A stretch of DNA of 64,000 bases from Micromonospora sp. ALFpr18c (GTDB taxonomy: Bacteria; Actinomycetota; Actinomycetes; Mycobacteriales; Micromonosporaceae): contig NZ_WBKR01000006.1 of NCBI RefSeq assembly GCF_008868155.1, forward strand, positions 1 through 64,000. The letters are read 5' to 3'. Below, one piece after another: positions 1 to 64,000 of the stretch; the stretch's first letter is position 1; each line of letters starts with the position of its first letter. The position numbers and the translations under genes were made by a program. Under the pieces are notes generated by a model. That model did not search any database and had not been told where the DNA came from. It saw only the letters and a program-made list of their open reading frames with translations.

Positions 1-37
1 CCCACCCCCCACGTCCTGACCGGCCGCCGACCCTGTT

Positions 38-91
38 GATCAAGAGGTTTGCGTCGTCGATCGGCCTCCCGATGACGCAAACCTCTTGATC
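38..91. repeat. Perfect inverted repeat, 18-bp arms
   Basis: Arms at 38-55 and 74-91 are exact reverse complements, beginning GATCAAGAGG. The 18-nt loop itself contains a second small inverted repeat (ATCGG at 60-64, CCGAT at 69-73), so a long nested hairpin can form. There is no gene directly upstream in the window to which it would be a terminator. It may be a dispersed intergenic palindrome (REP-like), which cannot be tested with one copy. Confidence 0.8.
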
Positions 92-120
92 ACCCCTGCG
101 GGTCACGGGGTGCGCTGGGT

Positions 121-201
121 CTACAGGGCGAAGAGGAGGGCGGCGTTGAGGAGGGCCACCGCGGCGGTGGCGAAGTGGACGCCGAACAGGACGTCCCGAC
201 C
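121..201 (-). pseudogene. 3' remnant of a membrane protein gene
   Basis: The last 26 codons read as an alanine- and leucine-rich hydrophobic helix (GRDVLFGVHFATAAVALLNA...) ending in a stop at 121-123. It looks like the C-terminal membrane segment of a small multi-spanning protein. The upstream part in the same frame (202-381) is arginine- and proline-rich antisense of the TetR remnant and is not protein-like. I infer that the 5' part of this gene was lost at a junction near 200. The family cannot be named from so short a piece. Confidence 0.5.
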
Positions 202-393
202 GACCTGGCCCGGGGCTTTGCCGAGCTGGCCGAGACGGTACGTCCGTTCGTCGGGGACGGTGACCTGGAGACGGTCACCGAGACATTCTGGAGCGGCCTG
301 CACGGGCTGGTCACGCTGATGCGCAGTGGCCGGCTCCGACGTGAAGGCCACGGCCGGCGGCTCGCGGTGCTGGTGCGCCACTTCTCCCGGTGA
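202..393 (+). pseudogene. C-terminal remnant of a TetR-family regulator
   Basis: About 63 codons (DLARGFAELAETV ... FWSGLHGLVTLMRSGRL ... RHFSR) match the usual C-terminal ligand-binding part of TetR regulators with the WHG-type domain, where FW..LHGLVTL is typical. The N-terminal HTH is missing. The open frame can be extended only to a start at 175, with non-homologous residues. Downstream the frame ends in a normal stop. Together with the oppositely oriented membrane-protein tail that ends exactly where this begins, it suggests one deletion across a divergent gene pair. Confidence 0.6.
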
Positions 394-542
394 GCGTTTG
401 CGGTCGAGACCGGGCGCGCGCTGGGTTCATCGACGGTTGGGCCGGGGCGTGCGTCGGGCGCAGGGCGCGAGGTGGTCGACCGGCAGGGCGCACCGCGCGC
501 CGTCGGGCAGTGGTCGACCGCAGAAGACCCAATGTCGTACGC

Positions 543-644
543 CCTCCGCCGGTCAGTCGTGCGGTGGCGAAGCTGCGGCAGCAGGGCGTGCTCGTCGGTC
601 GTCCGGGGCGGGGTGTCTTTGTCGCGGAGTCCCCCAAGCGCTGA
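543..644 (+). pseudogene. Remnant of a GntR-type DNA-binding domain
   Basis: The last about 33 codons of an open frame (VSRAVAKLRQQGVLVGRPGR then GVFVA) resemble the recognition helix and wing of GntR-family winged-helix domains. The preceding 50 codons are arginine-rich and do not resemble helix 1 of that fold, so the gene is truncated or frameshifted. Some GntR-like HTHs in actinomycetes are naturally only 70-80 residues long, so a short intact gene with a frameshift upstream is the alternative reading. Confidence 0.45.
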
Positions 645-732
645 CGGCCGATTCGTTTACGACATCACTGCAAAGCGAGCACGACAGGCACCCCGCCCCC
701 GCGCCGCCCTCGCGTCGATCAAGCCGCGCGGG

Positions 733-2412
733 TCAGTCGAAGGACGGCAGGGACGGGCCGAGGACGTCGTCGGCGTCGACGATCGTGTACGCGTAGCCCT
801 GCTCGGCGAGGAAGCGCTGCCGGTGCGCCGCGTACTCGGTGTCGATCGTGTCCCGGGAGACCACCGTGTAGAAGTGCGCCTGCCGGCCGTCGGCCTTCGG
901 CCGGAGCACCCGACCCAGGCGCTGCGCCTCCTCCTGCCGCGACCCGAACGTGCCGGACACCTGGATGGCCACCGCCGCCTCGGGCAGGTCGATGGAGAAG
1001 TTGCCCACCTTGGAGATCACCAGGGTCCGCAACTCGCCGGAGCGGAACGCGTCGAACAGCCGCTCCCGCTCCTTGTTCGTCGTCGAGCCCTGGATGATCG
1101 GTGCGTCGAGGTACTCGCCGAGCTGGTGCAACTGGTCGATGTACGCGCCGATCACCAGCACCTGGTCCTCCGGATGCCGGTCGACGAGCGCCTTGACCAC
1201 CGGCAGCTTCGTGCGCGCGGTCGCCGCCATCCGGTAGCGCTCCTCGGCCTCCGCCGTCGCGTACGACATCCGCTCGGCGTCGGTCAACGTCACCCGGACC
1301 TCGGTGCACTCGGCCGGGGCGATCCAGCCCTGCGACTCGATGTCCTTCCACGGCGCGTCGTACCGCTTCGGCCCGATCAGGCTGAACACGTCACCCTCGC
1401 GGCCGTCCTCGCGTACCAGAGTGGCAGTGAGGCCCAGCCGGCGGCGGGCCTGGAGGTCCGCCGTGAACCGGAAGATCGGCGCGGGCAGCAGGTGTACCTC
1501 GTCGTAGACGACCAGACCCCAGTCGCGGGCGCCGAACAGGTCCAGGTGGGTGAACGCGCCGCCGCGCCGCGAGGTGAGCACCTGGTACGTGGCGATGGTG
1601 ACCGGGCGAATCTCCTTACGCTCACCCGAGTACTCGCCGATCTCCTCCTCGGTCAGCGACGTGCGGGCGATCAGCTCCCGCTTCCACTGCCGGCCGGCGA
1701 CCGTGTTGGTGACCAGGATCAGCGTGGTCGCCTTCGCCTCGGCCATCGCCGCCGCGCCGACCAGCGTCTTCCCGGCCCCGCAGGGCAGCACCACCACACC
1801 CGACCCGCCGGCCCAGAACGCCTCCACGGCCTCCCGCTGGTACGACCGCAGCGTCCACGGCTTACGGCCGTCCTTGCCGGCCTCGGCCAGCTCGATCGGG
1901 TGCGCCTCACCGTCCACGTAACCGGCCAGGTCCTCCGCCGGCCAGCCCAACTTCAGCAGCGCCTGCTTGAGCCGACCACGCTCGGACGGGTGCACCCGGA
2001 TCGTGTCGTCGTCGATCTTGTCGCCGAGCATCCCGGCGAGCTTCTTGCTCTTGGCCACCTCGATCAGCACCAGCCGGTCCAGCGCGCGCAACACCAGCCC
2101 GTACGCCGGGTCGTTGGCCAACTGGAGCCGGCCGTAGCGGTCCATCGTCTCGGCCACATCCACCAGCAGCGCGTGCGGCACCGGATAGCGGGAGTACTTG
2201 ATCAGCGAATCGACGACACCCTCGGCGTCGTGCCCCGCCGCGCGGGCATTCCACAGGCCAAGCGGGGTCAGCCGGTACGTGTGCACGTGCTCCGGTGAAC
2301 GCTCCAGTTCCGCGAAGGGCGCGATCGCCATCCGGCAGGCCTGCGAATCGGGGTGGTCGATCTCCAGCAGGAGGGTCTTGTCCGACTGCACGATCAGTGG
2401 TCCACCGCTCAC
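733..2412 (-). CDS. DNA repair helicase, XPB (ERCC3/Ssl2) family
   Basis: This 559-residue protein is a superfamily 2 DNA-dependent ATPase of the XPB type. Actinobacterial XPB is thought to unwind DNA 3'-5' in excision repair. Visible motifs are Walker A GAGKT (residues 212-216), DEVH (304-307), LTAT (328-331), the XPB-specific RED motif right after it (334-336), and motif VI QRLGRVLRP in the second RecA-like domain. Residues 1-170 form the N-terminal damage-recognition-like part. The GTG start at 2410-2412 is preceded by GAGGA at 7 nt and gives the usual MSGGPLIVQSDK beginning; longer frames upstream are not protein-like. It is near, but not contiguous with, a second helicase-domain gene on the same strand, as in Mycobacterium Rv0861c/Rv0862c (family knowledge). 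Confidence 0.95.
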   Translation of the reverse strand: MSGGPLIVQSDKTLLLEIDHPDSQACRMAIAPFAELERSPEHVHTYRLTPLGLWNARAAGHDAEGVVDSLIKYSRYPVPHALLVDVAETMDRYGRLQLANDPAYGLVLRALDRLVLIEVAKSKKLAGMLGDKIDDDTIRVHPSERGRLKQALLKLGWPAEDLAGYVDGEAHPIELAEAGKDGRKPWTLRSYQREAVEAFWAGGSGVVVLPCGAGKTLVGAAAMAEAKATTLILVTNTVAGRQWKRELIARTSLTEEEIGEYSGERKEIRPVTIATYQVLTSRRGGAFTHLDLFGARDWGLVVYDEVHLLPAPIFRFTADLQARRRLGLTATLVREDGREGDVFSLIGPKRYDAPWKDIESQGWIAPAECTEVRVTLTDAERMSYATAEAEERYRMAATARTKLPVVKALVDRHPEDQVLVIGAYIDQLHQLGEYLDAPIIQGSTTNKERERLFDAFRSGELRTLVISKVGNFSIDLPEAAVAIQVSGTFGSRQEEAQRLGRVLRPKADGRQAHFYTVVSRDTIDTEYAAHRQRFLAEQGYAYTIVDADDVLGPSLPSFD

Positions 2413-2690
2413 GCCAGCGTCCTCTCCTCGGTTGGCCGACCATCCAGTGTTGCACGGTTCGGAATCTCGAAAGAAAGATGCGCACCGGGTGCAACCGGGA
2501 CGGCACTCGCGAACGTCTAGCAAAGGGACGGCTGTGGGAGCTGGGCAAGGTCGGCACCCGGGTGGTGCTGATCGGCCGCCGCCCCGGCACCTGAGCGACA
2601 CGCGCCGCACTCCGGGTTTTATCCCCTGTCACACCGGTCCCAGGAGTGTCACCCTGGAGTCCAGGGCCGTACCGGGCGGGGAGGCTGGGC

Positions 2691-2927
2691 ATGACGGTCG
2701 ACCGTGAAGTGATCGCACAGCATGAGCAGGCACCACCCGACGAGGTGTCCCGGGCGACCGTCATCGCCTACGCCGTCGCGGCGACGCTCCTCCTCGGGTG
2801 GTTCCTCTTCGGGTGGCTGGTGCTTCAGCAGGGCTTCGTCGACTCGGTCGGGGAGTCCGCCGGCGCCGGCTTCGCGCTGCTCCTGGTCGTCTCCGTCATC
2901 GGCACCGTACGACGCAGCCGCCGCTGA
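2691..2927 (+). CDS. Small conserved membrane protein
   Basis: This 78-residue protein has two predicted membrane segments (about residues 24-44 and 55-70), a hydrophilic N-terminus and an arginine-rich C-terminal tail, which favours cytosolic ends. The ATG at 2691 has GGGGAGG about 8 nt upstream, which decides against the longer frame starting at 2646. It lies between the two helicase-type genes but on the opposite strand. I do not recognise a named family, and function is unknown. Confidence 0.65.
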   Translation: MTVDREVIAQHEQAPPDEVSRATVIAYAVAATLLLGWFLFGWLVLQQGFVDSVGESAGAGFALLLVVSVIGTVRRSRR

Positions 2928-2955
2928 CCGACCGCGCCGCCGGCGGCGTCACACC

Positions 2956-5442
2956 TCAGTCCGCCAGCACCGCCGCGGTGATCCGGTGCAGCGCGAACGT
3001 GTGCAGCATCTCGGTCCGCTCGTCCTCGGCGCGCAGGTAACCCGCACCGATCGACACCGGCTTGACCAGGCGGGACGCGGTCGCCCCGTGCGCGTCGACG
3101 TACCCGACCCAGACCAGCGCCTTGTCGCGGACCGCCTGCTGGAGCACCGCCAACGCCTCGCTGTGGGTGTGCGCCGGCACCGGACCGCCGCCGAGCCCCG
3201 CCGCCCCACCGCGCACCACCGCCGGTGCCCGTCGAGCCGCCCGCGCCGCCGCGTCACCGCGCCGGATGTGCTCCACCACGCCGAGCAGACGCGGCATGGG
3301 CAGCTTCGGGGCGGCCAGCGGATCGAGCGTCCGGGTGGTCATCGGAACCCGGGTCGGTGCCCGTCGGATCCGTGGCCGGGACAGCACCGTGCCGCCGGTC
3401 GCGTCCTCCTGCACCGGCGCGTACCCGGCGTCGCGCAGCGCGCCCAACAGCCGAGCGACCTGGTACGGGGTGCACAGCACCGTCGGCGCGAGCCGGCGCA
3501 GCGTCAACGGCTCCAACCGCCGGTCGGCCAGCACCTCGCTGAGCAGGGCCTCGTCGTCGCTGCGCAGGTACGCCCCGGCAAGGCCGACCCGCAACCCGCC
3601 GTGCTTACGGGCCACGTCGTCCACCAGGTAGGTGAGGCCCTGCGGCACCGGGGTCCGGGACCGCCGCCGGAACACGTCGTGCAGGTCGCCGGCCGAGTAG
3701 CCGGAATCCAACGCCCGCCGGACACTCGCCGTGGTGACCCGGTGCACGCTCGCCCCGCCGGCCGACTCGGGTTCGGTCATCGCCTCCAACTCCGCGGCCA
3801 GCGACGGCTCGGGTGGGCCGGGCACCACCACGGTCAGGTCGGCCTGCACCAGGAAATGGTCGACGGGTGCGGGCAGCAACGCGTCCAACGCCCGGGCGGC
3901 GTCGGACGGGTCGCCGCTCTCGACGTCCGCGTGCACGCCCAGCGGGTCGTCGGCACCCCGCCCGTCGGTCGACGTCAGGTCACCGAGCAGCAGCCGCCCG
4001 TACGAGGTGAGCGCCCCCAGCCCGGTGACACCGAGCTGCGCCGCCTCGGCCAGCACCTCCCGGTGGCCGGCCTCCCGGCCCCGGCTGCGCCGTGGCGCCC
4101 GCCAGTCCAGCAGGTCCTGCACCTCCTCCGGGGTGGGTGCGGTCGCCGGCTCCAGGTCGGCGAGCACACCGAGGACGGCCCGTCGGGTGCCCGGCGCTCC
4201 GGCCCGCTCGGCCTCGGCGGAGAGCGCGGTGATCGGCCGGTCCCGGTCGTCGCGGCGGCCGACCAGTCCCACCTGCCGGGTCATCGTCAGCCAGGCGCGG
4301 GCCAACTGCTCCCAGCGTTGGGCCAGTGAGGCAGCTCGCCACACCTCGTACCCGCCGGTCGGCATCACCTGCTGATCCACCCCGTACCGGGTGGTGGCGG
4401 CACCGGGCATCTCCAGCTCACCGGCGAGCCCCGCCGCGTATGCCACCTCCAGCAGCAGCGCGGTCATCGGTTCGTCCAGCCCGGCCGTGCGCGCCAGCCG
4501 CCGCAGGTCGCGGACACCGATGCCGCCCGAGCGCAGCACCGGCGCGGGTTCGGCGGCGAGCTGCTCCAGCAGTCCCTCGGTGTGCCGGACCACCTCCATG
4601 GTCTGACCGGCGCCGGCGGAGTCGACGGCCTTCGCCTCGCGGGGCGCGGCGGCCACCGGCGGTGGACTGGTGCGCAGCGGGCCGAGCGGGCCGCTGTCGC
4701 GGCGCAGCAGCAGGCCGACCTCGCGGGGCAGTTCGACCGTGCCGCTGGCCGTCGAGGAGCCGGCCGAGATGGGCACGAGCAGCCGGTTGTCGACCAGCCA
4801 GCGCACCGGGGAGCCGGCCGGCGCGCCGCCGTTGGTGGGGTCGGTGAGCACCGGGTCCTCCGCGCCGACGGGTGGCGCCTGCAGCGCGCCCGGGGGCACG
4901 CTGCCCACGGGCGGCCCGGCCGCCAGCCGGTCCAGGATCGCCCGGGCCGACGGGGGCGCGGCGAGCAGCGTCCGACGCAGTTTCGCCGGGTCCGCGCAGA
5001 GCGCGGCCGTGCGCGGGTCCAGCTCCGCGGCAGGCCGGCCGAGCCCGGCGGGGTACGGAGCCACCTCGTCGACGGCGGGTACCACCTGAAGCGCGTGCTC
5101 CGGGCCGTACAGCAGGAAGAGCGCTCGTAGCCTGCCCACGGCGGCCCGGACGGCCGTCGGGGCCGGCGGGTGGGGTCCGGTGGTCGCCATGGCGAGCACG
5201 GCGTCGGTGGCCGTGGTGCCGTCGTCCGGGGTCCGGGTGAGGCGGGCGGCGTCGAGGATCTGGAGGGTGAACTGGTCCAGTCCGTCCAGCGCGCGGGCCA
5301 CCGAGACCCGGGACTGGGCACGGATGGCCAGGGCGGAGATGTCGGCCGGCACGGGCACGACGAGGTCGGGCCGCAGCTGGAGGAGCGCGGCCAGCGAATC
5401 GTCGGGCAGCGACCGTAGGTGGTCGGCGAGTGAGGTGGTCAT
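2956..5442 (-). CDS. Helicase-associated (XPB/Ssl2-like, Helicase_C_3) domain protein
   Basis: This 828-residue protein begins MTTSLADHLRSLPDDSLAAL and resembles the actinobacterial family of Mycobacterium Rv0862c. That family carries a winged-helix region and a C-terminal XPB/Ssl2 helicase-associated domain but lacks Walker A and DEAH motifs. None are visible here, so it should not be an ATPase by itself. Its recurrent proximity to XPB in actinobacteria suggests a partner or loading role in repair; that is inference. The middle (residues 200-450) has proline- and alanine-rich linkers. The C-terminal 150 residues (VLCTPYQVARLLGALRDAGY onward) are the best conserved part. Confidence 0.85.
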   Translation of the reverse strand: MTTSLADHLRSLPDDSLAALLQLRPDLVVPVPADISALAIRAQSRVSVARALDGLDQFTLQILDAARLTRTPDDGTTATDAVLAMATTGPHPPAPTAVRAAVGRLRALFLLYGPEHALQVVPAVDEVAPYPAGLGRPAAELDPRTAALCADPAKLRRTLLAAPPSARAILDRLAAGPPVGSVPPGALQAPPVGAEDPVLTDPTNGGAPAGSPVRWLVDNRLLVPISAGSSTASGTVELPREVGLLLRRDSGPLGPLRTSPPPVAAAPREAKAVDSAGAGQTMEVVRHTEGLLEQLAAEPAPVLRSGGIGVRDLRRLARTAGLDEPMTALLLEVAYAAGLAGELEMPGAATTRYGVDQQVMPTGGYEVWRAASLAQRWEQLARAWLTMTRQVGLVGRRDDRDRPITALSAEAERAGAPGTRRAVLGVLADLEPATAPTPEEVQDLLDWRAPRRSRGREAGHREVLAEAAQLGVTGLGALTSYGRLLLGDLTSTDGRGADDPLGVHADVESGDPSDAARALDALLPAPVDHFLVQADLTVVVPGPPEPSLAAELEAMTEPESAGGASVHRVTTASVRRALDSGYSAGDLHDVFRRRSRTPVPQGLTYLVDDVARKHGGLRVGLAGAYLRSDDEALLSEVLADRRLEPLTLRRLAPTVLCTPYQVARLLGALRDAGYAPVQEDATGGTVLSRPRIRRAPTRVPMTTRTLDPLAAPKLPMPRLLGVVEHIRRGDAAARAARRAPAVVRGGAAGLGGGPVPAHTHSEALAVLQQAVRDKALVWVGYVDAHGATASRLVKPVSIGAGYLRAEDERTEMLHTFALHRITAAVLAD

Positions 5443-5525
5443 CGTCTTTCCACGCTAGCCCGGCACCGGGCTGTCGCGCCCCTCGGACGTCCGCCCGGTC
5501 GGGAGTCGGCGGTACGTTTCTCGAC

Positions 5526-6149
5526 ATGTCTGCACTGACCGTCGGATTCGATCTCGACATGACGCTGGTCGACTCCCGTCCCGGTATCGCCGCGGCCTAT
5601 CGGGCGCTGACCGCGAGGACCGGCGTGCCGGTGGACGCCGAGCTGGCGGTGTCCCGGCTCGGCCCGCCGCTGCGTACCGAGATCGCGCACTGGTTCCCGC
5701 CGGAGGAGGTCGAGTCGGCTGTGCTGGTGTACCGGGAGCTGTACCCGGCGTACGCGATCACCCCGACGGTGCCGCTGCCGGGTGCACGGGAGGCGATCGA
5801 GGTGATCCGTGCCCGGGGCGGACGGGTGCTCGTCGTCACGTCCAAGATCGCCCGGCTGGCACAGCTGCACCTGGATCATCTCGGCATCGCGGTCGACGAG
5901 GTGGCCGGTGACCTGTTCGCCGAGCAGAAGGCGACCGCCCTGCGGCAGCACGGGGCAACCCACTACGTCGGTGACCACGTGGCGGACATGGTGGCGGCGA
6001 GGGCGGCCGGGGTGCCGGGAATCGGCGTGGCGACGGGTCCGTGCTCGCGAGATGAGCTGCTCGCGGCGGGTGCGGAAGTGGTGCTGGACGATCTCACCGG
6101 ATTCCCAGGGGCGCTCGACGGCATGATCCAGCTAGCCTTGGAGCAGTAG
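5526..6149 (+). CDS. HAD-superfamily hydrolase (phosphoglycolate phosphatase-like)
   Basis: This 207-residue HAD phosphatase has motif I DLDMT with nucleophile Asp9 and acid/base Asp11, motif II in VVTSK, and motif IV GDHVADM. The cap insertion between motifs I and II (about residues 20-85) is the C1 alpha-helical type found in phosphoglycolate phosphatases (Gph). The substrate cannot be fixed from sequence. The ATG at 5526 has only a weak ribosome binding site. It is divergent from the helicase-domain gene and is followed 27 nt later by the cold-shock gene on the same strand, so co-transcription is likely. Confidence 0.85.
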   Translation: MSALTVGFDLDMTLVDSRPGIAAAYRALTARTGVPVDAELAVSRLGPPLRTEIAHWFPPEEVESAVLVYRELYPAYAITPTVPLPGAREAIEVIRARGGRVLVVTSKIARLAQLHLDHLGIAVDEVAGDLFAEQKATALRQHGATHYVGDHVADMVAARAAGVPGIGVATGPCSRDELLAAGAEVVLDDLTGFPGALDGMIQLALEQ

Positions 6150-6176
6150 CGGCTCAAGTGAAGCAGGGGTTTTCAG

Positions 6177-6563
6177 GTGCCTACGGGTCGAGTGAAGTGG
6201 TACGACACGGCCAAGGGATACGGCTTCGTCACCAGTGACGAGGGCGGTGACGTGTTCCTGCCGAAGGGCGCGTTGCCGGCGGGCGTCACCGACCTCAAGG
6301 GTGGTCAGCGGGTCGACTTCAGCGTGGTGGACAGCCGCCGGGGCGCGCAGGCCATGGGCGTCAAGCTGCTGGATGCGCCGCCGTCGATGGCGGAGCTGCG
6401 TCGCCGGCCGGCCGAGGAGCTGCACGGCCTCGTCGAGGACATGATCAAGGTGTTGGAGGCGAAGGTCCAGCCGGATCTGCGCCGGGGCCGGTACCCGGAC
6501 AAGAAGACCGCGCAGAAGATCGCTCAGCTGGTCCACGCGGTGGCGCGCGAGCTGGAGGTCTGA
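6177..6563 (+). CDS. Cold-shock domain protein with C-terminal extension
   Basis: This 128-residue protein has an N-terminal OB-fold cold-shock domain (residues 1-66) with RNP1 KGYGFV and an RNP2-like DVFLP in which the usual histidine is replaced by proline. Residues 70-128 form a helical, charged extension that typical 67-residue Csp proteins lack. The same two-part layout occurs in actinobacterial CspB (Rv0871 type). It probably binds single-stranded RNA or DNA. The start is GTG at 6177, with CAGGGG 10 nt upstream. Its 3' end overlaps the convergent mqnD by 40 nt. Confidence 0.9.
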   Translation: MPTGRVKWYDTAKGYGFVTSDEGGDVFLPKGALPAGVTDLKGGQRVDFSVVDSRRGAQAMGVKLLDAPPSMAELRRRPAEELHGLVEDMIKVLEAKVQPDLRRGRYPDKKTAQKIAQLVHAVARELEV

Positions 6564-7363
6564 GGCACCAGCCCGGCGGTGGCGGCGCGGTCGAGCAGTG
6601 CCGTCACCGCGGCGAAGCCGGCTTCGCCCAGGTCCGCGGTGAACTCGTTGACGTAGAGGCCGATGTGCCGGTCCACCACGTCGAGTTCCATCTCCTGGGC
6701 GTGCGCGAGGACGTACTCCCGGCTCGCCGCCGGGTCCGCCCAGGCCTGCCGGACCGACTCGCGGACCCAGCCGGCGGCGGCCTCCGGGTCGACCGCGCCG
6801 CGCCGGGCCAGGATCGCGCCGAGGGGGATGGGGAGGCCGGTGTCGGCCTCCCACCATTCGCCGAGGTCGACCAGCGCGGTCAGGCCGTGCCGGTGGTAGG
6901 TGAACCGGGCCTCGTGGATGACCAGCCCGGCGTCGTAGCGGCCGGCCGCGACGCCCGGCATGATCTCGTGGAATGGGACCACCTCGACCCGTGCCGGCGG
7001 TTGCCCGGCCGACCAGAGCCGGAACAGCAGGTACGCGGTGGTCCGGTCACCCGGCACCGCCACCGTCGCGCCGGTCAGGTCGGTGCGGTCGCCCCTGGTG
7101 AGCACCAGCGGCCCACAGCCGCGACCGAGCGCACCGCCGCAGGGCAGCAGGTGGTAGTCGTCGAGCAGCCACGGCAGCGCCGCGAAGCTCACCTTCACCA
7201 GGTCGAACGCGCCCCGCTCGGCGGCCGTGTTGGTGACGTCCACGTCGGCGTACGTCACCTCGAACGGCGGCGCGCCCGGCACCCGGCCGTGCACGAGGGC
7301 GTGAAAGACGAACGTGTCGTTGGGGCAGGGCGAGATCGCCAGAGAGAGCGCCACGCCCCTCAC
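6524..7363 (-). CDS. mqnD: 1,4-dihydroxy-6-naphthoate synthase (futalosine pathway)
   Basis: MqnD converts cyclic dehypoxanthine futalosine to 1,4-dihydroxy-6-naphthoate in the futalosine route to menaquinone. The protein (279 residues) starts with the diagnostic SLAISPCPNDTF motif and keeps the periplasmic-binding-protein-like two-lobe fold (TYADVDVTNTAAERG; VPGDRTTAYLL; VIHEARFTYH). I place the start at GTG 7361-7363 because AGGG lies 5 nt upstream; GTG at 7354 is the alternative. The open frame continues upstream to 7870 only through repeat DNA and is not coding there. mqnB lies 1.4 kb away, but the other mqn genes are outside the window. Confidence 0.92.
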   Translation of the reverse strand: MRGVALSLAISPCPNDTFVFHALVHGRVPGAPPFEVTYADVDVTNTAAERGAFDLVKVSFAALPWLLDDYHLLPCGGALGRGCGPLVLTRGDRTDLTGATVAVPGDRTTAYLLFRLWSAGQPPARVEVVPFHEIMPGVAAGRYDAGLVIHEARFTYHRHGLTALVDLGEWWEADTGLPIPLGAILARRGAVDPEAAAGWVRESVRQAWADPAASREYVLAHAQEMELDVVDRHIGLYVNEFTADLGEAGFAAVTALLDRAATAGLVPQTSSSRATAWTS

Positions 7364-7422
7364 GTTAGCCCTGTCCCCGCTTGCGCCCACTTCGTGGTGC
7401 CGGGTCTGTGAGGTGCCAGTCA

Positions 7423-7640
7423 GCCATCGTCGGGGTGGCGGCCGGTGTGGGGTGGCGATGGTTGCTGTGTTTCCTGTAGAGCTGCCCCGTGGGTGGGGCG
7501 CGGTGGCGGCGGAGATGGTCGGCGCGGGTCCGGCCATCGGGTGCCGGCCGGTGTGAGGTGGCGATGGTTGCTGTGCTCCCTGTAGAGCTGCCCCGTGAGT
7601 GGGGCGCGGTGTTGGCGGGGATGGCCAGCCGGTCCCGCCG
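7423..7640. repeat. Two imperfect tandem copies of a ~108-bp unit
   Basis: Copy one starts at 7423 and copy two at 7533, both with GCCATCG. The core GGTGGCGATGGTTGCTGTG followed by CCTGTAGAGCTGCCCCGTG recurs at a 106-nt offset with few mismatches. Both cores end in the same sequence that returns inverted at 7841-7867. There is no open frame with coding character. It is part of a composite repeat block between mqnD and the XRE-GNAT gene. Confidence 0.8.
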
Positions 7641-7686
7641 CCCGGCGCGGTGGAGCGAGCGTTCGCGTCAGGGTGAGCTGCGGTCC

Positions 7687-7752
7687 AGCCGTGCCCGGCC
7701 CGGCCGTGCCCGGCCCGGCCCGGCCGTGCCCGGCCCGGCCCGGCCGGGCCGG
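7687..7752. repeat. CCCGGCC-rich short tandem repeat
   Basis: About 66 bp consist almost entirely of iterated GTGCCCGGCCCGGCC-type units of 5-15 bp. It is a pure GC low-complexity tract that abuts the 22-bp array. It is prone to slippage and assembly error. Confidence 0.75.
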
Positions 7753-7840
7753 GCCCGCGGCGTGTACCCGGCTTGCCCGCGGCGTGTACCCGGCTTGCCC
7801 GCGGCGTGTACCCGGCTTGCCCGCGGCGTGTACCCGGCTT
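7753..7840. repeat. Four perfect 22-bp tandem repeats
   Basis: Units at 7753-7774, 7775-7796, 7797-7818 and 7819-7840 are identical (GCCCGCGGCGTGTACCCGG followed by CTT). There are no spacers, so it is not a CRISPR array. Perfect identity implies recent expansion. The unit contains CCGCGG and GTAC palindromes. An XRE-type regulator gene begins about 160 bp downstream, so the array could act in its 5' region; no evidence shows that. Confidence 0.9.
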
Positions 7841-8000
7841 GCCCCACCCACGGGGCAGCTCTACAGGCATTCAGCAAGAGATGTACACAGCGGCGGCGAC
7901 ACGATCCACAGGGTTGTCCACAGGTGGACGGGGTGCTATTGACGGCGCGACCCGAGCGGAAAACCATGGTGCGGTGGCTGCCGACAAGGGTGCGATCGAC

Positions 8001-8843
8001 GTGGGGGCGACCTTGCGGGATCTTCGTCGACGTGCCGATCTGAGCCAGCGCGAGTTGGCCGAGCAGGCCGGGGTTCCGAAGAGCACGGTGGCGCGGATCG
8101 AGGCGGGGCAGGGTGCCCAGACGGCCTTCCGGACGGTGGAGCGGCTGGTTCTCGCGGCCGGCGGCGAGCTCGCCGTCACACGGCCCGGCGACCCCTCCGG
8201 CAAGGCGGTCAGCGAGCGAGAGGCCGCGCCAGAGGACGAGCCGCGGGACGAGGCCGGCCGGCGGTACCCGGCGCATCTCGACGTCCGCCGAGTCCTGAGC
8301 CTGAAGGACTGGCCGGGCGCCTGGTGGGTGCACTCGTACACGCTTCCGCAGCGGTTGTGGCCGGTGCGCGTGCCGGAGCTGACCTACGACCTGGATCGCG
8401 CCCGGCGGGACGACCGGCGGTTGCGGGATCGCACACGCGCCCAGGTGCGGTTCCGGCGTGCCTCCGAAGGGCTGCCGACCACGTCGTGGCGCTTTCTCGC
8501 CGAGGTCCCCGGGACCGGGCCGGTCGGCGAGCTGAGGGCCCACGAGCGGAGCGTTGACCTCCTCCTCGGCGAGGATTGGGGCGACCAGCGTGAGCTGGTG
8601 TTGGAGGGTGTTCTCGTTGCTCCCGGCCTGCGCACCCTGGGCATCGGGCGACAGTTGATCGGGTTGCTGGCCAGGGAGATGGCGGTGGCCGGCATCCGGA
8701 CCGCCCACGCGGTTGCCGAGGCCGGCAACATCTTGTTCCTGCTCGCCTGCGGGTTCGAGCTACAGGCAAGTCGGCCGTCGGCGCTCACGCTTGACGTCGG
8801 GCCTGTCAGTGCAGCGCCGGGGCCGCCAAGGTCAGGGCGCTGA
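8001..8843 (+). CDS. XRE-family HTH fused to a GNAT acetyltransferase domain
   Basis: The N-terminus (residues 2-60) is a classic XRE helix-turn-helix (TLRDLRRRADLSQRELAEQA, then GVPKSTVARIEAG). The C-terminal half (about 150-275) has GNAT character, with the acetyl-CoA loop RTLGIG inside APGLRTLGIGRQL. The protein may sense acetyl-CoA status or acetylate a target while bound to DNA; both are inference. The start is uncertain: GTG 8001 (AAGGG 10 nt upstream; 280 residues) or GTG 7974 (289 residues). A repeat block fills the 5' flank, and the 3' end overlaps the convergent mqnB by 38 nt. Confidence 0.8.
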   Translation: MGATLRDLRRRADLSQRELAEQAGVPKSTVARIEAGQGAQTAFRTVERLVLAAGGELAVTRPGDPSGKAVSEREAAPEDEPRDEAGRRYPAHLDVRRVLSLKDWPGAWWVHSYTLPQRLWPVRVPELTYDLDRARRDDRRLRDRTRAQVRFRRASEGLPTTSWRFLAEVPGTGPVGELRAHERSVDLLLGEDWGDQRELVLEGVLVAPGLRTLGIGRQLIGLLAREMAVAGIRTAHAVAEAGNILFLLACGFELQASRPSALTLDVGPVSAAPGPPRSGR

Positions 8844-9456
8844 GGGCCTCGCGCAGCCGCCAGGCGTCGCGGTCGCGCGGGCCGATCGGGTTGGAGATGG
8901 TACGCAGCTCCGCGAAGGGGACCCCGGCCTGCGCGGCCGCGACCGCCACCCCGTACCCCTCCATGGCCTCGGCGACCGCCTCCGGATGTCGCCGACGCAG
9001 CTCCTCGGTGCTGGCGGCGGTGCCGGTGACCGTGCTGACCGTGAGCACCGCGCCGACCGTGGCGTTCGGCAGGGCCGCCCGCAACACCGCGAGCAACCGC
9101 GGGTCGGCGGGCACCGCGCTGCCGCCGCCGAGCAGCGCGGGCGGCATGCCCAGGTCCTCGATCGGGATGAAACCGTCGGGCGACTCGGCGCCCAGGTCGG
9201 CGGCGATGCTCGCGGTGCCCAGCACCGTGTCGCCAACCGCGGCCCGCCCGGCGAAGCCGCCGGCCACGCCGGCGCTGACCACCGCGCGGTACGGGTGCCC
9301 GGCCGCCTCGGCCAGCGCCAACAGCCGGGCCGTCGCGGCACCGGCCACCGCCGGGCCCACCCCCACCGGGGCGACGGTCACGCTCGTGTCGGCCAGCCCG
9401 GCCCGCACGGCGTCCGCCTCGGCGGGCACCGCGGTCACGACGAGTAGCCCGGTCAC
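8806..9456 (-). CDS. mqnB: Futalosine hydrolase
   Basis: MqnB cleaves futalosine to dehypoxanthine futalosine and hypoxanthine in menaquinone synthesis. The 216-residue protein shows the nucleosidase/phosphorylase fold of the family: VGVGPAVAGAATA near the N-terminus, the purine-binding core VVSAGVAGGFAGR, and the active-site region EAMEGYGVAVAA followed by RTISNPIGPRD. The chosen GTG at 9454-9456 gives the normal LLVVTAVPAEADAV start; the longer open frame runs into the MFS gene. It sits 13 nt downstream of the MFS gene on the same strand, so the two probably share a transcript. Confidence 0.92.
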   Translation of the reverse strand: MTGLLVVTAVPAEADAVRAGLADTSVTVAPVGVGPAVAGAATARLLALAEAAGHPYRAVVSAGVAGGFAGRAAVGDTVLGTASIAADLGAESPDGFIPIEDLGMPPALLGGGSAVPADPRLLAVLRAALPNATVGAVLTVSTVTGTAASTEELRRRHPEAVAEAMEGYGVAVAAAQAGVPFAELRTISNPIGPRDRDAWRLREALSALTLAAPALH

Positions 9457-9469
9457 GAGAGCAGCCTGG

Positions 9470-11071
9470 TCACGAGAGGGGGCCCGGGGACTCCCGGCGG
9501 GACTCCTCGTCGGCGCCGCCACCCGGGCCGCCGACCGCCGAGGACGGTCGGTAGATGTGGTAGCCCGGCGGTGCCAGCCCCGGCTCGTCGTACTGCGGCG
9601 AGCTGGCCTGGTTGGGTGCCGGCGAGGTGGGCGTCGGGTCGGCGGGCTCGTCCGCCGGCTCGTCGTCGGTCAACTCGTCGTCGCCGAGCGGCCGGCCGGC
9701 CAGCTTCTCGCCGCGCAGTCGGGCGGCGACCAGCACGCCCCGGGTGGCGGCCAGTACGGCCACTCCGGCGGCGACCGCGATACCCACCCGCCCGTCGAAC
9801 GGGACCAGTCCGAGCCCGCCGCCGGCGACGAACGCCAGCATCAGCACCGTCTCCGAGTGGGCGAACGAGCTGGCCCGCAGCCGCTCCGGGATGCGCTCCT
9901 GGATCGAGGCGTCCACCGCGAGCTTCGCCACCCCGCTCACCAGCGCGGTGACCAGACAGAGCAGGGCGACCATCGGCAGCGAGAACTGGATCACGGCGAG
10001 CACCGCCACCCCGGCCACGATGACCATGCTGCTGGACTGGATGGTGGCCGGCCGATGGATGCGCAGCCGGGTGCCGACGGCGGTGGCCAGGAAACTGCCG
10101 ACCGCCAGCGCACCGCCGACCAGTCCCAACGCCCACTCGGCACCCAACTCCCGGCCGAACACGTCGGTGGTCAGGTCACCCTTCTTGATCGCGAAGGCGA
10201 GGAAGAGCAGCAGGAAGCCGTACGCCGCGCGCAGCGTCGCCGCACCGATCAGGGTGGCGATCACCAACCGCCCGGCGGGTCGGCCCCGGCCCAGCGGCCG
10301 GTCACCCCCGCGGCGGCCCAGCGCGCGCAGCGGACGGGGGACACGTTCGGGCGGCTCGGAGTCGGCCCTCGGCGGCAGGCGAAGCGAGATCACCATGCCG
10401 ACCAGGAAGATCAGCGACGCGACCCGCAGGGGCCACTGCGGCCCGAACCAGAACGCGGCCAGCCCGATCGGCGCCACCAGGGCGCCCGCGACCGTGCCGT
10501 AGACGCTGGCCCGGGCGCCCACCTGCGAGAGGCCCAGCCCCTCGGGCAGCAGCCGGGGCACGGCGGCCGAGCGGGCCACGCCGTACGCCCGGGACAGCGC
10601 GAGCACACCGAACGCGGCCGGGTAGAGCCCGAAGCCGTGGATGTAGTCGGAGATCAGCCAGGCCAGGAACGCGCGGCCGAGCATCGTGGCGGCCAGGGCG
10701 TAGCGCCGGCCGTGCCGGAAGTGGTCCAGCAGCGGGCCCACCACGGGGGCGAGCATCGCGAACGGCACCATGGTCACCAGCAGGTAGAGGGCGACCTTGC
10801 TGCGGGCCTCGCCCAGCGGCACGTTGAAGAAGATCGTCCCGGCCAGGCCGATGGCGATCAGCGTGTCACCGGCGCAGGACAGCGCGTGCAGATCGAACAG
10901 GCGGACCATGCCGACCTCGCCGCCGGCCCCCCGCGCCCGGGCCCGTCCGGCCCGGCGGGTCACCCAGCGTCCGCTGCCCACCGAACCGCGCACCAGCAGG
11001 CGGATCGTCCGGATGCCGGTGCCGACGGTCCGCCCGAGGACGGAACGCCCGGAGCGGGAGTACGACGGCAT
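9470..11071 (-). CDS. MFS transporter
   Basis: This 533-residue integral membrane protein has about 12 hydrophobic segments. The N-terminal cytosolic tail (residues 1-55) is arginine-rich, and the C-terminal tail of about 80 residues is acidic and proline-rich (DDELTDDEPADEPADP), which is unusual for MFS proteins. The core resembles actinobacterial MFS exporters that sit beside mqnB and DUF3027 genes. The substrate is unknown. The ATG at 11069-11071 has GAGG 9 nt upstream; a second in-frame ATG at 11080 lies too close to that site. Confidence 0.85.
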   Translation of the reverse strand: MPSYSRSGRSVLGRTVGTGIRTIRLLVRGSVGSGRWVTRRAGRARARGAGGEVGMVRLFDLHALSCAGDTLIAIGLAGTIFFNVPLGEARSKVALYLLVTMVPFAMLAPVVGPLLDHFRHGRRYALAATMLGRAFLAWLISDYIHGFGLYPAAFGVLALSRAYGVARSAAVPRLLPEGLGLSQVGARASVYGTVAGALVAPIGLAAFWFGPQWPLRVASLIFLVGMVISLRLPPRADSEPPERVPRPLRALGRRGGDRPLGRGRPAGRLVIATLIGAATLRAAYGFLLLFLAFAIKKGDLTTDVFGRELGAEWALGLVGGALAVGSFLATAVGTRLRIHRPATIQSSSMVIVAGVAVLAVIQFSLPMVALLCLVTALVSGVAKLAVDASIQERIPERLRASSFAHSETVLMLAFVAGGGLGLVPFDGRVGIAVAAGVAVLAATRGVLVAARLRGEKLAGRPLGDDELTDDEPADEPADPTPTSPAPNQASSPQYDEPGLAPPGYHIYRPSSAVGGPGGGADEESRRESPGPLS

Positions 11072-11177
11072 GTGCACCATCCTCGCCCATCTGATCCAGG
11101 TGCGCCGCACCACTGCGGGGAAAGGTTCCCCGGGAGTCCCTGTCACCCCTGCGGGGCGCATGGGGAACAATGGTCGG

Positions 11178-11999
11178 GTGACCAGGCCCGCCTCCACCCG
11201 CGCCGCCCGTCTCGACCAGGTCTGCGCCGCCGCCGTCGAGGTGGCTCGTGCTGGCATCACCGAGGTGGAGGCCGACGACGTCGGCGATCACCTGCAGGTC
11301 GTTGCCGAGGGCGACCGGCTGGTCACCCACTACTTCGAATGCCGGCTCGCCGGTTACCGCGGCTGGCGGTGGGCGGTCACCGTCACCCGGGTGCCGCGCA
11401 GCAAGACGGTGACGATCTGCGAGACGGTGCTGCTGCCCGGCTCGGACGCGCTGCTCGCGCCCGGCTGGTTGCCCTGGCAGGAGCGTCTCAAGCCGGGCGA
11501 CCTCGGGCCGGGTGACCTGCTGCCGACTCCGCCGGACGACGACCGGCTGGCCCCCGGCTACCTGCTCTCCGACGATCCCGCGGTCGAGGAGACCGCCTGG
11601 GAGCTGGGCCTGGGCCGCGCCCGGGTGCTCTCCCGGGAGGGTCGTATCGACGCCGCGCAGCGCTGGTACGACGGTGAGCACGGCCCGTCCGCCGCGATCT
11701 CGACGGCCGCGCCGGCCGCCGCCCGCTGCGGCACCTGCGGCTTCTACCTGCCCCTGGCGGGTGCGATGCGCGCGGCTTTCGGTGCGTGCGGCAACTTCTA
11801 CGCGCCCGACGACGGCCGGGTGGTGAGCGCCGACCATGGCTGCGGCGCTCACTCCGAGACGCTGATCGAGGCGGTCGAGACCGCCGTGGAGGAACTACCG
11901 ACGGTGTACGACGACAGCGCCGTGGAGGCCATGTCGGTCAGTCGGGCACCGGGGTCGGTGGAGGCCGCCGAGCCGGCGGAGCCGTACGGGCACCCCTGA
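11178..11999 (+). CDS. DUF3027 family protein
   Basis: This 273-residue cytosolic protein matches the actinobacterial DUF3027 family. Features are an aromatic-rich core (YFECRLAGYRGWRWAVTVTR), a conserved LLPG.DALLAPGWLPW segment, and a C-terminal putative zinc site with CGTCGFY, CGNFYAPDDGR and HGCGAHSE (cysteines and histidines suited to metal binding). The function is unknown in the family as far as I know. The GTG start at 11178 has GGGGAA 10 nt upstream. It is divergent from the MFS gene, with 106 bp between starts. Confidence 0.88.
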   Translation: MTRPASTRAARLDQVCAAAVEVARAGITEVEADDVGDHLQVVAEGDRLVTHYFECRLAGYRGWRWAVTVTRVPRSKTVTICETVLLPGSDALLAPGWLPWQERLKPGDLGPGDLLPTPPDDDRLAPGYLLSDDPAVEETAWELGLGRARVLSREGRIDAAQRWYDGEHGPSAAISTAAPAAARCGTCGFYLPLAGAMRAAFGACGNFYAPDDGRVVSADHGCGAHSETLIEAVETAVEELPTVYDDSAVEAMSVSRAPGSVEAAEPAEPYGHP

Positions 12000-12023
12000 C
12001 GGTTCGCGTCGGCGCCGGCGGGG

Positions 12024-12269
12024 TCAGCTCGCGCGGCGGCGGCGCCGGTTGGCGTCGTGCCGCAGCATGACGGCGAGGCCGGGGAAGCCCCAGAGGAACC
12101 CGGCCAGGCAGGTCCAGAGCCAGTTCTCGTGACCGTGGTCGGTCAGCCAGCCCCGGAAGAAGAGCAACAGGACGAGCCCGGCGACCGCCCACGCGATCAG
12201 CCCGGCGACCGCGAACGGCACCATCGGCGGGTCCAGGGGCGCGGGCCGCGGCTGTTGCTCGTTCGGCAT
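12024..12269 (-). CDS. DUF2530 family small membrane protein
   Basis: This 81-residue protein has two membrane helices (about residues 16-40 and 49-68), an N-terminal PLDPPMVPFAVAG motif and an arginine-rich C-terminus (RHDANRRRRRAS), as in the actinobacterial DUF2530 family. The function is unknown. It is divergent from the purine permease, with 88 bp between starts. Confidence 0.82.
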   Translation of the reverse strand: MPNEQQPRPAPLDPPMVPFAVAGLIAWAVAGLVLLLFFRGWLTDHGHENWLWTCLAGFLWGFPGLAVMLRHDANRRRRRAS

Positions 12270-12357
12270 TCGGCAAGCGTACGCGATCCACTTCCCCTGC
12301 CCGCCGCTGATCTGGGACGATGCGCGCGACAACCGGAAGATCACCTGCGAGGACCCG

Positions 12358-13836
12358 ATGGCAGTAGCGCCGCCCGAGAACGGCACACCTCCCAACCCCG
12401 CTCACCCGCGTAACAGCTTCGACCGGTTCTTTGAGATTTCCGCGCGCGGCTCGACGATGAGCCGCGAGGTACGCGGTGGCCTGGCGACCTTCTTCACGAT
12501 GGCGTACATCGTGGTGCTCAACCCGTTGATCCTGGGCGGTGCCGTCGACGGGGACGGCAAGACCCTCCCGATTCCCGCGCTGGCCGCCGCGACCGCGCTG
12601 GTCGCCGGCCTGATGACGATCCTGATGGGCGTGGTCGGCCGGTTCCCGCTGGCGCTGGCCGCCGGCCTGGGCGTCAACGCCCTGGTGGCGTACGAGATCG
12701 CGCCGGAGATGACCTGGGCCGACGCGATGGGCCTGGTGGTGATCGAAGGTGTGATCATCGCGGTGCTGGTGCTGACCGGCCTGCGGACCGCGGTGTTCCG
12801 CTCGGTGCCGACCCAGCTGAAGACCGCCATCGGCGTCGGCATCGGCCTGTTCCTGACCATCATCGGCCTGGTGGACGCCGGCTTCGTCCGGCGCATCCCG
12901 GACGCCGCCAACACCACGGTTCCGGTCGGCCTGGGCATCGGCGGCAAGCTGGTGAGCTGGCCGATGCTGGTCTTCGTGGTGGGCCTGCTGCTCACGCTGG
13001 TGCTGGTGGTGCGCCGGGTGAAGGGCGCGATTCTGATCGGCATCCTCGCCTCGACGGTGCTCGCGGTGATCGTGGAGGCGGTCGGCAACATCGGTCCGTC
13101 GTTCGTCGACGGCAAGCCCAACCCGAAGGGCTGGTCGCTGAACGTTCCGGAGTTGCCGAAGACGGTGGTGGACCTGCCGGACCTGTCGCTGCTCGGCAAG
13201 TTCAACGTGCTCGACTCGTGGGGGCGCGCCGGCTGGGTGGTCGTGCTGATGTTCGTCTTCACCCTGTTGATCACGGACTTCTTCGACACCATGGGCACGA
13301 TGGTGGCGGTCGGCCAGGAGGGTGGCCTGCTCGACGAGCAGGGCACGCCGCCGAGGGCCAAGGAGATCCTGCTGGTCGACTCGATCGCGGCGGCGGCCGG
13401 CGGTGCGGCCAGCACCTCCAGCAACACGTCGTACATCGAGAGTGCCGCCGGTGTCGGGGAGGGTGCCCGGACCGGCGTGGCCAGCCTGGTCACCGGCGTG
13501 CTCTTCCTGCTGGCGATGTTCCTGGCGCCGCTGGTGGTGATCGTGCCGTTCGAGGCGGCGTCGACGGCGCTGGTGGTGGTCGGATTCCTGATGATGACCG
13601 CGGTGCGGACGATCGACTGGTCCGACTACGAGATCGCCATTCCGGCGTTCCTCACCATCGTGCTGATGCCGTTCACCTACTCGATCTCCAACGGGATCGG
13701 CGCCGGTCTGATCACCTTCGTGGTGGTGAAGCTGGCCAAGGGTAAGGCCCGGGAGATCCACCCGCTGCTGTACGGGGTGGCCGCGCTGTTCGTGCTGTAC
13801 TTCCTGCGCGGGCCCATCGAGTCCCTGGTGCTGTGA
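12358..13836 (+). CDS. NCS2 family purine permease (AzgA-type)
   Basis: This 492-residue permease of the AzgA branch of the NCS2/NAT group probably takes up guanine, hypoxanthine or adenine by proton symport. Hallmarks are the N-terminal FEISARGSTMSREVRGGLAT, LGVNALVAYEIAPEMTWADA, and TDFFDTMGTMVAVGQEGGLL, which in AzgA proteins lies at the substrate site, followed by TSSNTSYIESAAGVGEGART. There are about 12-14 membrane segments. The ATG at 12358 has GAGGA at 5-6 nt. A strong hairpin terminator follows. Confidence 0.92.
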   Translation: MAVAPPENGTPPNPAHPRNSFDRFFEISARGSTMSREVRGGLATFFTMAYIVVLNPLILGGAVDGDGKTLPIPALAAATALVAGLMTILMGVVGRFPLALAAGLGVNALVAYEIAPEMTWADAMGLVVIEGVIIAVLVLTGLRTAVFRSVPTQLKTAIGVGIGLFLTIIGLVDAGFVRRIPDAANTTVPVGLGIGGKLVSWPMLVFVVGLLLTLVLVVRRVKGAILIGILASTVLAVIVEAVGNIGPSFVDGKPNPKGWSLNVPELPKTVVDLPDLSLLGKFNVLDSWGRAGWVVVLMFVFTLLITDFFDTMGTMVAVGQEGGLLDEQGTPPRAKEILLVDSIAAAAGGAASTSSNTSYIESAAGVGEGARTGVASLVTGVLFLLAMFLAPLVVIVPFEAASTALVVVGFLMMTAVRTIDWSDYEIAIPAFLTIVLMPFTYSISNGIGAGLITFVVVKLAKGKAREIHPLLYGVAALFVLYFLRGPIESLVL

Positions 13837-13842
13837 CCCCCT

Positions 13843-13876
13843 CCGGGCGGGGAACCAGACCGGATTCCCCGCCCGG
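13843..13876 (+). terminator. Hairpin terminator after purine permease
   Basis: A perfect 12-bp stem (CCGGGCGGGGAA at 13843-13854 with its complement at 13865-13876) and a 10-nt loop lie just after the permease stop. There is no U tract, as is usual in high-GC actinomycetes. Confidence 0.75.
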
Positions 13877-13932
13877 AACAGCGCAAACATCCTCGTGAGC
13901 CTGGTCATAACGGATGTCGTTAGCCAGGCTCA

Positions 13933-13949
13933 TTAGTTAGGCTAACTAA
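13933..13949. promoter_or_regulatory. Candidate MarR operator
   Basis: The 17-bp palindrome TTAGTTAGGCTAACTAA (8-bp arms around one base) ends one base before the GTG start of the MarR gene. A second overlapping inverted pair, GTTAGCC (13919-13925) and GGCTAAC (13940-13946), makes the site a compound one. AT-rich palindromes of this size are typical MarR sites, so autorepression is likely. Confidence 0.7.
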
Positions 13950-13950
13950 C

Positions 13951-14400
13951 GTGACGGAGCGGACGGTGACGGCGGAACGCGTGCCACCGGCGCAACTGGC
14001 TCCCCAGTTGCGAGATGCGATCACCCGACTCAACCGGCGGGTCCGCCAGGCCCGACCGGTCGGCGACCTCACGGTCACCCAGGTCTCCGCGCTCACCAGC
14101 CTGCGGCTGGCGGGTGCCATGACGCCTCGGGAACTGGCCGACGTGGAGCGGGTGCAGCCACCGACGATGACCAAGATCGTCGCGAAGTTGGAGGACCGCG
14201 GCCTCGTGCAGCGGACCCCCCACCCGACCGACGGCCGGCAGGTCATCCTCGCGGCTACCGAAGGAGGGCAGGCCGTGCTCGACCAGTTCGAGCGGGCCCG
14301 CGACGAATGGCTGGCCCACCGGCTGGCCGCGCTCGACGAGGACGAACGGGAGACCCTGCACAGGGCCGCCGAGATTCTCCAGCAGCTCGCTCGCGCCTGA
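13951..14400 (+). CDS. MarR family transcriptional regulator
   Basis: This 149-residue winged-helix regulator shows LTVTQVSALTSLRLAGAMTP, RVQPPTMTKIVAKLEDRGLV as the DNA-recognition region, and the wing RTPHPTDGRQVIL. It probably represses itself and the MFS exporter 76 nt downstream on the same strand, and is released by a small ligand. The GTG start directly abuts a palindromic operator with no Shine-Dalgarno sequence, which suggests a leaderless transcript. No cysteine-based redox switch is visible. Confidence 0.9.
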   Translation: MTERTVTAERVPPAQLAPQLRDAITRLNRRVRQARPVGDLTVTQVSALTSLRLAGAMTPRELADVERVQPPTMTKIVAKLEDRGLVQRTPHPTDGRQVILAATEGGQAVLDQFERARDEWLAHRLAALDEDERETLHRAAEILQQLARA

Positions 14401-14475
14401 GCACCGCGCCCACGCCACCGGGGCCGTGCCGTCACCTGTCGATGACGCGTACGTCCCGGAGGAGGCGCACCAAGA

Positions 14476-15759
14476 GTGCAGGCCAAGCTGAGCACGATGT
14501 TCCAGTCCCTACAGGTCCGCAACTACCGGCTCTTCGCATCCGGGCAGCTGATCAAGTTGATCGGTGTCTGGATGATGTTCATCGCCCAGGACTGGCTCGT
14601 CCTCGAGCTCTCCGACAACTCGGCGACCGCCCTCGGCGTGGTCACCGCCTGCCAGTTCACCCCGGTGCTGCTGCTCACGCTGCTCTCCGGCCGGCTGGCC
14701 GACCGGTACGACAAGCGGGTGCTGCTGTTCGCCGCCAACACCTTCTGGAGCGTGCTGGCGCTCGGCATGTCCCTGCTGGTCCTCACCGACCTGGTGCAGC
14801 TCTGGCACGTCTTCGCGTTCGCCGCGCTGCTCGGCACGGCCAACGCCGTGGAGACCCCGGTGCGCCAGGCGTTCGTCTCCGAACTCGTCGGCACGCCCCT
14901 GCTGCCCAACGCGCTGTCGCTGAACGCCGCCGTGTTCAACTCGGCGCGGATCGTCGGCCCGGCCGTCGCCGGCCTGGCCATCGCCGCCTTCGACGTGGGT
15001 CCGGTCTTCCTCTTCACCGCCCTCAGTTCGATCGCGCCCCTGGTCAACGTCGTCCGGATGCGGACGGCCGAGCTGCACCGCGAGGCCCTGCTGCCGCGCG
15101 ACGAGCGGGCGTCCGCGCGGGTCATCGACGGTCTGCGGTACGTGTGGCGTCGACCGGACCTGCTGCTGCCGATGGCGGTCATGTCGGTGATCGGCATGTC
15201 GCTGTTCAACTTCCAGCTCACCCTCGCCGCGCTGGCGAAGACGGTCTTCAACACCGGTGCCGCCTCCTTCGGCCTGTTCAGCACCGCTCTGGCCGTCGGC
15301 GCGCTGGGCGGCGCGCTCAGCGGCACCGGCCGCCGTAGCCGCCCGTCGGTGTGGCTGGTGCTCGGCGCCGCGATCGCCTGTGCCAGCTTCGGCACCCTGG
15401 TCGGCTTCGCGTCCACGTACTGGCTGGTCGTGGTGCTGTTGGTGCCGACCGGCTTCTTCATGGTCTTCTTCGCCCAGGCGTCCAACCAGCGGGTCCAGTT
15501 GGGGGTGGACGCGGCCTTCCGGGGGCGGGTGATGTCCCTGTGGGTGCTGGTGTTTCTGGGCACCAACCCGGTCGGCGCGCCGCTGATCGGCTGGGTCGCC
15601 GAGCACTTCGGGGCCGGCGCCAGCATCTGGATGGGTGGTCTGATCTCGTTGGCCACCGCGCTGATCGCCCTCACCTGGCAGCTGCGCCGCTCGGGCGCCC
15701 GGCTGCGCTTCCGGGTGCTGCCGATGCCCCGCTTCTACGTGACCTCCGCCGACTGCTGA
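14476..15759 (+). CDS. MFS transporter (EntS-like, MFS_3)
   Basis: This 427-residue permease has 12 predicted helices and starts in the usual way (SLQVRNYRLFASGQLIKLIG). It carries the MFS loop 2-3 motif GRLADRYDKR and SELVGTPLLPNALSLNAAVF, typical of the EntS/MFS_3 exporters. The likely role is efflux of a small molecule sensed by the MarR regulator encoded just upstream; the pairing is seen, the role inferred. The GTG start at 14476 follows GGAGG at about 12 nt. A later ATG at 14497 is an alternative start. Confidence 0.88.
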   Translation: MQAKLSTMFQSLQVRNYRLFASGQLIKLIGVWMMFIAQDWLVLELSDNSATALGVVTACQFTPVLLLTLLSGRLADRYDKRVLLFAANTFWSVLALGMSLLVLTDLVQLWHVFAFAALLGTANAVETPVRQAFVSELVGTPLLPNALSLNAAVFNSARIVGPAVAGLAIAAFDVGPVFLFTALSSIAPLVNVVRMRTAELHREALLPRDERASARVIDGLRYVWRRPDLLLPMAVMSVIGMSLFNFQLTLAALAKTVFNTGAASFGLFSTALAVGALGGALSGTGRRSRPSVWLVLGAAIACASFGTLVGFASTYWLVVVLLVPTGFFMVFFAQASNQRVQLGVDAAFRGRVMSLWVLVFLGTNPVGAPLIGWVAEHFGAGASIWMGGLISLATALIALTWQLRRSGARLRFRVLPMPRFYVTSADC

Positions 15760-15839
15760 GGGTCGCGCCCTGATCGGCGGATGGCGCGGATGCGGCCAAA
15801 TCACTGGCGAGGTGGCACGCCGGGGCTTAGCGTCGATAC

Positions 15840-16349
15840 GTGGGAGTCGGACGCGCGCTGATGCTGGCCCTGGCGTTCCTCGCCGTGGCCAGCCTCCCGG
15901 CGGCGTTCGCCCTGCTCTTCTGCTACGACGAGATCCTCGACCGGGTGGTGTGTGGCTGGTCCGAGTGGCGTGAGCGCCGTCAGGAGAGACGCACCATCGC
16001 CCGCCTCGACCGGGCCATCGAGGCCGACGCGTTGACCCGGGACATCGACCTCAGCGAGTTCGACCGGGCCGATCGGCGGCCTCTGGAACAGCTGGCCGCC
16101 GATCTGCGCCGCCTCGGGGGCCAACGGATCGGCGGCGCCGGCCGGTCGATGGTCTGGCACGGCGCGGTGCTCCAGGCGTACGACGACCGGCTCCGACTGG
16201 CCTGCCGTGCTCTCGGCATCCCCGAACACCTCGCCGAGTTGGAGGGCGTCGACCAGGAGATCGAGCGGGTGCGGGTCGAGGGCGTGCTGCACGCCGCCGG
16301 CCTGACCCTGCCGGCGGCCCGCGCCGGGCACCGGCAACGCCACCACTGA
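15840..16349 (+). CDS. Hypothetical membrane-anchored protein
   Basis: This 169-residue protein has a single N-terminal membrane segment (about residues 7-28) and a long, charged helical cytosolic part. It contains an acidic DREIDLSEFD-like stretch (TRDIDLSEFDRADRRPLEQL). No catalytic motif is visible and I do not recognise a family. The GTG at 15840 is used, with ATG 15861 as alternative. It precedes the RNA phosphodiesterase gene by 13 nt, so the two are probably co-transcribed. Confidence 0.65.
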   Translation: MGVGRALMLALAFLAVASLPAAFALLFCYDEILDRVVCGWSEWRERRQERRTIARLDRAIEADALTRDIDLSEFDRADRRPLEQLAADLRRLGGQRIGGAGRSMVWHGAVLQAYDDRLRLACRALGIPEHLAELEGVDQEIERVRVEGVLHAAGLTLPAARAGHRQRHH

Positions 16350-16362
16350 GCGGGCCGACGGT

Positions 16363-16941
16363 GTGCGACTCTTCGTCGCGGTCGACCCGCCGGTCGAGGC
16401 GGTCAACCATCTCGGCGCACAGGTCGCCCGGCTGCGCGTGGGCGCGGCGGCGGCCGCCGGCACCAACGTCCGGCTCGCCGACCCGGCCCACCTGCATCTC
16501 ACCCTGGCCTTCCTCGGCGAGGTCGAGGCCGACCGGCTGGTCGAGGTGGAGAGTGCGCTCGGGTTGGCCGCCGAAGGGTTCCGCGACGGCCGGAACGCCG
16601 TACCCCGGTTGAGCCTCGGCGGCGGCGGCCGGTTCGGCCGGGACAGGTCCACCGTCCTCTGGGTGAACCTGCGGGGCGACGTGGAGTTGCTGCACGTCCT
16701 GGCCCGGCTGATCCGGTCCCGGCTGCGGCGCGCCGGACTGCCGTACGACGAGAAGCCGTTCCGTCCGCACCTGACCGTCGCCCGACCCGGCGCCCGGATG
16801 CCCCCGGCGGACGTCGAGGCCGACCGGGCCAGCCTGGACGGTTACCGGGGTCCACCCTGGCCGGTGGCTGAGCTGCTGCTGGTGCGCAGCCACCTCGGTG
16901 CCCCACCCCACTACGACCGGCTCGCCGCCTGGCCGCTCTGA
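16363..16941 (+). CDS. thpR: RNA 2',3'-cyclic 3'-phosphodiesterase
   Basis: This is a 192-residue 2H phosphoesterase with the two signature HxTx motifs, HLTL (residues 45-48) and HLTV (136-139). It begins RLFVAVDPP like the family. Members hydrolyse RNA 2',3'-cyclic phosphate ends, or ligate tRNA halves in the reverse reaction; they were formerly named LigT. The start is GTG 16363. The 3' end overlaps the convergent regulator gene by 31 nt. The physiological substrate in actinomycetes is not known. Confidence 0.9.
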   Translation: MRLFVAVDPPVEAVNHLGAQVARLRVGAAAAAGTNVRLADPAHLHLTLAFLGEVEADRLVEVESALGLAAEGFRDGRNAVPRLSLGGGGRFGRDRSTVLWVNLRGDVELLHVLARLIRSRLRRAGLPYDEKPFRPHLTVARPGARMPPADVEADRASLDGYRGPPWPVAELLLVRSHLGAPPHYDRLAAWPL

Positions 16942-17675
16942 TCCGGCGCTGCCGGGGTGGCGGCGGCAGGCCTGGTGTGCAGGACCTCGCGGGCCTGTTC
17001 GGCGGCGCGGGTGATGCTCTCGCTCATGAAGTCGAGGAAGCGGGCGATGTTTTCCAGCCGGGCGGCGGCGGGGGTGTGCGAGCCGAGAAGGGCGACGCCC
17101 TGGCGTGCGGTGGCGACGAGTTGGTCGTTGGCGCGGGCGCTGGCGATCGTCGCCTGGTAGAAGAGTTCGTCGTCGACGAGGTAGTGGTCGCGGCGGCGCT
17201 CGTCACGCTGGCGGCGGACGAGGCTCTGGCTCTCCAGGAAGGCGATCGCCTTGGAGATGGACGCCGGGCTGACCTGAAGGCGCCGGGCGAGGTCGGAGGC
17301 GGTGAGGCTGCCCGAGTCGCTGGTGAACAGGCAGGTCAGCACCCGGGCCCCCATCCTGTTCAGACCCGAGCTCATGAGGACGGTGGTGAACGTCTCCTCG
17401 TACTCGGCCACGGCCCGGGCGTCGCGCCCGTGCGGCTGGAGGGCCGACTCGGCCGTTCGGGACGAGGACGGGCTGCGCCGGTGTGCCCGCACCTCAGTGG
17501 CGCGGTGTGCCAGGTCGGCACGGTAGGCGGTGGGACCACCGTTTCGCATCACCTCACGCGTGATCGTCGAGGTGGGGCGGTCGAGGCGTCGGGCGATCTC
17601 CGCGTAGGGGAGGTTGTCGGCCAGCCCTGACGCGATCTGCTGGCGTTCCTGCTGGGTGAGCCTGCCTCCCGGCAT
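16911..17675 (-). CDS. GbsR/MarR-type regulator with extra N-terminal HTH
   Basis: This 254-residue protein combines two DNA-binding modules. Residues 4-50 (LTQQERQQIASGLADNLPYA, then EIARRLDRPTSTITREV) match the HTH_38 helix-turn-helix seen in IS30-type transposases. Residues about 95-165 form a MarR/GbsR winged helix (SDLARRLQVSPASISKAIAF, wing RRQRDERRRDHY). The C-terminus is helical and may dimerise. The ATG at 17673-17675 has GAGGAG 6 nt upstream. It is divergent from the DUF4097-like gene, and the shared 240-bp region holds several TTGCAA-type palindromes that are likely its operators (inference). Confidence 0.85.
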   Translation of the reverse strand: MPGGRLTQQERQQIASGLADNLPYAEIARRLDRPTSTITREVMRNGGPTAYRADLAHRATEVRAHRRSPSSSRTAESALQPHGRDARAVAEYEETFTTVLMSSGLNRMGARVLTCLFTSDSGSLTASDLARRLQVSPASISKAIAFLESQSLVRRQRDERRRDHYLVDDELFYQATIASARANDQLVATARQGVALLGSHTPAAARLENIARFLDFMSESITRAAEQAREVLHTRPAAATPAAPDQSGQAASRS

Positions 17676-17742
17676 CGCGTTCTCCTCGTGGTCCTGCACG
17701 GCGTTGCCCCGAGCCGTCACCATAGCGTTCACCGGCAATCTA

Positions 17743-17845
17743 TTGCAACGCGCCCCGCACTCGCTGTTGCGTTATGCGTGAAGCCATTGCAATGATTTGA
17801 CCGCTCTGAGCTGCAAATAGGCGAAGCCAGTGCAACAAATGCATT
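17743..17845. promoter_or_regulatory. Cluster of TTGCAA-type palindromes between divergent genes
   Basis: Sites are TTGCAA (17743-17748), the 10-bp palindrome CATTGCAATG (17785-17794) and AATGCATT (17838-17845), with GTTGCGTTATGC and AGTGCAAC half-sites between. This stretch is strikingly AT-rich for this genome. The density of related half-sites in one divergent promoter region suggests multiple operators for the adjacent two-HTH regulator. Confidence 0.6.
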
Positions 17846-17915
17846 GCCTGATGTCTGAACGCAACGTAGCGTTTCCGGTGTTGGAAAGATTGAACGACGA
17901 ACATGGGAGAGCATG

Positions 17916-18581
17916 ATGCAGACGTTCGACACCCCCGCCCCGATCTCGACCGTCCTGAACATCCCCGCCGGGAGCATCCGGTTCATCGCCGCGGAGCGCA
18001 CCGACACCACCGTCGAGGTCCGGCCCACCGACCCCGGCCGGAGCCGCGACACGAAGGCCGCCGAGCGCACCGCCGTCACTTACGCCGACGGCGTCCTGCG
18101 GGTCACGACCGCCGGCACCGAGAACCGGCTCCTCGGCCCCTCCGGATCCCTGGAGGTCACCGTCCGGCTGCCCGCCGGCTCCCGCGTGGAGGCCAGGACG
18201 GCCAGCGCCGAACTCCGCGGCGTCGGACGCCTCGGCGACGTCGCCTTCGACGGCGCGTACCGGCAGATCAAGATCGACGAGGCCGCGAGCGTCCGCCTCA
18301 CCGCGATCGACGGCGACGTCGAGATCGGCCGGCTCATCGGACCCGCCGAGATCAGCACCGCGCGGGGCGACATCCGGATCGCCGAAGCCGGGCGCGGCAC
18401 GGTCGTGCTCCGCACCCAGTCCGGTGACATCACGGTCGCCGCCGCCGTCGGCGTCTCGGCCGCCCTGCACGCCGACACCGGCCACGGCCGGGTCAGCAAC
18501 AGCCTCAAGAACGACGGCACCGTCGAACTCGACCTCCACGCCACCACCCTCCAGGGCGACATCACCGCCCGCAGCCTCTGA
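17916..18581 (+). CDS. DUF4097-like beta-helix protein
   Basis: This 221-residue protein has short repeated beta-strand units ([42 protein letters not shown]), typical of the DUF4097/adhesin-like right-handed beta-helix families. It has no signal peptide or membrane segment, so it is probably cytosolic. The ATG at 17916 has GGGAGA 6 nt upstream; the ATG at 17913 is an alternative. It is followed 15 nt later by the alpha/beta hydrolase gene. The biochemical role is unknown in this family. Confidence 0.75.
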   Translation: MQTFDTPAPISTVLNIPAGSIRFIAAERTDTTVEVRPTDPGRSRDTKAAERTAVTYADGVLRVTTAGTENRLLGPSGSLEVTVRLPAGSRVEARTASAELRGVGRLGDVAFDGAYRQIKIDEAASVRLTAIDGDVEIGRLIGPAEISTARGDIRIAEAGRGTVVLRTQSGDITVAAAVGVSAALHADTGHGRVSNSLKNDGTVELDLHATTLQGDITARSL

Positions 18582-18596
18582 ACAGGACGGATGGAC

Positions 18597-19412
18597 ATGA
18601 CCAAGAGCAGCGCGTCCTCGACCAGCACGACGTGGACCGGCCTGGTGCCGGTCGACGACACGGCCCTGGCCGTCACCGACACCGGCGGCCCCGGCACCCC
18701 GGTGGTCTACCTCAACGGCCAGTTCGCCACCGAGGGGTACTGGCGGCGGGTCATCGCCGAACTGGGAGCGGGGTGGCGGCACATCACCTACGACGAGCGG
18801 GCGCGCGGCCGGAAATCGAAGCGCTCAGCGGACTACTCCTTCGAGGCTGCCGTCCGGGACGTGCACGCCGTCCTCGCGGCCCGAGGCGTGGACCGGGCGG
18901 TCCTGGTGGGCTGGTCCTACGGCGCCGTCGTCGCGGCGCACTGGGCCAACCGCAACCCGGAACGGACGATCGGCACGGTCCTGGTCGACGGCGCGTTCCC
19001 GCACGACTGGCTCGACGAGGCCATGGCGCAGCGGATCCGGAAGATGTTCCGCCGGATGAACCTGTTCATGCCGCTGCTGCGCCCCACCGGCCTGACCCCA
19101 CGGATGAACGCCGAACAGATGGCGGACAGCAACATCGAACTCGGCGAACTCTCCCGTGAACGCGAGCTGGGCCCGGTGCTGGACAGCATCACCGTCCCGG
19201 TGCGGTACGTCGTCGCCTCCGGAACGTCCCTCGGCAGTCGTGGTGACGAGCAGGAGACGATCCGCGCCAGCCTCGACGCGGTGACCGCCCGCAACCCGCA
19301 CATCCAGATCGCCGCGAAGGTCGCCAGCAACCACGGCGCGATCCTCAAGAAGGACTTCGAGGCCGTCGCCAAGGCCGTCCGCGAGGTCGCCGTCCTCAAG
19401 GCCCGCGACTGA
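18597..19412 (+). CDS. Alpha/beta hydrolase
   Basis: This 271-residue alpha/beta hydrolase has the nucleophile elbow GWSYG, the oxyanion-side motif VYLNGQFAT and a late histidine in SNHGAI. The acid residue is probably in the segment following PVRYVVASG. The substrate is unknown; it could be an esterase or a haloperoxidase-like enzyme. ATG 18591 is the alternative start. It follows the DUF4097-like gene and shares the promoter opposite the two-HTH regulator, so it is probably its target. Confidence 0.85.
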   Translation: MTKSSASSTSTTWTGLVPVDDTALAVTDTGGPGTPVVYLNGQFATEGYWRRVIAELGAGWRHITYDERARGRKSKRSADYSFEAAVRDVHAVLAARGVDRAVLVGWSYGAVVAAHWANRNPERTIGTVLVDGAFPHDWLDEAMAQRIRKMFRRMNLFMPLLRPTGLTPRMNAEQMADSNIELGELSRERELGPVLDSITVPVRYVVASGTSLGSRGDEQETIRASLDAVTARNPHIQIAAKVASNHGAILKKDFEAVAKAVREVAVLKARD

Positions 19413-19440
19413 CCTCGGCCAGCATCCGCTGCCGTCGCCC

Positions 19441-19511
19441 GCGATCGTGCACATTGGGTCGTCGATCTGCCCCGAATATGTGTTGTGCCGGGGCAGAAAG
19501 TGCAAGATCGC
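19441..19511. repeat. Nested inverted repeat, REP-like
   Basis: The outer arms GCGATCGTGCAC (19441-19452) and GTGCAAGATCGC (19500-19511) pair at 11 of 12 positions. The inner arms CTGCCCC (19467-19473) and GGGGCAG (19490-19496) pair perfectly. The nested structure and location between convergent genes suit a dispersed intergenic palindrome. I believe similar GCGATCTTGCAC elements recur in Micromonospora genomes, but cannot check. Confidence 0.65.
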
Positions 19512-19538
19512 GGGGAGGGGCTGGCCGTGCCTCGCGCC

Positions 19539-19563
19539 GACGGGTGGCGAACCGCCACCCGTC
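19539..19563. terminator. Bidirectional hairpin terminator
   Basis: A perfect 11-bp stem GACGGGTGGCG with a 3-nt loop lies 12 bp beyond the sepH stop and between two convergent genes, so it can serve both. Confidence 0.7.
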
Positions 19564-19574
19564 AACGCGAAGCG

Positions 19575-20657
19575 TCAGGAGGACTCACGCGCGGCGGGGC
19601 CACTGCCGAAGAGCACGTCGTCCCAGCTCGGCAGCCGCTTGCGCGGCTTGCCGTTGGCATCGGTGGATTCACCGGCGGCTGCTGCCGCAGTGCCGGTGCG
19701 GCGGGGCCGCAGCACCGCCAGCGACGGCACGGCCGGCACCTCCTTGGGCGCGTCCGAGTCGTCGTCGAAGGCCGAACCCTGGCCGCCGCCGAGCAGCGCC
19801 GCGGCGCCCCCGCCGACCGGCCGCTGCCGGGGAGCGTCCGACCCGGCAAGGGCAGCCGGCGTACGCGGCTCCAGACCGCGACCCGACGAGGCGCCGAGCG
19901 GGCGGTCCAGGGAGGCGAGCAGCGCGTCCCGGCCGGCGCGGATCGGGTCGCGACCGGGTCGCGGGTGCTCCGACGCCGCCGGAAGCCCGTGCCCGCCACG
20001 GCTCGGCTCGCCGCGCGACGGACCGGGCAGGGCGTGCCCACCCCGCTCCGGCGCCGGCTCCTGGCCGAGAATCGGCGTGGGCCGCTCGGCGCACAGGTAC
20101 TGTGCCATGTCGTCGTGCGGGGTGACCGCCTGCCGGGTCTTGTCGAGATCCCAGATCGCCTGCGCGGTGGCCTTGCCGGACGGCCAGGTCGCGATGATCC
20201 GCCAGGTGCCGTCGTCCCGCCGGTACGCGTCCCAGGAGATCTTCTCGGTGTCGATGCCGTGCTGGCTCAGCCGACCGTTGACCACCTCGGCGAGCGGGGT
20301 GGGCTTCTCCGCGCCCTTGAGGCGGGTGCGGCGGGCGTGCTGGGCGAGCATCGCCCGCTCCTGGAGCACCGGGCCCGCGTAGCGCAGCACCCGATCGACG
20401 GGCACGCCGGCGATCCGGGCGACGTCCTCGGCGGACTCGCCGGAGCGGATCCGGGCCTGAATGTCGCGAGGGGACAGCGACGGGATCGGGTCAGCGGCCG
20501 ACGGCGGTGCCACCGGGAGCGGCGGCGCGCCGGGCTCGGGGTGCAACGCGCCGGCGATCCGGTCGTCGATAGGCAGGGCGAGCAGCCGCCCGACCTCGTC
20601 GGCGAGAACCAGGGCATGGCCGTCCTCGGAGAGGGCGACGAAGCGTACTGGGCGCAT
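19575..20657 (-). CDS. sepH: Septation protein SepH (DUF3071)
   Basis: This 360-residue actinobacterial cell-division protein stimulates FtsZ assembly (family knowledge from Streptomyces and Mycobacterium). The N-terminal DUF3071 region (residues 1-170) starts MRPVRFVALSEDGHALVLAD and includes a helix-turn-helix-like stretch (GESAEDVARIAGVPVDRVLR). Residues 190-330 are a disordered proline/glycine-rich linker. The C-terminus ends with the conserved RKRLPSWDDVLFG motif. The ATG at 20655-20657 gives the standard N-terminus; the longer frame upstream is not conserved-looking. Confidence 0.93.
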   Translation of the reverse strand: MRPVRFVALSEDGHALVLADEVGRLLALPIDDRIAGALHPEPGAPPLPVAPPSAADPIPSLSPRDIQARIRSGESAEDVARIAGVPVDRVLRYAGPVLQERAMLAQHARRTRLKGAEKPTPLAEVVNGRLSQHGIDTEKISWDAYRRDDGTWRIIATWPSGKATAQAIWDLDKTRQAVTPHDDMAQYLCAERPTPILGQEPAPERGGHALPGPSRGEPSRGGHGLPAASEHPRPGRDPIRAGRDALLASLDRPLGASSGRGLEPRTPAALAGSDAPRQRPVGGGAAALLGGGQGSAFDDDSDAPKEVPAVPSLAVLRPRRTGTAAAAAGESTDANGKPRKRLPSWDDVLFGSGPAARESS

Positions 20658-20793
20658 AGCGTTGCCTCCGTCCCGCTTCGTTGGCCGCACGCCACGAGTC
20701 GGCCACCCAGGCGTCTCGGACCACCGTACGCGCATCTGTCTCGGGGTGGGGGAAGCGACACCCCGCATGTCGCGACTGAGCTGCAACGATGAT

Positions 20794-20835
20794 CACGGTG
20801 GGTGTCCGTCGAGGCCCCGACGGACACCCACCGTG
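20794..20835 (-). terminator. Strong hairpin terminator after serC
   Basis: A perfect 17-bp stem (20794-20810 with 20819-20835) and an 8-nt loop sit directly downstream of the serC stop on the minus strand. Confidence 0.85.
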
Positions 20836-20842
20836 ACGAACC

Positions 20843-23270
<2,428 letters not shown>

Positions 23271-23522
23271 GTCATTCTCCTGGATCTGGTCGGTGCGCCC
23301 GGTCCGGCTCATCCGGCCCGATCGGCCGAGCGCCTCAGGCGACCCTCAGGGATGTGTTCGGAACATCTTGCCCGCTCAGTAACCGGATACGCGACCCGCT
23401 GCGACTGTGCTGCACACGACATCTCAGGACGCGCATTCTCCGCGCGGCTCGGTGAGACTGGGGCGGTGCGGGCTGGTCAGCGCGGGAGGGTGCCGGCGAG
23501 GCCGCCGAGAAGGAGTGGGGAC

Positions 23523-24182
23523 GTGACGGGCGACACACCCGCCCCGGCCGCCATGCGTAACGAGTACGCAGCGGACCTGGGCCTGACCGAAGCTGACCTG
23601 GCCGCCGACTGGCACACCCAGTTCGACCGCTGGTTCGCCGACGCGGTGGCCTTCGGGCTACCCGAACCCAACGCGATGGTGGTGGGCACCGCCGACGCGG
23701 CCGGCCGGCCGAGTGGGCGGACGGTGTTGCTGAAGGGGTACGACCCGGACGGTTTCGTGTTCTTCACCAACCACCTCTCCCGCAAGGGTGTCGAGGCGAG
23801 CGCCAACCCGTACGCCAGCCTGATCTTCCCGTGGTTTCCGATGCAGCGGCAGGTGGTGGTCACCGGGCGGATCGCCCCGGTCGACCGCGCGGAGACCGAC
23901 GCGTACTTCGCGAGCCGTCCGCGCGGCTCCCAGCTCGGCGCCTGGGCCAGCCCCCAGTCGCAGGTCGTGCCGGACCGGGCCGCGCTGGAGCAGCGCTACC
24001 GGGAGGCCGCCGAGCGGTACGCCGACGAGGCCGTCATCCCGTCCCCGCCGCACTGGGGCGGGCTGCGGGTCCGGCCCGACGCGGTGGAGTTCTGGCAGGG
24101 CCGGGCGAGCCGGCTGCACGACCGGCTCCGCTTCCGCCACGTCGACGAGGGCGACTGGACCGTCGAGCGGCTGGCCCCGTGA
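23523..24182 (+). CDS. pdxH: Pyridoxamine 5'-phosphate oxidase
   Basis: This 219-residue FMN enzyme oxidises pyridoxine or pyridoxamine phosphate to PLP. Conserved features are the N-terminal [20 protein letters not shown]-binding [36 protein letters not shown], and the C-terminal signature [15 protein letters not shown]. The GTG at 23523 has AAGGAG 10 nt upstream. The MFS gene that follows overlaps its stop codon (GTGA), so translation is coupled. Confidence 0.95.
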
Positions 24183-25477
24183 CCGGTGTGCAGGAGGCCC
24201 GGCCGCGCGGAGCGCGCCGCTGGGCGATCGACGTCCGTCCGCTGCGCGTCCCGGCGTACCGGCGGTTGTGGCTCGGCAACACCGTGGCGATGTTCGGCTT
24301 CCAGTTCACCGCCGTCGCGGTCCCGGTGGAGATGTACGCCCTGACCCGGGACTCGTTCTGGGTGGGTCTGCTGGGCGTCGCGGCGTTCCTACCCCTGCTG
24401 ATCTTCGGGCTCTGGGGTGGCGCGGTCGCCGACGCCCGCGACCGCCGTGCGGTGCTGCTCGGCGGGTCCGTGCTGCTCTGGGCGTCCACCCTCGGGCTGC
24501 TGGTCCAGGCGCTGCTCAACGTGGGCAGCCCGGTGCTGCTGCTGGCGTTGATGGCGGTGCAGTCGGTGGCGTTCGCGATCACCTCGCCGGCCCGCAGCGC
24601 CATGCTGCCCCGACTGGTCCCGGAGGATCTGGTCCCGGCCGCCAGCACCCTGAACTACACGACGTTCACCGCGGCCTCGGTCGCCGGCCCGCTCGCCGCC
24701 GGCCTGATCCTCTCCGCCTCGCCGGACACCACGGTGGTGCTGCCGATCGCGTACGGGGTGGACGCGGTGCTGTTCACCGCGATGCTCTGGGCCGCGCTGC
24801 GGCTGCCCGCGCTGCCGCCCGAGCCGACCGCCGACGGTCAGGCCCACCGCGCCGGCCTGGCCAGCGTGATCGACGGATTCCGGTACCTGGCCACCACGCC
24901 GGTGCTGCTGCTCTCCTTCGGGGTCGACCTGATCGCGATGATCCTGGCCATGCCGAGGGCGCTCTTCCCGGAGATCGCCCACGAGCGGTTCGGCGGCGGT
25001 GGTGCGGTCGGCCTGCTCTACAGCGCCATCGCGATCGGCTCGATGATCGGCGGGCTGACCTCCGGCTGGATCGGTCGGCTGCGCCGGCAGGGCCTCGGCC
25101 TGGTGGTCGCAGTGGTGGCCTGGGGTCTGGCGATCGCCGCCGCCGGGCTGGCCCACCAGCTCTGGCTGATGGTCCTGCTGCTCGCCGTCGCCGGCGCCGC
25201 CGACCTGGTCAGCGCCGTGCTGCGCCAGTCCATGCTGCTGGTGTACGCGCCGGACCGGATGCGCGGCCGGCTGCAGGGCGTCAACACGGTGGTGGTGGCG
25301 GGTGGCCCGCGCCTGGGCGACCTGCGGGCGGGCACCATGGCCGCCGGGTTCGGCGGTGGCGTGGCCTGGGTTGCCGGTGGTCTCGCCTCGGCGGTGCTCG
25401 TGGTGGTGCTCGCGGTCGCGTTCCCGGCGCTGTTGCGCTACCGGGCCGCGACCGCGTCGAGCGACGACCGCACGTGA
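24179..25477 (+). CDS. MFS transporter (MFS_3)
   Basis: This 432-residue permease of the EntS/MFS_3 type has 12 helices, the loop motif [17 protein letters not shown], and [20 protein letters not shown], which is typical of the subfamily. The substrate is unknown. It is translationally coupled to pdxH through a GTGA overlap, which in itself does not prove a vitamin B6 role. GTG at 24188 is an alternative start. It ends 18 nt before the aldose epimerase gene. Confidence 0.87.
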
Positions 25478-25495
25478 CCGGTTAGGGTCGCCGGC

Positions 25496-26425
25496 ATGGA
25501 AAGCCCCGACCAGCGCCCGTTCTCCGGCGCCCAATGGACCATCTCCGCCGCCGGCCACGAGGCCGTCATCGTGGAGGTGGGCGGCGGGCTGCGGACGTAC
25601 CGGCACGACGGCGTCGACCTGCTCGACGGGTACCGGGCCGACGAGGTCTGCCCCGGCTGTGCCGGGCAGGTGCTGGCACCCTGGCCGAACCGGATCCGCG
25701 ACGGCCGCTACCCGTTCGGCGGGCGGACGCACCAGCTCCCGCTGACCGAGCCGGAACGGCACGTCGCCATCCACGGGCTGGTCAACTGGGTGCCGTGGCA
25801 GCTGCTGGAGCAGTCGGCGGACGCGGTGACCCTCGGCTACGACCTGCCGCCGCAGCCCGGCTACGAGTGGCCGCTGCGGCTGCGCAGCCGGTGGAGCGTC
25901 GACGCGGACGGGTTGCGCGCCGAGCACGAGGTGACCAACATCAGCGGCGAACTGGCGCCGTTCGGGTTCTCCGTGCACCCGTACCTGCAGCTGCCGGGCG
26001 TCGCCGTGGACGACCTGGTGATGCGACTGCCCACCCGTACCCGTGTGCTGGTGGACGGTCGGCTGCTGCCGGTGGGGGCGACCCCGGTCGCCGGCACCGA
26101 GTACGACTGGACCAGCCCGCGCCGGATCGGTGCCGCCACGCTCGACCTCTGCTTCGGCGACGTGATCCGCGACGCCGACGGCGGTTCCTCGGTGAGCCTG
26201 GCCGCGCCGGACGGATCGGCCGGCGTGCGCATCTGGGCGGACGCCGAGTTCGGCTGGTGGCAGGTCTTCACCGGTGACGCCCTCACCGGCGAGCGGCACC
26301 GGCGCTCGGTGGCGATCGAGCCGATGACCTGCCCGCCGGACGCGTTCCGGTCGGGCAAGGATCTGCTCACGCTCAAGCCCGGCACGACCTGGCGGGGCGC
26401 CTGGGGCATCCGCCCCGGAGCCTGA
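25496..26425 (+). CDS. Aldose 1-epimerase family protein
   Basis: This 309-residue galactose mutarotase-like beta-sandwich enzyme has the expected substrate-side motifs: NRIRDGRYPF, the first histidine in AIHGLVNW, the catalytic histidine in FSVHPYLQL and the catalytic glutamate in VAIEPMTCPPDAF. It interconverts sugar anomers; the sugar is unknown. It overlaps the downstream nitroreductase start by one base (TGATG), so the two are coupled. Confidence 0.9.
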   Translation: MESPDQRPFSGAQWTISAAGHEAVIVEVGGGLRTYRHDGVDLLDGYRADEVCPGCAGQVLAPWPNRIRDGRYPFGGRTHQLPLTEPERHVAIHGLVNWVPWQLLEQSADAVTLGYDLPPQPGYEWPLRLRSRWSVDADGLRAEHEVTNISGELAPFGFSVHPYLQLPGVAVDDLVMRLPTRTRVLVDGRLLPVGATPVAGTEYDWTSPRRIGAATLDLCFGDVIRDADGGSSVSLAAPDGSAGVRIWADAEFGWWQVFTGDALTGERHRRSVAIEPMTCPPDAFRSGKDLLTLKPGTTWRGAWGIRPGA

Positions 26426-27027
26426 TGGAGTTCGCCGAGGTCGTCCGCCGACGGCGGATGGTGCGCAACTACGACCCGGACCGTCCCGTCCCGCCCGACG
26501 TGGTGGACCGGCTCCTCGACCATGCCGTACGCGCGCCGTCGGCCGGGTTCGCGCAGGGCTGGGTCTTCCTGGTGCTGGAGGAGGCGGCCGACCGGGAACG
26601 GTTCTGGGCCGCGACCACGCCGGACGGAGGCGGCCGGGAGCGGTGGCTGGCCGGGATGCGGCGGGCGCCGCTGATCGTGGTGCCGCACGCCAACGAGTCG
26701 GCCTACCTCCAGCGGTACGCGGAACCGGACAAGGGCTGGACCGACCGGTCCACCGACCGCTGGCCGGTGCCGTACTGGCATGTCGACACCGGCTTCGCCG
26801 CGCTGCTGATGTTGCTCACCGCGGTGGACGAGGGCCTGGGAGCGTGCTTCTTCGGCATCCCGGCGCAGCGGCTGGCGGCCTACCGGGACGCGTTCGGCGT
26901 TCCGGCGGAGTACCAACCCATCGGTGCCGTCACAATCGGTTACCGCGCACCCGACCATAGGTCACCGTCTCTGCGCCGCGGGCGTCGCGGAATGGACGAG
27001 GTCGTACGGCGCGGGCGGTGGAGCTGA
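26425..27027 (+). CDS. Nitroreductase family protein
   Basis: This 200-residue FMN-dependent nitroreductase-fold protein starts with the usual EFAEVVRRRRMVRNYD, in which the arginines bind FMN phosphate. It continues with APSAGFAQGWVFLVL and ends with the second flavin-contact region GLGACFFGIPAQRL. The natural substrate is unknown; it may be a nitro compound, a quinone or a flavin-linked partner. It is coupled to the epimerase gene. Confidence 0.87.
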   Translation: MEFAEVVRRRRMVRNYDPDRPVPPDVVDRLLDHAVRAPSAGFAQGWVFLVLEEAADRERFWAATTPDGGGRERWLAGMRRAPLIVVPHANESAYLQRYAEPDKGWTDRSTDRWPVPYWHVDTGFAALLMLLTAVDEGLGACFFGIPAQRLAAYRDAFGVPAEYQPIGAVTIGYRAPDHRSPSLRRGRRGMDEVVRRGRWS

Positions 27028-27215
27028 GCGGGCCGTCCCGTTCGTCGGAGTTGAGGATCGGACGACCGGTAGCGAAACTGACATCAGGGAGCAGAACGCA
27101 ACGTGTGCCGGCCGGCTAGGCTGGCACGGTCATCGGTGCCGCGCCGCGCGGTGCCCGCCGCGGCCCGGCTCGGCGCCGTCGGTCGGCCCGGCCACGGGGA
27201 GGGGAGCGTGCCGTC

Positions 27216-27521
27216 GTGATCTTCAGAGCGGTCCGGGACGGGCGTCCCTATCCGGAGCACAATCTGACGCTCAAGCAGTGGGCGGAGATTCCGCCCCGGC
27301 CACTGCGCCTGGACCAGATGATCACCACCAAGCGTGAGCTGGCGCTCGACAAGCTCCTCGCCGAGGACTCCACGTTCTACGGCGACCTCTTCCCGCACGT
27401 CGTGCAGTGGAACGGCGGGCTGTACCTGGAGGACGGTCTGCACCGCGCGTTGCGCGCCGCCCTGCAGCAGCGCAACCAGATCCACGCCCGGGTGCTGGTG
27501 CTCTCCGAGCCGGTCGAGTGA
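27216..27521 (+). CDS. Conserved small actinobacterial protein, ParB-like C-terminus
   Basis: This 101-residue protein has a conserved-looking core (MITTKRELALDKLLAEDSTF, FPHVVQWNGGLYLEDGLHRA) whose last part resembles the DGxHR loop of ParB/sulfiredoxin folds. The domain is otherwise too short for a ParB nuclease. I recognise the pattern as widespread in actinobacteria but know no function. The GTG at 27216 lies downstream of a GGGGAGGGGAG tract. It stands alone in an otherwise empty 188-bp flank and is followed 34 nt later by the acyl-CoA dehydrogenase. Confidence 0.75.
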   Translation: MIFRAVRDGRPYPEHNLTLKQWAEIPPRPLRLDQMITTKRELALDKLLAEDSTFYGDLFPHVVQWNGGLYLEDGLHRALRAALQQRNQIHARVLVLSEPVE

Positions 27522-27555
27522 GCGGCGCTACCTGAAGCTTCGTTAAGGTGACGGG

Positions 27556-28716
27556 ATGACTGCCCTGGATCTGCTCGACCTGGATCCGTCGCTCAGCGAG
27601 GAAGAGCGGCAGATCCGCGACGTCGTCCGCCAACTCGTCGACGACCGAGTGCGCCCACACGTCGCCGACTGGTACGAGCAGGGCCAGGTGCCGGCCCGCG
27701 AACTGGCCCGCGAGTTCGGCAAACTCGGCCTGCTCGGCATGCACCTCACCGGCTACGGCTGCGCCGGCGCCTCCGCCGTCGCGTACGGGCTCGCCTGCCA
27801 GGAACTGGAGGCCGGCGACTCCGGCGTCCGCTCGCTGGTCTCCGTGCAGGGCTCGCTGGCCATGTACGCCATCTGGCGCTACGGCAGCGAGGAGCAGAAG
27901 CAGCGCTGGCTGCCGTCGATGGCGACCGGCGAGGCGATCGGCTGTTTCGGCCTGACCGAGCCGGACCACGGCTCCGACCCCGCCTCGATGGCCACCCGCG
28001 CACGCCGCGACGGCGACGACTGGCTGCTCAACGGCGGCAAGATGTGGATCACCAACGCGCCGATCGCCGATGTCGCGGTGATCTGGGCGCGCACCGACGA
28101 GGGCGTGCGGGGTTTCGTCGTACCCATCCAGACGCCCGGCGTCACGGCCCGCGAGATCCGCCGCAAGATGTCGCTGCGCGCGTCCGTGACCGGCGAGATC
28201 GTGCTCGACGACGTCCGGCTCCCGGCGGACGCCCAACTGCCCGAGGCCGTCGGGCTCAAGGCCCCGCTGAGCTGCCTGACCGAGGCCCGGTACGGCATCG
28301 TCTGGGGCTCCGTCGGCGCCGCCCGCGACTGCCTGGAAACCACCCTGGCGTACGCCACGACCCGCACCCAGTTCGGTCGCCCGCTCGCCGGGTTCCAACT
28401 CACCCAGGCCAAGCTCGCCGACATGGCCGTCGAGCTGGTCAAGGGGCAACTGCTCGCGCTGCACCTGGGCCGGCTCGCCGACGCCGGCCGACTCCGGCCC
28501 GAGCAGGTCAGCGTGGGCAAGCTGAACAACGTGCGGGAGGCCCTGGCCATCGCCCGGCAGTGCCGCACCATCCTCGGCGCCAACGGCGTCTCCGGTGAGT
28601 ACCCGGTGATGCGGCACGCGAACAACCTGGAGAGCGTGCTGACCTACGAGGGCACCTCGGAAATCCACCAGCTGGTCGTCGGGCAGCGACTCACCGGGCT
28701 CTCCGCCTTCGCCTGA
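27556..28716 (+). CDS. Acyl-CoA dehydrogenase, glutaryl-CoA dehydrogenase-like
   Basis: This 386-residue flavoprotein has the full acyl-CoA dehydrogenase fold: an alpha-helical N-domain, FAD-binding CFGLTEPDHGSDPASM and WITNAPIADVAVIWA, and the catalytic base Glu365 in YEGTSEIHQLVVG. The sequence SGVRSLVSVQGSLAMYAI and the glutamate position are as in glutaryl-CoA dehydrogenases (GcdH), which oxidise and decarboxylate glutaryl-CoA to crotonyl-CoA in lysine or tryptophan breakdown. Another short-chain acyl-CoA substrate is possible. No CoA transferase or ETF gene is close. Confidence 0.9.
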   Translation: MTALDLLDLDPSLSEEERQIRDVVRQLVDDRVRPHVADWYEQGQVPARELAREFGKLGLLGMHLTGYGCAGASAVAYGLACQELEAGDSGVRSLVSVQGSLAMYAIWRYGSEEQKQRWLPSMATGEAIGCFGLTEPDHGSDPASMATRARRDGDDWLLNGGKMWITNAPIADVAVIWARTDEGVRGFVVPIQTPGVTAREIRRKMSLRASVTGEIVLDDVRLPADAQLPEAVGLKAPLSCLTEARYGIVWGSVGAARDCLETTLAYATTRTQFGRPLAGFQLTQAKLADMAVELVKGQLLALHLGRLADAGRLRPEQVSVGKLNNVREALAIARQCRTILGANGVSGEYPVMRHANNLESVLTYEGTSEIHQLVVGQRLTGLSAFA

Positions 28717-28815
28717 CCTGCCGTTTTGTGCTTTCCGGCCGCTCGACGCGCGGCTGTCGTACGGGGGCCGTACCGTCATTGACAGACGACGTGTCTGACG
28801 AGGACGGTGAGCGTG

Positions 28816-29586
28816 ATGGCCCGCGACGCTGGCATCAACGAGCCCACGAAGGAGTTCCCCGGTTACCCGACCGGCGACGATCTCAAGGAGCGGTCAACCG
28901 CGACACCCGACCCAACCACCGACACACCGGGCGGCTCCGGAGGCGGTGGGGCGGCCCGCGGCCTGCTGGTGCTGCTCGGCGCCGCCGCGCTGGCCGTGGT
29001 CGTGCTGCTCGGCATTCAGGCGACCGGCTTCCTACCGGACTTCCGCAACCCGTTCGCCAAGGAGCAGACCGACCGCAGTCAGCCACCGCTGCTGAAGTCG
29101 ATCCAGGACCTCAGCCGCTACGTGGCCGCCGAGGGCAACTTCCAGGTCGTGGTCGACACGCAGAACGACCGGCGCAACGTTCCGGACTTCCTGCTCAACG
29201 AGCGCACCCTGTTCGTCGGGGCCGGCAGCGTCGAGGCGTACGTCGACTTCACCAAGATCGGTGAGGGTGCCGTCGTCCAGTCCGCGGACGGCAAGTCGGT
29301 CGAGATCAAACTGCCCGCGCCACAGCTCGGCGAGACCAACCTCGACCTGGAGAAGAGCTACGTCTTCGCCGAGCAGCGCGGCCTGCTCAACCGGCTCGGT
29401 GACCTGGTCGGCAACGACCCCAACCGGCAGCAGCAGGTCTACCAGCTCGCCGAGGAACGGATCACCGCCGCCGCGCGGGACAGCGGGCTCTCCGCCCGCG
29501 CCGAGGAGAACACCCGCAAGATGCTGGAGGGGCTGCTGCGCTCCCTCGGCTACCAGCAGATCACGGTCACCTACACGGCCCCCTGA
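28816..29586 (+). CDS. DUF4230 membrane-anchored protein
   Basis: This 256-residue protein has an acidic/glycine-rich cytosolic N-terminus, one membrane helix (about residues 47-68) and an extracellular DUF4230 domain (LLKSIQDLSRYVAAEGNFQV ... KSYVFAEQRGLLNRLGD). The C-terminal helix-rich part resembles SPFH-like folds. The function is unknown. GTG 28807 and GTG 28813 are alternative starts, and GAGGACG lies suitably for any of the three. A terminator follows. Confidence 0.8.
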   Translation: MARDAGINEPTKEFPGYPTGDDLKERSTATPDPTTDTPGGSGGGGAARGLLVLLGAAALAVVVLLGIQATGFLPDFRNPFAKEQTDRSQPPLLKSIQDLSRYVAAEGNFQVVVDTQNDRRNVPDFLLNERTLFVGAGSVEAYVDFTKIGEGAVVQSADGKSVEIKLPAPQLGETNLDLEKSYVFAEQRGLLNRLGDLVGNDPNRQQQVYQLAEERITAAARDSGLSARAEENTRKMLEGLLRSLGYQQITVTYTAP

Positions 29587-29599
29587 CCGAGTACGCGGA

Positions 29600-29636
29600 A
29601 ACGCCCGCCCCGACGTCCACCGTCGGAGCGGGCGTT
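29600..29636. terminator. Hairpin terminator between convergent genes
   Basis: AACGCCCGC (29600-29608) pairs with GCGGGCGTT (29628-29636), and the inner stem CCGACG with CGTCGG closes a 5-nt loop; single unpaired bases separate the two stems. It can serve both the DUF4230 gene and the convergent pspC-like gene. Confidence 0.75.
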
Positions 29637-29652
29637 GCGCTTGCGTGGTGGG

Positions 29653-29862
29653 TCAGTGTCCGGTGGAGGCGAGGTAGCGGTCCTCGTTCGGCATCAGGAT
29701 CCAGAGGATCAGGTAGACGATCACCTGGGTGCCGGGCAGCAGCAGCGACAGCAGGAACAGCAGCCGGACCATCCCGGCGGACATGCCGAACCGCTGACCG
29801 AGGCCGGCGCAGACACCGGCGAGCATGCGCCCCTGGCGGGGCCGGACCAGTTTGCGACTCAT
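29653..29862 (-). CDS. PspC domain protein
   Basis: This 69-residue protein is a minimal PspC domain: KLVRPRQGRMLAGVCAGLGQ with the invariant GVCAGLG, followed by two hydrophobic helices and a short tail (WILMPNEDRYLASTGH). PspC proteins act in envelope-stress responses in other bacteria. Here the lone domain has no pspA or sensor kinase next to it. The ATG is at 29860-29862. Confidence 0.88.
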   Translation of the reverse strand: MSRKLVRPRQGRMLAGVCAGLGQRFGMSAGMVRLLFLLSLLLPGTQVIVYLILWILMPNEDRYLASTGH

Positions 29863-30333
29863 CGTCGTACTCCCACTCTGCGGCGGTGCGCCGCGTCTGC
29901 AATCCACGGTAGAAAGGGGCAGCCACTCCGCCCTCGGTCCCGAGGAGGATCGGCGGTCCGTGGACCCGTAGGTGCTTTACCCGGGCTGCCCCTCGCTGAC
30001 GCCTCCCGGGACGCCCGCCCGGCGCGCGCCGCCGCCCGCCGCCGTGGAGATCGTGCTCGATCCTGGATGTAGTGGCCTCGGAGGTGGGTGGAGGCAACTG
30101 GAACGTGGATCGAGTGTGATCTTGTGATGGCGGGGTGGTGGCGGGCGCGTGGGGCGGTGAGCTGCCGGGTGGGCGGGGTGAGCTGGGCGGGTAGGCTCGC
30201 TGGTCGGGCACCCTCACCCCGGGTGGCCGAGCGGCCGCCCGACCGGGCGGCCATCAGCGGGGCCGCCTGATCGGTGGCCACGACCGGGCCGGATCCCAAC
30301 GGCGGGACGACGGCAAGGAAGCGCAGCGCAGCC
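29863..30333. other. 471-bp intergenic region without a convincing gene
   Basis: It lies between the divergent pspC-like gene and sdaA. It holds one imperfect nested inverted repeat (30049-30121) and a short 9-bp hairpin (30233-30252) close to the sdaA start. Open frames are short and arginine-rich. No tRNA, riboswitch or coding sequence was recognised. Confidence 0.6.
30049..30121. repeat. Imperfect nested inverted repeat
   Basis: GATCGTGCTCGATCC (30049-30063) pairs with GGATCGAGTGTGATC (30107-30121) at 13 of 15 positions. The inner AGTGGCCTC (30071-30079) pairs with GAGGCAACT (30091-30099) at 8 of 9. Mismatches with preserved symmetry suggest an older dispersed palindrome. Confidence 0.55.
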
Positions 30334-31704
30334 ATGATCAGTGTTTTCGACCTCTTCAGCGTCGGCATCGGGCCGTCCAGCTCGCACACGGTGGGGCCGA
30401 TGCGGGCCGCCCGTACGTTCGTGGCGGGGCTCAAGGCCGACGGGCTGCTCACCGGCACCGCGCGGGTGCAGGCTGAGCTGTTCGGCTCGCTGGGTGCCAC
30501 CGGGCACGGCCACGGCAGCGGGCCGGCCGTGTTGCTGGGGTTGGCGGGCGAGGCGCCGGAGACGGTCGACACCGACACGGTCGGCCCTCGGGTCGAGCGT
30601 ATTCGCGCCGAGCGGCGGATCAGTCTGCTGGACGCGCACGAGATCGACTTCGACCCGGACCGGGATCTGACGCTGCACCGCCGGCGGTCGCTGCCGTACC
30701 ACCCGAACGGGATGACCTTCGTGGCGTACGACGACGGTGGCGCCGAGCTGCGCAGCCGCACCTACTACTCGGTGGGCGGCGGCTTCGTGGTGGACGAGGA
30801 GGCGGCGGGCGCGGACCGGATCAAGCCGGACAGCACCCGGGTGCGGTACCCGTTCCTGACCGGTGCGCAGCTGTTGGAGCAGACCTCCGCCACCGGGCTG
30901 TCGATCAGCGAGGTGATGCTGGCCAACGAGCGTTCCTGGCGCAGCGAGGCGGAGATCCGGGCGGGCCTGCTGGAGATCTGGCGGGTGATGCGGGAGTGCG
31001 TGCAGCGTGGCTGCGAGCGGGACGGCGTACTCCCTGGTGGGTTGAAGGTCCGGCGGCGCGCGGCGGAGCTGCGGCGCGGCCTGGAGGCGGACGCCGGGAC
31101 GGCCGATCCGCTGCACGCCATGGACTGGGTGACGCTGTTCGCGCTCGCGGTGAACGAGGAGAACGCCGCGGGCGGCCGGGTGGTCACCGCGCCGACCAAC
31201 GGCGCGGCGGGGATCATTCCGGCGGTGCTGCACTACTACAGCCGCTTCATCGACAAGGCCGATGACGACGGCGTGGTGCGGTTCCTGCTGGCGGCCGGGG
31301 CGATCGGTGTGCTGTTCAAGGAGAACGCGTCGATCTCCGGCGCGGAGGTCGGCTGTCAGGGTGAGGTCGGCTCGGCGTGCTCGATGGCGGCGGCGGGGCT
31401 GGCCGAGGCGCTCGGCGGCACCCCGGAGCAGGTGGAGAACGCGGCCGAGATCGGGATGGAGCACAACCTCGGCCTGACCTGTGACCCGGTGGGTGGCCTG
31501 GTGCAGATCCCCTGCATCGAGCGGAACGCGGTGGCTAGCATCAAGGCGATCACGGCCGCCCGGCTGGCGTTGCGCGGTGACGGTGTGCACGCGGTGTCGT
31601 TGGACAAGGTCATCAAGACCATGCGGGAGACGGGCGCCGACATGAAGGTCAAGTACAAGGAGACGGCGCGGGGCGGTCTGGCCGTCAACGTGATCGAGTG
31701 CTGA
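30334..31704 (+). CDS. sdaA: L-serine ammonia-lyase (serine dehydratase), iron-sulfur type
   Basis: This 456-residue single-chain L-serine deaminase forms pyruvate and ammonia. The N-terminal beta domain begins [20 protein letters not shown] with the serine-binding SSSHT. The C-terminal alpha domain has the cluster cysteines in [16 protein letters not shown] and in [19 protein letters not shown], which ligate a [4Fe-4S] centre. It lies 2 kb or more from other serine genes except serC, which is 8 kb away. The ATG at 30334 follows AAGGAA at about 13 nt. Confidence 0.95.
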
Positions 31705-31776
31705 GTCCGGCCGATTCGGGGCATTCGTTCACCGACTGCTAACCTGTCGTCCGTTTCGGGAGGCGGGAGGCTCGCG

Positions 31777-32604
31777 GTGACCTCTGGCGTCGCGGCGTTG
31801 TGGTCGCACCGCAACTCGCTGCGCATCCTGGTCAGGCGGGACCTGGCGGTGAAGTACCAGCAGTCGGTGCTGGGCTACTTCTGGTCGCTGATCGAGCCGC
31901 TCGGCATGGGCGCCATCTACTGGTTCGTCTTCGGCGTGCTCTACTCCACCGACACCGGGCGGCACCTCGGCGAGGCGGCCGGGTCGTACCCGCTGTTCCT
32001 GATCACCGGCATCTTCGCCTGGATGTGGACCAGTTCGGCGCTGAGTGAGGCGACCAACGCGCTGACCGGCCAGTCCCGGCTGATCACCACGATGAACGTG
32101 CCGCGTCAGGTCTTCCCGATCGGCCGGGTCACCGGCCGGTTCGCCGAGTACGCGGCCGGCCTGCCGATCCTGATCGCCATCGCGGTGATCTACGCGGCGC
32201 ACGGTCGGATCCATCCCGGCTGGTCGCTGCTCGCCCTGCCGCTGGCGGTGGCCGTCCAGGCGGCGCTGCTGGTCGGGCTGGCGCTGCTGCTGTCCGCGTG
32301 GAACGTGTTGATGCGTGACGTGGAGCGGTTCATGCGGCTGATCATCCGGGTGCTCTTCTACGCCACGCCGATCATCTATCCGCTCAGCCTGGTCCGGGAG
32401 TCTGGCCTGCCCGGCTGGCTGAAGGTGGTCTACGAGCTGAACCCGCTGGTCGGGATCTTCCAGCTGCACCACGCGATCTGGTACCCGGACGAGTTCCCGG
32501 ACGCCCGGCTGCTCGCCACGACGGTCGCCGGCAGCCTGCTGGTGCTCGCCGCCGGCTGGTGGTCGTTCCGCCGGTTGGAGCCAGCCGTGCTCAAGGAACT
32601 CTGA
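31777..32604 (+). CDS. ABC transporter permease, polysaccharide/teichoic acid export (Wzm/TagG type)
   Basis: This 275-residue ABC-2 permease has six membrane helices and the typical start region LVRRDLAVKYQQSVLGYFWS, followed by LIEPLGMGAIYW. The C-terminal NPLVGIFQLHHAIWYP is also typical of Wzm/TagG. It exports a completed lipid-linked polymer across the membrane with the ATPase encoded next. The GTG at 31777 has GGGAGGCGGGAGG upstream. Its stop overlaps the ATPase start (TGATG), so subunits are made together. Confidence 0.92.
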   Translation: MTSGVAALWSHRNSLRILVRRDLAVKYQQSVLGYFWSLIEPLGMGAIYWFVFGVLYSTDTGRHLGEAAGSYPLFLITGIFAWMWTSSALSEATNALTGQSRLITTMNVPRQVFPIGRVTGRFAEYAAGLPILIAIAVIYAAHGRIHPGWSLLALPLAVAVQAALLVGLALLLSAWNVLMRDVERFMRLIIRVLFYATPIIYPLSLVRESGLPGWLKVVYELNPLVGIFQLHHAIWYPDEFPDARLLATTVAGSLLVLAAGWWSFRRLEPAVLKEL

Positions 32605-33350
32605 TGGCCACGCCGATCATCGAGGCCGACGGGCTGGGCATCCGGTTCGTCCGCAACCGTCGCCGTCAGCTGCGGCTGCGGGAGCTGTTCATCCACCGGG
32701 GCGGTCGTGGTGCCCTGCCCGGCCAGTTCTGGCCGCTGCGCGACGTGTCGTTCGCCGTCGAGCCGGGCGAGACCGTCGGGGTGATCGGCCGTAACGGCAC
32801 CGGCAAGAGCACCCTGCTGCGGCTGATCGCCGGGGTGCTCATCCCGGACGAGGGCGCCATCCGTGTGCACGGCGCGGTGGCGCCGCTGCTGGAGTTGTCC
32901 GCCGGCTTCTCCAACGACCTGACCGGGCGGGAGAACCTGCACCTGGTCGGTGGCCTGCACGGGCTGTCGACGAGCTACCTGAAACGGCACTTCGACGAGA
33001 TCGTCGAGTTCGCCGGTGAGCAGGTGGAACGGGCCATCGACACGTCGGTGCGGCACTACTCGTCGGGGATGAAGGTGCGGCTCGGCTTCGCGATCATCTC
33101 GCACCTGCCGCACCCGATCCTGCTGATGGACGAGGTGACCGCGGTCGGCGACGCGGAGTTCCGCAAGAAGTGTTACGCGACGATTGATCGTCTGCTCGGG
33201 GAGGGGCGCACGCTGGTGCTGGTGTCACACAACGAAAAGGACCTGACCCGGTTCTGCCGTCGGGGGTTGTACCTCGACGCGGGCCGGTTGACGCTCGACG
33301 GCACCATCGCCGAGGCGCTCGACGCGTACCACGCCGCGGTTCCGCGGTGA
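32604..33350 (+). CDS. ABC transporter ATPase, polysaccharide/teichoic acid export (Wzt/TagH type)
   Basis: This 248-residue ATPase has Walker A GRNGTGKST (residues 62-70), signature YSSGMKVRL and Walker B ILLMDEVTAVGD. The sequence LELSAGFSNDLTGRENLHL is diagnostic of the Wzt/TagH group. It ends soon after the ATPase core and has no C-terminal carbohydrate-binding domain, unlike substrate-reading Wzt proteins. The downstream gene starts inside its stop codon (GTGA). Confidence 0.93.
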   Translation: MATPIIEADGLGIRFVRNRRRQLRLRELFIHRGGRGALPGQFWPLRDVSFAVEPGETVGVIGRNGTGKSTLLRLIAGVLIPDEGAIRVHGAVAPLLELSAGFSNDLTGRENLHLVGGLHGLSTSYLKRHFDEIVEFAGEQVERAIDTSVRHYSSGMKVRLGFAIISHLPHPILLMDEVTAVGDAEFRKKCYATIDRLLGEGRTLVLVSHNEKDLTRFCRRGLYLDAGRLTLDGTIAEALDAYHAAVPR

Positions 33351-35389
33351 CGCTCGCGATCGTGCTCGCCGCCGGGACGCCCGCGGCGGGCCTCAGCACC
33401 GCGACCGGTGAGCTGTTGGCCGACCGGCTCGCCGACCAGCTACGCCGGGCCGGGGCGGCCGAGGTGCGCTTCGCCGCCACTTTGGACGAGCTGGCCGCGC
33501 TGGCCGACGCCGCCGACGGTCCGCTGCTGGTCACCGGCACCGACCTGGTGGCGCACACCGCCGTCCTGCGGCACCTCGCCACCAGCCCGGTGGGGCCGAC
33601 CGTGGCGCTGGTGCTGACCGACCCGCCGGTGCCCGGCCGGACGGCCGTGCGTGAGGAGCGCGGCCAGGTGGTCGACGCCGGCCCGCTGACCGACCTCGAC
33701 GGCGACGCCACCGGCGTGTTCGGAGGCGCGCTGCGGGTCGGCGTGGACGACCTGCCGAACCTCGCCGCCGCCGCCCGGGCCGCAGCCGTCGGCGCGCGGC
33801 CCGTCACCGCACCGCTCGGCCCGGCCGGCGACGTGTCGCCGCTGCCGGCGGGCGGGGGCGCCGGCCACGACGATCCCTCCTCCGCCGTGGACCGGCTCTT
33901 CGCGGGCCTCGCGGCGCTCGGCACCCTGATCTTCGCCCAGCGGGTACGCCTGCTCGTGGCGCACCGGGTGGAGGACGCCGCGGGACTGGTCGCCGCCGAG
34001 GCGGCGGTGACCTCGGTCGACGAGGACCGGGCCGAGCTGCGGCTGGCGGTGAAGGAGAAGGACGACTTCTTCACCACGTACTTCGTCAGCACCTGGTCGC
34101 CGCACGTGGTGCGGTGGGCGGCCCGACTTCGGCTCACCCCGACCGGGGTGACGGTGATCTCGGTGCTGTTCGCGCTGGCCGCCGCGGTGCTGTTCGGGGT
34201 CGGTGGGCGGCTGGCGCTGGTCGGTGGCGCGGTGCTGCTCTACCTCGGCTTCGTGCTCGACTGCGTGGACGGCCAGCTGGCCCGCTACACCCGGCACTTC
34301 AGCGCCTGGGGTGGCTGGCTGGACACGATGGCCGACCGGGCGAAGGAGTACCTGGTCTACGCCGGCCTGGGCTTCGGGGTGAGCCACGCCGGCCTGGGCA
34401 ACGGCTGGGCCCTCGCCATCGCCGCGATGACGTTGCAGACCGTGCGGCACATGACCGACACCTGGTACGGGGTGCTGCACGACGAGGCGGCCCGCCGGCC
34501 ACGGGCGGCGGCGGGTGCCAGCGGCGGGATCGGTGACCGGCTGAACGCCGCGTCGACCCGGGTGCAGGCGGACACCGGCTCGCTGTCGTACTGGCTGAAG
34601 CGGACCGTGGTCTTCCCGATCGGTGAGCGGTGGGCGTTGATCGCGCTCACCGTGGCGCTGTTCAACCCGCTGGTCAGCCTGATCGCGGTGCTGGTCTGGG
34701 GTGCGCTGGCGTTCGCGTACACCGGGGCGCTGCGGACGTTGCGGGCCCGCTGGATGTGGGTGCCGGTGCTGGACACGGTCGACGCCACCCTGCACCGCGA
34801 CGACGGCCCGGTGGCCCGCCGGCTGCCGGTGGTCCGCCCGATGGGGCCGCTCACCCTGGCGGTGATCGCCGCGCTCGGCCCGGCGGTGCTGCTGGTCACG
34901 GCGCTGTGGGGCGACACGCCCGACGGGCTGCGGTGGGCGGTGCCGGTGGCGCTGCTGGTGCTCCTGGCCGGCGGCCTGGGTGCCGGGGCCGCGCACAACG
35001 GTCCGCTGGACTGGCTCGTGCCGGCCGCACTGCGGGCCGCCGAGTACCTGTTCGCGATCGCGGTCGGGGTGGTCGGTGGTGCGCCGGGTTGGCTGATCTT
35101 CGCGTACGTCTTCGTGCTCACCGTGCACCACTACGACCTGACGGCCCGGCTGGAGAAGCGGCAGACGGCACCGCCGCTGCACGCGGCCACCCTGGGTTGG
35201 GACGGGCGTTCGGTCGTGCTGACCCTCGTGGCGATTGCCGGCATCGTGCGTATCGGCATGGCTACACTCGGTGCGTACCTTCTCGTGGTTTTCGTGGCGA
35301 GCGTCGTCCTGGCCTGGTTCGTCCGGCCGGCCCGTGGCGCGCGGGCGTCGGCCGCGCCGGTGGGCGCGGGAGGTGCCGTGCCGCGCTGA
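33347..35389 (+). CDS. CDP-alcohol phosphatidyltransferase fused to N-terminal nucleotidyltransferase-like domain
   Basis: This 680-residue protein has three parts. Residues 1-210 resemble a nucleotidyltransferase fold (AIVLAAGTPAAG) but lack the usual GxGxR signature. Residues 245-470 carry the complete CDP-alcohol phosphotransferase motif: Asp305, Asp308-Gly309, Ala312-Arg313, Gly322, Asp326 and Asp330, with several membrane helices. The C-terminal 200 residues add more membrane segments and a soluble loop. The enzyme should transfer a phospho-alcohol from a CDP-alcohol to an acceptor in the membrane. The fusion recalls archaeal IPCT-DIPPS enzymes, but the N-terminal domain looks catalytically degenerate. 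It is coupled to the ABC ATPase and followed by the polymerase-like gene. Confidence 0.85.
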   Translation: MTLAIVLAAGTPAAGLSTATGELLADRLADQLRRAGAAEVRFAATLDELAALADAADGPLLVTGTDLVAHTAVLRHLATSPVGPTVALVLTDPPVPGRTAVREERGQVVDAGPLTDLDGDATGVFGGALRVGVDDLPNLAAAARAAAVGARPVTAPLGPAGDVSPLPAGGGAGHDDPSSAVDRLFAGLAALGTLIFAQRVRLLVAHRVEDAAGLVAAEAAVTSVDEDRAELRLAVKEKDDFFTTYFVSTWSPHVVRWAARLRLTPTGVTVISVLFALAAAVLFGVGGRLALVGGAVLLYLGFVLDCVDGQLARYTRHFSAWGGWLDTMADRAKEYLVYAGLGFGVSHAGLGNGWALAIAAMTLQTVRHMTDTWYGVLHDEAARRPRAAAGASGGIGDRLNAASTRVQADTGSLSYWLKRTVVFPIGERWALIALTVALFNPLVSLIAVLVWGALAFAYTGALRTLRARWMWVPVLDTVDATLHRDDGPVARRLPVVRPMGPLTLAVIAALGPAVLLVTALWGDTPDGLRWAVPVALLVLLAGGLGAGAAHNGPLDWLVPAALRAAEYLFAIAVGVVGGAPGWLIFAYVFVLTVHHYDLTARLEKRQTAPPLHAATLGWDGRSVVLTLVAIAGIVRIGMATLGAYLLVVFVASVVLAWFVRPARGARASAAPVGAGGAVPR

Positions 35390-35404
35390 CGGAGGGACGG
35401 CCGG

Positions 35405-37615
35405 ATGACCCTGATCAGCTTCGTGGTGCCGGCCTTCCGGGTGCAGGGGTACCTGCGTGAGTGCCTGGACTCCATCCTCGGTCAGCCGATGACCGACGTT
35501 GAGGTGATCGCCGTCGACGACTGCTCGCCGGACGCGAGCGGCGAGATCATCGACGAGTACGCGGCCCGTGACCGGCGGGTCCGCTCGGTCCGGCTGCCGG
35601 AGAACGTCGGCCTCGGTCCGGCCCGCAACGTCGGGCTGGATCGGGCCGTCGGCGAGTACGTCTGGTTCCTCGACGGCGACGACTGGCTGGCGCCGGAGTG
35701 TCTGCCGGCGGTCGCCGAGCGGCTGCGCGCCACCAGCCCGGACGTTCTGCTGGTCGATCACGTCCGGACGCACTGGAACGACACCGTCACCCGCAGCGCG
35801 ATGGCCGAGGTGTTCCCGGAGTCGCCCGGCGCGGCCACCTTCGGGCTGCGGGAGCGGCCCGAGGCGATGCGGCTGCTGCACACGGCCTGGAATCGGCTGG
35901 TCCGCCGACAGTTCCTCGTCGAGCTGGGGTTGCGCTTCGCGCCGGGCTGGTACGAGGACGTCTCCTTCAGCTACCCGGTGCTGATGGCGGCGCGACGGAT
36001 CGGCGTACTCGATCAGGTCTGTGTCAACTACCGGCAGCGCCGCGCCGGCGCGATCACCCGGACCCGCGGCGACCGGCACTTCGAGGTGTTTCCGCAGTGG
36101 CATCGGGTGTTCCACCTGATGGATGAGTGGGGGCCGGCGACGGACGCCCTGCGGCCGGCGGTCTTCGAGCGGATGATCTGGCACTACCTGACCGTGCTCG
36201 GCAACGGCCAGCGCATCGCGCCGGAGCTGCGGCCGGCGTTCTTCGCGCAGATCACCGCCGACTACGCGCGCTGGCTGCCGGCCGGCGGCTACCCGGTGCC
36301 GGACGGGGTGGAGGGGGTCAAGCACCGGCTCGTCGCCACCGGCCGGTGGCGGACGTTCAGCGCGTTGCGGGCCGCCAGCCGGGCCCGCGACACGGCCCGC
36401 CGGCAGGCCCGCACCGCGCGACGGCGGGTCGGTCCGGTGGCCCGGCGCGGTGCCCGACTGACCCGCGACGGCCTGCTGCGCGAGTACTACCGGGCGGAGC
36501 TGCGCCGGCCGGTGGACCCGACGCTCGCGGTGTACGCGGCCTACTGGTTTCGGGGGTACTCCTGCAATCCGGCGGCGATCTACGAGGTGGCCCGCCGGCT
36601 GGCCCCCGGCGTCCGGGGTGTGTGGATCGTGCGCCGCGACCGGGTGGACGAGGTGCCGGCGGGGGTGGAGTACGTGGTCGCCGGCACCCCGGCCTACTAC
36701 CGGGCGTTGGCCCGCGCCCGCTGGCTGATCAACAACGTGAACTACCCGGACTTCGTCCGCAAGCGGCCGGAGCAGGTGCACGTGCAGACCCACCACGGCA
36801 CGCCGGTGAAGGTGATGGGGCTCGACCAGCAGCGCTACCCGATCGGTGCGGGCCGGATGGATTTCGCCGGGCTGTTGCGCCGGGTGGACCGGTGGGACTA
36901 CAGCGTCAGCTCGAACAGCTTCTCCACCCAGATGTGGGACCGGGCGTACCCGGCCACCTACACCACTCTGGAGGTGGGCTACCCGCGCAACGACCGGCTG
37001 GTCACCGCCGGGGCGGACGAGGTGCGCCGGCTGCGCGCCGAGTTCGGCTTCGCCCCCGACGAGCAGGTGGTGCTGTACGCCCCGACGCACCGCGAGCACC
37101 TGCCCGGCTATCGGCCGCCGTTCGATCCGGACCGGCTCGTCGAGGCGCTGGGGGAGTCGGGCCGCCTGCTGATGCGCAGCCACTACTTCCACGACCGGGA
37201 TTGCCGTCCCGGCCGGCCGGTGGACCGCGAACGGGTCCGCGACGTCAGCGGCCACCAGCGGGTGGAGGATCTCTACCTGGTCGCCGACGTGCTGATCACC
37301 GACTACTCCTCGGCGATGTTCGACTATGCGGTGCTGGATCGGCCGATCGTGCTCTACACCCCGGACTGGGAGGCGTACCGGCTGGCCCGCGGTGTCTACT
37401 TCGACGTGACGGCGGAACCGCCGGGCGCGGTGGTCACCACGTTCGCCGATCTGCTCGACCTGTTCCGTACCGACGCGGTGCGCTCGGATGCGGCGGCCAA
37501 GGCCCGTGCGCACTTCCGGGGCCGATTCTGCACTCTGGACGATGGGCGTGCGGCGGAGCGGGTGGTGCGCCGGGTGTTCCTGGGTGAGCCGGCCGAGTGG
37601 AGGTTGCTCTGCTGA
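35405..37615 (+). CDS. GT2 glycosyltransferase fused to CDP-glycerol glycerophosphotransferase
   Basis: This 736-residue bifunctional enzyme starts with a GT-A family 2 transferase (residues 1-250; FVVPAFRVQGYLRECLDSIL, VIAVDDCSPD and the DxD-type FLDGDDW). After a basic linker (about 320-360) comes a TagF/TagB-like CDP-glycerol:poly(glycerophosphate) transferase (about 375-730) with THHGTPVKVMGLD, VLYAPTHREH and TDYSSAMFDYAVL. It probably adds sugar and polyol-phosphate units to a wall teichoic acid or similar polymer. The ATG at 35405 lies 15 nt after the preceding gene, so it belongs to the same operon. Confidence 0.9.
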   Translation: MTLISFVVPAFRVQGYLRECLDSILGQPMTDVEVIAVDDCSPDASGEIIDEYAARDRRVRSVRLPENVGLGPARNVGLDRAVGEYVWFLDGDDWLAPECLPAVAERLRATSPDVLLVDHVRTHWNDTVTRSAMAEVFPESPGAATFGLRERPEAMRLLHTAWNRLVRRQFLVELGLRFAPGWYEDVSFSYPVLMAARRIGVLDQVCVNYRQRRAGAITRTRGDRHFEVFPQWHRVFHLMDEWGPATDALRPAVFERMIWHYLTVLGNGQRIAPELRPAFFAQITADYARWLPAGGYPVPDGVEGVKHRLVATGRWRTFSALRAASRARDTARRQARTARRRVGPVARRGARLTRDGLLREYYRAELRRPVDPTLAVYAAYWFRGYSCNPAAIYEVARRLAPGVRGVWIVRRDRVDEVPAGVEYVVAGTPAYYRALARARWLINNVNYPDFVRKRPEQVHVQTHHGTPVKVMGLDQQRYPIGAGRMDFAGLLRRVDRWDYSVSSNSFSTQMWDRAYPATYTTLEVGYPRNDRLVTAGADEVRRLRAEFGFAPDEQVVLYAPTHREHLPGYRPPFDPDRLVEALGESGRLLMRSHYFHDRDCRPGRPVDRERVRDVSGHQRVEDLYLVADVLITDYSSAMFDYAVLDRPIVLYTPDWEAYRLARGVYFDVTAEPPGAVVTTFADLLDLFRTDAVRSDAAAKARAHFRGRFCTLDDGRAAERVVRRVFLGEPAEWRLLC

Positions 37616-37747
37616 TCGCGACGTGCCGCGTCCTGTCGCGTAATGGCAGCGTCACAGGGGGAACATGAGACGTTTACCCGATGTGCTGATTCGATGATCC
37701 TGGCCACAGTCTTGTGGGGTTCGGCCGACAAGCTGGGGGAGGTGACG

Positions 37748-39046
37748 GTGAGCACCGTCGCGCTCAAGGACGTAAGCAAGATCTTCAAGGACGGCACGCT
37801 GGCCGTCGACAGCATCAACCTGGATGTCAACGACGGCGAGTTCATGGTGCTGCTCGGCCCGTCCGGCTGTGGGAAGTCCACGGTGCTGCGGATGATCGCC
37901 GGCCTGGAGGATCCGACCCAGGGTGCGGTCCTGCTCGACGGGGAACTCGCCAACGACCTGCCCCCACGGGACCGGAAGATCGCCATGGTCTTCCAGGACT
38001 TCGCGCTCTACCCGCACATGACCGTCGGCGACAACATCGCGTTCCCTCTGCGGCTGTCCGGCGTCGAGCCGGTGCCACGCGGTGAGCGGGTCACCGACGT
38101 CGCCAGCGCGCTGGGCATCGGCGACGTGCTGGCCCGCAAGCCGGGGCAGCTCTCCGGTGGGCAGCGGCAGCGGGTCGCGATGGGTCGGGCCATCGTCCGC
38201 CGGCCCGGCCTGTTCCTGATGGACGAACCGCTGTCCAACCTGGACAGCGGCCTGCGCGCCGAGCTGCGCGCGGAGATCTCCGGCCTCACCCGGGAACTCG
38301 GCGTCACCACCGTCTACGTCACCCACGACCAGGCCGAGGCGCTCACCATGGCCGACCGGGTCGCCATCATGCGCCGCGGCGTGCTCCAGGACGTGGGCAC
38401 ACCAACCCAGGTGTACGGGCGGCCGGCGACGCTCTACGTGGCCGCGTTCCTGGGCAGCCCGCGGATGAACCTGCTGGAGGCGTCGGTCTACGTCCACCTC
38501 GACCGGTACGTCACGCTCAACCTCGGCGAGCAGTCCCTCTACCTGCCCTGGAACGACATCCGGAGCCGGGCGGTGGCGCACTACCACGGCGAGCGGATCG
38601 TCGTCGGCATGCGCGCCGAGGCGCTCACCCCGGTCTCCCCGGACAGCGCCGGCGACGTGCTGCACGGCCGGATCCGCTACCTGGAGCACCACGGGCACGA
38701 GTCGCTCGCGTTCCTCGACATCGGGGCCACGGCGATCATGGTCGACGAGATGGGTGCTCCGTTGGACCCGCCGCCGGTGGGTCAGCGGGGCCTGCGCCGG
38801 TTCGGCTCGGTGATGCAGCGGCTCACCGGTAAGCCGGTCGAGCCGGTCGAGGCGCCGACCGGCGGCAACCGGACGAGCGTTCTGCCCGACCCGGGCCGGC
38901 ACCACCGGCGCCCCGCGGAGCTGGCGGTGCGGTTGGCGCCGTACCCGGCGGTCACCGCCGGTCACCAGCTCGCGGTCTCGGTGCGGATGGACGCGCTGCA
39001 CTTCTTCGACGAGCGCGGAGCGCGGATCGACGTCGGCTGGCGCTGA
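37748..39046 (+). CDS. ABC transporter ATPase, UgpC/MsmK/MalK type
   Basis: This 432-residue ATPase for carbohydrate importers has Walker A GPSGCGKST, signature LSGGQRQR, Walker B LFLMDEPLSNLD and an H-loop in VTHDQAEAL. The C-terminal TOBE/MalK regulatory region follows (residues 235 on), with a proline-rich insertion near 385. No permease or binding protein is next to it. MsmK-like ATPases often energise several distant sugar importers, which fits an orphan gene. GTG 37748 is chosen because GGGGAGG lies 5 nt upstream; earlier starts add non-conserved residues. Confidence 0.9.
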   Translation: MSTVALKDVSKIFKDGTLAVDSINLDVNDGEFMVLLGPSGCGKSTVLRMIAGLEDPTQGAVLLDGELANDLPPRDRKIAMVFQDFALYPHMTVGDNIAFPLRLSGVEPVPRGERVTDVASALGIGDVLARKPGQLSGGQRQRVAMGRAIVRRPGLFLMDEPLSNLDSGLRAELRAEISGLTRELGVTTVYVTHDQAEALTMADRVAIMRRGVLQDVGTPTQVYGRPATLYVAAFLGSPRMNLLEASVYVHLDRYVTLNLGEQSLYLPWNDIRSRAVAHYHGERIVVGMRAEALTPVSPDSAGDVLHGRIRYLEHHGHESLAFLDIGATAIMVDEMGAPLDPPPVGQRGLRRFGSVMQRLTGKPVEPVEAPTGGNRTSVLPDPGRHHRRPAELAVRLAPYPAVTAGHQLAVSVRMDALHFFDERGARIDVGWR

Positions 39047-39140
39047 CGATTCGCCGCGACGGGGTGGCGGCGGCATCGACCGGTGTCCTACCGTCTGCGC
39101 ACCCAGTCCACTGTGAGACTCCACCGAGAGGGGTGCACCC

Positions 39141-40151
39141 GTGTCGGGTGACCGTCCCAGCCCGCTCGTCATCGAGCGCATCCTGCGTGACCGCCAGGGC
39201 ATCTGGCAGCAGATCGTCGCCGAAGGTGACCTGAACGCGTTGACCGGGCGGATGCTGGCCAGCTCCGCCATCGCGCTCGGCTGCTACGGGGCGGTGCTGG
39301 GCGCGTTCCACAGCCCGTTGATGGCGCTGACCTCCGCGCTCAAGCTGCCACTGCTGTTCCTGGTCACGTTGGCCATCTGCCTGCCCACGCTCTACCTGTT
39401 CAACCTGGTCTTCGGAGCTCGGCTCTCGGTACGCCAGTCGCTGGCGCTGGTGATGGTGGCCATCACGGTCACCTCGATGCTCGCGGTGGCGTTCGCCCCG
39501 ATCAGCCTCTTCTTCCTGATCACCGCCCCCGACTACGGGTTCTTCAAGCTCCTCAACGTGGCGATCCTGACCCTGTCGGCGCTGGTCGGGCTGCGCTTCC
39601 TGACCGGCGGGATGCAGGTGCTCAACGACCACGGCCTGCTCGCCCCGGAGGCCGCCACCGCGCAGGTCAACCCACAGGCCACCGTGTCGGCACCGGCGCA
39701 GGTCGCCGCACCGGCTGCCGTGCCCGCGGGCTCGGTGCCGGCCGAGGCGCCGGCGACCGGCGCGAGTGCCGAACCGGTCGCCGTGCCGGCCGGCGCGGCA
39801 GCGGCCGGGTCGACCTCGAACGGCGCCACCACCGCCGCGCCGGCGCAGGTTCCCGCGCAGTGGGTCGGGCAGCCGGCGGGCGCCTCGTTCCCGTCCGGCA
39901 TGGTGGCGCCCGGCTTCCCGCCGGCGCAGCGCCCATGGGGCAGCCCGCCGGTGCGGCGCGGCGAGCCGACGCAACGACCGGCCAGCATGACCCTGCTCTA
40001 CATCTGGATCCTGCTCTTCGGCTTCGTCGGCACCCAGTTGGCGTGGACGCTGCGGCCGTTCTTCGGCGACCCGGGCCAGGATTTCGCCCTCTTCCGCAGC
40101 ATCGACGGCAACTTCTACGCAGAGATCCTGCGGACGATCGCCAACCTCTGA
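39141..40151 (+). CDS. Hypothetical membrane protein with Ala/Pro-rich linker
   Basis: This 336-residue protein has an N-terminal amphipathic part (residues 1-35) and four membrane helices between about 38 and 160. An Ala/Pro/Val-rich, probably disordered segment spans about 170-275, followed by one further membrane helix (about 283-305) and a short C-terminal tail. The layout is somewhat Yip1-like. I do not recognise a named family. The GTG at 39141 follows GAGAGGGG. A terminator follows, so it is a single-gene unit. Confidence 0.7.
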   Translation: MSGDRPSPLVIERILRDRQGIWQQIVAEGDLNALTGRMLASSAIALGCYGAVLGAFHSPLMALTSALKLPLLFLVTLAICLPTLYLFNLVFGARLSVRQSLALVMVAITVTSMLAVAFAPISLFFLITAPDYGFFKLLNVAILTLSALVGLRFLTGGMQVLNDHGLLAPEAATAQVNPQATVSAPAQVAAPAAVPAGSVPAEAPATGASAEPVAVPAGAAAAGSTSNGATTAAPAQVPAQWVGQPAGASFPSGMVAPGFPPAQRPWGSPPVRRGEPTQRPASMTLLYIWILLFGFVGTQLAWTLRPFFGDPGQDFALFRSIDGNFYAEILRTIANL

Positions 40152-40160
40152 GCCTCCCCG

Positions 40161-40185
40161 CCCCGCCCCTGACCTGGGGGCGGGG
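40161..40185 (+). terminator. Hairpin terminator
   Basis: A perfect 9-bp stem CCCCGCCCC with GGGGCGGGG and a 7-nt loop lies 9 bp after the membrane protein stop. Confidence 0.7.
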
Positions 40186-40221
40186 CTTGCCGGGGATGTT
40201 ACCGGCGAGTAGCGTCGGGGC

Positions 40222-40686
40222 ATGTCAGTCGACTCACGCCAGGTGGCGGCCGGGATGCTCGAAGCCGTGCCGTTCGCTCGTACGCTCGGCTTCGAGTTCG
40301 TCGAGGTCGCCCCGGAGGCCGACGGCGGGGTGCGGGCGGTCGTCCGGTTGCCCGACACGCCGGCCACCCACAACCACGTCGGCGGTCCGCACGCCGGTGC
40401 GATGTTCACCCTCGGTGAGACGGCCACCGGCGCGGTCGTCCTGGCCGCCTTCGGCCATCTCCTCGACCGGGTCACCCCGCTCGCCGTGCGCGCCGAGATC
40501 GCGTACCGCAAGTTGGCCCTGGGGCCGGTGCTGGCCACGGCCCGGCTCTCCCGGCCGCCGGCCGAGGTGATCGCCGAGCTGGACGCCGGGCGGCGTCCCG
40601 AGTTCGCGGTGCCGGTGGTGATCGCCACCGAGGATGGCAGGCCCACCTCGGAGATGACCGTGATCTGGACGCTGCGGCCCAACTGA
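40222..40686 (+). CDS. Hotdog-fold thioesterase-like protein (PaaI/DUF4442)
   Basis: This 154-residue hotdog-fold protein has the family core THNHVGGPHAGAMFTLGETA, where the H-G-G-x-x-x-x-L/T region forms the active-site helix in PaaI-type thioesterases. The C-terminal beta strand is EMTVIWTL. It probably hydrolyses an acyl-CoA, but no substrate can be named. Its ATG follows a weak ribosome site. It is monocistronic, with the next gene 60 nt later having its own promoter-like gap. Confidence 0.85.
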   Translation: MSVDSRQVAAGMLEAVPFARTLGFEFVEVAPEADGGVRAVVRLPDTPATHNHVGGPHAGAMFTLGETATGAVVLAAFGHLLDRVTPLAVRAEIAYRKLALGPVLATARLSRPPAEVIAELDAGRRPEFAVPVVIATEDGRPTSEMTVIWTLRPN

Positions 40687-40746
40687 GCCGCGTCGAGGGC
40701 GGCGGAAACGGGTTTGCGGGACCGGCCGGGTGGTTAGATTCGTACC

Positions 40747-41532
40747 GTGCTGGGCCTACCTGCTCATGTGACCGCCTGTCTCTTCGATCTGGACGGTGTG
40801 CTGACGCAGACCGCCCTGGTGCACAACGCCGCTTGGACGCAGACCTTCGACGAGTTCCTGCGGCAGCGCGCCTCCGCCACCGGCGAGCCCTTCCAGCCGT
40901 TCGACCCCGGCCCGGACTACAACCGCTACGTCGACGGCCGGCCCCGGGCCGACGGCGTCCGAGCGTTCCTCGCCTCCCGCGGGATCGTGCTGCCCGAGGG
41001 CAGTCCCGACGACCCGCCGACCGCCGACACGGTCAACGGTGTGGGCAACCGCAAGAACGTCCTGCTGCTGGACCGGCTGCGCAGCTCCGGTGTGGACGTC
41101 TACCCGGGTTCGGTGCGCTACCTGCAGGCGGCGGCCGCCGCCGGGCTGCGCCGAGCCGTGGTGACCGCGAGCGCCAACGGGCGTGAGGTGGTCGCCGCCG
41201 CCGGGCTGGAGCCACTGCTCGAAGCGCGGGTCGACGGGCTGGTGGCCCGGGCCCAGGGGCTGCGCGGCAAACCGCAACCCGACAGCTTCCTGGCCGGGGC
41301 CAGGCTGCTCGGTGTCGACCCGACGCGGGCCGCCGTCTTCGAGGACGCGCTGTCCGGCGTGGCCGCCGGCCGGGCCGGCGGCTTCGGTTACGTGGTGGGC
41401 GTCGACCGGGTCGGCCAGGCCGACGAACTGCTCGCCCACGGTGCCGACATCGTGGTCACGGACCTCGCCGACCTGCTCGACGCCGCCGACCCACCGGCGC
41501 CACGCCCGGCCGGACAGCGGGGCACCGCGTGA
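40747..41532 (+). CDS. Beta-phosphoglucomutase-like HAD hydrolase
   Basis: This 261-residue HAD protein has motif [11 protein letters not shown] (nucleophile Asp14, general acid Asp16), the cap-domain start [24 protein letters not shown], motif III in [11 protein letters not shown] and motif [13 protein letters not shown]. These match the beta-phosphoglucomutase group. It should convert beta-glucose 1-phosphate to glucose 6-phosphate. Its gene overlaps the GH65 gene by 4 nt, and GH65 phosphorylases release beta-glucose 1-phosphate, which supports the assignment. Confidence 0.92.
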
Positions 41533-43901
41533 TCCGGGAACGGGCCTACCCCGTCGAACCGTGGCACGTCCGGGAGACCCGGCTAGACATGGACGTGCTG
41601 GCCCAGTCCGAGTCGGTCTTCGCGCTCTCCAACGGGCACGTGGGGCTGCGCGGCAACCTCGACGAGGGCGAGCCGCACGGCCTGCCCGGCACCTACCTCA
41701 ACTCGTTCTACGAGCTGCGCCCCCTGCCGTACGCGGAGGCCGGCTACGGCTTCCCCGAGTCCGGGCAGACCATCGTCAACGTCACCAACGGCAAGCTGAT
41801 CAGGCTGCTCGTCGACGACGAACCCCTCGACGTGCGCTACGGCGAGCTGATCGCCCACGAGCGGATCCTCGACATGCGGGCCGGCACCCTGCACCGCGAG
41901 CTGCACTGGCGGTCACCGGCCGGCCGGGAGGTCAAGGTCCGCAGCACCCGGCTGGTGTCGTTCACGCAGCGCTCGGTCGCCGCCATCAGTTACGAGGTGG
42001 AGGCGGTCGACGGCCCGCTGCGGCTGATCGTGCAATCCGAGTTGGTGGCCAACGAGTCGCTGCCGGCGCAGAGCAAGGACCCCCGGGTCGCGGCCGTCCT
42101 GGAATCCCCGTTGCAGGCCGAGGAGGAGCTGACCACCCCGGACGGCGGGCAGCTGATCCACCGCACCAAGGTGTCCGGGCTGCGGGTCGCCGCCGCGATG
42201 GAACACGAGGTGCACGGCCCCGAGCACACCACCATCGAGTCCGAGGGGTACCAGGACTGGGTCCGCACCACGGTCGGCTGCGTCCTCAAACCCGGCGAGA
42301 AGCTGCGGGTGGTCAAGTACCTGACGTACGGCTGGTCGAGCCGACGGTCGCTGCCCGCCCTGCGCGACCAGGTCGGCGCGGCGCTGGCCGCGGCCAAGCT
42401 GGACGGTTGGGAGGGGCTCTGCCGGGAGCAGCGCGGCTACCTCGACGAGTTCTGGGACGCGGCCGACGTACGGGTCGAGGGTGATCCGGAGGTGCAGCAG
42501 GCCGTCCGGTTCGGTCTCTTCCACGTGCTCCAGGCCGGCTCCCGCGCCGAGCGGCGGCCCATCTCGGCGAAGGGGCTCACCGGCCCCGGGTACGACGGGC
42601 ACGCCTTCTGGGACACCGAGATGTTCGTCCTGCCGGTGCTCACGTACACCCAGCCGAGCGCGGTGCGCAACGCGTTGCACTGGCGGCACAGCACGCTGGA
42701 CAGCGCCCGGGAGCGGGCCGAGACGCTGAACCTGAAAGGCGCCGCCTTCCCCTGGCGGACCATCGGGGGTCCGGAGTCCTCCGGCTACTGGCCGGCCGGC
42801 ACGGCGGCCTTCCACATCGCCGCCGACATCGCCGACGCGCTGCGCCGGTACGTCCTGGTCACCGGGGACACCGCACTGGAGCGGGAGATCGGGCTGGAGC
42901 TGCTGGTCGAGACCGCCCGGTTGTGGCGTTCGCTCGGGCACCACGACCGGCACGGGCAGTTCCACATCGACGGGGTGACCGGCCCGGACGAGTACACCGC
43001 CGTGAAGAACGACAACGTCTACACCAACCTGATGGCGCAGCGGAACCTGCTCTCCGCCGCCGACGTGGTCATGCGCTACCGGGACGACGCCGCCCACCTC
43101 GGGGTCACCGACGAGGAGGCGGCGAGCTGGCGGGACGCGGCCAGCTCCATGCACGTCCCCTACGACGACGAGATCGGCGTCCACCAGCAGGTGGAGGGGT
43201 TCACCCGGCTCGAGGAGTGGGACTTCGCGCACACATCGGCGGAGAAGTACCCGCTGCTGCTGCACTACCCGTACTTCGACCTGTACCGCAAGCAGGTGGT
43301 CAAGCAGGCCGACCTGGTGCTGGCCATGCACTGGCGGGGGGACGCGTTCACCCCCGAGGAGAAGGTCCGCAACTTCCTCTACTACGAGCGGCGCACCGTG
43401 CGGGACTCGTCGCTGTCGGCCTGCACTCAGTCCGTGCTCGCCGCCGAGGTGGGCCATCCCGAACTGGCGCACATCTATCTGCGCGAGGCCGCGCTGATGG
43501 ACCTGCACGACCTCAACGAGAACACCCGCGACGGCGTGCACATGGCCTCGCTGGCCGGCGCATGGATCGCCCTGGTCGGCGGCCTCGGTGGCCTGCGCGA
43601 CCACGACGGCCGGCTGTCGTTCGCGCCCCGGCTGTCCAGTCGCCTGAGTCGGCTGGAGTTCTCGCTCCAGTGGCGTGGCCTGGCGCTGCGGGTGGACGTC
43701 CGGCCACACCAGACGACGTACTCGCTGCGGCACGGTGGGCCGGACGACGTGATCGAGCTGCGTCACCACGACCAGGATCTGCGGGTCACCTGCGACGAGC
43801 CGGTGACCGTACCGGTGCCGCCCGCCGAGCCGTCCGGACCGCGGCCGGAGCAACCGCCGGGCCGGTCGCCGCTGCTGCGGCTGCCCGAGCACCAGCAGTA
43901 A
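41529..43901 (+). CDS. GH65 glycoside hydrolase/phosphorylase
   Basis: This 790-residue GH65 enzyme has the catalytic general acid Glu488 in [15 protein letters not shown], matching the family's conserved glutamate. Other family motifs are [18 protein letters not shown] near the N-terminus, [16 protein letters not shown] and [18 protein letters not shown]. Family members phosphorolyse maltose, trehalose or kojibiose, and some hydrolyse them. The coupled beta-phosphoglucomutase gene favours phosphorolysis with beta-glucose 1-phosphate as product; the disaccharide cannot be named. The last 40 residues are a proline-rich tail. The start is GTG 41529. Confidence 0.93.
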
Positions 43902-43934
43902 CGGCCGGGGCGGGAAGGATCCCGCCCCGGCCGT
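43901..43934. terminator. Strong bidirectional hairpin terminator
   Basis: A perfect 14-bp stem (43901-43914 with 43921-43934) and 6-nt loop begins at the last base of the GH65 stop codon and lies before the convergent small gene. Confidence 0.85.
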
Positions 43935-43946
43935 CGCACCGCTGGG

Positions 43947-44126
43947 TCAGATGGGCTCGCCGGTGGACGGGCGCCCGATCGCGTCCCGGGGCGCCATCGC
44001 CTTCGGGTCGTCGGGCAGGCGGGCCGAGGCGGCCTGGTCCCCGAAGTCTTGATTGCGCTCGGCGTCCTGTTCCCGCCGGTCCCGTTCGGTCATCTGCTGC
44101 TGCCGGGATATCTGCTGCTTGGCCAT
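43947..44126 (-). CDS. Small hydrophilic protein, unknown function
   Basis: This 59-residue, highly charged, glutamine- and arginine-rich protein begins MAKQQISRQQQMTERDRREQ. It has no membrane segment or signal peptide and is probably largely disordered. The ATG at 44124-44126 has GAGGATC spaced 6 nt upstream, and a clear SigB-type promoter lies about 60 nt upstream. Its small size, hydrophilicity and promoter suggest a stress-induced protein; that is inference. I recognise no domain. Confidence 0.65.
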   Translation of the reverse strand: MAKQQISRQQQMTERDRREQDAERNQDFGDQAASARLPDDPKAMAPRDAIGRPSTGEPI

Positions 44127-44187
44127 GGCGATCCTCGCGATCCGTCGGGGCGCGGTTGCGCCGACACGGTCTGCGGTCGCTCGTCGC

Positions 44188-44212
44188 GTACCCGACGCCC
44201 CGGCGCACAAAC
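44188..44212 (-). promoter_or_regulatory. Candidate SigB-type promoter for the 59-residue protein gene
   Basis: On the minus strand GTTT (44212-44209), a 15-nt spacer and GGGTAC (44193-44188) match the Streptomyces SigB/SigF-group consensus GNNT-N14-16-GGGTA. It lies about 60 nt upstream of the start codon. Confidence 0.65.
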
Positions 44213-44239
44213 GCGGCCGTACGGTGCCGCCGGCCGCGT

Positions 44240-44264
44240 GCGTGCCGTGCGGCGGGCCGGGTAC
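44240..44264 (+). promoter_or_regulatory. Candidate SigB-type promoter for the hydrolase gene
   Basis: GCGT (44240-44243), a 15-nt spacer and GGGTAC (44259-44264) lie 34 nt before the ATG at 44298. The -35 element is loose; the -10 is exact. Confidence 0.5.
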
Positions 44265-44297
44265 CCGGACCGCAGGCGACCACGCGGAGGTGGGGGC

Positions 44298-44951
44298 ATG
44301 GACGTGCGGCGCAGCACGGTGACGATTCCGGTGGGGGACGTTCAACTCCCCGCCGACCTGACGATGCCCGCCCAACCGGTCGGCGTGGTGCTGTTCGCGC
44401 ACGGCAGCGGTAGTTCCCGGCACAGCCCGCGCAACGTGGAGGTGGCCGGGACGCTGAACGACCGAGGGCTCGGCACGGTGCTGGTGGATCTGCTGAGCCC
44501 GGCGGAGGACGAGGTGGACGCGCGCACCGCCGAGCTGCGCTTCGACATCGGGCTGTTGGCGAACCGGCTCGCCGGCATCGTCGACTGGCTGGCGGTCGAG
44601 CGGCCCGCTGGTGACGTACCCATCGGCCTGTTCGGCGCCAGCACGGGTGCCGCCGCCGCCCTGGTCGCGGCGTCGTCCCGCGCCGACCGGGTGGGTGCCG
44701 TGGTCAGCCGGGGCGGCCGGCCGGACCTCGCCGGCGCCGCGCTGACCCAGGTGCGTACGCCGACGCTGCTGCTGGTCGGCGGCCTGGACGAGGAGGTGCT
44801 CGCGCTGAACGAGCAAGCGTCGGCCGAGCTGGGCGACGTCGGTGAGCTGCGGGTCGTCCCCGGTGCCACCCACCTCTTCGAGGAGCCCGGCACCCTCGAC
44901 CGGGTCGCCGAGTTCGCCGGCGCCTGGTTCACCACCCACCTCAGCCGGTGA
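44298..44951 (+). CDS. Alpha/beta hydrolase, dienelactone hydrolase-like
   Basis: This 217-residue alpha/beta hydrolase has FAHGSGSSRHSPRN at the oxyanion hole, the nucleophile serine in GLFGASTGAAAAL, an aspartate in LLVGGLDEEVL and a late histidine in GATHLFEEPGTL. It resembles actinobacterial hydrolases often fused or adjacent to phosphoribosyltransferases. The ATG at 44298 has GGAGG 8 nt upstream. Its end overlaps the convergent AI-2E family gene by 11 nt. Confidence 0.88.
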   Translation: MDVRRSTVTIPVGDVQLPADLTMPAQPVGVVLFAHGSGSSRHSPRNVEVAGTLNDRGLGTVLVDLLSPAEDEVDARTAELRFDIGLLANRLAGIVDWLAVERPAGDVPIGLFGASTGAAAALVAASSRADRVGAVVSRGGRPDLAGAALTQVRTPTLLLVGGLDEEVLALNEQASAELGDVGELRVVPGATHLFEEPGTLDRVAEFAGAWFTTHLSR

Positions 44952-46128
44952 TCAGACCGCTCGCGGCGGACCGGCGTCGTTGGACGGTGTCGATGACGCG
45001 CCAGACGACGGCGGTGATCGGGACGCTGACGAACGCGCCGGCGATGCCCGCGATCAGCGTGCCGGCGGTGACCGCCACCAGGATCACCGCAGGATGCAGC
45101 CGGACCTGCCGCTTCATGACCAACGGCTCCAGCAGGTTGCCCTCGATCTGCTGCACGGCGATGACCGCGGCGAGGGTGAGCAGCGCGGTGGTCGGACCGT
45201 TGGCGGCCAGCGCCACCAGCACCGCCACCGCACCTGCCACGGTCGCCCCGATGATCGGCACGAAGCCGCCGAGGAAGGTGATCAGCGCCAGCGGCAGGGC
45301 GAGCGGCACCCGGAGCAGCACCAGGGCCAGACCGATGCCGATCGCGTCGATGGCCGCGATGAGCATCGTTCCCCGGCTGTACGCGCCCAGCGTCTGCCAG
45401 CCGGCCCGGCCGGCCTCGGTCATCACCGGCCGGGTCGGATCGGCCACCCGGGACAGCATCCAGTGCCACATCGATCGGCCGTCCTTGAGCAGGAAGAACA
45501 GCAGCACAAGGGCGAGCAGCGCGGAGCCGACCACCTCACTGGCGGTCCGGGCGCCTGCCACCGGGTCCGGTGAGCTGCCACTGAGCCCCTGGCGGGCCTG
45601 CTCGACCAGCTTGTCCAGTTGGGCGTCGCTGACCGGCAGCGTGGACGTGACGAAGTCCCGACTGCGATCCAGCCCCTGGGTCAGCTCCTGGCTGAGCTGG
45701 TCGAACTGGCTGGCGGTCAGGTTCCACACCAGCGCGCCGAGCCCGACCAGGATGCCGAGCAGCAGCAGCACGGTCAGCAGCGCGGCCAGCGCCGCCGGCA
45801 GGCGCAGTCGGCGCAACAGGAGCAGCACCGGGTCGAGCAGCGCGGTGAGGAAGATGGTGGCGGCCAGCGCGATCGCCAGTGGCGCCAGCAGTACGGCGAT
45901 CTTGCCCAGCAGGTAGAGCCCGGCGACGATCACCACCAGGCAGGCGCTCCACAGCACCGCCGTGCGGACCAGCCAGGGCAGCGCCGTCCACGCCTGGCGC
46001 GGGCCGGTGCCGTCCGTCACCGGGCTGCCGTCCGTCGTCGTCGTGCTGCCCGTCGTCACCGTGCTGCCTCGTGTCGGTGTGCTGCCGGTGGTCGGCGCGG
46101 TGTCCGCACCGGGTTCGTCTGCCGCCAT
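44941..46128 (-). CDS. AI-2E family transporter (UPF0118)
   Basis: This 395-residue membrane protein has the UPF0118/AI-2E exporter layout: two pairs of N-terminal helices, a soluble middle (about residues 150-230) and four C-terminal helices including TFLGGFVPIIGATVAGAVAV and QQIEGNLLEPLVM. The first 45 residues are a Gly/Ser/Thr-rich, repetitive cytosolic tail (TGSTPTRGSTVTTGSTTTT). Despite the family name, the substrate is unknown; some members are ion antiporters. The ATG at 46126-46128 follows GAGGAGGG. Confidence 0.9.
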   Translation of the reverse strand: MAADEPGADTAPTTGSTPTRGSTVTTGSTTTTDGSPVTDGTGPRQAWTALPWLVRTAVLWSACLVVIVAGLYLLGKIAVLLAPLAIALAATIFLTALLDPVLLLLRRLRLPAALAALLTVLLLLGILVGLGALVWNLTASQFDQLSQELTQGLDRSRDFVTSTLPVSDAQLDKLVEQARQGLSGSSPDPVAGARTASEVVGSALLALVLLFFLLKDGRSMWHWMLSRVADPTRPVMTEAGRAGWQTLGAYSRGTMLIAAIDAIGIGLALVLLRVPLALPLALITFLGGFVPIIGATVAGAVAVLVALAANGPTTALLTLAAVIAVQQIEGNLLEPLVMKRQVRLHPAVILVAVTAGTLIAGIAGAFVSVPITAVVWRVIDTVQRRRSAASGLITG

Positions 46129-46157
46129 GTCGGCCCTCCTCGATCTCGGCGAGGTCG

Positions 46158-46183
46158 GTACCCGGCCGGCCGTGCGCCGACAC
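46158..46183 (-). promoter_or_regulatory. Candidate SigB-type promoter for the AI-2E family gene
   Basis: On the minus strand GTGT (46183-46180), a 16-nt spacer and GGGTAC (46163-46158) lie 30 nt before the start codon. Confidence 0.55.
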
Positions 46184-46318
46184 CCGCTGGGGCTGGTCGG
46201 CGGCGTGGCGTGTGTATTCAGGACAGTCCGGATGGGCCGGTTCGCGCCGCCCGCGCGGATCGTACGCCGCTGCGGGCGCTCCGGTCGGGTGTTCACGGTC
46301 CACGCCCGGACCGTCGGT

Positions 46319-46343
46319 GTTTACGCCGCCAGGCCCAGGGAAC
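46319..46343 (+). promoter_or_regulatory. Candidate SigB-type promoter for the antitoxin-like gene
   Basis: GTTT (46319-46322), a 15-nt spacer and GGGAAC (46338-46343) lie about 52 nt before the GTG start. The -10 differs from consensus at one base. Confidence 0.45.
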
Positions 46344-46394
46344 GCTGACGGCCCAGTACGCGACCGGGAAGCGATCGACCGGAGGGGGCACATC

Positions 46395-46577
46395 GTGGGT
46401 GACTTCATGGACAAGGCCAAGGACGTCGCGGACAAGCACGACAAGCAGGTCGACCAGGGGCTGGACAAGGCCGGCGACATGGCCGACAAGCGCACCGGCG
46501 GCAAGTACGACGACCAGATCGACAAGGGCGTCGACCAGGTCCAGGCGCGCACCGGTGAGGGCGATCAGGTCCGCTGA
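46395..46577 (+). CDS. MT0933-type antitoxin-like small protein
   Basis: This 60-residue protein (MGDFMDKAKDVADKHDKQVD ... KRTGGKYDDQIDKGVDQVQ) matches the actinobacterial family annotated as MT0933-like antitoxin (PF14013), with its hallmark internal repeat of DKxxDxxDK and TGGKYxDQIDK. No partner toxin gene is adjacent, so the toxin-antitoxin label is uncertain; many members look like stand-alone stress proteins related in style to CsbD. The GTG start at 46395 has GGAGGGGG 8 nt upstream. Confidence 0.85.
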   Translation: MGDFMDKAKDVADKHDKQVDQGLDKAGDMADKRTGGKYDDQIDKGVDQVQARTGEGDQVR

Positions 46578-46589
46578 CGTAACCGACGT

Positions 46590-46619
46590 CCCGGGCCGCC
46601 GAGGGTTCGGCGGCCCGGG
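46590..46619. terminator. Bidirectional hairpin terminator
   Basis: A perfect 13-bp stem CCCGGGCCGCCGA with a 4-nt loop lies 12 bp after the antitoxin-like stop and before the convergent hemerythrin gene. Confidence 0.85.
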
Positions 46620-46643
46620 AGTGCGGTCCGGACCGGACGATGG

Positions 46644-47252
46644 TCAGCGCTGCTGCTGCTGCTTGCGCAGCTCGCCCATCGTGGTCGGCCGGTCGCTCAG
46701 TGCGTCGCGCAGCCGGTCGATCATCCCGGTGCCCGGGGCGAGCAGCTTGTTCGCCGGCGGGTGGTCCGGTGCGCCCGGGTGTGGTCGGGTCGGTGCGATC
46801 TGCTTGAACGCGGTCACCTTCGCGGCCAGCTCGACCAGTTCCTCCCCGGCCGTGGCGGCACGCAGCCGGGGGAACAACTCGTTCTCCTCGTCCCGCACGT
46901 GGTGCCGGATGGTGCTGGTCAGGTGGGCGAGCAACTCGTCGAAGCGGGGGTCGGACGGGTCGATCGACTCCAGCTCCTTCATGGTCCTCTCGGCGTCGGC
47001 GTGCTCGACGATCTCGTGCTCGGCGATCTGGTCCCCGTCGGGCAGTACCTGGCGGGCGGTCGGGTAGACGTACGCCTCCTCGGCCTCCGCGTGACGGACC
47101 AGTTCGGCGATCACCACGTCGACGAGTTGGCGGCGGTACTCCGGGGTGCCCTGCCGGGTCTCCAGTTCGAGGAAGAGGACCTCGACTGCACGGTGGTCAG
47201 CGACGAGGATGTCGACGACGTCCTCGTCGTCGGTGGTCTCTGGACTGCTCAT
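46644..47252 (-). CDS. Hemerythrin HHE-domain protein
   Basis: This 202-residue protein has the four-helix hemerythrin fold (residues 10-145) with iron-ligand candidates DHRAVE, RHAEAEE, AEHEIVEH and HHVRDEENELFP. The C-terminal 50 residues are a proline-rich and basic tail. Such proteins bind a di-iron centre and are linked to oxygen, NO or peroxide sensing and to stress survival in mycobacteria; which applies here is unknown. A SigB-type promoter lies just upstream. Confidence 0.92.
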   Translation of the reverse strand: MSSPETTDDEDVVDILVADHRAVEVLFLELETRQGTPEYRRQLVDVVIAELVRHAEAEEAYVYPTARQVLPDGDQIAEHEIVEHADAERTMKELESIDPSDPRFDELLAHLTSTIRHHVRDEENELFPRLRAATAGEELVELAAKVTAFKQIAPTRPHPGAPDHPPANKLLAPGTGMIDRLRDALSDRPTTMGELRKQQQQR

Positions 47253-47297
47253 GTTCGGCCCCTTACCGGTTGCGGATCGGTGGGTGTGTGGCCCCTG

Positions 47298-47321
47298 GTA
47301 CCCGGCACCGGTCGCCCAAAC
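47298..47321 (-). promoter_or_regulatory. Candidate SigB-type promoter for the hemerythrin gene
   Basis: On the minus strand GTTT (47321-47318), a 14-nt spacer and GGGTAC (47303-47298) match the consensus exactly and lie 46 nt before the start codon. Confidence 0.65.
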
Positions 47322-47423
47322 CTACGGTCGCCGATGGATCCGCCGCCGGGCGTTTTCCGCGCAGGTACGGCTGCCGTACGCTTCGTCTCGGCCCGCCCTC
47401 ACGGTTTCCAGTGAGGAGCAGTC

Positions 47424-47531
47424 ATGCCCTTGAACCGCCTGCTGGCCCTCGGGCTCGGCGTGTGCACGGCGGTGGCGCTGAGCGTCCCGCTGGTCGCGGC
47501 GCCAACGCGCTGCTCGCCGCGGCCCGACTGA
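47424..47531 (+). pseudogene. 5' remnant of a secreted protein gene (signal peptide only)
   Basis: An ATG with GAGGAG 5 nt upstream opens 35 codons whose first 26 form a textbook signal peptide (MPLNRLLALGLGVCTAVALS then VPLVAA). The frame then enters unrelated sequence and stops at 47529-47531. The ribosome site and leader show that a real gene began here. Its body has been replaced by the M20 peptidase fragment in another reading frame. Confidence 0.6.
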
Positions 47532-48037
47532 CGGTCGCACTGGACGCCCTCAACGGCCGCTGGCCCGGAGTGACCGTCAACGTCGGGCACCTGCACGCCG
47601 GGGATCGGCCGAACGTGGTCGCCGACCGCGCCCGGATGCTGGTCGACCTTCGCGCCTGGCGCACCGGCGAGTACGAGGCCGCGCTGGCCGAGATCCGGCG
47701 GCTGGTGGCTCTGCCGACCGTGTCGGGGGTCCGGGCCGAGGTGTCCGTGCACGCGCCCACCCCGCCCTGGGAGCCGCGCCCGGCCGACCGCCGGCTCACC
47801 GAGTTGGCGGCGAAGGTGGGGGCGGGGCTGGGCGTACCGGTGTCCCACACCGCCACGGGTGGTTGTGCCGATGCGAACCTGCTGGCCGAGGCGGGTGCGG
47901 CGGTGCTGGACGGGCTCGGTCCGGTCGGCGGCGCGGACCACAGCCCGTCGGAGTGGCTGGACCTGGACTCCGTCGTACCCCGCACCGCCCTGCTCGCCGG
48001 CCTGATCGACCAGGTCAGCGGGGACAACGGCGGCTGA
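47492..48037 (+). pseudogene. C-terminal remnant of an M20-family metallopeptidase
   Basis: About 181 codons (RGANALLAAARLTVALDALN, TVNVGHLHAG, RPNVVADRARMLVDLRAW ... HTATGGCADANLLAEAG ... LGPVGGADHSPSEWLDLDS) match the lid/dimerisation domain and C-terminal catalytic part of M20 carboxypeptidase G2-like enzymes. The N-terminal half, with the HxD and following metal ligands, is missing. The fragment begins exactly where the signal-peptide remnant ends but is in a different frame, so it cannot be translated as part of that gene. The C-terminal metal histidine (GGADHSPSE) is retained. Confidence 0.7.
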
Positions 48038-48091
48038 CGCCGACGCCCGGTTGCCGGTGGTGCCGATGGGGTCGGCGGGGCGTACGGGCAC

Positions 48092-48116
48092 GATTGCCGG
48101 GCCGCCGCCGGGGTAA
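48092..48116 (+). promoter_or_regulatory. Candidate SigB-type promoter for the FUSC gene
   Basis: GATT (48092-48095), a 15-nt spacer and GGGTAA (48111-48116) lie so close to the ATG at 48125 that the transcript would start at or near the start codon. No Shine-Dalgarno sequence is present, which fits a leaderless mRNA. Confidence 0.5.
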
Positions 48117-48124
48117 CCGCCGCC

Positions 48125-49450
48125 ATGACCGACGACCGCCGACCAGCCGGCCCTGTGCGGTCGCGCCTCGACGAGGCCGCCGAGCGGAGCGGTCAGGTGG
48201 CCGAACGGGTGCGCCACCGCAGCGGGCAGGCTCGTCGGGTCCGGGCCCGGCAGTGGGAGGTCACCCTGGTCATCTCGCTCCAGGCCGGGTTGGCCGCCGC
48301 GATCGCCGCGCTGATCGCGAAGAACCTGCTCGGCCCGGGATCGCACGTCTTCGCTCCCGCCGCCGCCGTCGCCACGATCGCCACCGCCATCGGGCAACGG
48401 GCCCGGCGCACCTTCGAACTGCTGGGCGGCGTCGGACTGGGCATCGTCATCGGCGACACGCTGCGCTTCGTCCTCGGTTCGGGGCCGTGGCAGACCGGAG
48501 TGGTCGTCGCCCTGGCCATCGCCACCGCCCTGCTGGTGGCCGGGAAGGGCGGCCCACTGGTCGGTCAGGCCGGCGGTACCGCAGTCCTGATCGCCACGCT
48601 GGCCCCGACGGGGCAGGGTCTGGAGTTGCCCCGGATCTTCGACGCGCTCGTCGGTGGGGCGGTCGGCCTCCTGGTGGTCGCGCTGCTGCTGCCGATCAAC
48701 CCCATGCGGGTGCTGGACCGGGCGGCGACGCCGATCTTCGCGGTCCTCAGCGAGCAACTTGAGGAGCTGGCGCAGGCGCTGCGGCAGCGCGACGGCGACC
48801 GGTCGATGCGGGTCCTGGAACGGCTGCGCGGCACCGAGGAGGACCTGGGGCGACTGCACGACTCGCTGAGCGGGGCCGAGGAGGTGGTGACGATCGCGCC
48901 AGCGCGCTGGCACCGCCGCCAGCAGTTCCACGAGTACGCCCGCAGTGCGTCGAATCTGGAACGGCTGCTGCTGGACAGCCGTACCATGGCCCGCTGGTCG
49001 ACGACCGCCCTGCAGTACGACGAGCCGATCCCGCCGGAGCTGCCAGACGCGATCGCCCGGTTGGGTCAGGCGGTGGCGGAGATGCGGAGGGAGTGCCGGA
49101 TGGGCGACTACCCGCTGTGCACCCGGAAGTTGGTCGAGGAATGCGCCGACCTGGCCGGGCGGGCCGCCGCGACCGGGGTGAAGTCCTTCGGCGACGCGCT
49201 CGTCACCGGCTTGCGTACCGCCTCCAGCGACCTGCTGCGGGCCGCCGGCTGTGAACCGGACGATGCCAACCGGATCGTGCGAAAAGCGGCAGGTGCCGGC
49301 GAGGCCGCCGTCCATCCGCCGCTGCGGCGACACCTGCACCGTGCCCGGCCCACCCGGGCCGCCCGCGCCCGCCGGCGTGCGCACCTCGCCGCCCGGCAGC
49401 GCGACGACGGCCGGGCCGGCCTCCCCCGCAGGGAGAGGCCGGCCCGGTGA
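48125..49450 (+). CDS. FUSC/aromatic acid exporter family protein
   Basis: This 441-residue protein has six membrane helices between about residues 45 and 200 (VTLVISLQAGLAAAIAALIA; FAPAAAVATIATAIGQRARR; VGGAVGLLVVALLLPINPMR) and a long helical cytosolic C-terminus. This matches the actinobacterial FUSC-like/ArAE efflux family. The C-terminal 40 residues are very arginine-rich. The substrate is unknown. A hairpin terminator overlaps its last codons. Confidence 0.85.
   Translation: MTDDRRPAGPVRSRLDEAAERSGQVAERVRHRSGQARRVRARQWEVTLVISLQAGLAAAIAALIAKNLLGPGSHVFAPAAAVATIATAIGQRARRTFELLGGVGLGIVIGDTLRFVLGSGPWQTGVVVALAIATALLVAGKGGPLVGQAGGTAVLIATLAPTGQGLELPRIFDALVGGAVGLLVVALLLPINPMRVLDRAATPIFAVLSEQLEELAQALRQRDGDRSMRVLERLRGTEEDLGRLHDSLSGAEEVVTIAPARWHRRQQFHEYARSASNLERLLLDSRTMARWSTTALQYDEPIPPELPDAIARLGQAVAEMRRECRMGDYPLCTRKLVEECADLAGRAAATGVKSFGDALVTGLRTASSDLLRAAGCEPDDANRIVRKAAGAGEAAVHPPLRRHLHRARPTRAARARRRAHLAARQRDDGRAGLPRRERPAR
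49411..49447. terminator. Bidirectional hairpin terminator overlapping the FUSC 3' end
   Basis: A perfect 13-bp stem (49411-49423 with 49435-49447) and an 11-nt loop lie inside the last codons of the FUSC gene and 14 bp from the convergent peptidase stop. Confidence 0.7.
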
Positions 49451-49460
49451 GCCGTCAGGA

Positions 49461-50105
49461 TCAGGAGGAGTAGCCGCGCTCGGCGATCCAGTTGGCGACC
49501 TTCGGCAGGCTCATCCAGTATTCGCCCAGCGCCGGGTCGGCCGGGTCGGCGACCCGGATCGTGTCACCGCCGTCGCGGTAGCCCACGAGCGTCAGATAGT
49601 GGCCGCCCTCGTACGAGTGCGGGTTGCCGTCGGTGTCGACGGTCGTGCCCTTGATGTTGGCCACCACCGGCCGGCCGGCGTCGACCGCGGCCAGGACGTC
49701 CTGGCGCAGCTTCTCGACCTGGTCGGGGCGGGCCACCGCGTCCCGGATCTCGGTGGTGCGGTACCTGCCGCCGGTCAGCTCGTTGAGCACCCGCGTGGTG
49801 TCCAGGGCTGAGGGGGTGCCGGCCTCGGTGGTGCCGAGCAGCTTGGCCACCTCGTCCTGGGAGACCGCCTTGCCCTGGGCGGACAACGCGATCCGAGTGG
49901 CTGCCGGACCGCAGTAGTAGAAGTTCGGCTGGGCCTGGTAGTCGATGCCGAGGATCCGCTCGCCGCCCTTGGCGGTCTGGCTCGACGAGGCCGGGGTGGC
50001 CTGCGCGGGGGCGGCCTGCGCGGCGACGGCGGGGCCGAGGGCGCATCCGCCGGCGACCAGCAGGCCGACGACGGACAGACCGCTCTTCTGCATGATCGGA
50101 TTCAT
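49461..50105 (-). CDS. Secreted C39-family cysteine peptidase-like protein
   Basis: This 214-residue protein has a signal peptide (about residues 1-31, ending AAQA) and a papain-fold C39-like domain. Candidate catalytic residues are Cys65 in FYYCGPAAT, His169 in EGGHYLTLVGY and Asp187 in RVADPAD. It is exported and may cleave or bind peptides outside the cell. It is not attached to an ABC exporter, unlike bacteriocin-processing C39 domains. The ATG at 50103-50105 has GGAGA 7 nt upstream. Confidence 0.88.
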   Translation of the reverse strand: MNPIMQKSGLSVVGLLVAGGCALGPAVAAQAAPAQATPASSSQTAKGGERILGIDYQAQPNFYYCGPAATRIALSAQGKAVSQDEVAKLLGTTEAGTPSALDTTRVLNELTGGRYRTTEIRDAVARPDQVEKLRQDVLAAVDAGRPVVANIKGTTVDTDGNPHSYEGGHYLTLVGYRDGGDTIRVADPADPALGEYWMSLPKVANWIAERGYSS

Positions 50106-50388
50106 GGTCGAGTCTCCGTTCGGGGGTTGGCGCCTCCGACTGGCGGAGGCAGCGCACCGGGAATGGCGCTCGGCTCATCGGCCGGTGACGCCCGCAGCCG
50201 ATCTGGGCTGCCGCTACGGGCGTCGCGACCAGGTGTAACGGCTGCTGGCGGTGGGGGATTCCGCAGGACCGCGGGTGCCCGGAGGAGACGAGCGCCGAAA
50301 CGTGACCACCGGCACGCGAGTCAGTGCGCACGGAAACGGACAAGCGGCCGATTGTCGGACAGCGGGGTGCGGTCGGCCCAGGGCGGCG

Positions 50389-50796
50389 TCAGAGACTGCC
50401 GAGCAGCCCGGTCACGGTGATCTCGATGACCACCCGCCCCGGGTTGGGGCGCGGCGTCCGGTACCGCTCCGCGTAGCGGCGCTCCGCCTCCGCCACGGCG
50501 GGCTGATCCGAGCGGAGCACCGCCCGGCCCTCGATGGTCAACCAGCGGCGCCCATCGACGTGACAGACGGCCACCGGGGTGCCGGCCGCACCGGCGGCGG
50601 CCACCTGCCGGGCCTTGCGGGAGGTGCCCGAGGTGATCACCCGAGCCAGCCCGGCCTCCGGGTCGAGAGTGACCCCGACCGGCACCACGTGCGGAGTGCC
50701 GTCGGCGCGCAGGGTGGTCAGCGTCGCGAGATGCCGTTCCGCGCAGAAGGCCGCCACGCGAGGGTCGCGTACGTCCAGCCGATGATCGCCCGCCAT
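50389..50796 (-). CDS. F420/FMN-binding split-barrel (PPOX class) protein
   Basis: This 135-residue protein of the pyridoxamine-phosphate-oxidase-like split-barrel fold has the typical motifs [38 protein letters not shown] and [16 protein letters not shown]. The family of Rv1155/Rv2074-like proteins uses F420 or biliverdin rather than vitamin B6. The substrate is unknown. It ends about 280 bp from the C39 gene start, with nothing recognisable between. Confidence 0.88.
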
Positions 50797-50827
50797 GCCC
50801 GTCCCCCGTCCACCGAACCGACCTCGA

Positions 50828-51169
50828 TCATGGCACGCGGCGGCGCGCCCGATCCGGGTCCGACGGAGAGTCCGGCTGCCCCGGCAGTTGGCGCCCCGCC
50901 GCCCGTCGCTGGTGCACCAGTCGGGTGAGATAGATCAGCGCGCCGGCCAGGACGCCCATGTCGTCCAGATAGATCGGGTCGGGCAGCACGTCGATCGGGA
51001 AGATCGTGTAGATCAGTGCCCCGTAGAAGGCGACCTTGCCACCCGCGCCGAGCCCGGTCAGCAGCCGCCGGGTCCGTACCACCCGTACCGCGAGCAGCAC
51101 CGCACCGACCAGTGTGGCGATCGCCAGGATGCCGGCGATCACCACGAGGACCCACGCCTCTCGGGACAT
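50828..51169 (-). CDS. YkvA/DUF1232 family membrane protein
   Basis: This 113-residue protein has an N-terminal membrane helix (residues 5-28) and the DUF1232 signature [19 protein letters not shown], followed by a second hydrophobic stretch and a basic tail. The function is unknown in the family. It is 31 nt upstream of the PPOX gene on the same strand, so the two are probably co-transcribed. Confidence 0.88.
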
Positions 51170-51206
51170 GCCGTCACGCTAACCCACTACGGCCGTCGAC
51201 GGCGGA

Positions 51207-52001
51207 TCAGTACGCCGGCACCGCCGCGCGACCCCGAGCGACCACCTGGTTCTCCCGGGTCTGCTCGACCGACCGGCCGACCTCGCTCAGCGGCAGCACC
51301 GAGGCCGACTCCGCCACCCGTCGACCGCTCGCCTCGTGGGCCTCCTCGCGAAGGCTACGAGCCGCCGCGACCGCCAGTTCCGCCGCCCGCCACGCGGCCT
51401 GTTCCCGCTCGCGGGCAGCGGCGTGTCGAGCGGCCAGGTTGTCACGGATCGCCCGCTGCAACACCAGCTCCTGCTCCACCGGGTGCAGCCGCGGATCCCA
51501 GCCGGCACGGTGCGCGAACACGTCACTGAGCTGTTCCACCGACAGCTCCCGCCGCCAGTACGCGTCCAGCGCGGCCCGGTGCAGGTAGCGCTCGCGGTCC
51601 GCGTACTCGGCGGGGGTGCGGGCGGTGTGCGGCAGCGGCATCGCCGCCGCCGTGCCGAGACGCCGGACGGCCGCCTCGGCGGCCTCGCAGGCCTGCCAGG
51701 CGGCCTCGACCTCATCCTGCGCGGCCACCCACTCCGCCCGGCGGCGCTGGGCGGTGGTGGTGGCCCGCTCGGCGGCCACCGTGACCTCCTGCGCGTAGCG
51801 GCTCTGCTCGCGCTCCTGGTGAACCTGTTCGAGGTGGCTGGGCATGGCCGCACGGCGGATCCGGGCCCCCGGGTCGATGCGGAGTCGGCCGGGCCGCAGC
51901 AGCAGGGCGGCGACCGCGACCACGACGACCCCGAGCAGGCTCAGCCAGATGGCGGCGGCCCGGGGAACGTCGGGCAGAAGAGCGGAGAGGACGGTCTGCA
52001 T
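51207..52001 (-). CDS. Membrane-anchored coiled-coil protein, unknown
   Basis: This 264-residue protein has one N-terminal membrane helix (about residues 15-37) followed by a long, alanine-, glutamate- and arginine-rich region with coiled-coil character (REQSRYAQEVTVAAERATTT; ACEAAEAAVRRLG; AAREREQAAWRAAELAVAAA). No enzymatic motif is visible. The ATG at 51999-52001 has GAGG 8 nt upstream; a GTG at 52010 would place that site inside the gene. It lies just before the ESX-like locus, but a role there is not supported by sequence. Confidence 0.7.
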   Translation of the reverse strand: MQTVLSALLPDVPRAAAIWLSLLGVVVVAVAALLLRPGRLRIDPGARIRRAAMPSHLEQVHQEREQSRYAQEVTVAAERATTTAQRRRAEWVAAQDEVEAAWQACEAAEAAVRRLGTAAAMPLPHTARTPAEYADRERYLHRAALDAYWRRELSVEQLSDVFAHRAGWDPRLHPVEQELVLQRAIRDNLAARHAAAREREQAAWRAAELAVAAARSLREEAHEASGRRVAESASVLPLSEVGRSVEQTRENQVVARGRAAVPAY

Positions 52002-52244
52002 GATCAGCACCTCGCGGTCGAATGGCGGGTATCCACGGATGGCAGGGAGGCGATCTCGACGACAGGGGCCGGATCGGGGCCGGATGGCCGGTCGGCCACG
52101 CCTCGGGGTCGGGTCACCGCTGTCCGGAGCCCGGCGGGTTGGTCACCGTTCGGTGCCGTCCGGCGGGTGTGGGGGGCCGGGAGGCCCCGACGGGTGACCT
52201 GGGCCGGGCCGCAGGAGCGGCCGCGGGCCGATGGTCGGCCGAGG

Positions 52245-52604
52245 TCAGTGGGTCGGCGGACCGCGTCGGGACGGGACACCTCGGCCGGGATCGACGGCCG
52301 GTGCGTGCTCGGGGCCCACGGTGACCGGAGCGGTCGCCGCACGGCGGTCGACCGTGCCGGTCGGCGGGGAGGTGACCGGGCGGCTCGCCTGCTCGACCGT
52401 GCCAGCGACGTCCGGTCGGAGGGTGTCCACCTGGCTGGTCACGGCGCTCGGCCGCGGCTGCGCCGGGGCGGGGGGTGCCGTCGCGGCGAGGGCGCCGCCG
52501 AGGCCGACCGCGAGCACCAGCGCGGTGACCGCCAGCCGGGTCAGCTCCCGCAGGGACCGCAGCACGGCCCACCGGGCGGGGCGGACGGACGCTGCGGACG
52601 ACAC
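52245..52604 (-). CDS. Small secreted or membrane-anchored protein, unknown
   Basis: This 119-residue protein has a basic N-terminus, a hydrophobic helix (about residues 22-40, LTRLAVTALVLAVGLGGALA) and a Pro/Thr/Val-rich extracellular tail without predicted fold. The helix may be a signal peptide with cleavage near AAT-AP or an anchor. The GTG start at 52602-52604 has a weak AGG site. High G+C and low complexity mean that the coding status is moderately certain. Confidence 0.5.
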   Translation of the reverse strand: MSSAASVRPARWAVLRSLRELTRLAVTALVLAVGLGGALAATAPPAPAQPRPSAVTSQVDTLRPDVAGTVEQASRPVTSPPTGTVDRRAATAPVTVGPEHAPAVDPGRGVPSRRGPPTH

Positions 52605-52716
52605 CCGACCAACCTATCGCCCGCCCCGGCGTGGCGCAGCTCGATGAGAGCGCTTTGCGGCGTGACCACCACCACCGCGGCACTGTGGACGATCGCCGCC
52701 GGCACCCGAAAACGGC

Positions 52717-52745
52717 GGTGGCCCCGTCCAGGGGACGGGGCCACC
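52717..52745 (-). terminator. Hairpin terminator after the 419-residue WXG-like gene
   Basis: A perfect 13-bp stem GGTGGCCCCGTCC with a 3-nt loop lies 25 bp beyond the stop on the minus strand. Confidence 0.8.
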
Positions 52746-52770
52746 GGAACGTGCTGCCGGGGTGTGTGCC

Positions 52771-54030
52771 TTACCTGTCGGTGCCGAGCACCGGGGGTGG
52801 GCCGGACTCACCCTCCCGCCACACCATCTCGTCCTCGGTCAGCCAGGTCAGCCGCTCGTCGGACTCGTCATCGTCGGAGTGGCCACGGCCGCCGAGCAGC
52901 CCGGGACGGGTCGCCGCGCGGCCGGAGCCCGGGCGGGCGTTCCCGGCCTCCGCGCGCCGGCCGTCCATGCTGCGCCCGATGCCGCTGCCGGAGCGGTTGT
53001 CGGCCGGGGCTGGCGCGCTGGCCGGCCGGGCCGACGTGGTGGGCGTGCTGCCCGAGCTGGCGAGTGACGAGGTGCGCAGCACCCCGCCGGCCGGAGCCCC
53101 GCCCTGCGCACCGAAGAGCAGACCCGGGCCGCCGGCACTGGCGGGCATGGTGGCGGGCCCGGACAGACCGGCCAAGCCGGCGGCACCGCCGGCCAGCAGG
53201 GCACCGCCGACCAGCGGATCCGCGCCGGCGAGGCTGGTGCCGCCGCCCACGGTGTCGTCCGAGACGATGAGCACGCCCGGCGTGGCGCCGGTGTCCTGGT
53301 CGGGCACCGAGTCGTCACCGACGCCGACCACCGGCGGCTCACCGGCCCGGTCGGGCGTTCCGATGGTCGCGTCACCGGTGTGCGCGGTGTGGCCACTGAT
53401 GGTGGGCGCGGCGGTGGGCGGTGCGGTGTGCGGGCCGCCGCGCGGCGTCGTCCGGTCGTTGGTGGTCGTCTCCGGCGTGTCCGGCGGAGGCGGAGGCGGA
53501 TCGACCACCCGGTCGTACGCGGACAGGTCGTAACCGGCGGCCAGCTCGGCCACCAGGGTCACCATCCGCTGGTGGGCCTTCTGCTGCTCTTCCTTGTCCT
53601 GCTGGTGACCGAGCATGCCGCCGATCACGGCGCCGGGCAGGCCGAAGGCGCTGCCGGAGAGGGCGCCGTTGATCATCTGGTCGTTGTCGTCGGTCTCTTC
53701 CGGGTTTTCCGCCTGCTTGTGCGCGGTGCGCAACTGGCCGGCCATCATCGTGAGCCCCTGCTTGACGCCGGCCATCCCCTCGCCGAGCGCGTCGGAGTGC
53801 ACGACGATCAGCCCCAGCCGTCGCTGGAACTCGCGGCCCGCCGAACCCGTCCAGGTGTTGCCGAGCTTGTCCAGGTCACCGCTCAGCTCCCGGCCGAGGC
53901 CGTCCAGGATGCCCTTGAGCGAAGCCCACTGGGCGGCCACGCCCTCGATCTGCTCCGGCTTGCCGGCCATCACGGCGTCGTACAACTCCTGGTGGCTGTG
54001 GCCCTGGTAGCGCTGGGTGTACTCAGACAC
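52771..54030 (-). CDS. WXG100-like protein with long glycine/proline-rich C-terminus
   Basis: This 419-residue protein has an N-terminal helical hairpin with a W-x-G turn (Trp60-Thr-Gly62 in LGNTWTGSAGREF). A short hydrophobic glycine-rich segment follows (GALSGSAFGLPGAVIGGMLG, about 122-142), then a disordered Pro/Thr/Gly-rich middle and an acidic C-terminus with WLTEDEMVW. This is the usual architecture of large actinobacterial ESX-associated WXG proteins that take the place of PPE proteins. It may be a secreted substrate or effector. The start is GTG 54028-54030; it overlaps the stop of the preceding gene by 8 nt. Confidence 0.8.
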   Translation of the reverse strand: MSEYTQRYQGHSHQELYDAVMAGKPEQIEGVAAQWASLKGILDGLGRELSGDLDKLGNTWTGSAGREFQRRLGLIVVHSDALGEGMAGVKQGLTMMAGQLRTAHKQAENPEETDDNDQMINGALSGSAFGLPGAVIGGMLGHQQDKEEQQKAHQRMVTLVAELAAGYDLSAYDRVVDPPPPPPDTPETTTNDRTTPRGGPHTAPPTAAPTISGHTAHTGDATIGTPDRAGEPPVVGVGDDSVPDQDTGATPGVLIVSDDTVGGGTSLAGADPLVGGALLAGGAAGLAGLSGPATMPASAGGPGLLFGAQGGAPAGGVLRTSSLASSGSTPTTSARPASAPAPADNRSGSGIGRSMDGRRAEAGNARPGSGRAATRPGLLGGRGHSDDDESDERLTWLTEDEMVWREGESGPPPVLGTDR

Positions 54031-54391
54031 GCCCGTCCCCCTTTGGCTCCAACGCCTGCTGGACCCCGGTCAACGCGGCGGTGATGTCGGTGGCGTTGGC
54101 CCTGTTGCGCGCCTCCGCCGTCCGGTAGTTGGCCAGGATCGTGTTGGTGGCCTGCTGGGCCGCCAGCACGGCCTGTCGGAGCCGCTCGGCCTGCTCGACG
54201 TAGGACTGGTGGACCGTGTTGTAACGGCGCGCGTTGTCGGTGGCGTCGGTGAACGACCCCAACGCCGGCGGGGTGCACTGCATCTCGGTGTTGAGCTTGC
54301 GCAACACCGACTCGGCCTGGCTCAGCCGGGCCGACAGGTTCTTGTGGAAGTCCTCAAGGGACAGCAGGTCGACTTCCGTGCGCCCGGTCAT
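54023..54391 (-). CDS. Small helical ESX-associated protein
   Basis: This 122-residue all-helical protein (LEDFHKNLSARLSQAESVLR ... YNTVHQSYVEQAERLRQAVL) has two amphipathic helices separated by a turn (PPALGSFTD) where WXG100 proteins have W-x-G. No tryptophan is present. The C-terminus is short and charged. The ATG at 54389-54391 has GGGAGGG 5 nt upstream. Its stop overlaps the start of the 419-residue WXG-like gene, and it lies about 90 nt downstream of eccB on the same strand. It probably forms a heterodimer with its partner (inference). Confidence 0.78.
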   Translation of the reverse strand: MTGRTEVDLLSLEDFHKNLSARLSQAESVLRKLNTEMQCTPPALGSFTDATDNARRYNTVHQSYVEQAERLRQAVLAAQQATNTILANYRTAEARNRANATDITAALTGVQQALEPKGDGRV

Positions 54392-54479
54392 GGCAACCCT
54401 CCCCGTCGATCTGGTTGACAACCGTCAGCGCATCCAGGTTAGTTCACCACCGCGATCGCGGGCGACCCGTGTGAGCCGT

Positions 54480-55994
54480 TCAGCCGTCGGTGCCTGTCGA
54501 TACCGCCGGGACCGCACCGCCTGCTCCTCCGGCCGGGGGCGTGGCGCCGGTCGTCGCGGTCGGGGCGGTCGCGGTCGGCGCGGCACCCTCCGGCGCGAAG
54601 AAGGCCGCCGCGTCCTCCGGGTCCAGAGTGGGCCCGGTCGGGATCAGCGCGAGCAGAGTCCCGGGCACCGCGAGGGGTGTGGCCCCGGCGTAGCCGAGCA
54701 CGGCCAGCGTCTCGACCGACGCGAGCGGGTACCGGACGCCCTGCGGACCGATCAGATAGATCGTCGACCCGGCGGCGCCGGAACCGCTGGTCCCGGCCCC
54801 GGGCGCGGCCTGCGCGAGCACACCCTTCCCACCGGGCAGCAGCACCGCCTCGGCGGTACGCACCGCGTCCCGGGCGGTCTGGCGCACCGGCACCGGCCCC
54901 GGATCGGTCGCGGTCAGCTCCGCCGGTGCCCGGTCGAAGACCTCCAGGGTGGTGGTCGGCGGACCGCCACCGGTGCCCGCCCGGTACGTCGCGCACAGCG
55001 TGGTCTGCCCGGACCGGGCCGGGTACAGGCTCGGCAGCGTCTCCGGCAGCCCCTCCTCCTCCACCCGCTGGTCGACCAGCAGCTGCCCGGCCTGGTTCGG
55101 GGTGATGTCGGTAATCTGACCGCCACCGCTGATCATCAACAGGGCGGTGATCTCGGTGACCGAGACGAGCCCTTCGCGAGCCAGCACGTAGTACCGGCCG
55201 GCCGCCTGGAACACCTGGCCGATGGTGGCCGGCCGGTCGCCCACGATCAGCCCGCTCCGCTCACCGTCGCCGGACAGTGTCGGCCTGCGCAGTGCCGGCC
55301 CGGCCGGGACCGCGTTGAGCAGTTGCTGCCCGACCCGCAGCTGGGTGGCGTTGGGCATCTTCAGCGCCGCGATCGTCTGCTCGCCACCGAGCACCTGGAG
55401 CCGGTTGTCACCGGTGAGCAGGTACCGCTCACCGTCCACGGTGACCAGCACCGCCCGGTCGCCCAGCGGCGCCCCACCGGGCAACGCCCGGTCGATCACG
55501 ACCCGGGTGGTGGAGCGCTGCGGATCGGCCGGGTCCGGCACGTCGCAGACCGACCAGGGCAGCCCGGTCAGCGACGTGCGGTCCGGCAACGCGTCCGGGG
55601 CGCCGACGATGCCGAGCGTACGACCGCGAGGGCGGTCCCGCAGCGACGCCTGGGACATCGTCCGCACCGTCGGGTCCGGCACGTTCAGGATGAGCCGCGC
55701 CGACGTGTAGTTGAGGGCCGGATACAGCTGCCCGCCCACGAACACGTACGTCGCGCCGGTCTCCCGTTCGATGACCAGCGTCTTGTCTTCCAACGGCGCG
55801 GTGTTACCGGTCAACTGACCGTAGGCGCCCACCCCGCCGAGCACGATCGCGGCGGCGATGACACTGCCGAAGACCGCCATGCCGAGCCGTCTCATCGGCA
55901 GGTTGGTGGTCTCCGGATCGCCCGACAGCAGTGCGGAGACGATGCGGCGGGTGACGAAGCGGTACGCCTGCACCTGATCGCGGCGGGTCCGCAT
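54480..55994 (-). CDS. eccB: Type VII secretion protein EccB
   Basis: This 504-residue ESX core component begins with the family signature RRDQVQAYRFVTRRIVSALL. It has one membrane helix at about residues 37-60 and a large extracytoplasmic repeat domain. Two cysteines in LPWSVCDVPDP and TTLCATYR match the pair that forms a disulfide in mycobacterial EccB. The C-terminal FFAPEGAAPTATAPTAT tail is low complexity. EccB is a scaffold of the inner-membrane ESX complex. The gene is on the minus strand, divergent from eccE. Confidence 0.95.
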   Translation of the reverse strand: MRTRRDQVQAYRFVTRRIVSALLSGDPETTNLPMRRLGMAVFGSVIAAAIVLGGVGAYGQLTGNTAPLEDKTLVIERETGATYVFVGGQLYPALNYTSARLILNVPDPTVRTMSQASLRDRPRGRTLGIVGAPDALPDRTSLTGLPWSVCDVPDPADPQRSTTRVVIDRALPGGAPLGDRAVLVTVDGERYLLTGDNRLQVLGGEQTIAALKMPNATQLRVGQQLLNAVPAGPALRRPTLSGDGERSGLIVGDRPATIGQVFQAAGRYYVLAREGLVSVTEITALLMISGGGQITDITPNQAGQLLVDQRVEEEGLPETLPSLYPARSGQTTLCATYRAGTGGGPPTTTLEVFDRAPAELTATDPGPVPVRQTARDAVRTAEAVLLPGGKGVLAQAAPGAGTSGSGAAGSTIYLIGPQGVRYPLASVETLAVLGYAGATPLAVPGTLLALIPTGPTLDPEDAAAFFAPEGAAPTATAPTATTGATPPAGGAGGAVPAVSTGTDG

Positions 55995-56155
55995 GACTTA
56001 CCTCCGGCGGGATGGATCCGCGACGATCTCCTCGGGGTGCCGTCGCGGGCTTCCCTACGATAAGGGGCCGACGGCGGGTCTTCGGGACCACCGCCCGTGG
56101 CCGGCACCGGACCGACCCGGCGCAGAGCCGTACCGTGCAGGAGGGACAGTCAGCC

Positions 56156-57343
56156 ATGACGCAGGTTCAGGCGCGACCCGCCCGAGCAGCCACGAGCCCG
56201 TCCGACGTCCCGGCACGAGCGACGCCACCGGCCGACCGTCCCGGTCGCGGCCGGGTCGGCCCGGTGCTCGTGGGGCAGCTCGTTCTGCTGGAGCTGTGCG
56301 CGGTCGCGGTCTGGGCCTCGACCACCGGTCCGAGTTGGCTGCTCGCCGCGGTGGGCACCGTGGCGGCACTGGTCGTCCTGGCCGCGTTCGCCCGCCGGGC
56401 CGGCCGCTGGTGGTTTGAGGACCTGCTGCTGCGCCGTCGACTGCGGCGACGCCGCGAACGCGCGACGGCGGCGCTGGCCGACGGCAGCGCCGCGGACCCA
56501 CGCCTCGCCGCGCTCGCCCCCGAGTTGAGCGTCATCGAGCTGACCGACCGGGGCACCCGGCTCGGGATCGGGCAGGACGACAACGGCTGGTTCGCGGCGA
56601 TCGCGTTGCAGTCCGGCACCGGCACGGCGGTCGGCTCGGTCGAGGCGTCCACCGTGGACCGAGCGCTGGCGGTGCTCGCGGACTTCGCCGCGCCGGTGTC
56701 CGGCACCCAGGTCGTCGCACACACCCTGGTCTGGTATCCGGCGCCCGGCGCGGCGCCGGCGGCGCACCGGACGGTCTGGGTGGCGCTGCGGCTCACCGTG
56801 CGCGACGCCCGTGTGGAGGCGGTGAGCCGGGGAGGCGGACTGGCTGGCGTACACCGGACGTTGGCCGCCGGCATCGGCCGGCTCGGCAAGGCGCTGACCG
56901 CGGCCGGGCTGTCCCACCGTCCGCTGGGTCGCGACGAGCTGCGCTCGGCGGTGGTCTCGGCCGCCGGGCTGGACCTCGTGCCGGAGCCACCGACGGAGAC
57001 CTGGCAGGGGCTGCGCGGCGGCGGCTGGACGCACCGCTGCATGGCCCTGCGCGGCCGTCCGGACGCACCGCTCGGTCCGCTCGTGGACGCGGTCACCGCC
57101 ACCTCTGCGCCGTCGCACACGGTGGCCGTGTCGGTGTCCGCGGACGGGCGGATGGCGGCGCCGCTGCTGCGGGTCGCGGCCATGGACAACCACGTGGAGG
57201 CGCTGGTCAAGGTGGTCCGGGAGGTGGCCGGCCGGGCCGGTGCGTCGGCCCGGCCGGTGGACGGGCAGCACGGCCCCGGTGTGTACGCGAGCGCGCCGGT
57301 CGGATCGATGCTGGGCGTCTCCACCCGCCCGCCGGCGCGCTGA
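56156..57343 (+). CDS. eccE: Type VII secretion protein EccE
   Basis: This 395-residue protein has two membrane helices (about residues 35-55 and 60-80), followed by a basic segment (RRRLRRRRERA) and a soluble alpha/beta domain (LSVIELTDRGTRLGIGQDDN; LRLTVRDARVEAVSRGGG) of the EccE type. EccE stabilises the periphery of the ESX membrane complex. The family is variable, so the assignment rests on topology plus location between eccB and eccD. The ATG at 56156 has AGGAGGG about 12 nt upstream. Confidence 0.85.
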   Translation: MTQVQARPARAATSPSDVPARATPPADRPGRGRVGPVLVGQLVLLELCAVAVWASTTGPSWLLAAVGTVAALVVLAAFARRAGRWWFEDLLLRRRLRRRRERATAALADGSAADPRLAALAPELSVIELTDRGTRLGIGQDDNGWFAAIALQSGTGTAVGSVEASTVDRALAVLADFAAPVSGTQVVAHTLVWYPAPGAAPAAHRTVWVALRLTVRDARVEAVSRGGGLAGVHRTLAAGIGRLGKALTAAGLSHRPLGRDELRSAVVSAAGLDLVPEPPTETWQGLRGGGWTHRCMALRGRPDAPLGPLVDAVTATSAPSHTVAVSVSADGRMAAPLLRVAAMDNHVEALVKVVREVAGRAGASARPVDGQHGPGVYASAPVGSMLGVSTRPPAR

Positions 57344-57366
57344 CCGGCTGGTCCGTGCTTCGGCGG

Positions 57367-58764
57367 TCAGGGCCGCAGGTTGACGATCCAGCCGTACAGC
57401 CCGCAGACCCAGACGGCGAGCGGCACCAGCGAGATGATCAGCAGGATCTCGACGATGTCGAGCAGCCGGCCCCAGACCGGTGAGATGCGCTTGCCGGCGA
57501 CGGTCAGCCCGTAGACCAGGCTGATCACGGCGGCCAGCAGCAGCCCACCGAGGACCAGGCCGAGCCGGACCGGCAGCGACCCGTCGGCGAAGGCCGCCGC
57601 GGCGGCGAGGCCCAGCCCCACCGTGCCGGCGAGCAGCACCGGGACGCGCTGCGCCCGGCCCAGCAGCGGACGGGCACGCAGCAGCGAGAGCAGCCCCAGC
57701 ACCAGGCACAGCAGTACCGCCGGCAGCCGGCCGTCCAGGGCGAGCACCAGCTCCGCGCCGAGGACCAGCATCGACACGGTCCACAGCAGACCGGTCAGGA
57801 ACTCGTCGGCGCGCTCACTCTGCTGGAGCACCTGCCGGCCGTCGACCGACTCGTTGTCGGTCTTCAGGTCCTCCGGGCCGGTCGGGATCGACGGCACCGG
57901 CAGTCGGGCCAGCCGGTAGGCCACCATCGGCAACGCCGGCACCGCGCCGAACGCGACCGCCGCGACCACCGCCGCCGCGGCCGCGGCGTCGATGCCAAAG
58001 GCCAGGCAGAGGAGTGCGCCCAGGCCGGTGGCCGCGCCCACGCCGATCGAGGCGAAGAACAGCGGGTACCGGTCACCGACCGCCAGCACCGCCACCGCCC
58101 CGCCGACCACCACGGCGGTCGCCGCGAGCAGGACGTGCGGGCTCGCCAGGTCGGTCAACGGCCGGTCGCCGGCCAGCAGCAGCAGACCCCCGGTGCCCGC
58201 GTGCACCAGGCCGACCATGGCCAGCACCGCGCCGGTCCGGCTGTCACCGGCGGCCCGGGACAGCACCGCCGCGCCGACCAGCAGCGCCACCGCCACCAGC
58301 AGAGCCGCCACCGCGCCGGGCAGGTGCGGTGGGCCGGCGAAGAGCGCGGCCAGCGCGCCGGCACCCAGCGCCGCCGCGGCGAACAGCACCGCGAAGGACC
58401 GGCTCGCGCCGACCTGCCAGGCACCGGGTCGCTGGTTGGTGGCGGTGGCCACCGCGTCCACCACGTCGTCGAAGACGATCTCCGGGGCCGCCGCCGAGCG
58501 GGGATTGAAGTAGAGCACCTCACCGTCGCGGACGCCGAGCTGCACCGCCGTACGCCCCCCGTCCAGCGGCGCACCGCCCAACCGGGACAGTGCCCAACCG
58601 CCGTGCCGCACCCCCTCGTCGGCGAGATCCTCTCCGGCGTAGCGCAGCAGGGTGGGGAGCAGGTCCGCCAACGGCACGTCCGACGGCAGGGCCAGATCCA
58701 TTCGGGTACGCGGAGCCACGATGGTGATCCGGCTCAGACCACCGGTCGCCGTCTTCGTCGCCAC
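57367..58764 (-). CDS. eccD: Type VII secretion integral membrane protein EccD
   Basis: This 465-residue protein has an N-terminal ubiquitin-like domain (residues 10-90; [20 protein letters not shown]) and 11 membrane helices from residue 125 to the end. This is the canonical EccD topology that lines the ESX channel. The cytosolic linker around 290-320 carries [20 protein letters not shown], expected to contact EccC. The start is GTG 58762-58764. It is convergent with eccE (23 bp between stops) and divergent from eccC. Confidence 0.93.
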
Positions 58765-58930
58765 AGTGGCCTCCAGGTGTCCGTCTACGATCGGCTGGCC
58801 GCGGTGCCGCGATGCGGGTCCACCGCGCCCACGGGAGATTACCTACGATGGCGTGCACGTACGATGCCCGCCCGCAGACTTCGGTCCGCGACGGCATGTC
58901 GTCAAGGCCGCTTCTGGGGAGGAGACAGCC

Positions 58931-61900
58931 GTGAGCACGGTGGTGTTCCGCCGGCTCCCGCGTCAGCCGGGGCCAGCCTTGCCGCGCGGTGAGGTGCTGC
59001 TGGAGTCCCCTCCGGAGCTGCCGGAGTCGACGCCCCGCGGGATGGGGCAGCTGCTCATGATCCTGCCGATGTTCTGCGGGGTCGGCGCGATGGCATTCCT
59101 CTACGCCGGCAAGGGCGGCGGCATGATGACGTACGTCGCCGGTGGTCTGTTCGGCGTCTCCATGCTCGGGATGGCGATCGGTTCGTTGGCCAACAACGGC
59201 GGCAAGGACAAGGCCGAGCTGAACGCCGACCGCCGCGACTACATGCGCTACCTGGCCCAGATGCGCAAGCGCACCCGGCGCGCGGCCGAGCAGCAGCGTG
59301 CGGCGATGGCGTGGCGGCATCCGGAGCCGGACGCGCTCTGGTCGATCGCCGCGTCCCGGCGGCTGTGGGAGCGGCGGATCACCGAGGACGACTTCGGCGA
59401 AACCCGGATCGCGCTCGGCCCGCAGCGACTGGCGGTGGAGATCGTTCCGCCGGAGACCAAGCCGGTCGAGGACCTGGAGCCGATGAGCGCGATCGCGCTG
59501 CGCCGGTTCGTCCGCGCCCACTCGAGCGTGCCCGACCTGCCGACCGCGCTGTCGGTGCGCGCGTTCAGCCGGGTGGTGCTACGTGGCGACCGGGAGCCGG
59601 TGCTCGACCTGGCCCGGGCCGCGCTGGGTCAGCTGGCGACCTTCCACGCCCCGGACGACCTGGTGATCGCGGTGGTGGCCGCACCGGACCGGCAGTCGGC
59701 CTGGAACTGGGTGAAGTGGCTGCCGCACGCGCACCACAGTGGACGTACCGACGCGGCGGGCGCGCGTCGACTGGTGTTCGCGAGCCTCGCCGAGGCGGAG
59801 GAGTCCCTCGCCGGTGAGCTGGCCGGGCGACCCCGCTTCGCGCCCGAGACCAAGCCGCTGACCACCGCGCCGCACCTGGTCGTGGTGATCGACGGCGGTG
59901 AGGTGTCGCCGACCGGCCAGCTGCTGGGCCCGGGTCTGCTGGGCGCCACGATGATCGACCTGTCCGGCACCGTCCCGCGCGACGCCGGCCGCTGGCTGCT
60001 GTGCCTCGACGTGGGCGACGGAAGCACCCTGGAGTTGGTCCGGGGCAGCTCGTCGTCGCCGCTGGGCCGCCCGGACCGGCTCACCGCCGAGGCCGCCGAG
60101 GGGCTGGCCCGGCAGATCGCCCCTTACCGGCTCTCCCAGCAGCAGACCAGCAACGAGGAGCCGCTGGCCCGCAGCATGGAGCTGCCCGACCTGCTCGGCG
60201 TGGGTGACGCCGCCACGGTCGACGTCCGGCAGACCTGGCGGCCACGCGGGCACCGGGACCGGCTGCGCATCCCGCTCGGCGTCGGCCCGGACGGCAACGT
60301 GGTCGAGCTGGATTTCAAGGAGTCCGCGCACGAGGGCATGGGCCCGCACGGTCTGGTGATCGGCGCGACCGGTTCCGGCAAGAGCGAGCTGCTCCGTACG
60401 GTGGTGGCCGCGCTGGCGGTCACCCACTCGTCGGAGGAACTGAACTTCGTCCTGGTGGACTTCAAGGGTGGCGCGACGTTCGCCTCGTTGGAGGCGCTGC
60501 CGCACACCAGCGCGGTGATCACCAACCTGGCCGACGAGCTGCCGCTGGTGGACCGCATGCGGGACGCGCTCGCCGGCGAGATGGTGCGCCGGCAGGAGCT
60601 GCTGCGGGCCGCCGGCAACTACGTCTCCCGCTTCGAGTACGAGAAGGCCCGCTCGGCCGGCGAACCGCTGGCGCCGATGCCCAGCCTCCTGATCATCTGT
60701 GACGAGTTCAGCGAGCTGCTCGCCGCCAAACCCGACTTCATCGACCTCTTCGTCATGATCGGCCGGCTGGGCCGTTCGCTCGGCGTGCACCTGCTGCTGG
60801 CCAGCCAGCGCCTCGAAGAGGGCAAGCTGCGCGGCCTGGACACCCACCTGTCGTACCGGATCGGTCTGCGGACCTTCTCGGCGGTGGAGAGCCGGATCGT
60901 GCTCGGCGTGCCGGACGCGTACGAGCTGCCGAACGCGCCCGGGCACGGCTACCTGAAGACGGACACCAGCACGATGCTGCGGTTCCGGGCCGCGTACGTG
61001 TCGGGGGCGTACCGGGCGCCGGGGCAGCAGGCGTCGGCGTCGCAGGCGCTGGTGCAACGCCGCATCGTGCCGTACGGGCTCGACTTCATTCCGGCGCAGG
61101 CCCCGCAGATGCCGGTGGACACCGCACCGGAGCCGGAGCAGCCGGCGGACGGCAAGGCCGTGGCGATGCTCGACGTGTTGATCGACCAGCTCAAGGGCCG
61201 TGGCCGTCCGGCGCACCAGGTCTGGTTGCCGCCGCTGGCCGACCCGCCGGGCCTGGGTGAACTGCTCGGCCAGCTGGCCGTGGATCCGACGTACGGCCTG
61301 TGCACCGCGTCGTGGCCGGGCCGGGGCCGCCTCACCGTGCCGGTCGGCGTGGTCGACCGCCCGTACGAGCAGCGCCGTGACCCGATGATGGTCGAGCTGG
61401 CCGGCGCGGGCGGCAACGTGGTCATCGTGGGCCGTTCGATGAGCGGCAAGAGCACCATGCTCCGTACGCTGCTGGCGTCGCTGGCGCTCACCCACACGCC
61501 GCGTGAGGTGCAGTTCTTCTGCCTGAACTTCGGCGGTGGCGCGTTGCGCAGCCTGGAGCGGCTGCCGCACATGGCCGGGGTGGCCGGCCGGCGGGACGTC
61601 GAGGCGGTGCGCCGCACGGTGGCCGAGGTTGTCGCGGTGCTGGACGACCGGGAGGCGCGCTTCGCCCAGCACGGCATCGACTCGGTGGCCAGCTACCGCC
61701 GTCGGCGGGCCGCCGGCGAGTTCGCCGACGACCCGTTCGGTGACGTGTTCCTGGTGGTGGACGGCTGGAACACGCTGCGCCAGGAGTACGAGGAGCTGGA
61801 GCAGACCATCACGACGCTCGCCAACCGGGGTCTCGGTTTCGGCGTGCACGTGGTGCTCACGGCGGTGCGCTGGGCGGAGATCCGGATCAACATGCGGGAT

Positions 61901-62896
61901 CTGCTCGGCACCAAGCTTGAGCTGCGGCTGGGTGACGCGTCCGAGTCGGAGATCGACCGCCGCTCGGCGATGAACGTGCCGGAGAAGGCACCCGGCCGTG
62001 GTCTGACCCGGGACAAGCTGCACTTCCTCACCGCCATCTCCCGGATCGACGGCCGCCGCGACATCGAGGACCTGACCGAGGCGTCGATCGCCCTGGCCGG
62101 GCACGTGGCGACGAACTGGCCGGGCCGTCCGGCGCCGAAGGTGCGGCTGCTGCCGCGTCGACTTCCGGTGGCCGAGCTGGCCCGGATCATCGACCGGTCG
62201 GTGCCCGGCCTGCCGATCGGCGTCAACGAGTCGGCGCTCGCGCCGGTCTACCTGGACCTGGTCAACGAGCCGCATCTGACGGTCTTCGGCGACGCCGAGT
62301 GCGGCAAGACGAACCTGCTGCGGTTGATCGCCCGAGGCATCACCGAGCGGTACACGCCGGCGCAGGCCCGGCTGGTGATCGCCGACTACCGGCGCGGCCT
62401 GCTGGGTGCGGTGGAGGGCGACCACCTGCTGGACTACGCACCGTCCAACCAGGCGTTCGCCCAGGGGCTCGGCTCGATCCGCAGCGCGTTGTCCAACCGG
62501 CTGCCCGGCCCGGACGTGACCACGGCCCAGCTGCGCGACCGCAGTTGGTGGAAGGGTCCGGACCTGTACATCCTGGTGGACGACTACGACCTGGTGGCCT
62601 CCGGCGGCAGCAACCCACTCAGCGCCCTGCTGGAGTTGCTGCCGCAGGCTCGGGACATCGGCCTGCACCTGGTCGTCACGCGGCGGGTCGGTGGCGTGTC
62701 CCGGGCGCTCTACGAACCGGTGCTGCAACGGCTACGGGAACTGGACTCGCCGGGCCTGCTGATGTCCGGCAACCGGGAGGAGGGTGCCGTCTTCGGCACG
62801 TTGCGGCCGAGCCCGCAGCCGCCGGGTCGGGGCACCCTCGTGCGTCGCCGCGACGGCCAGCAACTGATCCAGACCGCCTGGTCCGAGCCGTCCTGA
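58931..62896 (+). CDS. eccC: Type VII secretion ATPase EccC (single chain, three ATPase domains)
   Basis: This 1321-residue FtsK/SpoIIIE-type motor has two membrane helices (about residues 37-85) and three ATPase domains. Walker A motifs are GATGSGKS (478-485), GRSMSGKS (834-841) and GDAECGKT (1120-1127). Walker B ends in DE only in domain 1 (CDEFSEL, near 591); domain 2 has VVDGWN (near 945) and domain 3 has VDDYD (near 1217). Thus only domain 1 keeps the catalytic glutamate, as in actinobacterial EccC. It is not split into Ca and Cb subunits. GTG 58931 follows GGGGAGGAGA. Confidence 0.96.
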
Positions 62897-63101
62897 CGGG
62901 GTCGACGTGCACGGGCGCCGATCGTTGGGTCGCATTCCCGATTCACCACTATCCATCGAACGTGGCCGGTCAGGGCTGCGCCGGCTGGACCGGGTCGGCT
63001 ACGGTCTTCACTGGAGTGTCCGTCGGTGGGGTGTCGCTGCCTTGCCGCGGGGGAGGGGTGCGGCGAAGCCGCCACCACAACATGACGGAAGGGTGTGAAG
63101 C

Positions 63102-63410
63102 ATGGCGTTCGAGGTCGAAGCTGCGACTCTGCATACCGCCGCGAGTGACGTGCGGTCCACGCGCAGCGAGGTCGACGGCGAGCTGAAGAAGCTGTGGAAC
63201 GTGGTCGACGACCTGGCCATGGCGTGGAAGGGTCAGGCGTCCACGGGCTTCCAGTCGTTGATGTCGCGCTGGAACGAGGACACCGTCAAGCTGCTGACGG
63301 CGATGGACAGCATCGCCGACCTGCTCGACAAGTCGGGTACGACGCACCAGGTCAACGACGAAGAGCAGCAGCAGATGCTGGACAAGTTCCACTCTGCTCT
63401 CAACCCGTGA
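63102..63410 (+). CDS. WXG100 family protein (EsxB-like)
   Basis: This 102-residue helical hairpin has the W-x-G turn at Trp42-Lys-Gly44 (AWKGQASTGF). The C-terminal helix has a His82-x3-Asp86 start and a later His97, close to the helical pattern described for WXG100 proteins. It is a probable ESX substrate that pairs with the next gene product. The ATG at 63102 has GGAAGGG about 9 nt upstream. It follows eccC by 205 bp, which leaves room for its own promoter. Confidence 0.92.
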   Translation: MAFEVEAATLHTAASDVRSTRSEVDGELKKLWNVVDDLAMAWKGQASTGFQSLMSRWNEDTVKLLTAMDSIADLLDKSGTTHQVNDEEQQQMLDKFHSALNP

Positions 63411-63435
63411 TCCGCAGTCAGCAGAGGAGGAAGTC

Positions 63436-63714
63436 GTGACGATCAAGGTTGACTACGCGGTCCTCGAGAGCAGCAACCAGCAGATGCAGGCCATCTCGAA
63501 GACCATCGACGAGAAGCTCGACACGCTGCGGTCGATGCTGTCCAAGCTGCACTGGGACGGCGAGGACCGGGTCGCCTACGAGCAGCACCAGGCGAAGTGG
63601 GACACGGCCGTCCGGGACATCAACCGGATTCTCAACGAGATCGGTGGTGCCGTCGGCATCGCCCGGGAAAACTACGTCTCCACCGAGATGAGCAACTCCA
63701 AGGTGTGGAGCTGA
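63436..63714 (+). CDS. WXG100 family protein (EsxA-like) with YxxxE signal
   Basis: This 92-residue helical hairpin has the turn Trp40-Asp-Gly42 (LHWDGEDRVAY) and a C-terminal Tyr80-Val-Ser-Thr-Glu84, which fits the YxxxD/E ESX secretion signal. It probably forms a heterodimer with the preceding WXG100 protein and delivers it to EccC. The GTG at 63436 has GGAGGAAG 6-7 nt upstream, 25 nt after the partner's stop, so the two form an operon. Confidence 0.92.
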   Translation: MTIKVDYAVLESSNQQMQAISKTIDEKLDTLRSMLSKLHWDGEDRVAYEQHQAKWDTAVRDINRILNEIGGAVGIARENYVSTEMSNSKVWS

Positions 63715-63725
63715 GGCAATCGCCG

Positions 63726-63766
63726 CTGCGGCTCCGGTCCGGGTTCGACCTGGGTCGGGGCCGCAG
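63726..63766. terminator. Likely hairpin between convergent esx and mycosin genes
   Basis: CTGCGGC (63726-63732) pairs with GCCGCAG (63760-63766); the interior can pair partly. It lies 11 bp after the WXG100 stop and before the convergent gene end. Confidence 0.45.
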
Positions 63767-63801
63767 TGCGTTGTCCAGCCCGCGGCGGCCCAGGAGCCAG
63801 C

Positions 63802-64000
63802 TCAGTCGGTGACGGGTGTGTCCGTACGCCGGCCCGGGCGCCAGCCGCGCCGCTGGCCTCGGGCCAGCACCGGTCGCGCGACCAGCAGCAGCACGACGAG
63901 CAGAGCGCCGATCGCCGCGGCCCAGAGCGCGGCGGTGCGTTGCCAGCTCAGCGGGTCGGTCTCCGGGGTGGGTGCCGGCAGTGCCCCGGCGGGTGGGTCC
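63802..64000 (-). CDS. mycP: Mycosin (MycP) subtilisin-like protease, C-terminal part, cut by window end
   Basis: Reading the minus strand from the window edge gives a proline-rich linker (DPPAGALPAPTPETDPLSWQ), a membrane helix (AALWAAAIGALLVVLLLVA) and a basic tail ending TDTPVTD. This is the standard C-terminal anchor of mycosins, the ESX-associated serine proteases. The catalytic domain lies beyond base 64000 and cannot be checked. The position convergent to the WXG100 pair in an ESX locus supports the call. Confidence 0.7.
   Translation of the reverse strand, partial: DPPAGALPAPTPETDPLSWQRTAALWAAAIGALLVVLLLVARPVLARGQRRGWRPGRRTDTPVTD

Follow-up and report, generated by a model that had tools for sequence, protein, structure and literature searches.

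Related systems

The transposases of IS30-family elements, such as InsI1 of Escherichia coli IS30, carry a helix-turn-helix (HTH) domain homologous to one in the regulator described here, and a GCAAC core is present in the terminal repeats of these elements, whose ends are bound by the second HTH of the transposase. Unlike the regulator, however, the transposase has a catalytic domain, and its sites lie at element ends whereas those of the regulator lie in a promoter. In eukaryotes, regulators derived from the DNA-binding parts of transposases are well known. Among the literature matches listed there was no description of a regulator with an HTH_38 plus MarR architecture, and the only paper there naming both domains deals, in the portion available, with transcription-factor abundance (PMC7017128).

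Short GbsR/MarR regulators found beside drug exporters have the same winged HTH (wHTH) family and a palindrome near the presumed target promoter, as here; in most cases an ABC ATPase gene lies divergently beside them (found by motif check at 12 of 15 and by eye at L069). They differ in having neither an N-terminal IS30 HTH nor a GCAAC array, and in the palindrome itself, TTCACAANNTTGTGAA.

The DUF4097 proteins of Psp/Lia systems (LiaG; Listeria lmo0601) share the Pfam family and fold of the protein encoded here, and excerpts of two papers describe DUF4097/Toastrack genes that neighbour regulators and ABC transporters in other settings (PMC11237479; PMC6624303). In contrast to the Psp/Lia proteins, the one studied here stands alone at approximately 221 aa, and its gene faces, in divergent orientation, a two-HTH regulator whose operator array is fixed. 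DrrAB-type exporters accompanied by DUF4097 in antibiotic clusters offer a further likeness, a DrrA-type ATPase being present in 20 of 95 modules related to ours, and a table of the lunaemycin cluster lists neighbouring DUF4097 and DrrA-type genes (PMC9866976). The third slot of the present locus, in contrast, holds a serine hydrolase and no exporter.

Organization of the locus

In the window, the whole 64-kb stretch of soil-bacterium DNA that was analysed, the regulator is divergent to the DUF4097 gene and an alpha/beta hydrolase gene, with a 240-bp promoter common to both sides (Table 1). Pfam matches to HTH_38, MarR, DUF4097 and Abhydrolase bear out the earlier note, which had described a two-HTH regulator facing these two genes. 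The regulator start is the conserved one, fixed by aligning 23 homologues; the ORF list begins the frame at a TTG farther upstream.

Table 1. Features of the regulator–DUF4097–hydrolase locus (window coordinates; promoter elements are putative)
Feature	Coordinates	Strand	Details
Regulator CDS	16911..17675	-	254 aa, IS30-type HTH and GbsR/MarR winged HTH
MarR winged HTH codons (aa 104-160)	17196..17366	-	MarR 1.3e-10, MarR_2 2.7e-9
N-terminal IS30-type HTH codons (aa 5-45)	17541..17663	-	Pfam HTH_38, E 1.2e-16
Regulator -10, TATGGT	17719..17724	-	TANNNT at this position in 95/95 promoters
Box S1, TATTGCAA	17741..17748	.	Conserved block, consensus CATTGCAA; putative regulator -35
Box S2, GTTGCGTT	17766..17773	.	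Reverse complement AACGCAAC; GTTGC block 0.96-1.00
Box S3, ATTGCAAT	17786..17793	.	Consensus TTGCAAC; block 0.80-1.00
Box S4a, GCAAC	17832..17836	+	Block 0.81-1.00
Box S4b, ATTGCCT	17843..17849	+	Consensus GTTG; holds TTGCCT (17844-17849), putative DUF4097 -35
Box S5, GCAAC (17861-17865), with DUF4097 -10, TAGCGT (17867-17872)	17861..17872	+	GCAACGTAGC in 90/95
TTTC-N8-GAAA palindrome	17872..17887	.	Candidate winged-HTH site; 90/95 promoters
DUF4097 ribosome-binding site, GGAG	17906..17909	+	Conserved 0.91-0.95
DUF4097 (Toastrack) gene	17916..18581	+	221 aa from conserved ATG; Pfam; alternative start 17913
Alpha/beta hydrolase	18591..19412	+	273 aa, Pfam Abhydrolase; third-slot occupant

The alignment of the regulator with IS30 InsI1 starts at regulator residue 6 and InsI1 residue 59. 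The Pfam MarR match spans aa 111-159, and both MarR and MarR_2 are above cutoff; no DDE catalytic domain was found in the 254 aa, and the 12 Pfam families listed are of the HTH DNA-binding type. The AlphaFold model of the monomer predicts helices at 8-44, a low-confidence stretch at 53-81 and a wHTH region at 86-166 flanked by long helices (169-197 and 202-233), and structure comparison with 4nb5 gave Z 14.2 and rmsd 2.5 over 147 aligned residues. The VIA list of structural matches for the regulator is occupied by its winged domain.

The DUF4097 profile match (2.2e-9) scores 37.5 bits, above the cutoff of 22.9, and takes in aa 21-219 of 222; the protein model is beta-rich (pLDDT 87) with Foldseek PDB matches to 3pet, 4qrk and 4opw, so that both the family profile and the beta-helix fold were recovered. 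The hydrolase has a nucleophile elbow, GWSYG, with Ser109 and a candidate His248 (residue positions); it scored 64 bits against NCBIfam PRK03592, whose cutoff is 241. Its best PDB sequence match was to haloalkane dehalogenase, a family in which the nucleophile is aspartate; this assignment was rejected, the protein having the Ser elbow in place of an Asp nucleophile. Among the six genes around the locus, Pfam detected no PspA, PspC or LiaI-LiaF-TM partner.

The shared promoter and its conservation

As the earlier note had remarked, the shared promoter is poor in GC for its surroundings: positions 17700-17899 have a GC of 0.545, versus 0.66-0.83 in the other non-touching 200-base intervals of 16000-19999. 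TTGCAA is found only twice in the 64 kb (17743 and 17787) and ATGCAT once (17839), all within this promoter. Compared with 2000 dinucleotide shuffles, the intergenic stretch holds 11 TTGC/GCAA versus a mean of 4.6 (2 shuffles as high) and five GTTGC/GCAAC versus 1.2 (12 as high). This one-sequence chance test is only moderate, and the pattern is taken as real because 95 unique homologous promoters agree. These were obtained from 104 intergenic sequences by removing four with identical first 150 bases and five from distant homologues; L049, in which the regulator is truncated, was left out. Ten of the 95 are without a recognised adjacent DUF4097, including two cut by a contig end (L129, L164) and one with only a 38-aa frame whose start is DUF4097-like (L112).

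The conserved units of these promoters are GCAAC/GTTGC half-sites at near-fixed spacing, situated over both putative -35 regions. S1 to S2 is 23/24 bp in 87 promoters, S2 to S3 20/21 bp in 85, and S3 to S5 71-73 bp in 82. The distance from the regulator -10 to TTGCA[AT] is 18 bp in 89 promoters and 17 bp in six, S1 reading TTGCAA (79/95) or TTGCAT (16/95) on the reverse strand; GTTGC[GA]TT is present at S2 in 87/95. On the other side, TTG of S4b is separated from TAGC[GT]T by 17 bp in 87/95 and 16 bp in three, with no fit in five. Columns designated as sites stand at 0.95 versus 0.57, a description rather than a test since they were picked for conservation. ATGCAT was rejected as a site: it lies between the two S4 boxes, in a spacer that varies, and is not conserved.

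Phylogenetic footprinting, suggested by the earlier note as a check on its TTGCAA/ATGCAT palindromes, thus found the promoter sites conserved, and the objection that the palindromes are not conserved fails; the TTGCAA core is kept at S1 and S3 and only the ATGCAT part of that description is lost. Its idea of two half-site types also finds a counterpart, as two conserved classes exist, the GCAAC boxes and TTTC-N8-GAAA (90/95), with a presumptive pairing to the two HTHs. The latter palindrome is positioned at the putative DUF4097 start; when the intergenic stretch of the window was shuffled 2000 times, it arose in 0.45% of cases. It was missing from all five distant homologues.

The array goes with the regulator and not with DUF4097. 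It is retained at three loci without a neighbouring DUF4097 (L109, L149, L174), and the boxes are retained at 5/5 loci (L050-L054) where the regulator is 43-50% identical and the gene across from it is a different one. An exact GCAACGTAGCNTT, the S5 promoter, occurs once in the genome, as does the array, which suggests that the regulator acts locally; a search for a wider regulon with one mismatch allowed in the S5 promoter returned six forward and three reverse matches versus four and three for the reversed control, so that no larger regulon is proposed.

IS30 ends and the probable reading of the boxes

A motif-blind search for element ends covered 15 IS30 elements, nine of them without clear ends, the limit for clear ends (score >= 14 and above shuffles) being chosen after the scores were known. 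GCAAC was found at both ends of five of the six clear-ended elements, E. coli IS30A included, and the sixth (L180) has GCATC in the expected place. Two elements (L179, L181) have GCAAC at one end only, and the search gave no convincing GCAAC-bearing ends for four (L198, L200, L201, L203). In multi-copy IS30 groups, for which ends were taken by eye from printed flanks, GCAAC or GTTGC was present in the ends of 5/5, in one group at a single end. Five further IS30-type loci, the single copies L084-L087 and L185, lie outside these counts.

These ends bear on whether the regulator is an ordinary MarR repressor, its winged HTH reading the GCAAC/TTGCAA boxes while the N-terminal HTH adds affinity or inter-dimer contacts, which we consider unlikely. 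In its favour, residues of the wHTH recognition helix match those of the N-terminal HTH in invariance, and MarR-type operators can contain TTGC/GCAA half-sites. However, IS30 ends have GCAAC without any MarR domain, and the array was missing from 16/16 short GbsR/MarR loci examined (at most one box per 200 bp), 15 of which face TTCACAANNTTGTGAA (within two mismatches); three of the short regulators (L055, L058, L059) have VSPAAIS, nearly the same recognition helix as the long regulator. The identity of the short relatives to the regulator is only 32-40%, and their wHTH may therefore have another specificity.

Proposed control of the divergent promoters

The locus is probably a portable autoregulated cassette, in which a co-opted IS30 HTH reads the boxes, the winged HTH reads the palindrome, and release of the regulator frees a protective gene. 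We infer box binding, the pairing of HTHs with sites, repression in preference to activation, the ligand and the protective role. A dimeric repressor of the GbsR/MarR type would have gained the N-terminal HTH of an IS30-family transposase, and this HTH would read GCAAC/GTTGC, the core found in IS30 transposon ends, with S1 lying on the regulator -35 and S4b and S5 on the DUF4097 -35 and spacer. At the DUF4097 start region, TTTC-N8-GAAA would be read by the winged HTH, and the bound regulator would hold down both divergent promoters until a small molecule, or a signal passed via the Toastrack protein, released it. DUF4097 and a third-slot protective enzyme or exporter (here the serine alpha/beta hydrolase) would then be switched on.

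An activator or dual regulator, with S4/S5 recruiting RNA polymerase to a weak DUF4097 promoter and S1 repressing the regulator gene, seems improbable. Such a role would agree with a generic sigma-70 scan, in which neither putative promoter reached threshold (a terminator scan was also empty), and with the location of S2 to S4a upstream of the DUF4097 -35; S4b and S5, however, overlap that -35 and its spacer, and a protein bound over the -35 and spacer usually blocks polymerase.

It is conceivable, if short of probable, that a transposase's end-recognition domain and the sequence it recognises were co-opted together. The regulator promoter would then be a set of transposon-end boxes at near-fixed helical spacing, read by a two-headed protein that clamps both divergent promoters and provides a portable control for interchangeable protective genes. 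Resident IS30 elements might likewise be bound at their ends by the regulator. A bacterial family whose domain and recognition motif have apparently moved together would make a clear-cut example that is easy to test. A sensor-operator cassette with interchangeable protective genes, including DrrA-type exporters, could help to find inducing compounds and self-resistance genes, and could also supply ready-made promoters for actinomycetes.

Composition and distribution of the cassette

The regulator and DUF4097 form the conserved core unit, occurring together in 70 of the best 80 loci in one scan, counts that favour close homologues since these 80 were drawn from at least 538 relatives. The self-contained three-gene module of the earlier note is thereby narrowed to this pair, the hydrolase following in 35 of 95 loci, 32 of which also have DUF4097. 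Elsewhere the third slot is taken by a DrrA-type ABC ATPase (20), a beta-lactamase-type hydrolase (five), an S9-type peptidase (two) or an SDR (one), and the remaining 32 loci have no assigned occupant or are cut off; the S9-type peptidase was named by eye and the other classes from Pfam/NCBIfam matches of query proteins. This swapping rules out a fixed three-gene operon. The DrrA-type assignment follows from the L040 query and a plasmid homologue, both of which exceed the TIGR01188 cutoff.

A Psp/Lia-like envelope-stress module, built around DUF4097/Toastrack as the true effector or sensor with an incidental third gene, is doubtful: it would account for DUF4097 as the more constant partner and accords with a proposal, in the excerpt available, that Toastrack proteins are submembrane platforms near transporters and regulators (PMC11237479), but the array persists at L109, L149 and L174, which have an enzyme gene after the promoter and no adjacent DUF4097, and the extent of the DUF4097 match would leave little space for a membrane domain.

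The protective role proposed for the cassette is suggested by the DrrA-type ATPase in 20 of the 95 slots and by one copy, with ATPase and permease, that sits among aromatic-polyketide genes. A chain-length-factor query found no match in the oriented loci, and the polyketide-cluster association therefore rests on that single record.

In 8/8 same-genus genomes the ligT-sepH gap measures 0.04-1.2 kb and was found to contain none of the three genes, and in two of the eight the module is present elsewhere, so that the unit behaves as a cassette. Going by the NCBI names of the 80 named loci, conservation of its promoter extends over at least seven actinobacterial families.

Organization of the Module

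The three genes that an earlier note had placed at this locus, a two-HTH regulator divergent to a DUF4097 gene followed by a hydrolase, are all present there according to gene positions and domain matches. In the regulator model, an N-terminal helical HTH leads into a low-confidence segment (residues 53-81) and then a winged domain, with a pair of long helices at the C-terminus; structure comparison matched the winged part to 4nb5 (Z 14.2, rmsd 2.5, 147 aligned). The DUF4097 protein model is beta-rich (pLDDT 87) and matched the Toastrack/adhesin structures 3pet, 4qrk, and 4opw. The module is neighbored by a ligT-type phosphodiesterase gene and sepH; the ligT-type gene converges on the regulator gene and shares 31 bp with its end (16911-16941).

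Genes of the module in the window
Gene	Position	Strand	Features
Regulator	16911-17675	-	IS30-type HTH_38, aa 5-45; MarR winged HTH, ~aa 104-160
DUF4097	17913/17916-18581	+	
Alpha/beta hydrolase	18591-19412	+	serine elbow GWSYG

Conserved Boxes in the Shared Promoter

Within the intergenic stretch of the window, TTGC/GCAA occurs 11 times where 4.6 would be expected (a count reached in 2 of 2000 shuffles) and GTTGC/GCAAC five times where 1.2 would be (12 of 2000), a moderate signal on its own that is decided by comparison across homologues. Regulator homologues were taken from 61 related genomes and one genome collection (best 80 of at least 538 relatives), and footprinting across 95 unique promoters bore out the conservation of the promoter sites in relatives. 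The aligned blocks are ATAGCGTTCAC, CATTGCAA (S1), GTTGC (S2), TTGCAAC (S3), GCAAC (S4a), GTTG (S4b), GCAACGTAGC (S5), TTTC, and GAAAC, followed by a ribosome-binding site. Mean conservation is 0.95 in the 67 site columns versus 0.57 in the other 167 intergenic columns, values that are descriptive, the sites having been picked by conservation. Spacings are nearly fixed: 23/24 bp for S1-S2 (87/95 promoters), 20/21 for S2-S3 (85/95), and 71-73 for S3-S5 (82/95). A -35/-10 reading fits both sides of the putative divergent promoter, with TTGCA[AT]-17/18-TANNNT matching all 95 sequences on the regulator side and, on the DUF4097 side, TTG lying 17 bp from TAGC[GT]T in 87 of 95 and 16 bp in three more; a generic sigma-70 scan found no promoter at the locus. 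The exact S5 promoter and the array each occur once in the window's genome, from which the regulator looks to act locally.

Proposed Assignment of the Two HTH Domains

IS30 elements have this HTH but no MarR domain. From residue 59, E. coli InsI1 aligns with the regulator from residue 6 onward. This part of InsI1 is the second of its HTH domains, the one that binds the transposon ends. Inspection by eye of five multi-copy IS30 groups showed GCAAC or GTTGC at both termini in four groups and at a single terminus in the other. A motif-blind end search covering 15 IS30 elements gave six with clear ends, and five of these, including IS30A, carry GCAAC at both; the sixth, L180, has GCATC at that place. 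Another element, L198, was borderline and without GCAAC. The other eight scored no better than shuffles, yet in two of them, L184 and L202, the printed ends both contain GCAAC. A previous search that took the annotated gene as its anchor had placed GCAAC at each end of L183 and L184 and at a single end of L179 and L181. The ends of L082 carry GTTGCATC where other IS30 elements have GCAAC, and a comparison of the recognition helices of L180 and L082 with those of GCAAC elements could yield a specificity code for the IS30-type HTH.

Short GbsR/MarR loci without the IS30 HTH (15, plus a sixteenth, L069, from the window's own genome) have the array in none of 16 cases and at most one box per 200 bp. 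Upstream of these genes, most of which are divergent to an ABC ATPase gene, lies a TTCACAANNTTGTGAA palindrome, exact in 9/16, with at most one mismatch in 12/16 and at most two in 15/16, which is a candidate for a second conserved operator. TTGC/GCAA boxes are kept by five distant fusion regulators (L050-L054, 43-50% identical). Of these, L050 faces a beta-lactamase-type hydrolase, as does L054 by similarity, and L051 a leucine-carboxyl-methyltransferase-type protein; in L053, cytochrome P450 and ferredoxin genes (4678-6096, by Pfam) are divergent to the regulator as its apparent target, and the switch may serve redox enzymes too. Another fusion regulator, encoded on a Streptomonospora plasmid, lies opposite a DUF418 gene, and its boxes are of the TTGCAA/GCAAC type. 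Together, the IS30 elements, short GbsR/MarR loci, and distant fusions favor the IS30-type HTH as the probable reader of the GCAAC boxes. That would leave TTTC-N8-GAAA, present in 90/95 promoters, to the winged HTH; this is the weaker half of the assignment because the palindrome occurs in none of the five distant promoters.

In the most likely mechanism, a regulator dimer would cover the boxes that span the two -35 regions as well as the palindrome in the start region of DUF4097, and would repress both genes until released by a ligand that binds its GbsR/MarR domain. Each domain of the module is already known. Toastrack proteins encoded next to regulators and to ABC transporters are described in PMC11237479, and an antibiotic-cluster gene table in PMC9866976 has DUF4097 beside a DrrA-type gene. 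A literature search, with most subscription papers outside its scope, returned no match for the two-HTH family or the operator among the matches listed; since the domains are known and their combination was not found, what appears new is a MarR-type local regulator that would have co-opted a transposase HTH, together with an operator array resembling transposon ends.

Distribution and Third-Slot Genes

The ligT and sepH genes are adjacent, with none of the three module genes found between them, in all eight same-genus genomes examined (gap of 40 and ~180 bp in two, ~1.1-1.2 kb in six), and in two of these genomes the module lies at another site. The site shows presence/absence of the module, through either gain or loss. 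Spread is patchy: at E <= 1e-40, matches occur in 26 of 150 genomes from the order. In a quickly built regulator tree with weak support at 40 of 97 inner branches, the number of changes is at least 23 for genus labels (19 genera) and 15 for family labels (seven families), which suggests transfer.

Co-occurrence of all three genes, as earlier proposed, holds for the regulator and DUF4097, divergent in 70 of 80 collection loci, but not for the hydrolase, which occupies the third slot in 35 of 95 loci. Of the ten loci without DUF4097, two are truncated at a contig boundary and a third contains just a 38-aa frame resembling the DUF4097 start. The slot otherwise holds a DrrA-type ABC ATPase (20 loci; 70-90% identical to the query, itself apart), a beta-lactamase-type hydrolase (five, one weak at 28%), an S9-type peptidase (two), or an SDR (one), and is unassigned, absent, or cut off in 32. 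Slot labels change at least 10 times on the same tree (minimum 4, shuffled mean 24.2); the slot gene is thus inherited in blocks yet exchanged repeatedly. In L049, from a same-genus genome (G024), the regulator gene (match from aa 44) and hydrolase gene (match from aa 72) run together at ~4600-4850, and the promoter, DUF4097, and regulator start are missing, through natural deletion of the switch or assembly error.

The ATPase lies above the curated DrrA cutoff in both proteins tested. This, with one ATPase/permease copy among aromatic-polyketide genes, suggests that the third slot may protect against small molecules. That copy of the module, on a Streptomyces sp. NBC_00868 plasmid (L186; NZ_CP108816.1, 45044-53244), includes DUF4097, ABC ATPase, and permease genes. 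It lies among genes for a ketosynthase, a chain-length factor, an ACP, and an aromatase, a setting that would suit a self-resistance unit.
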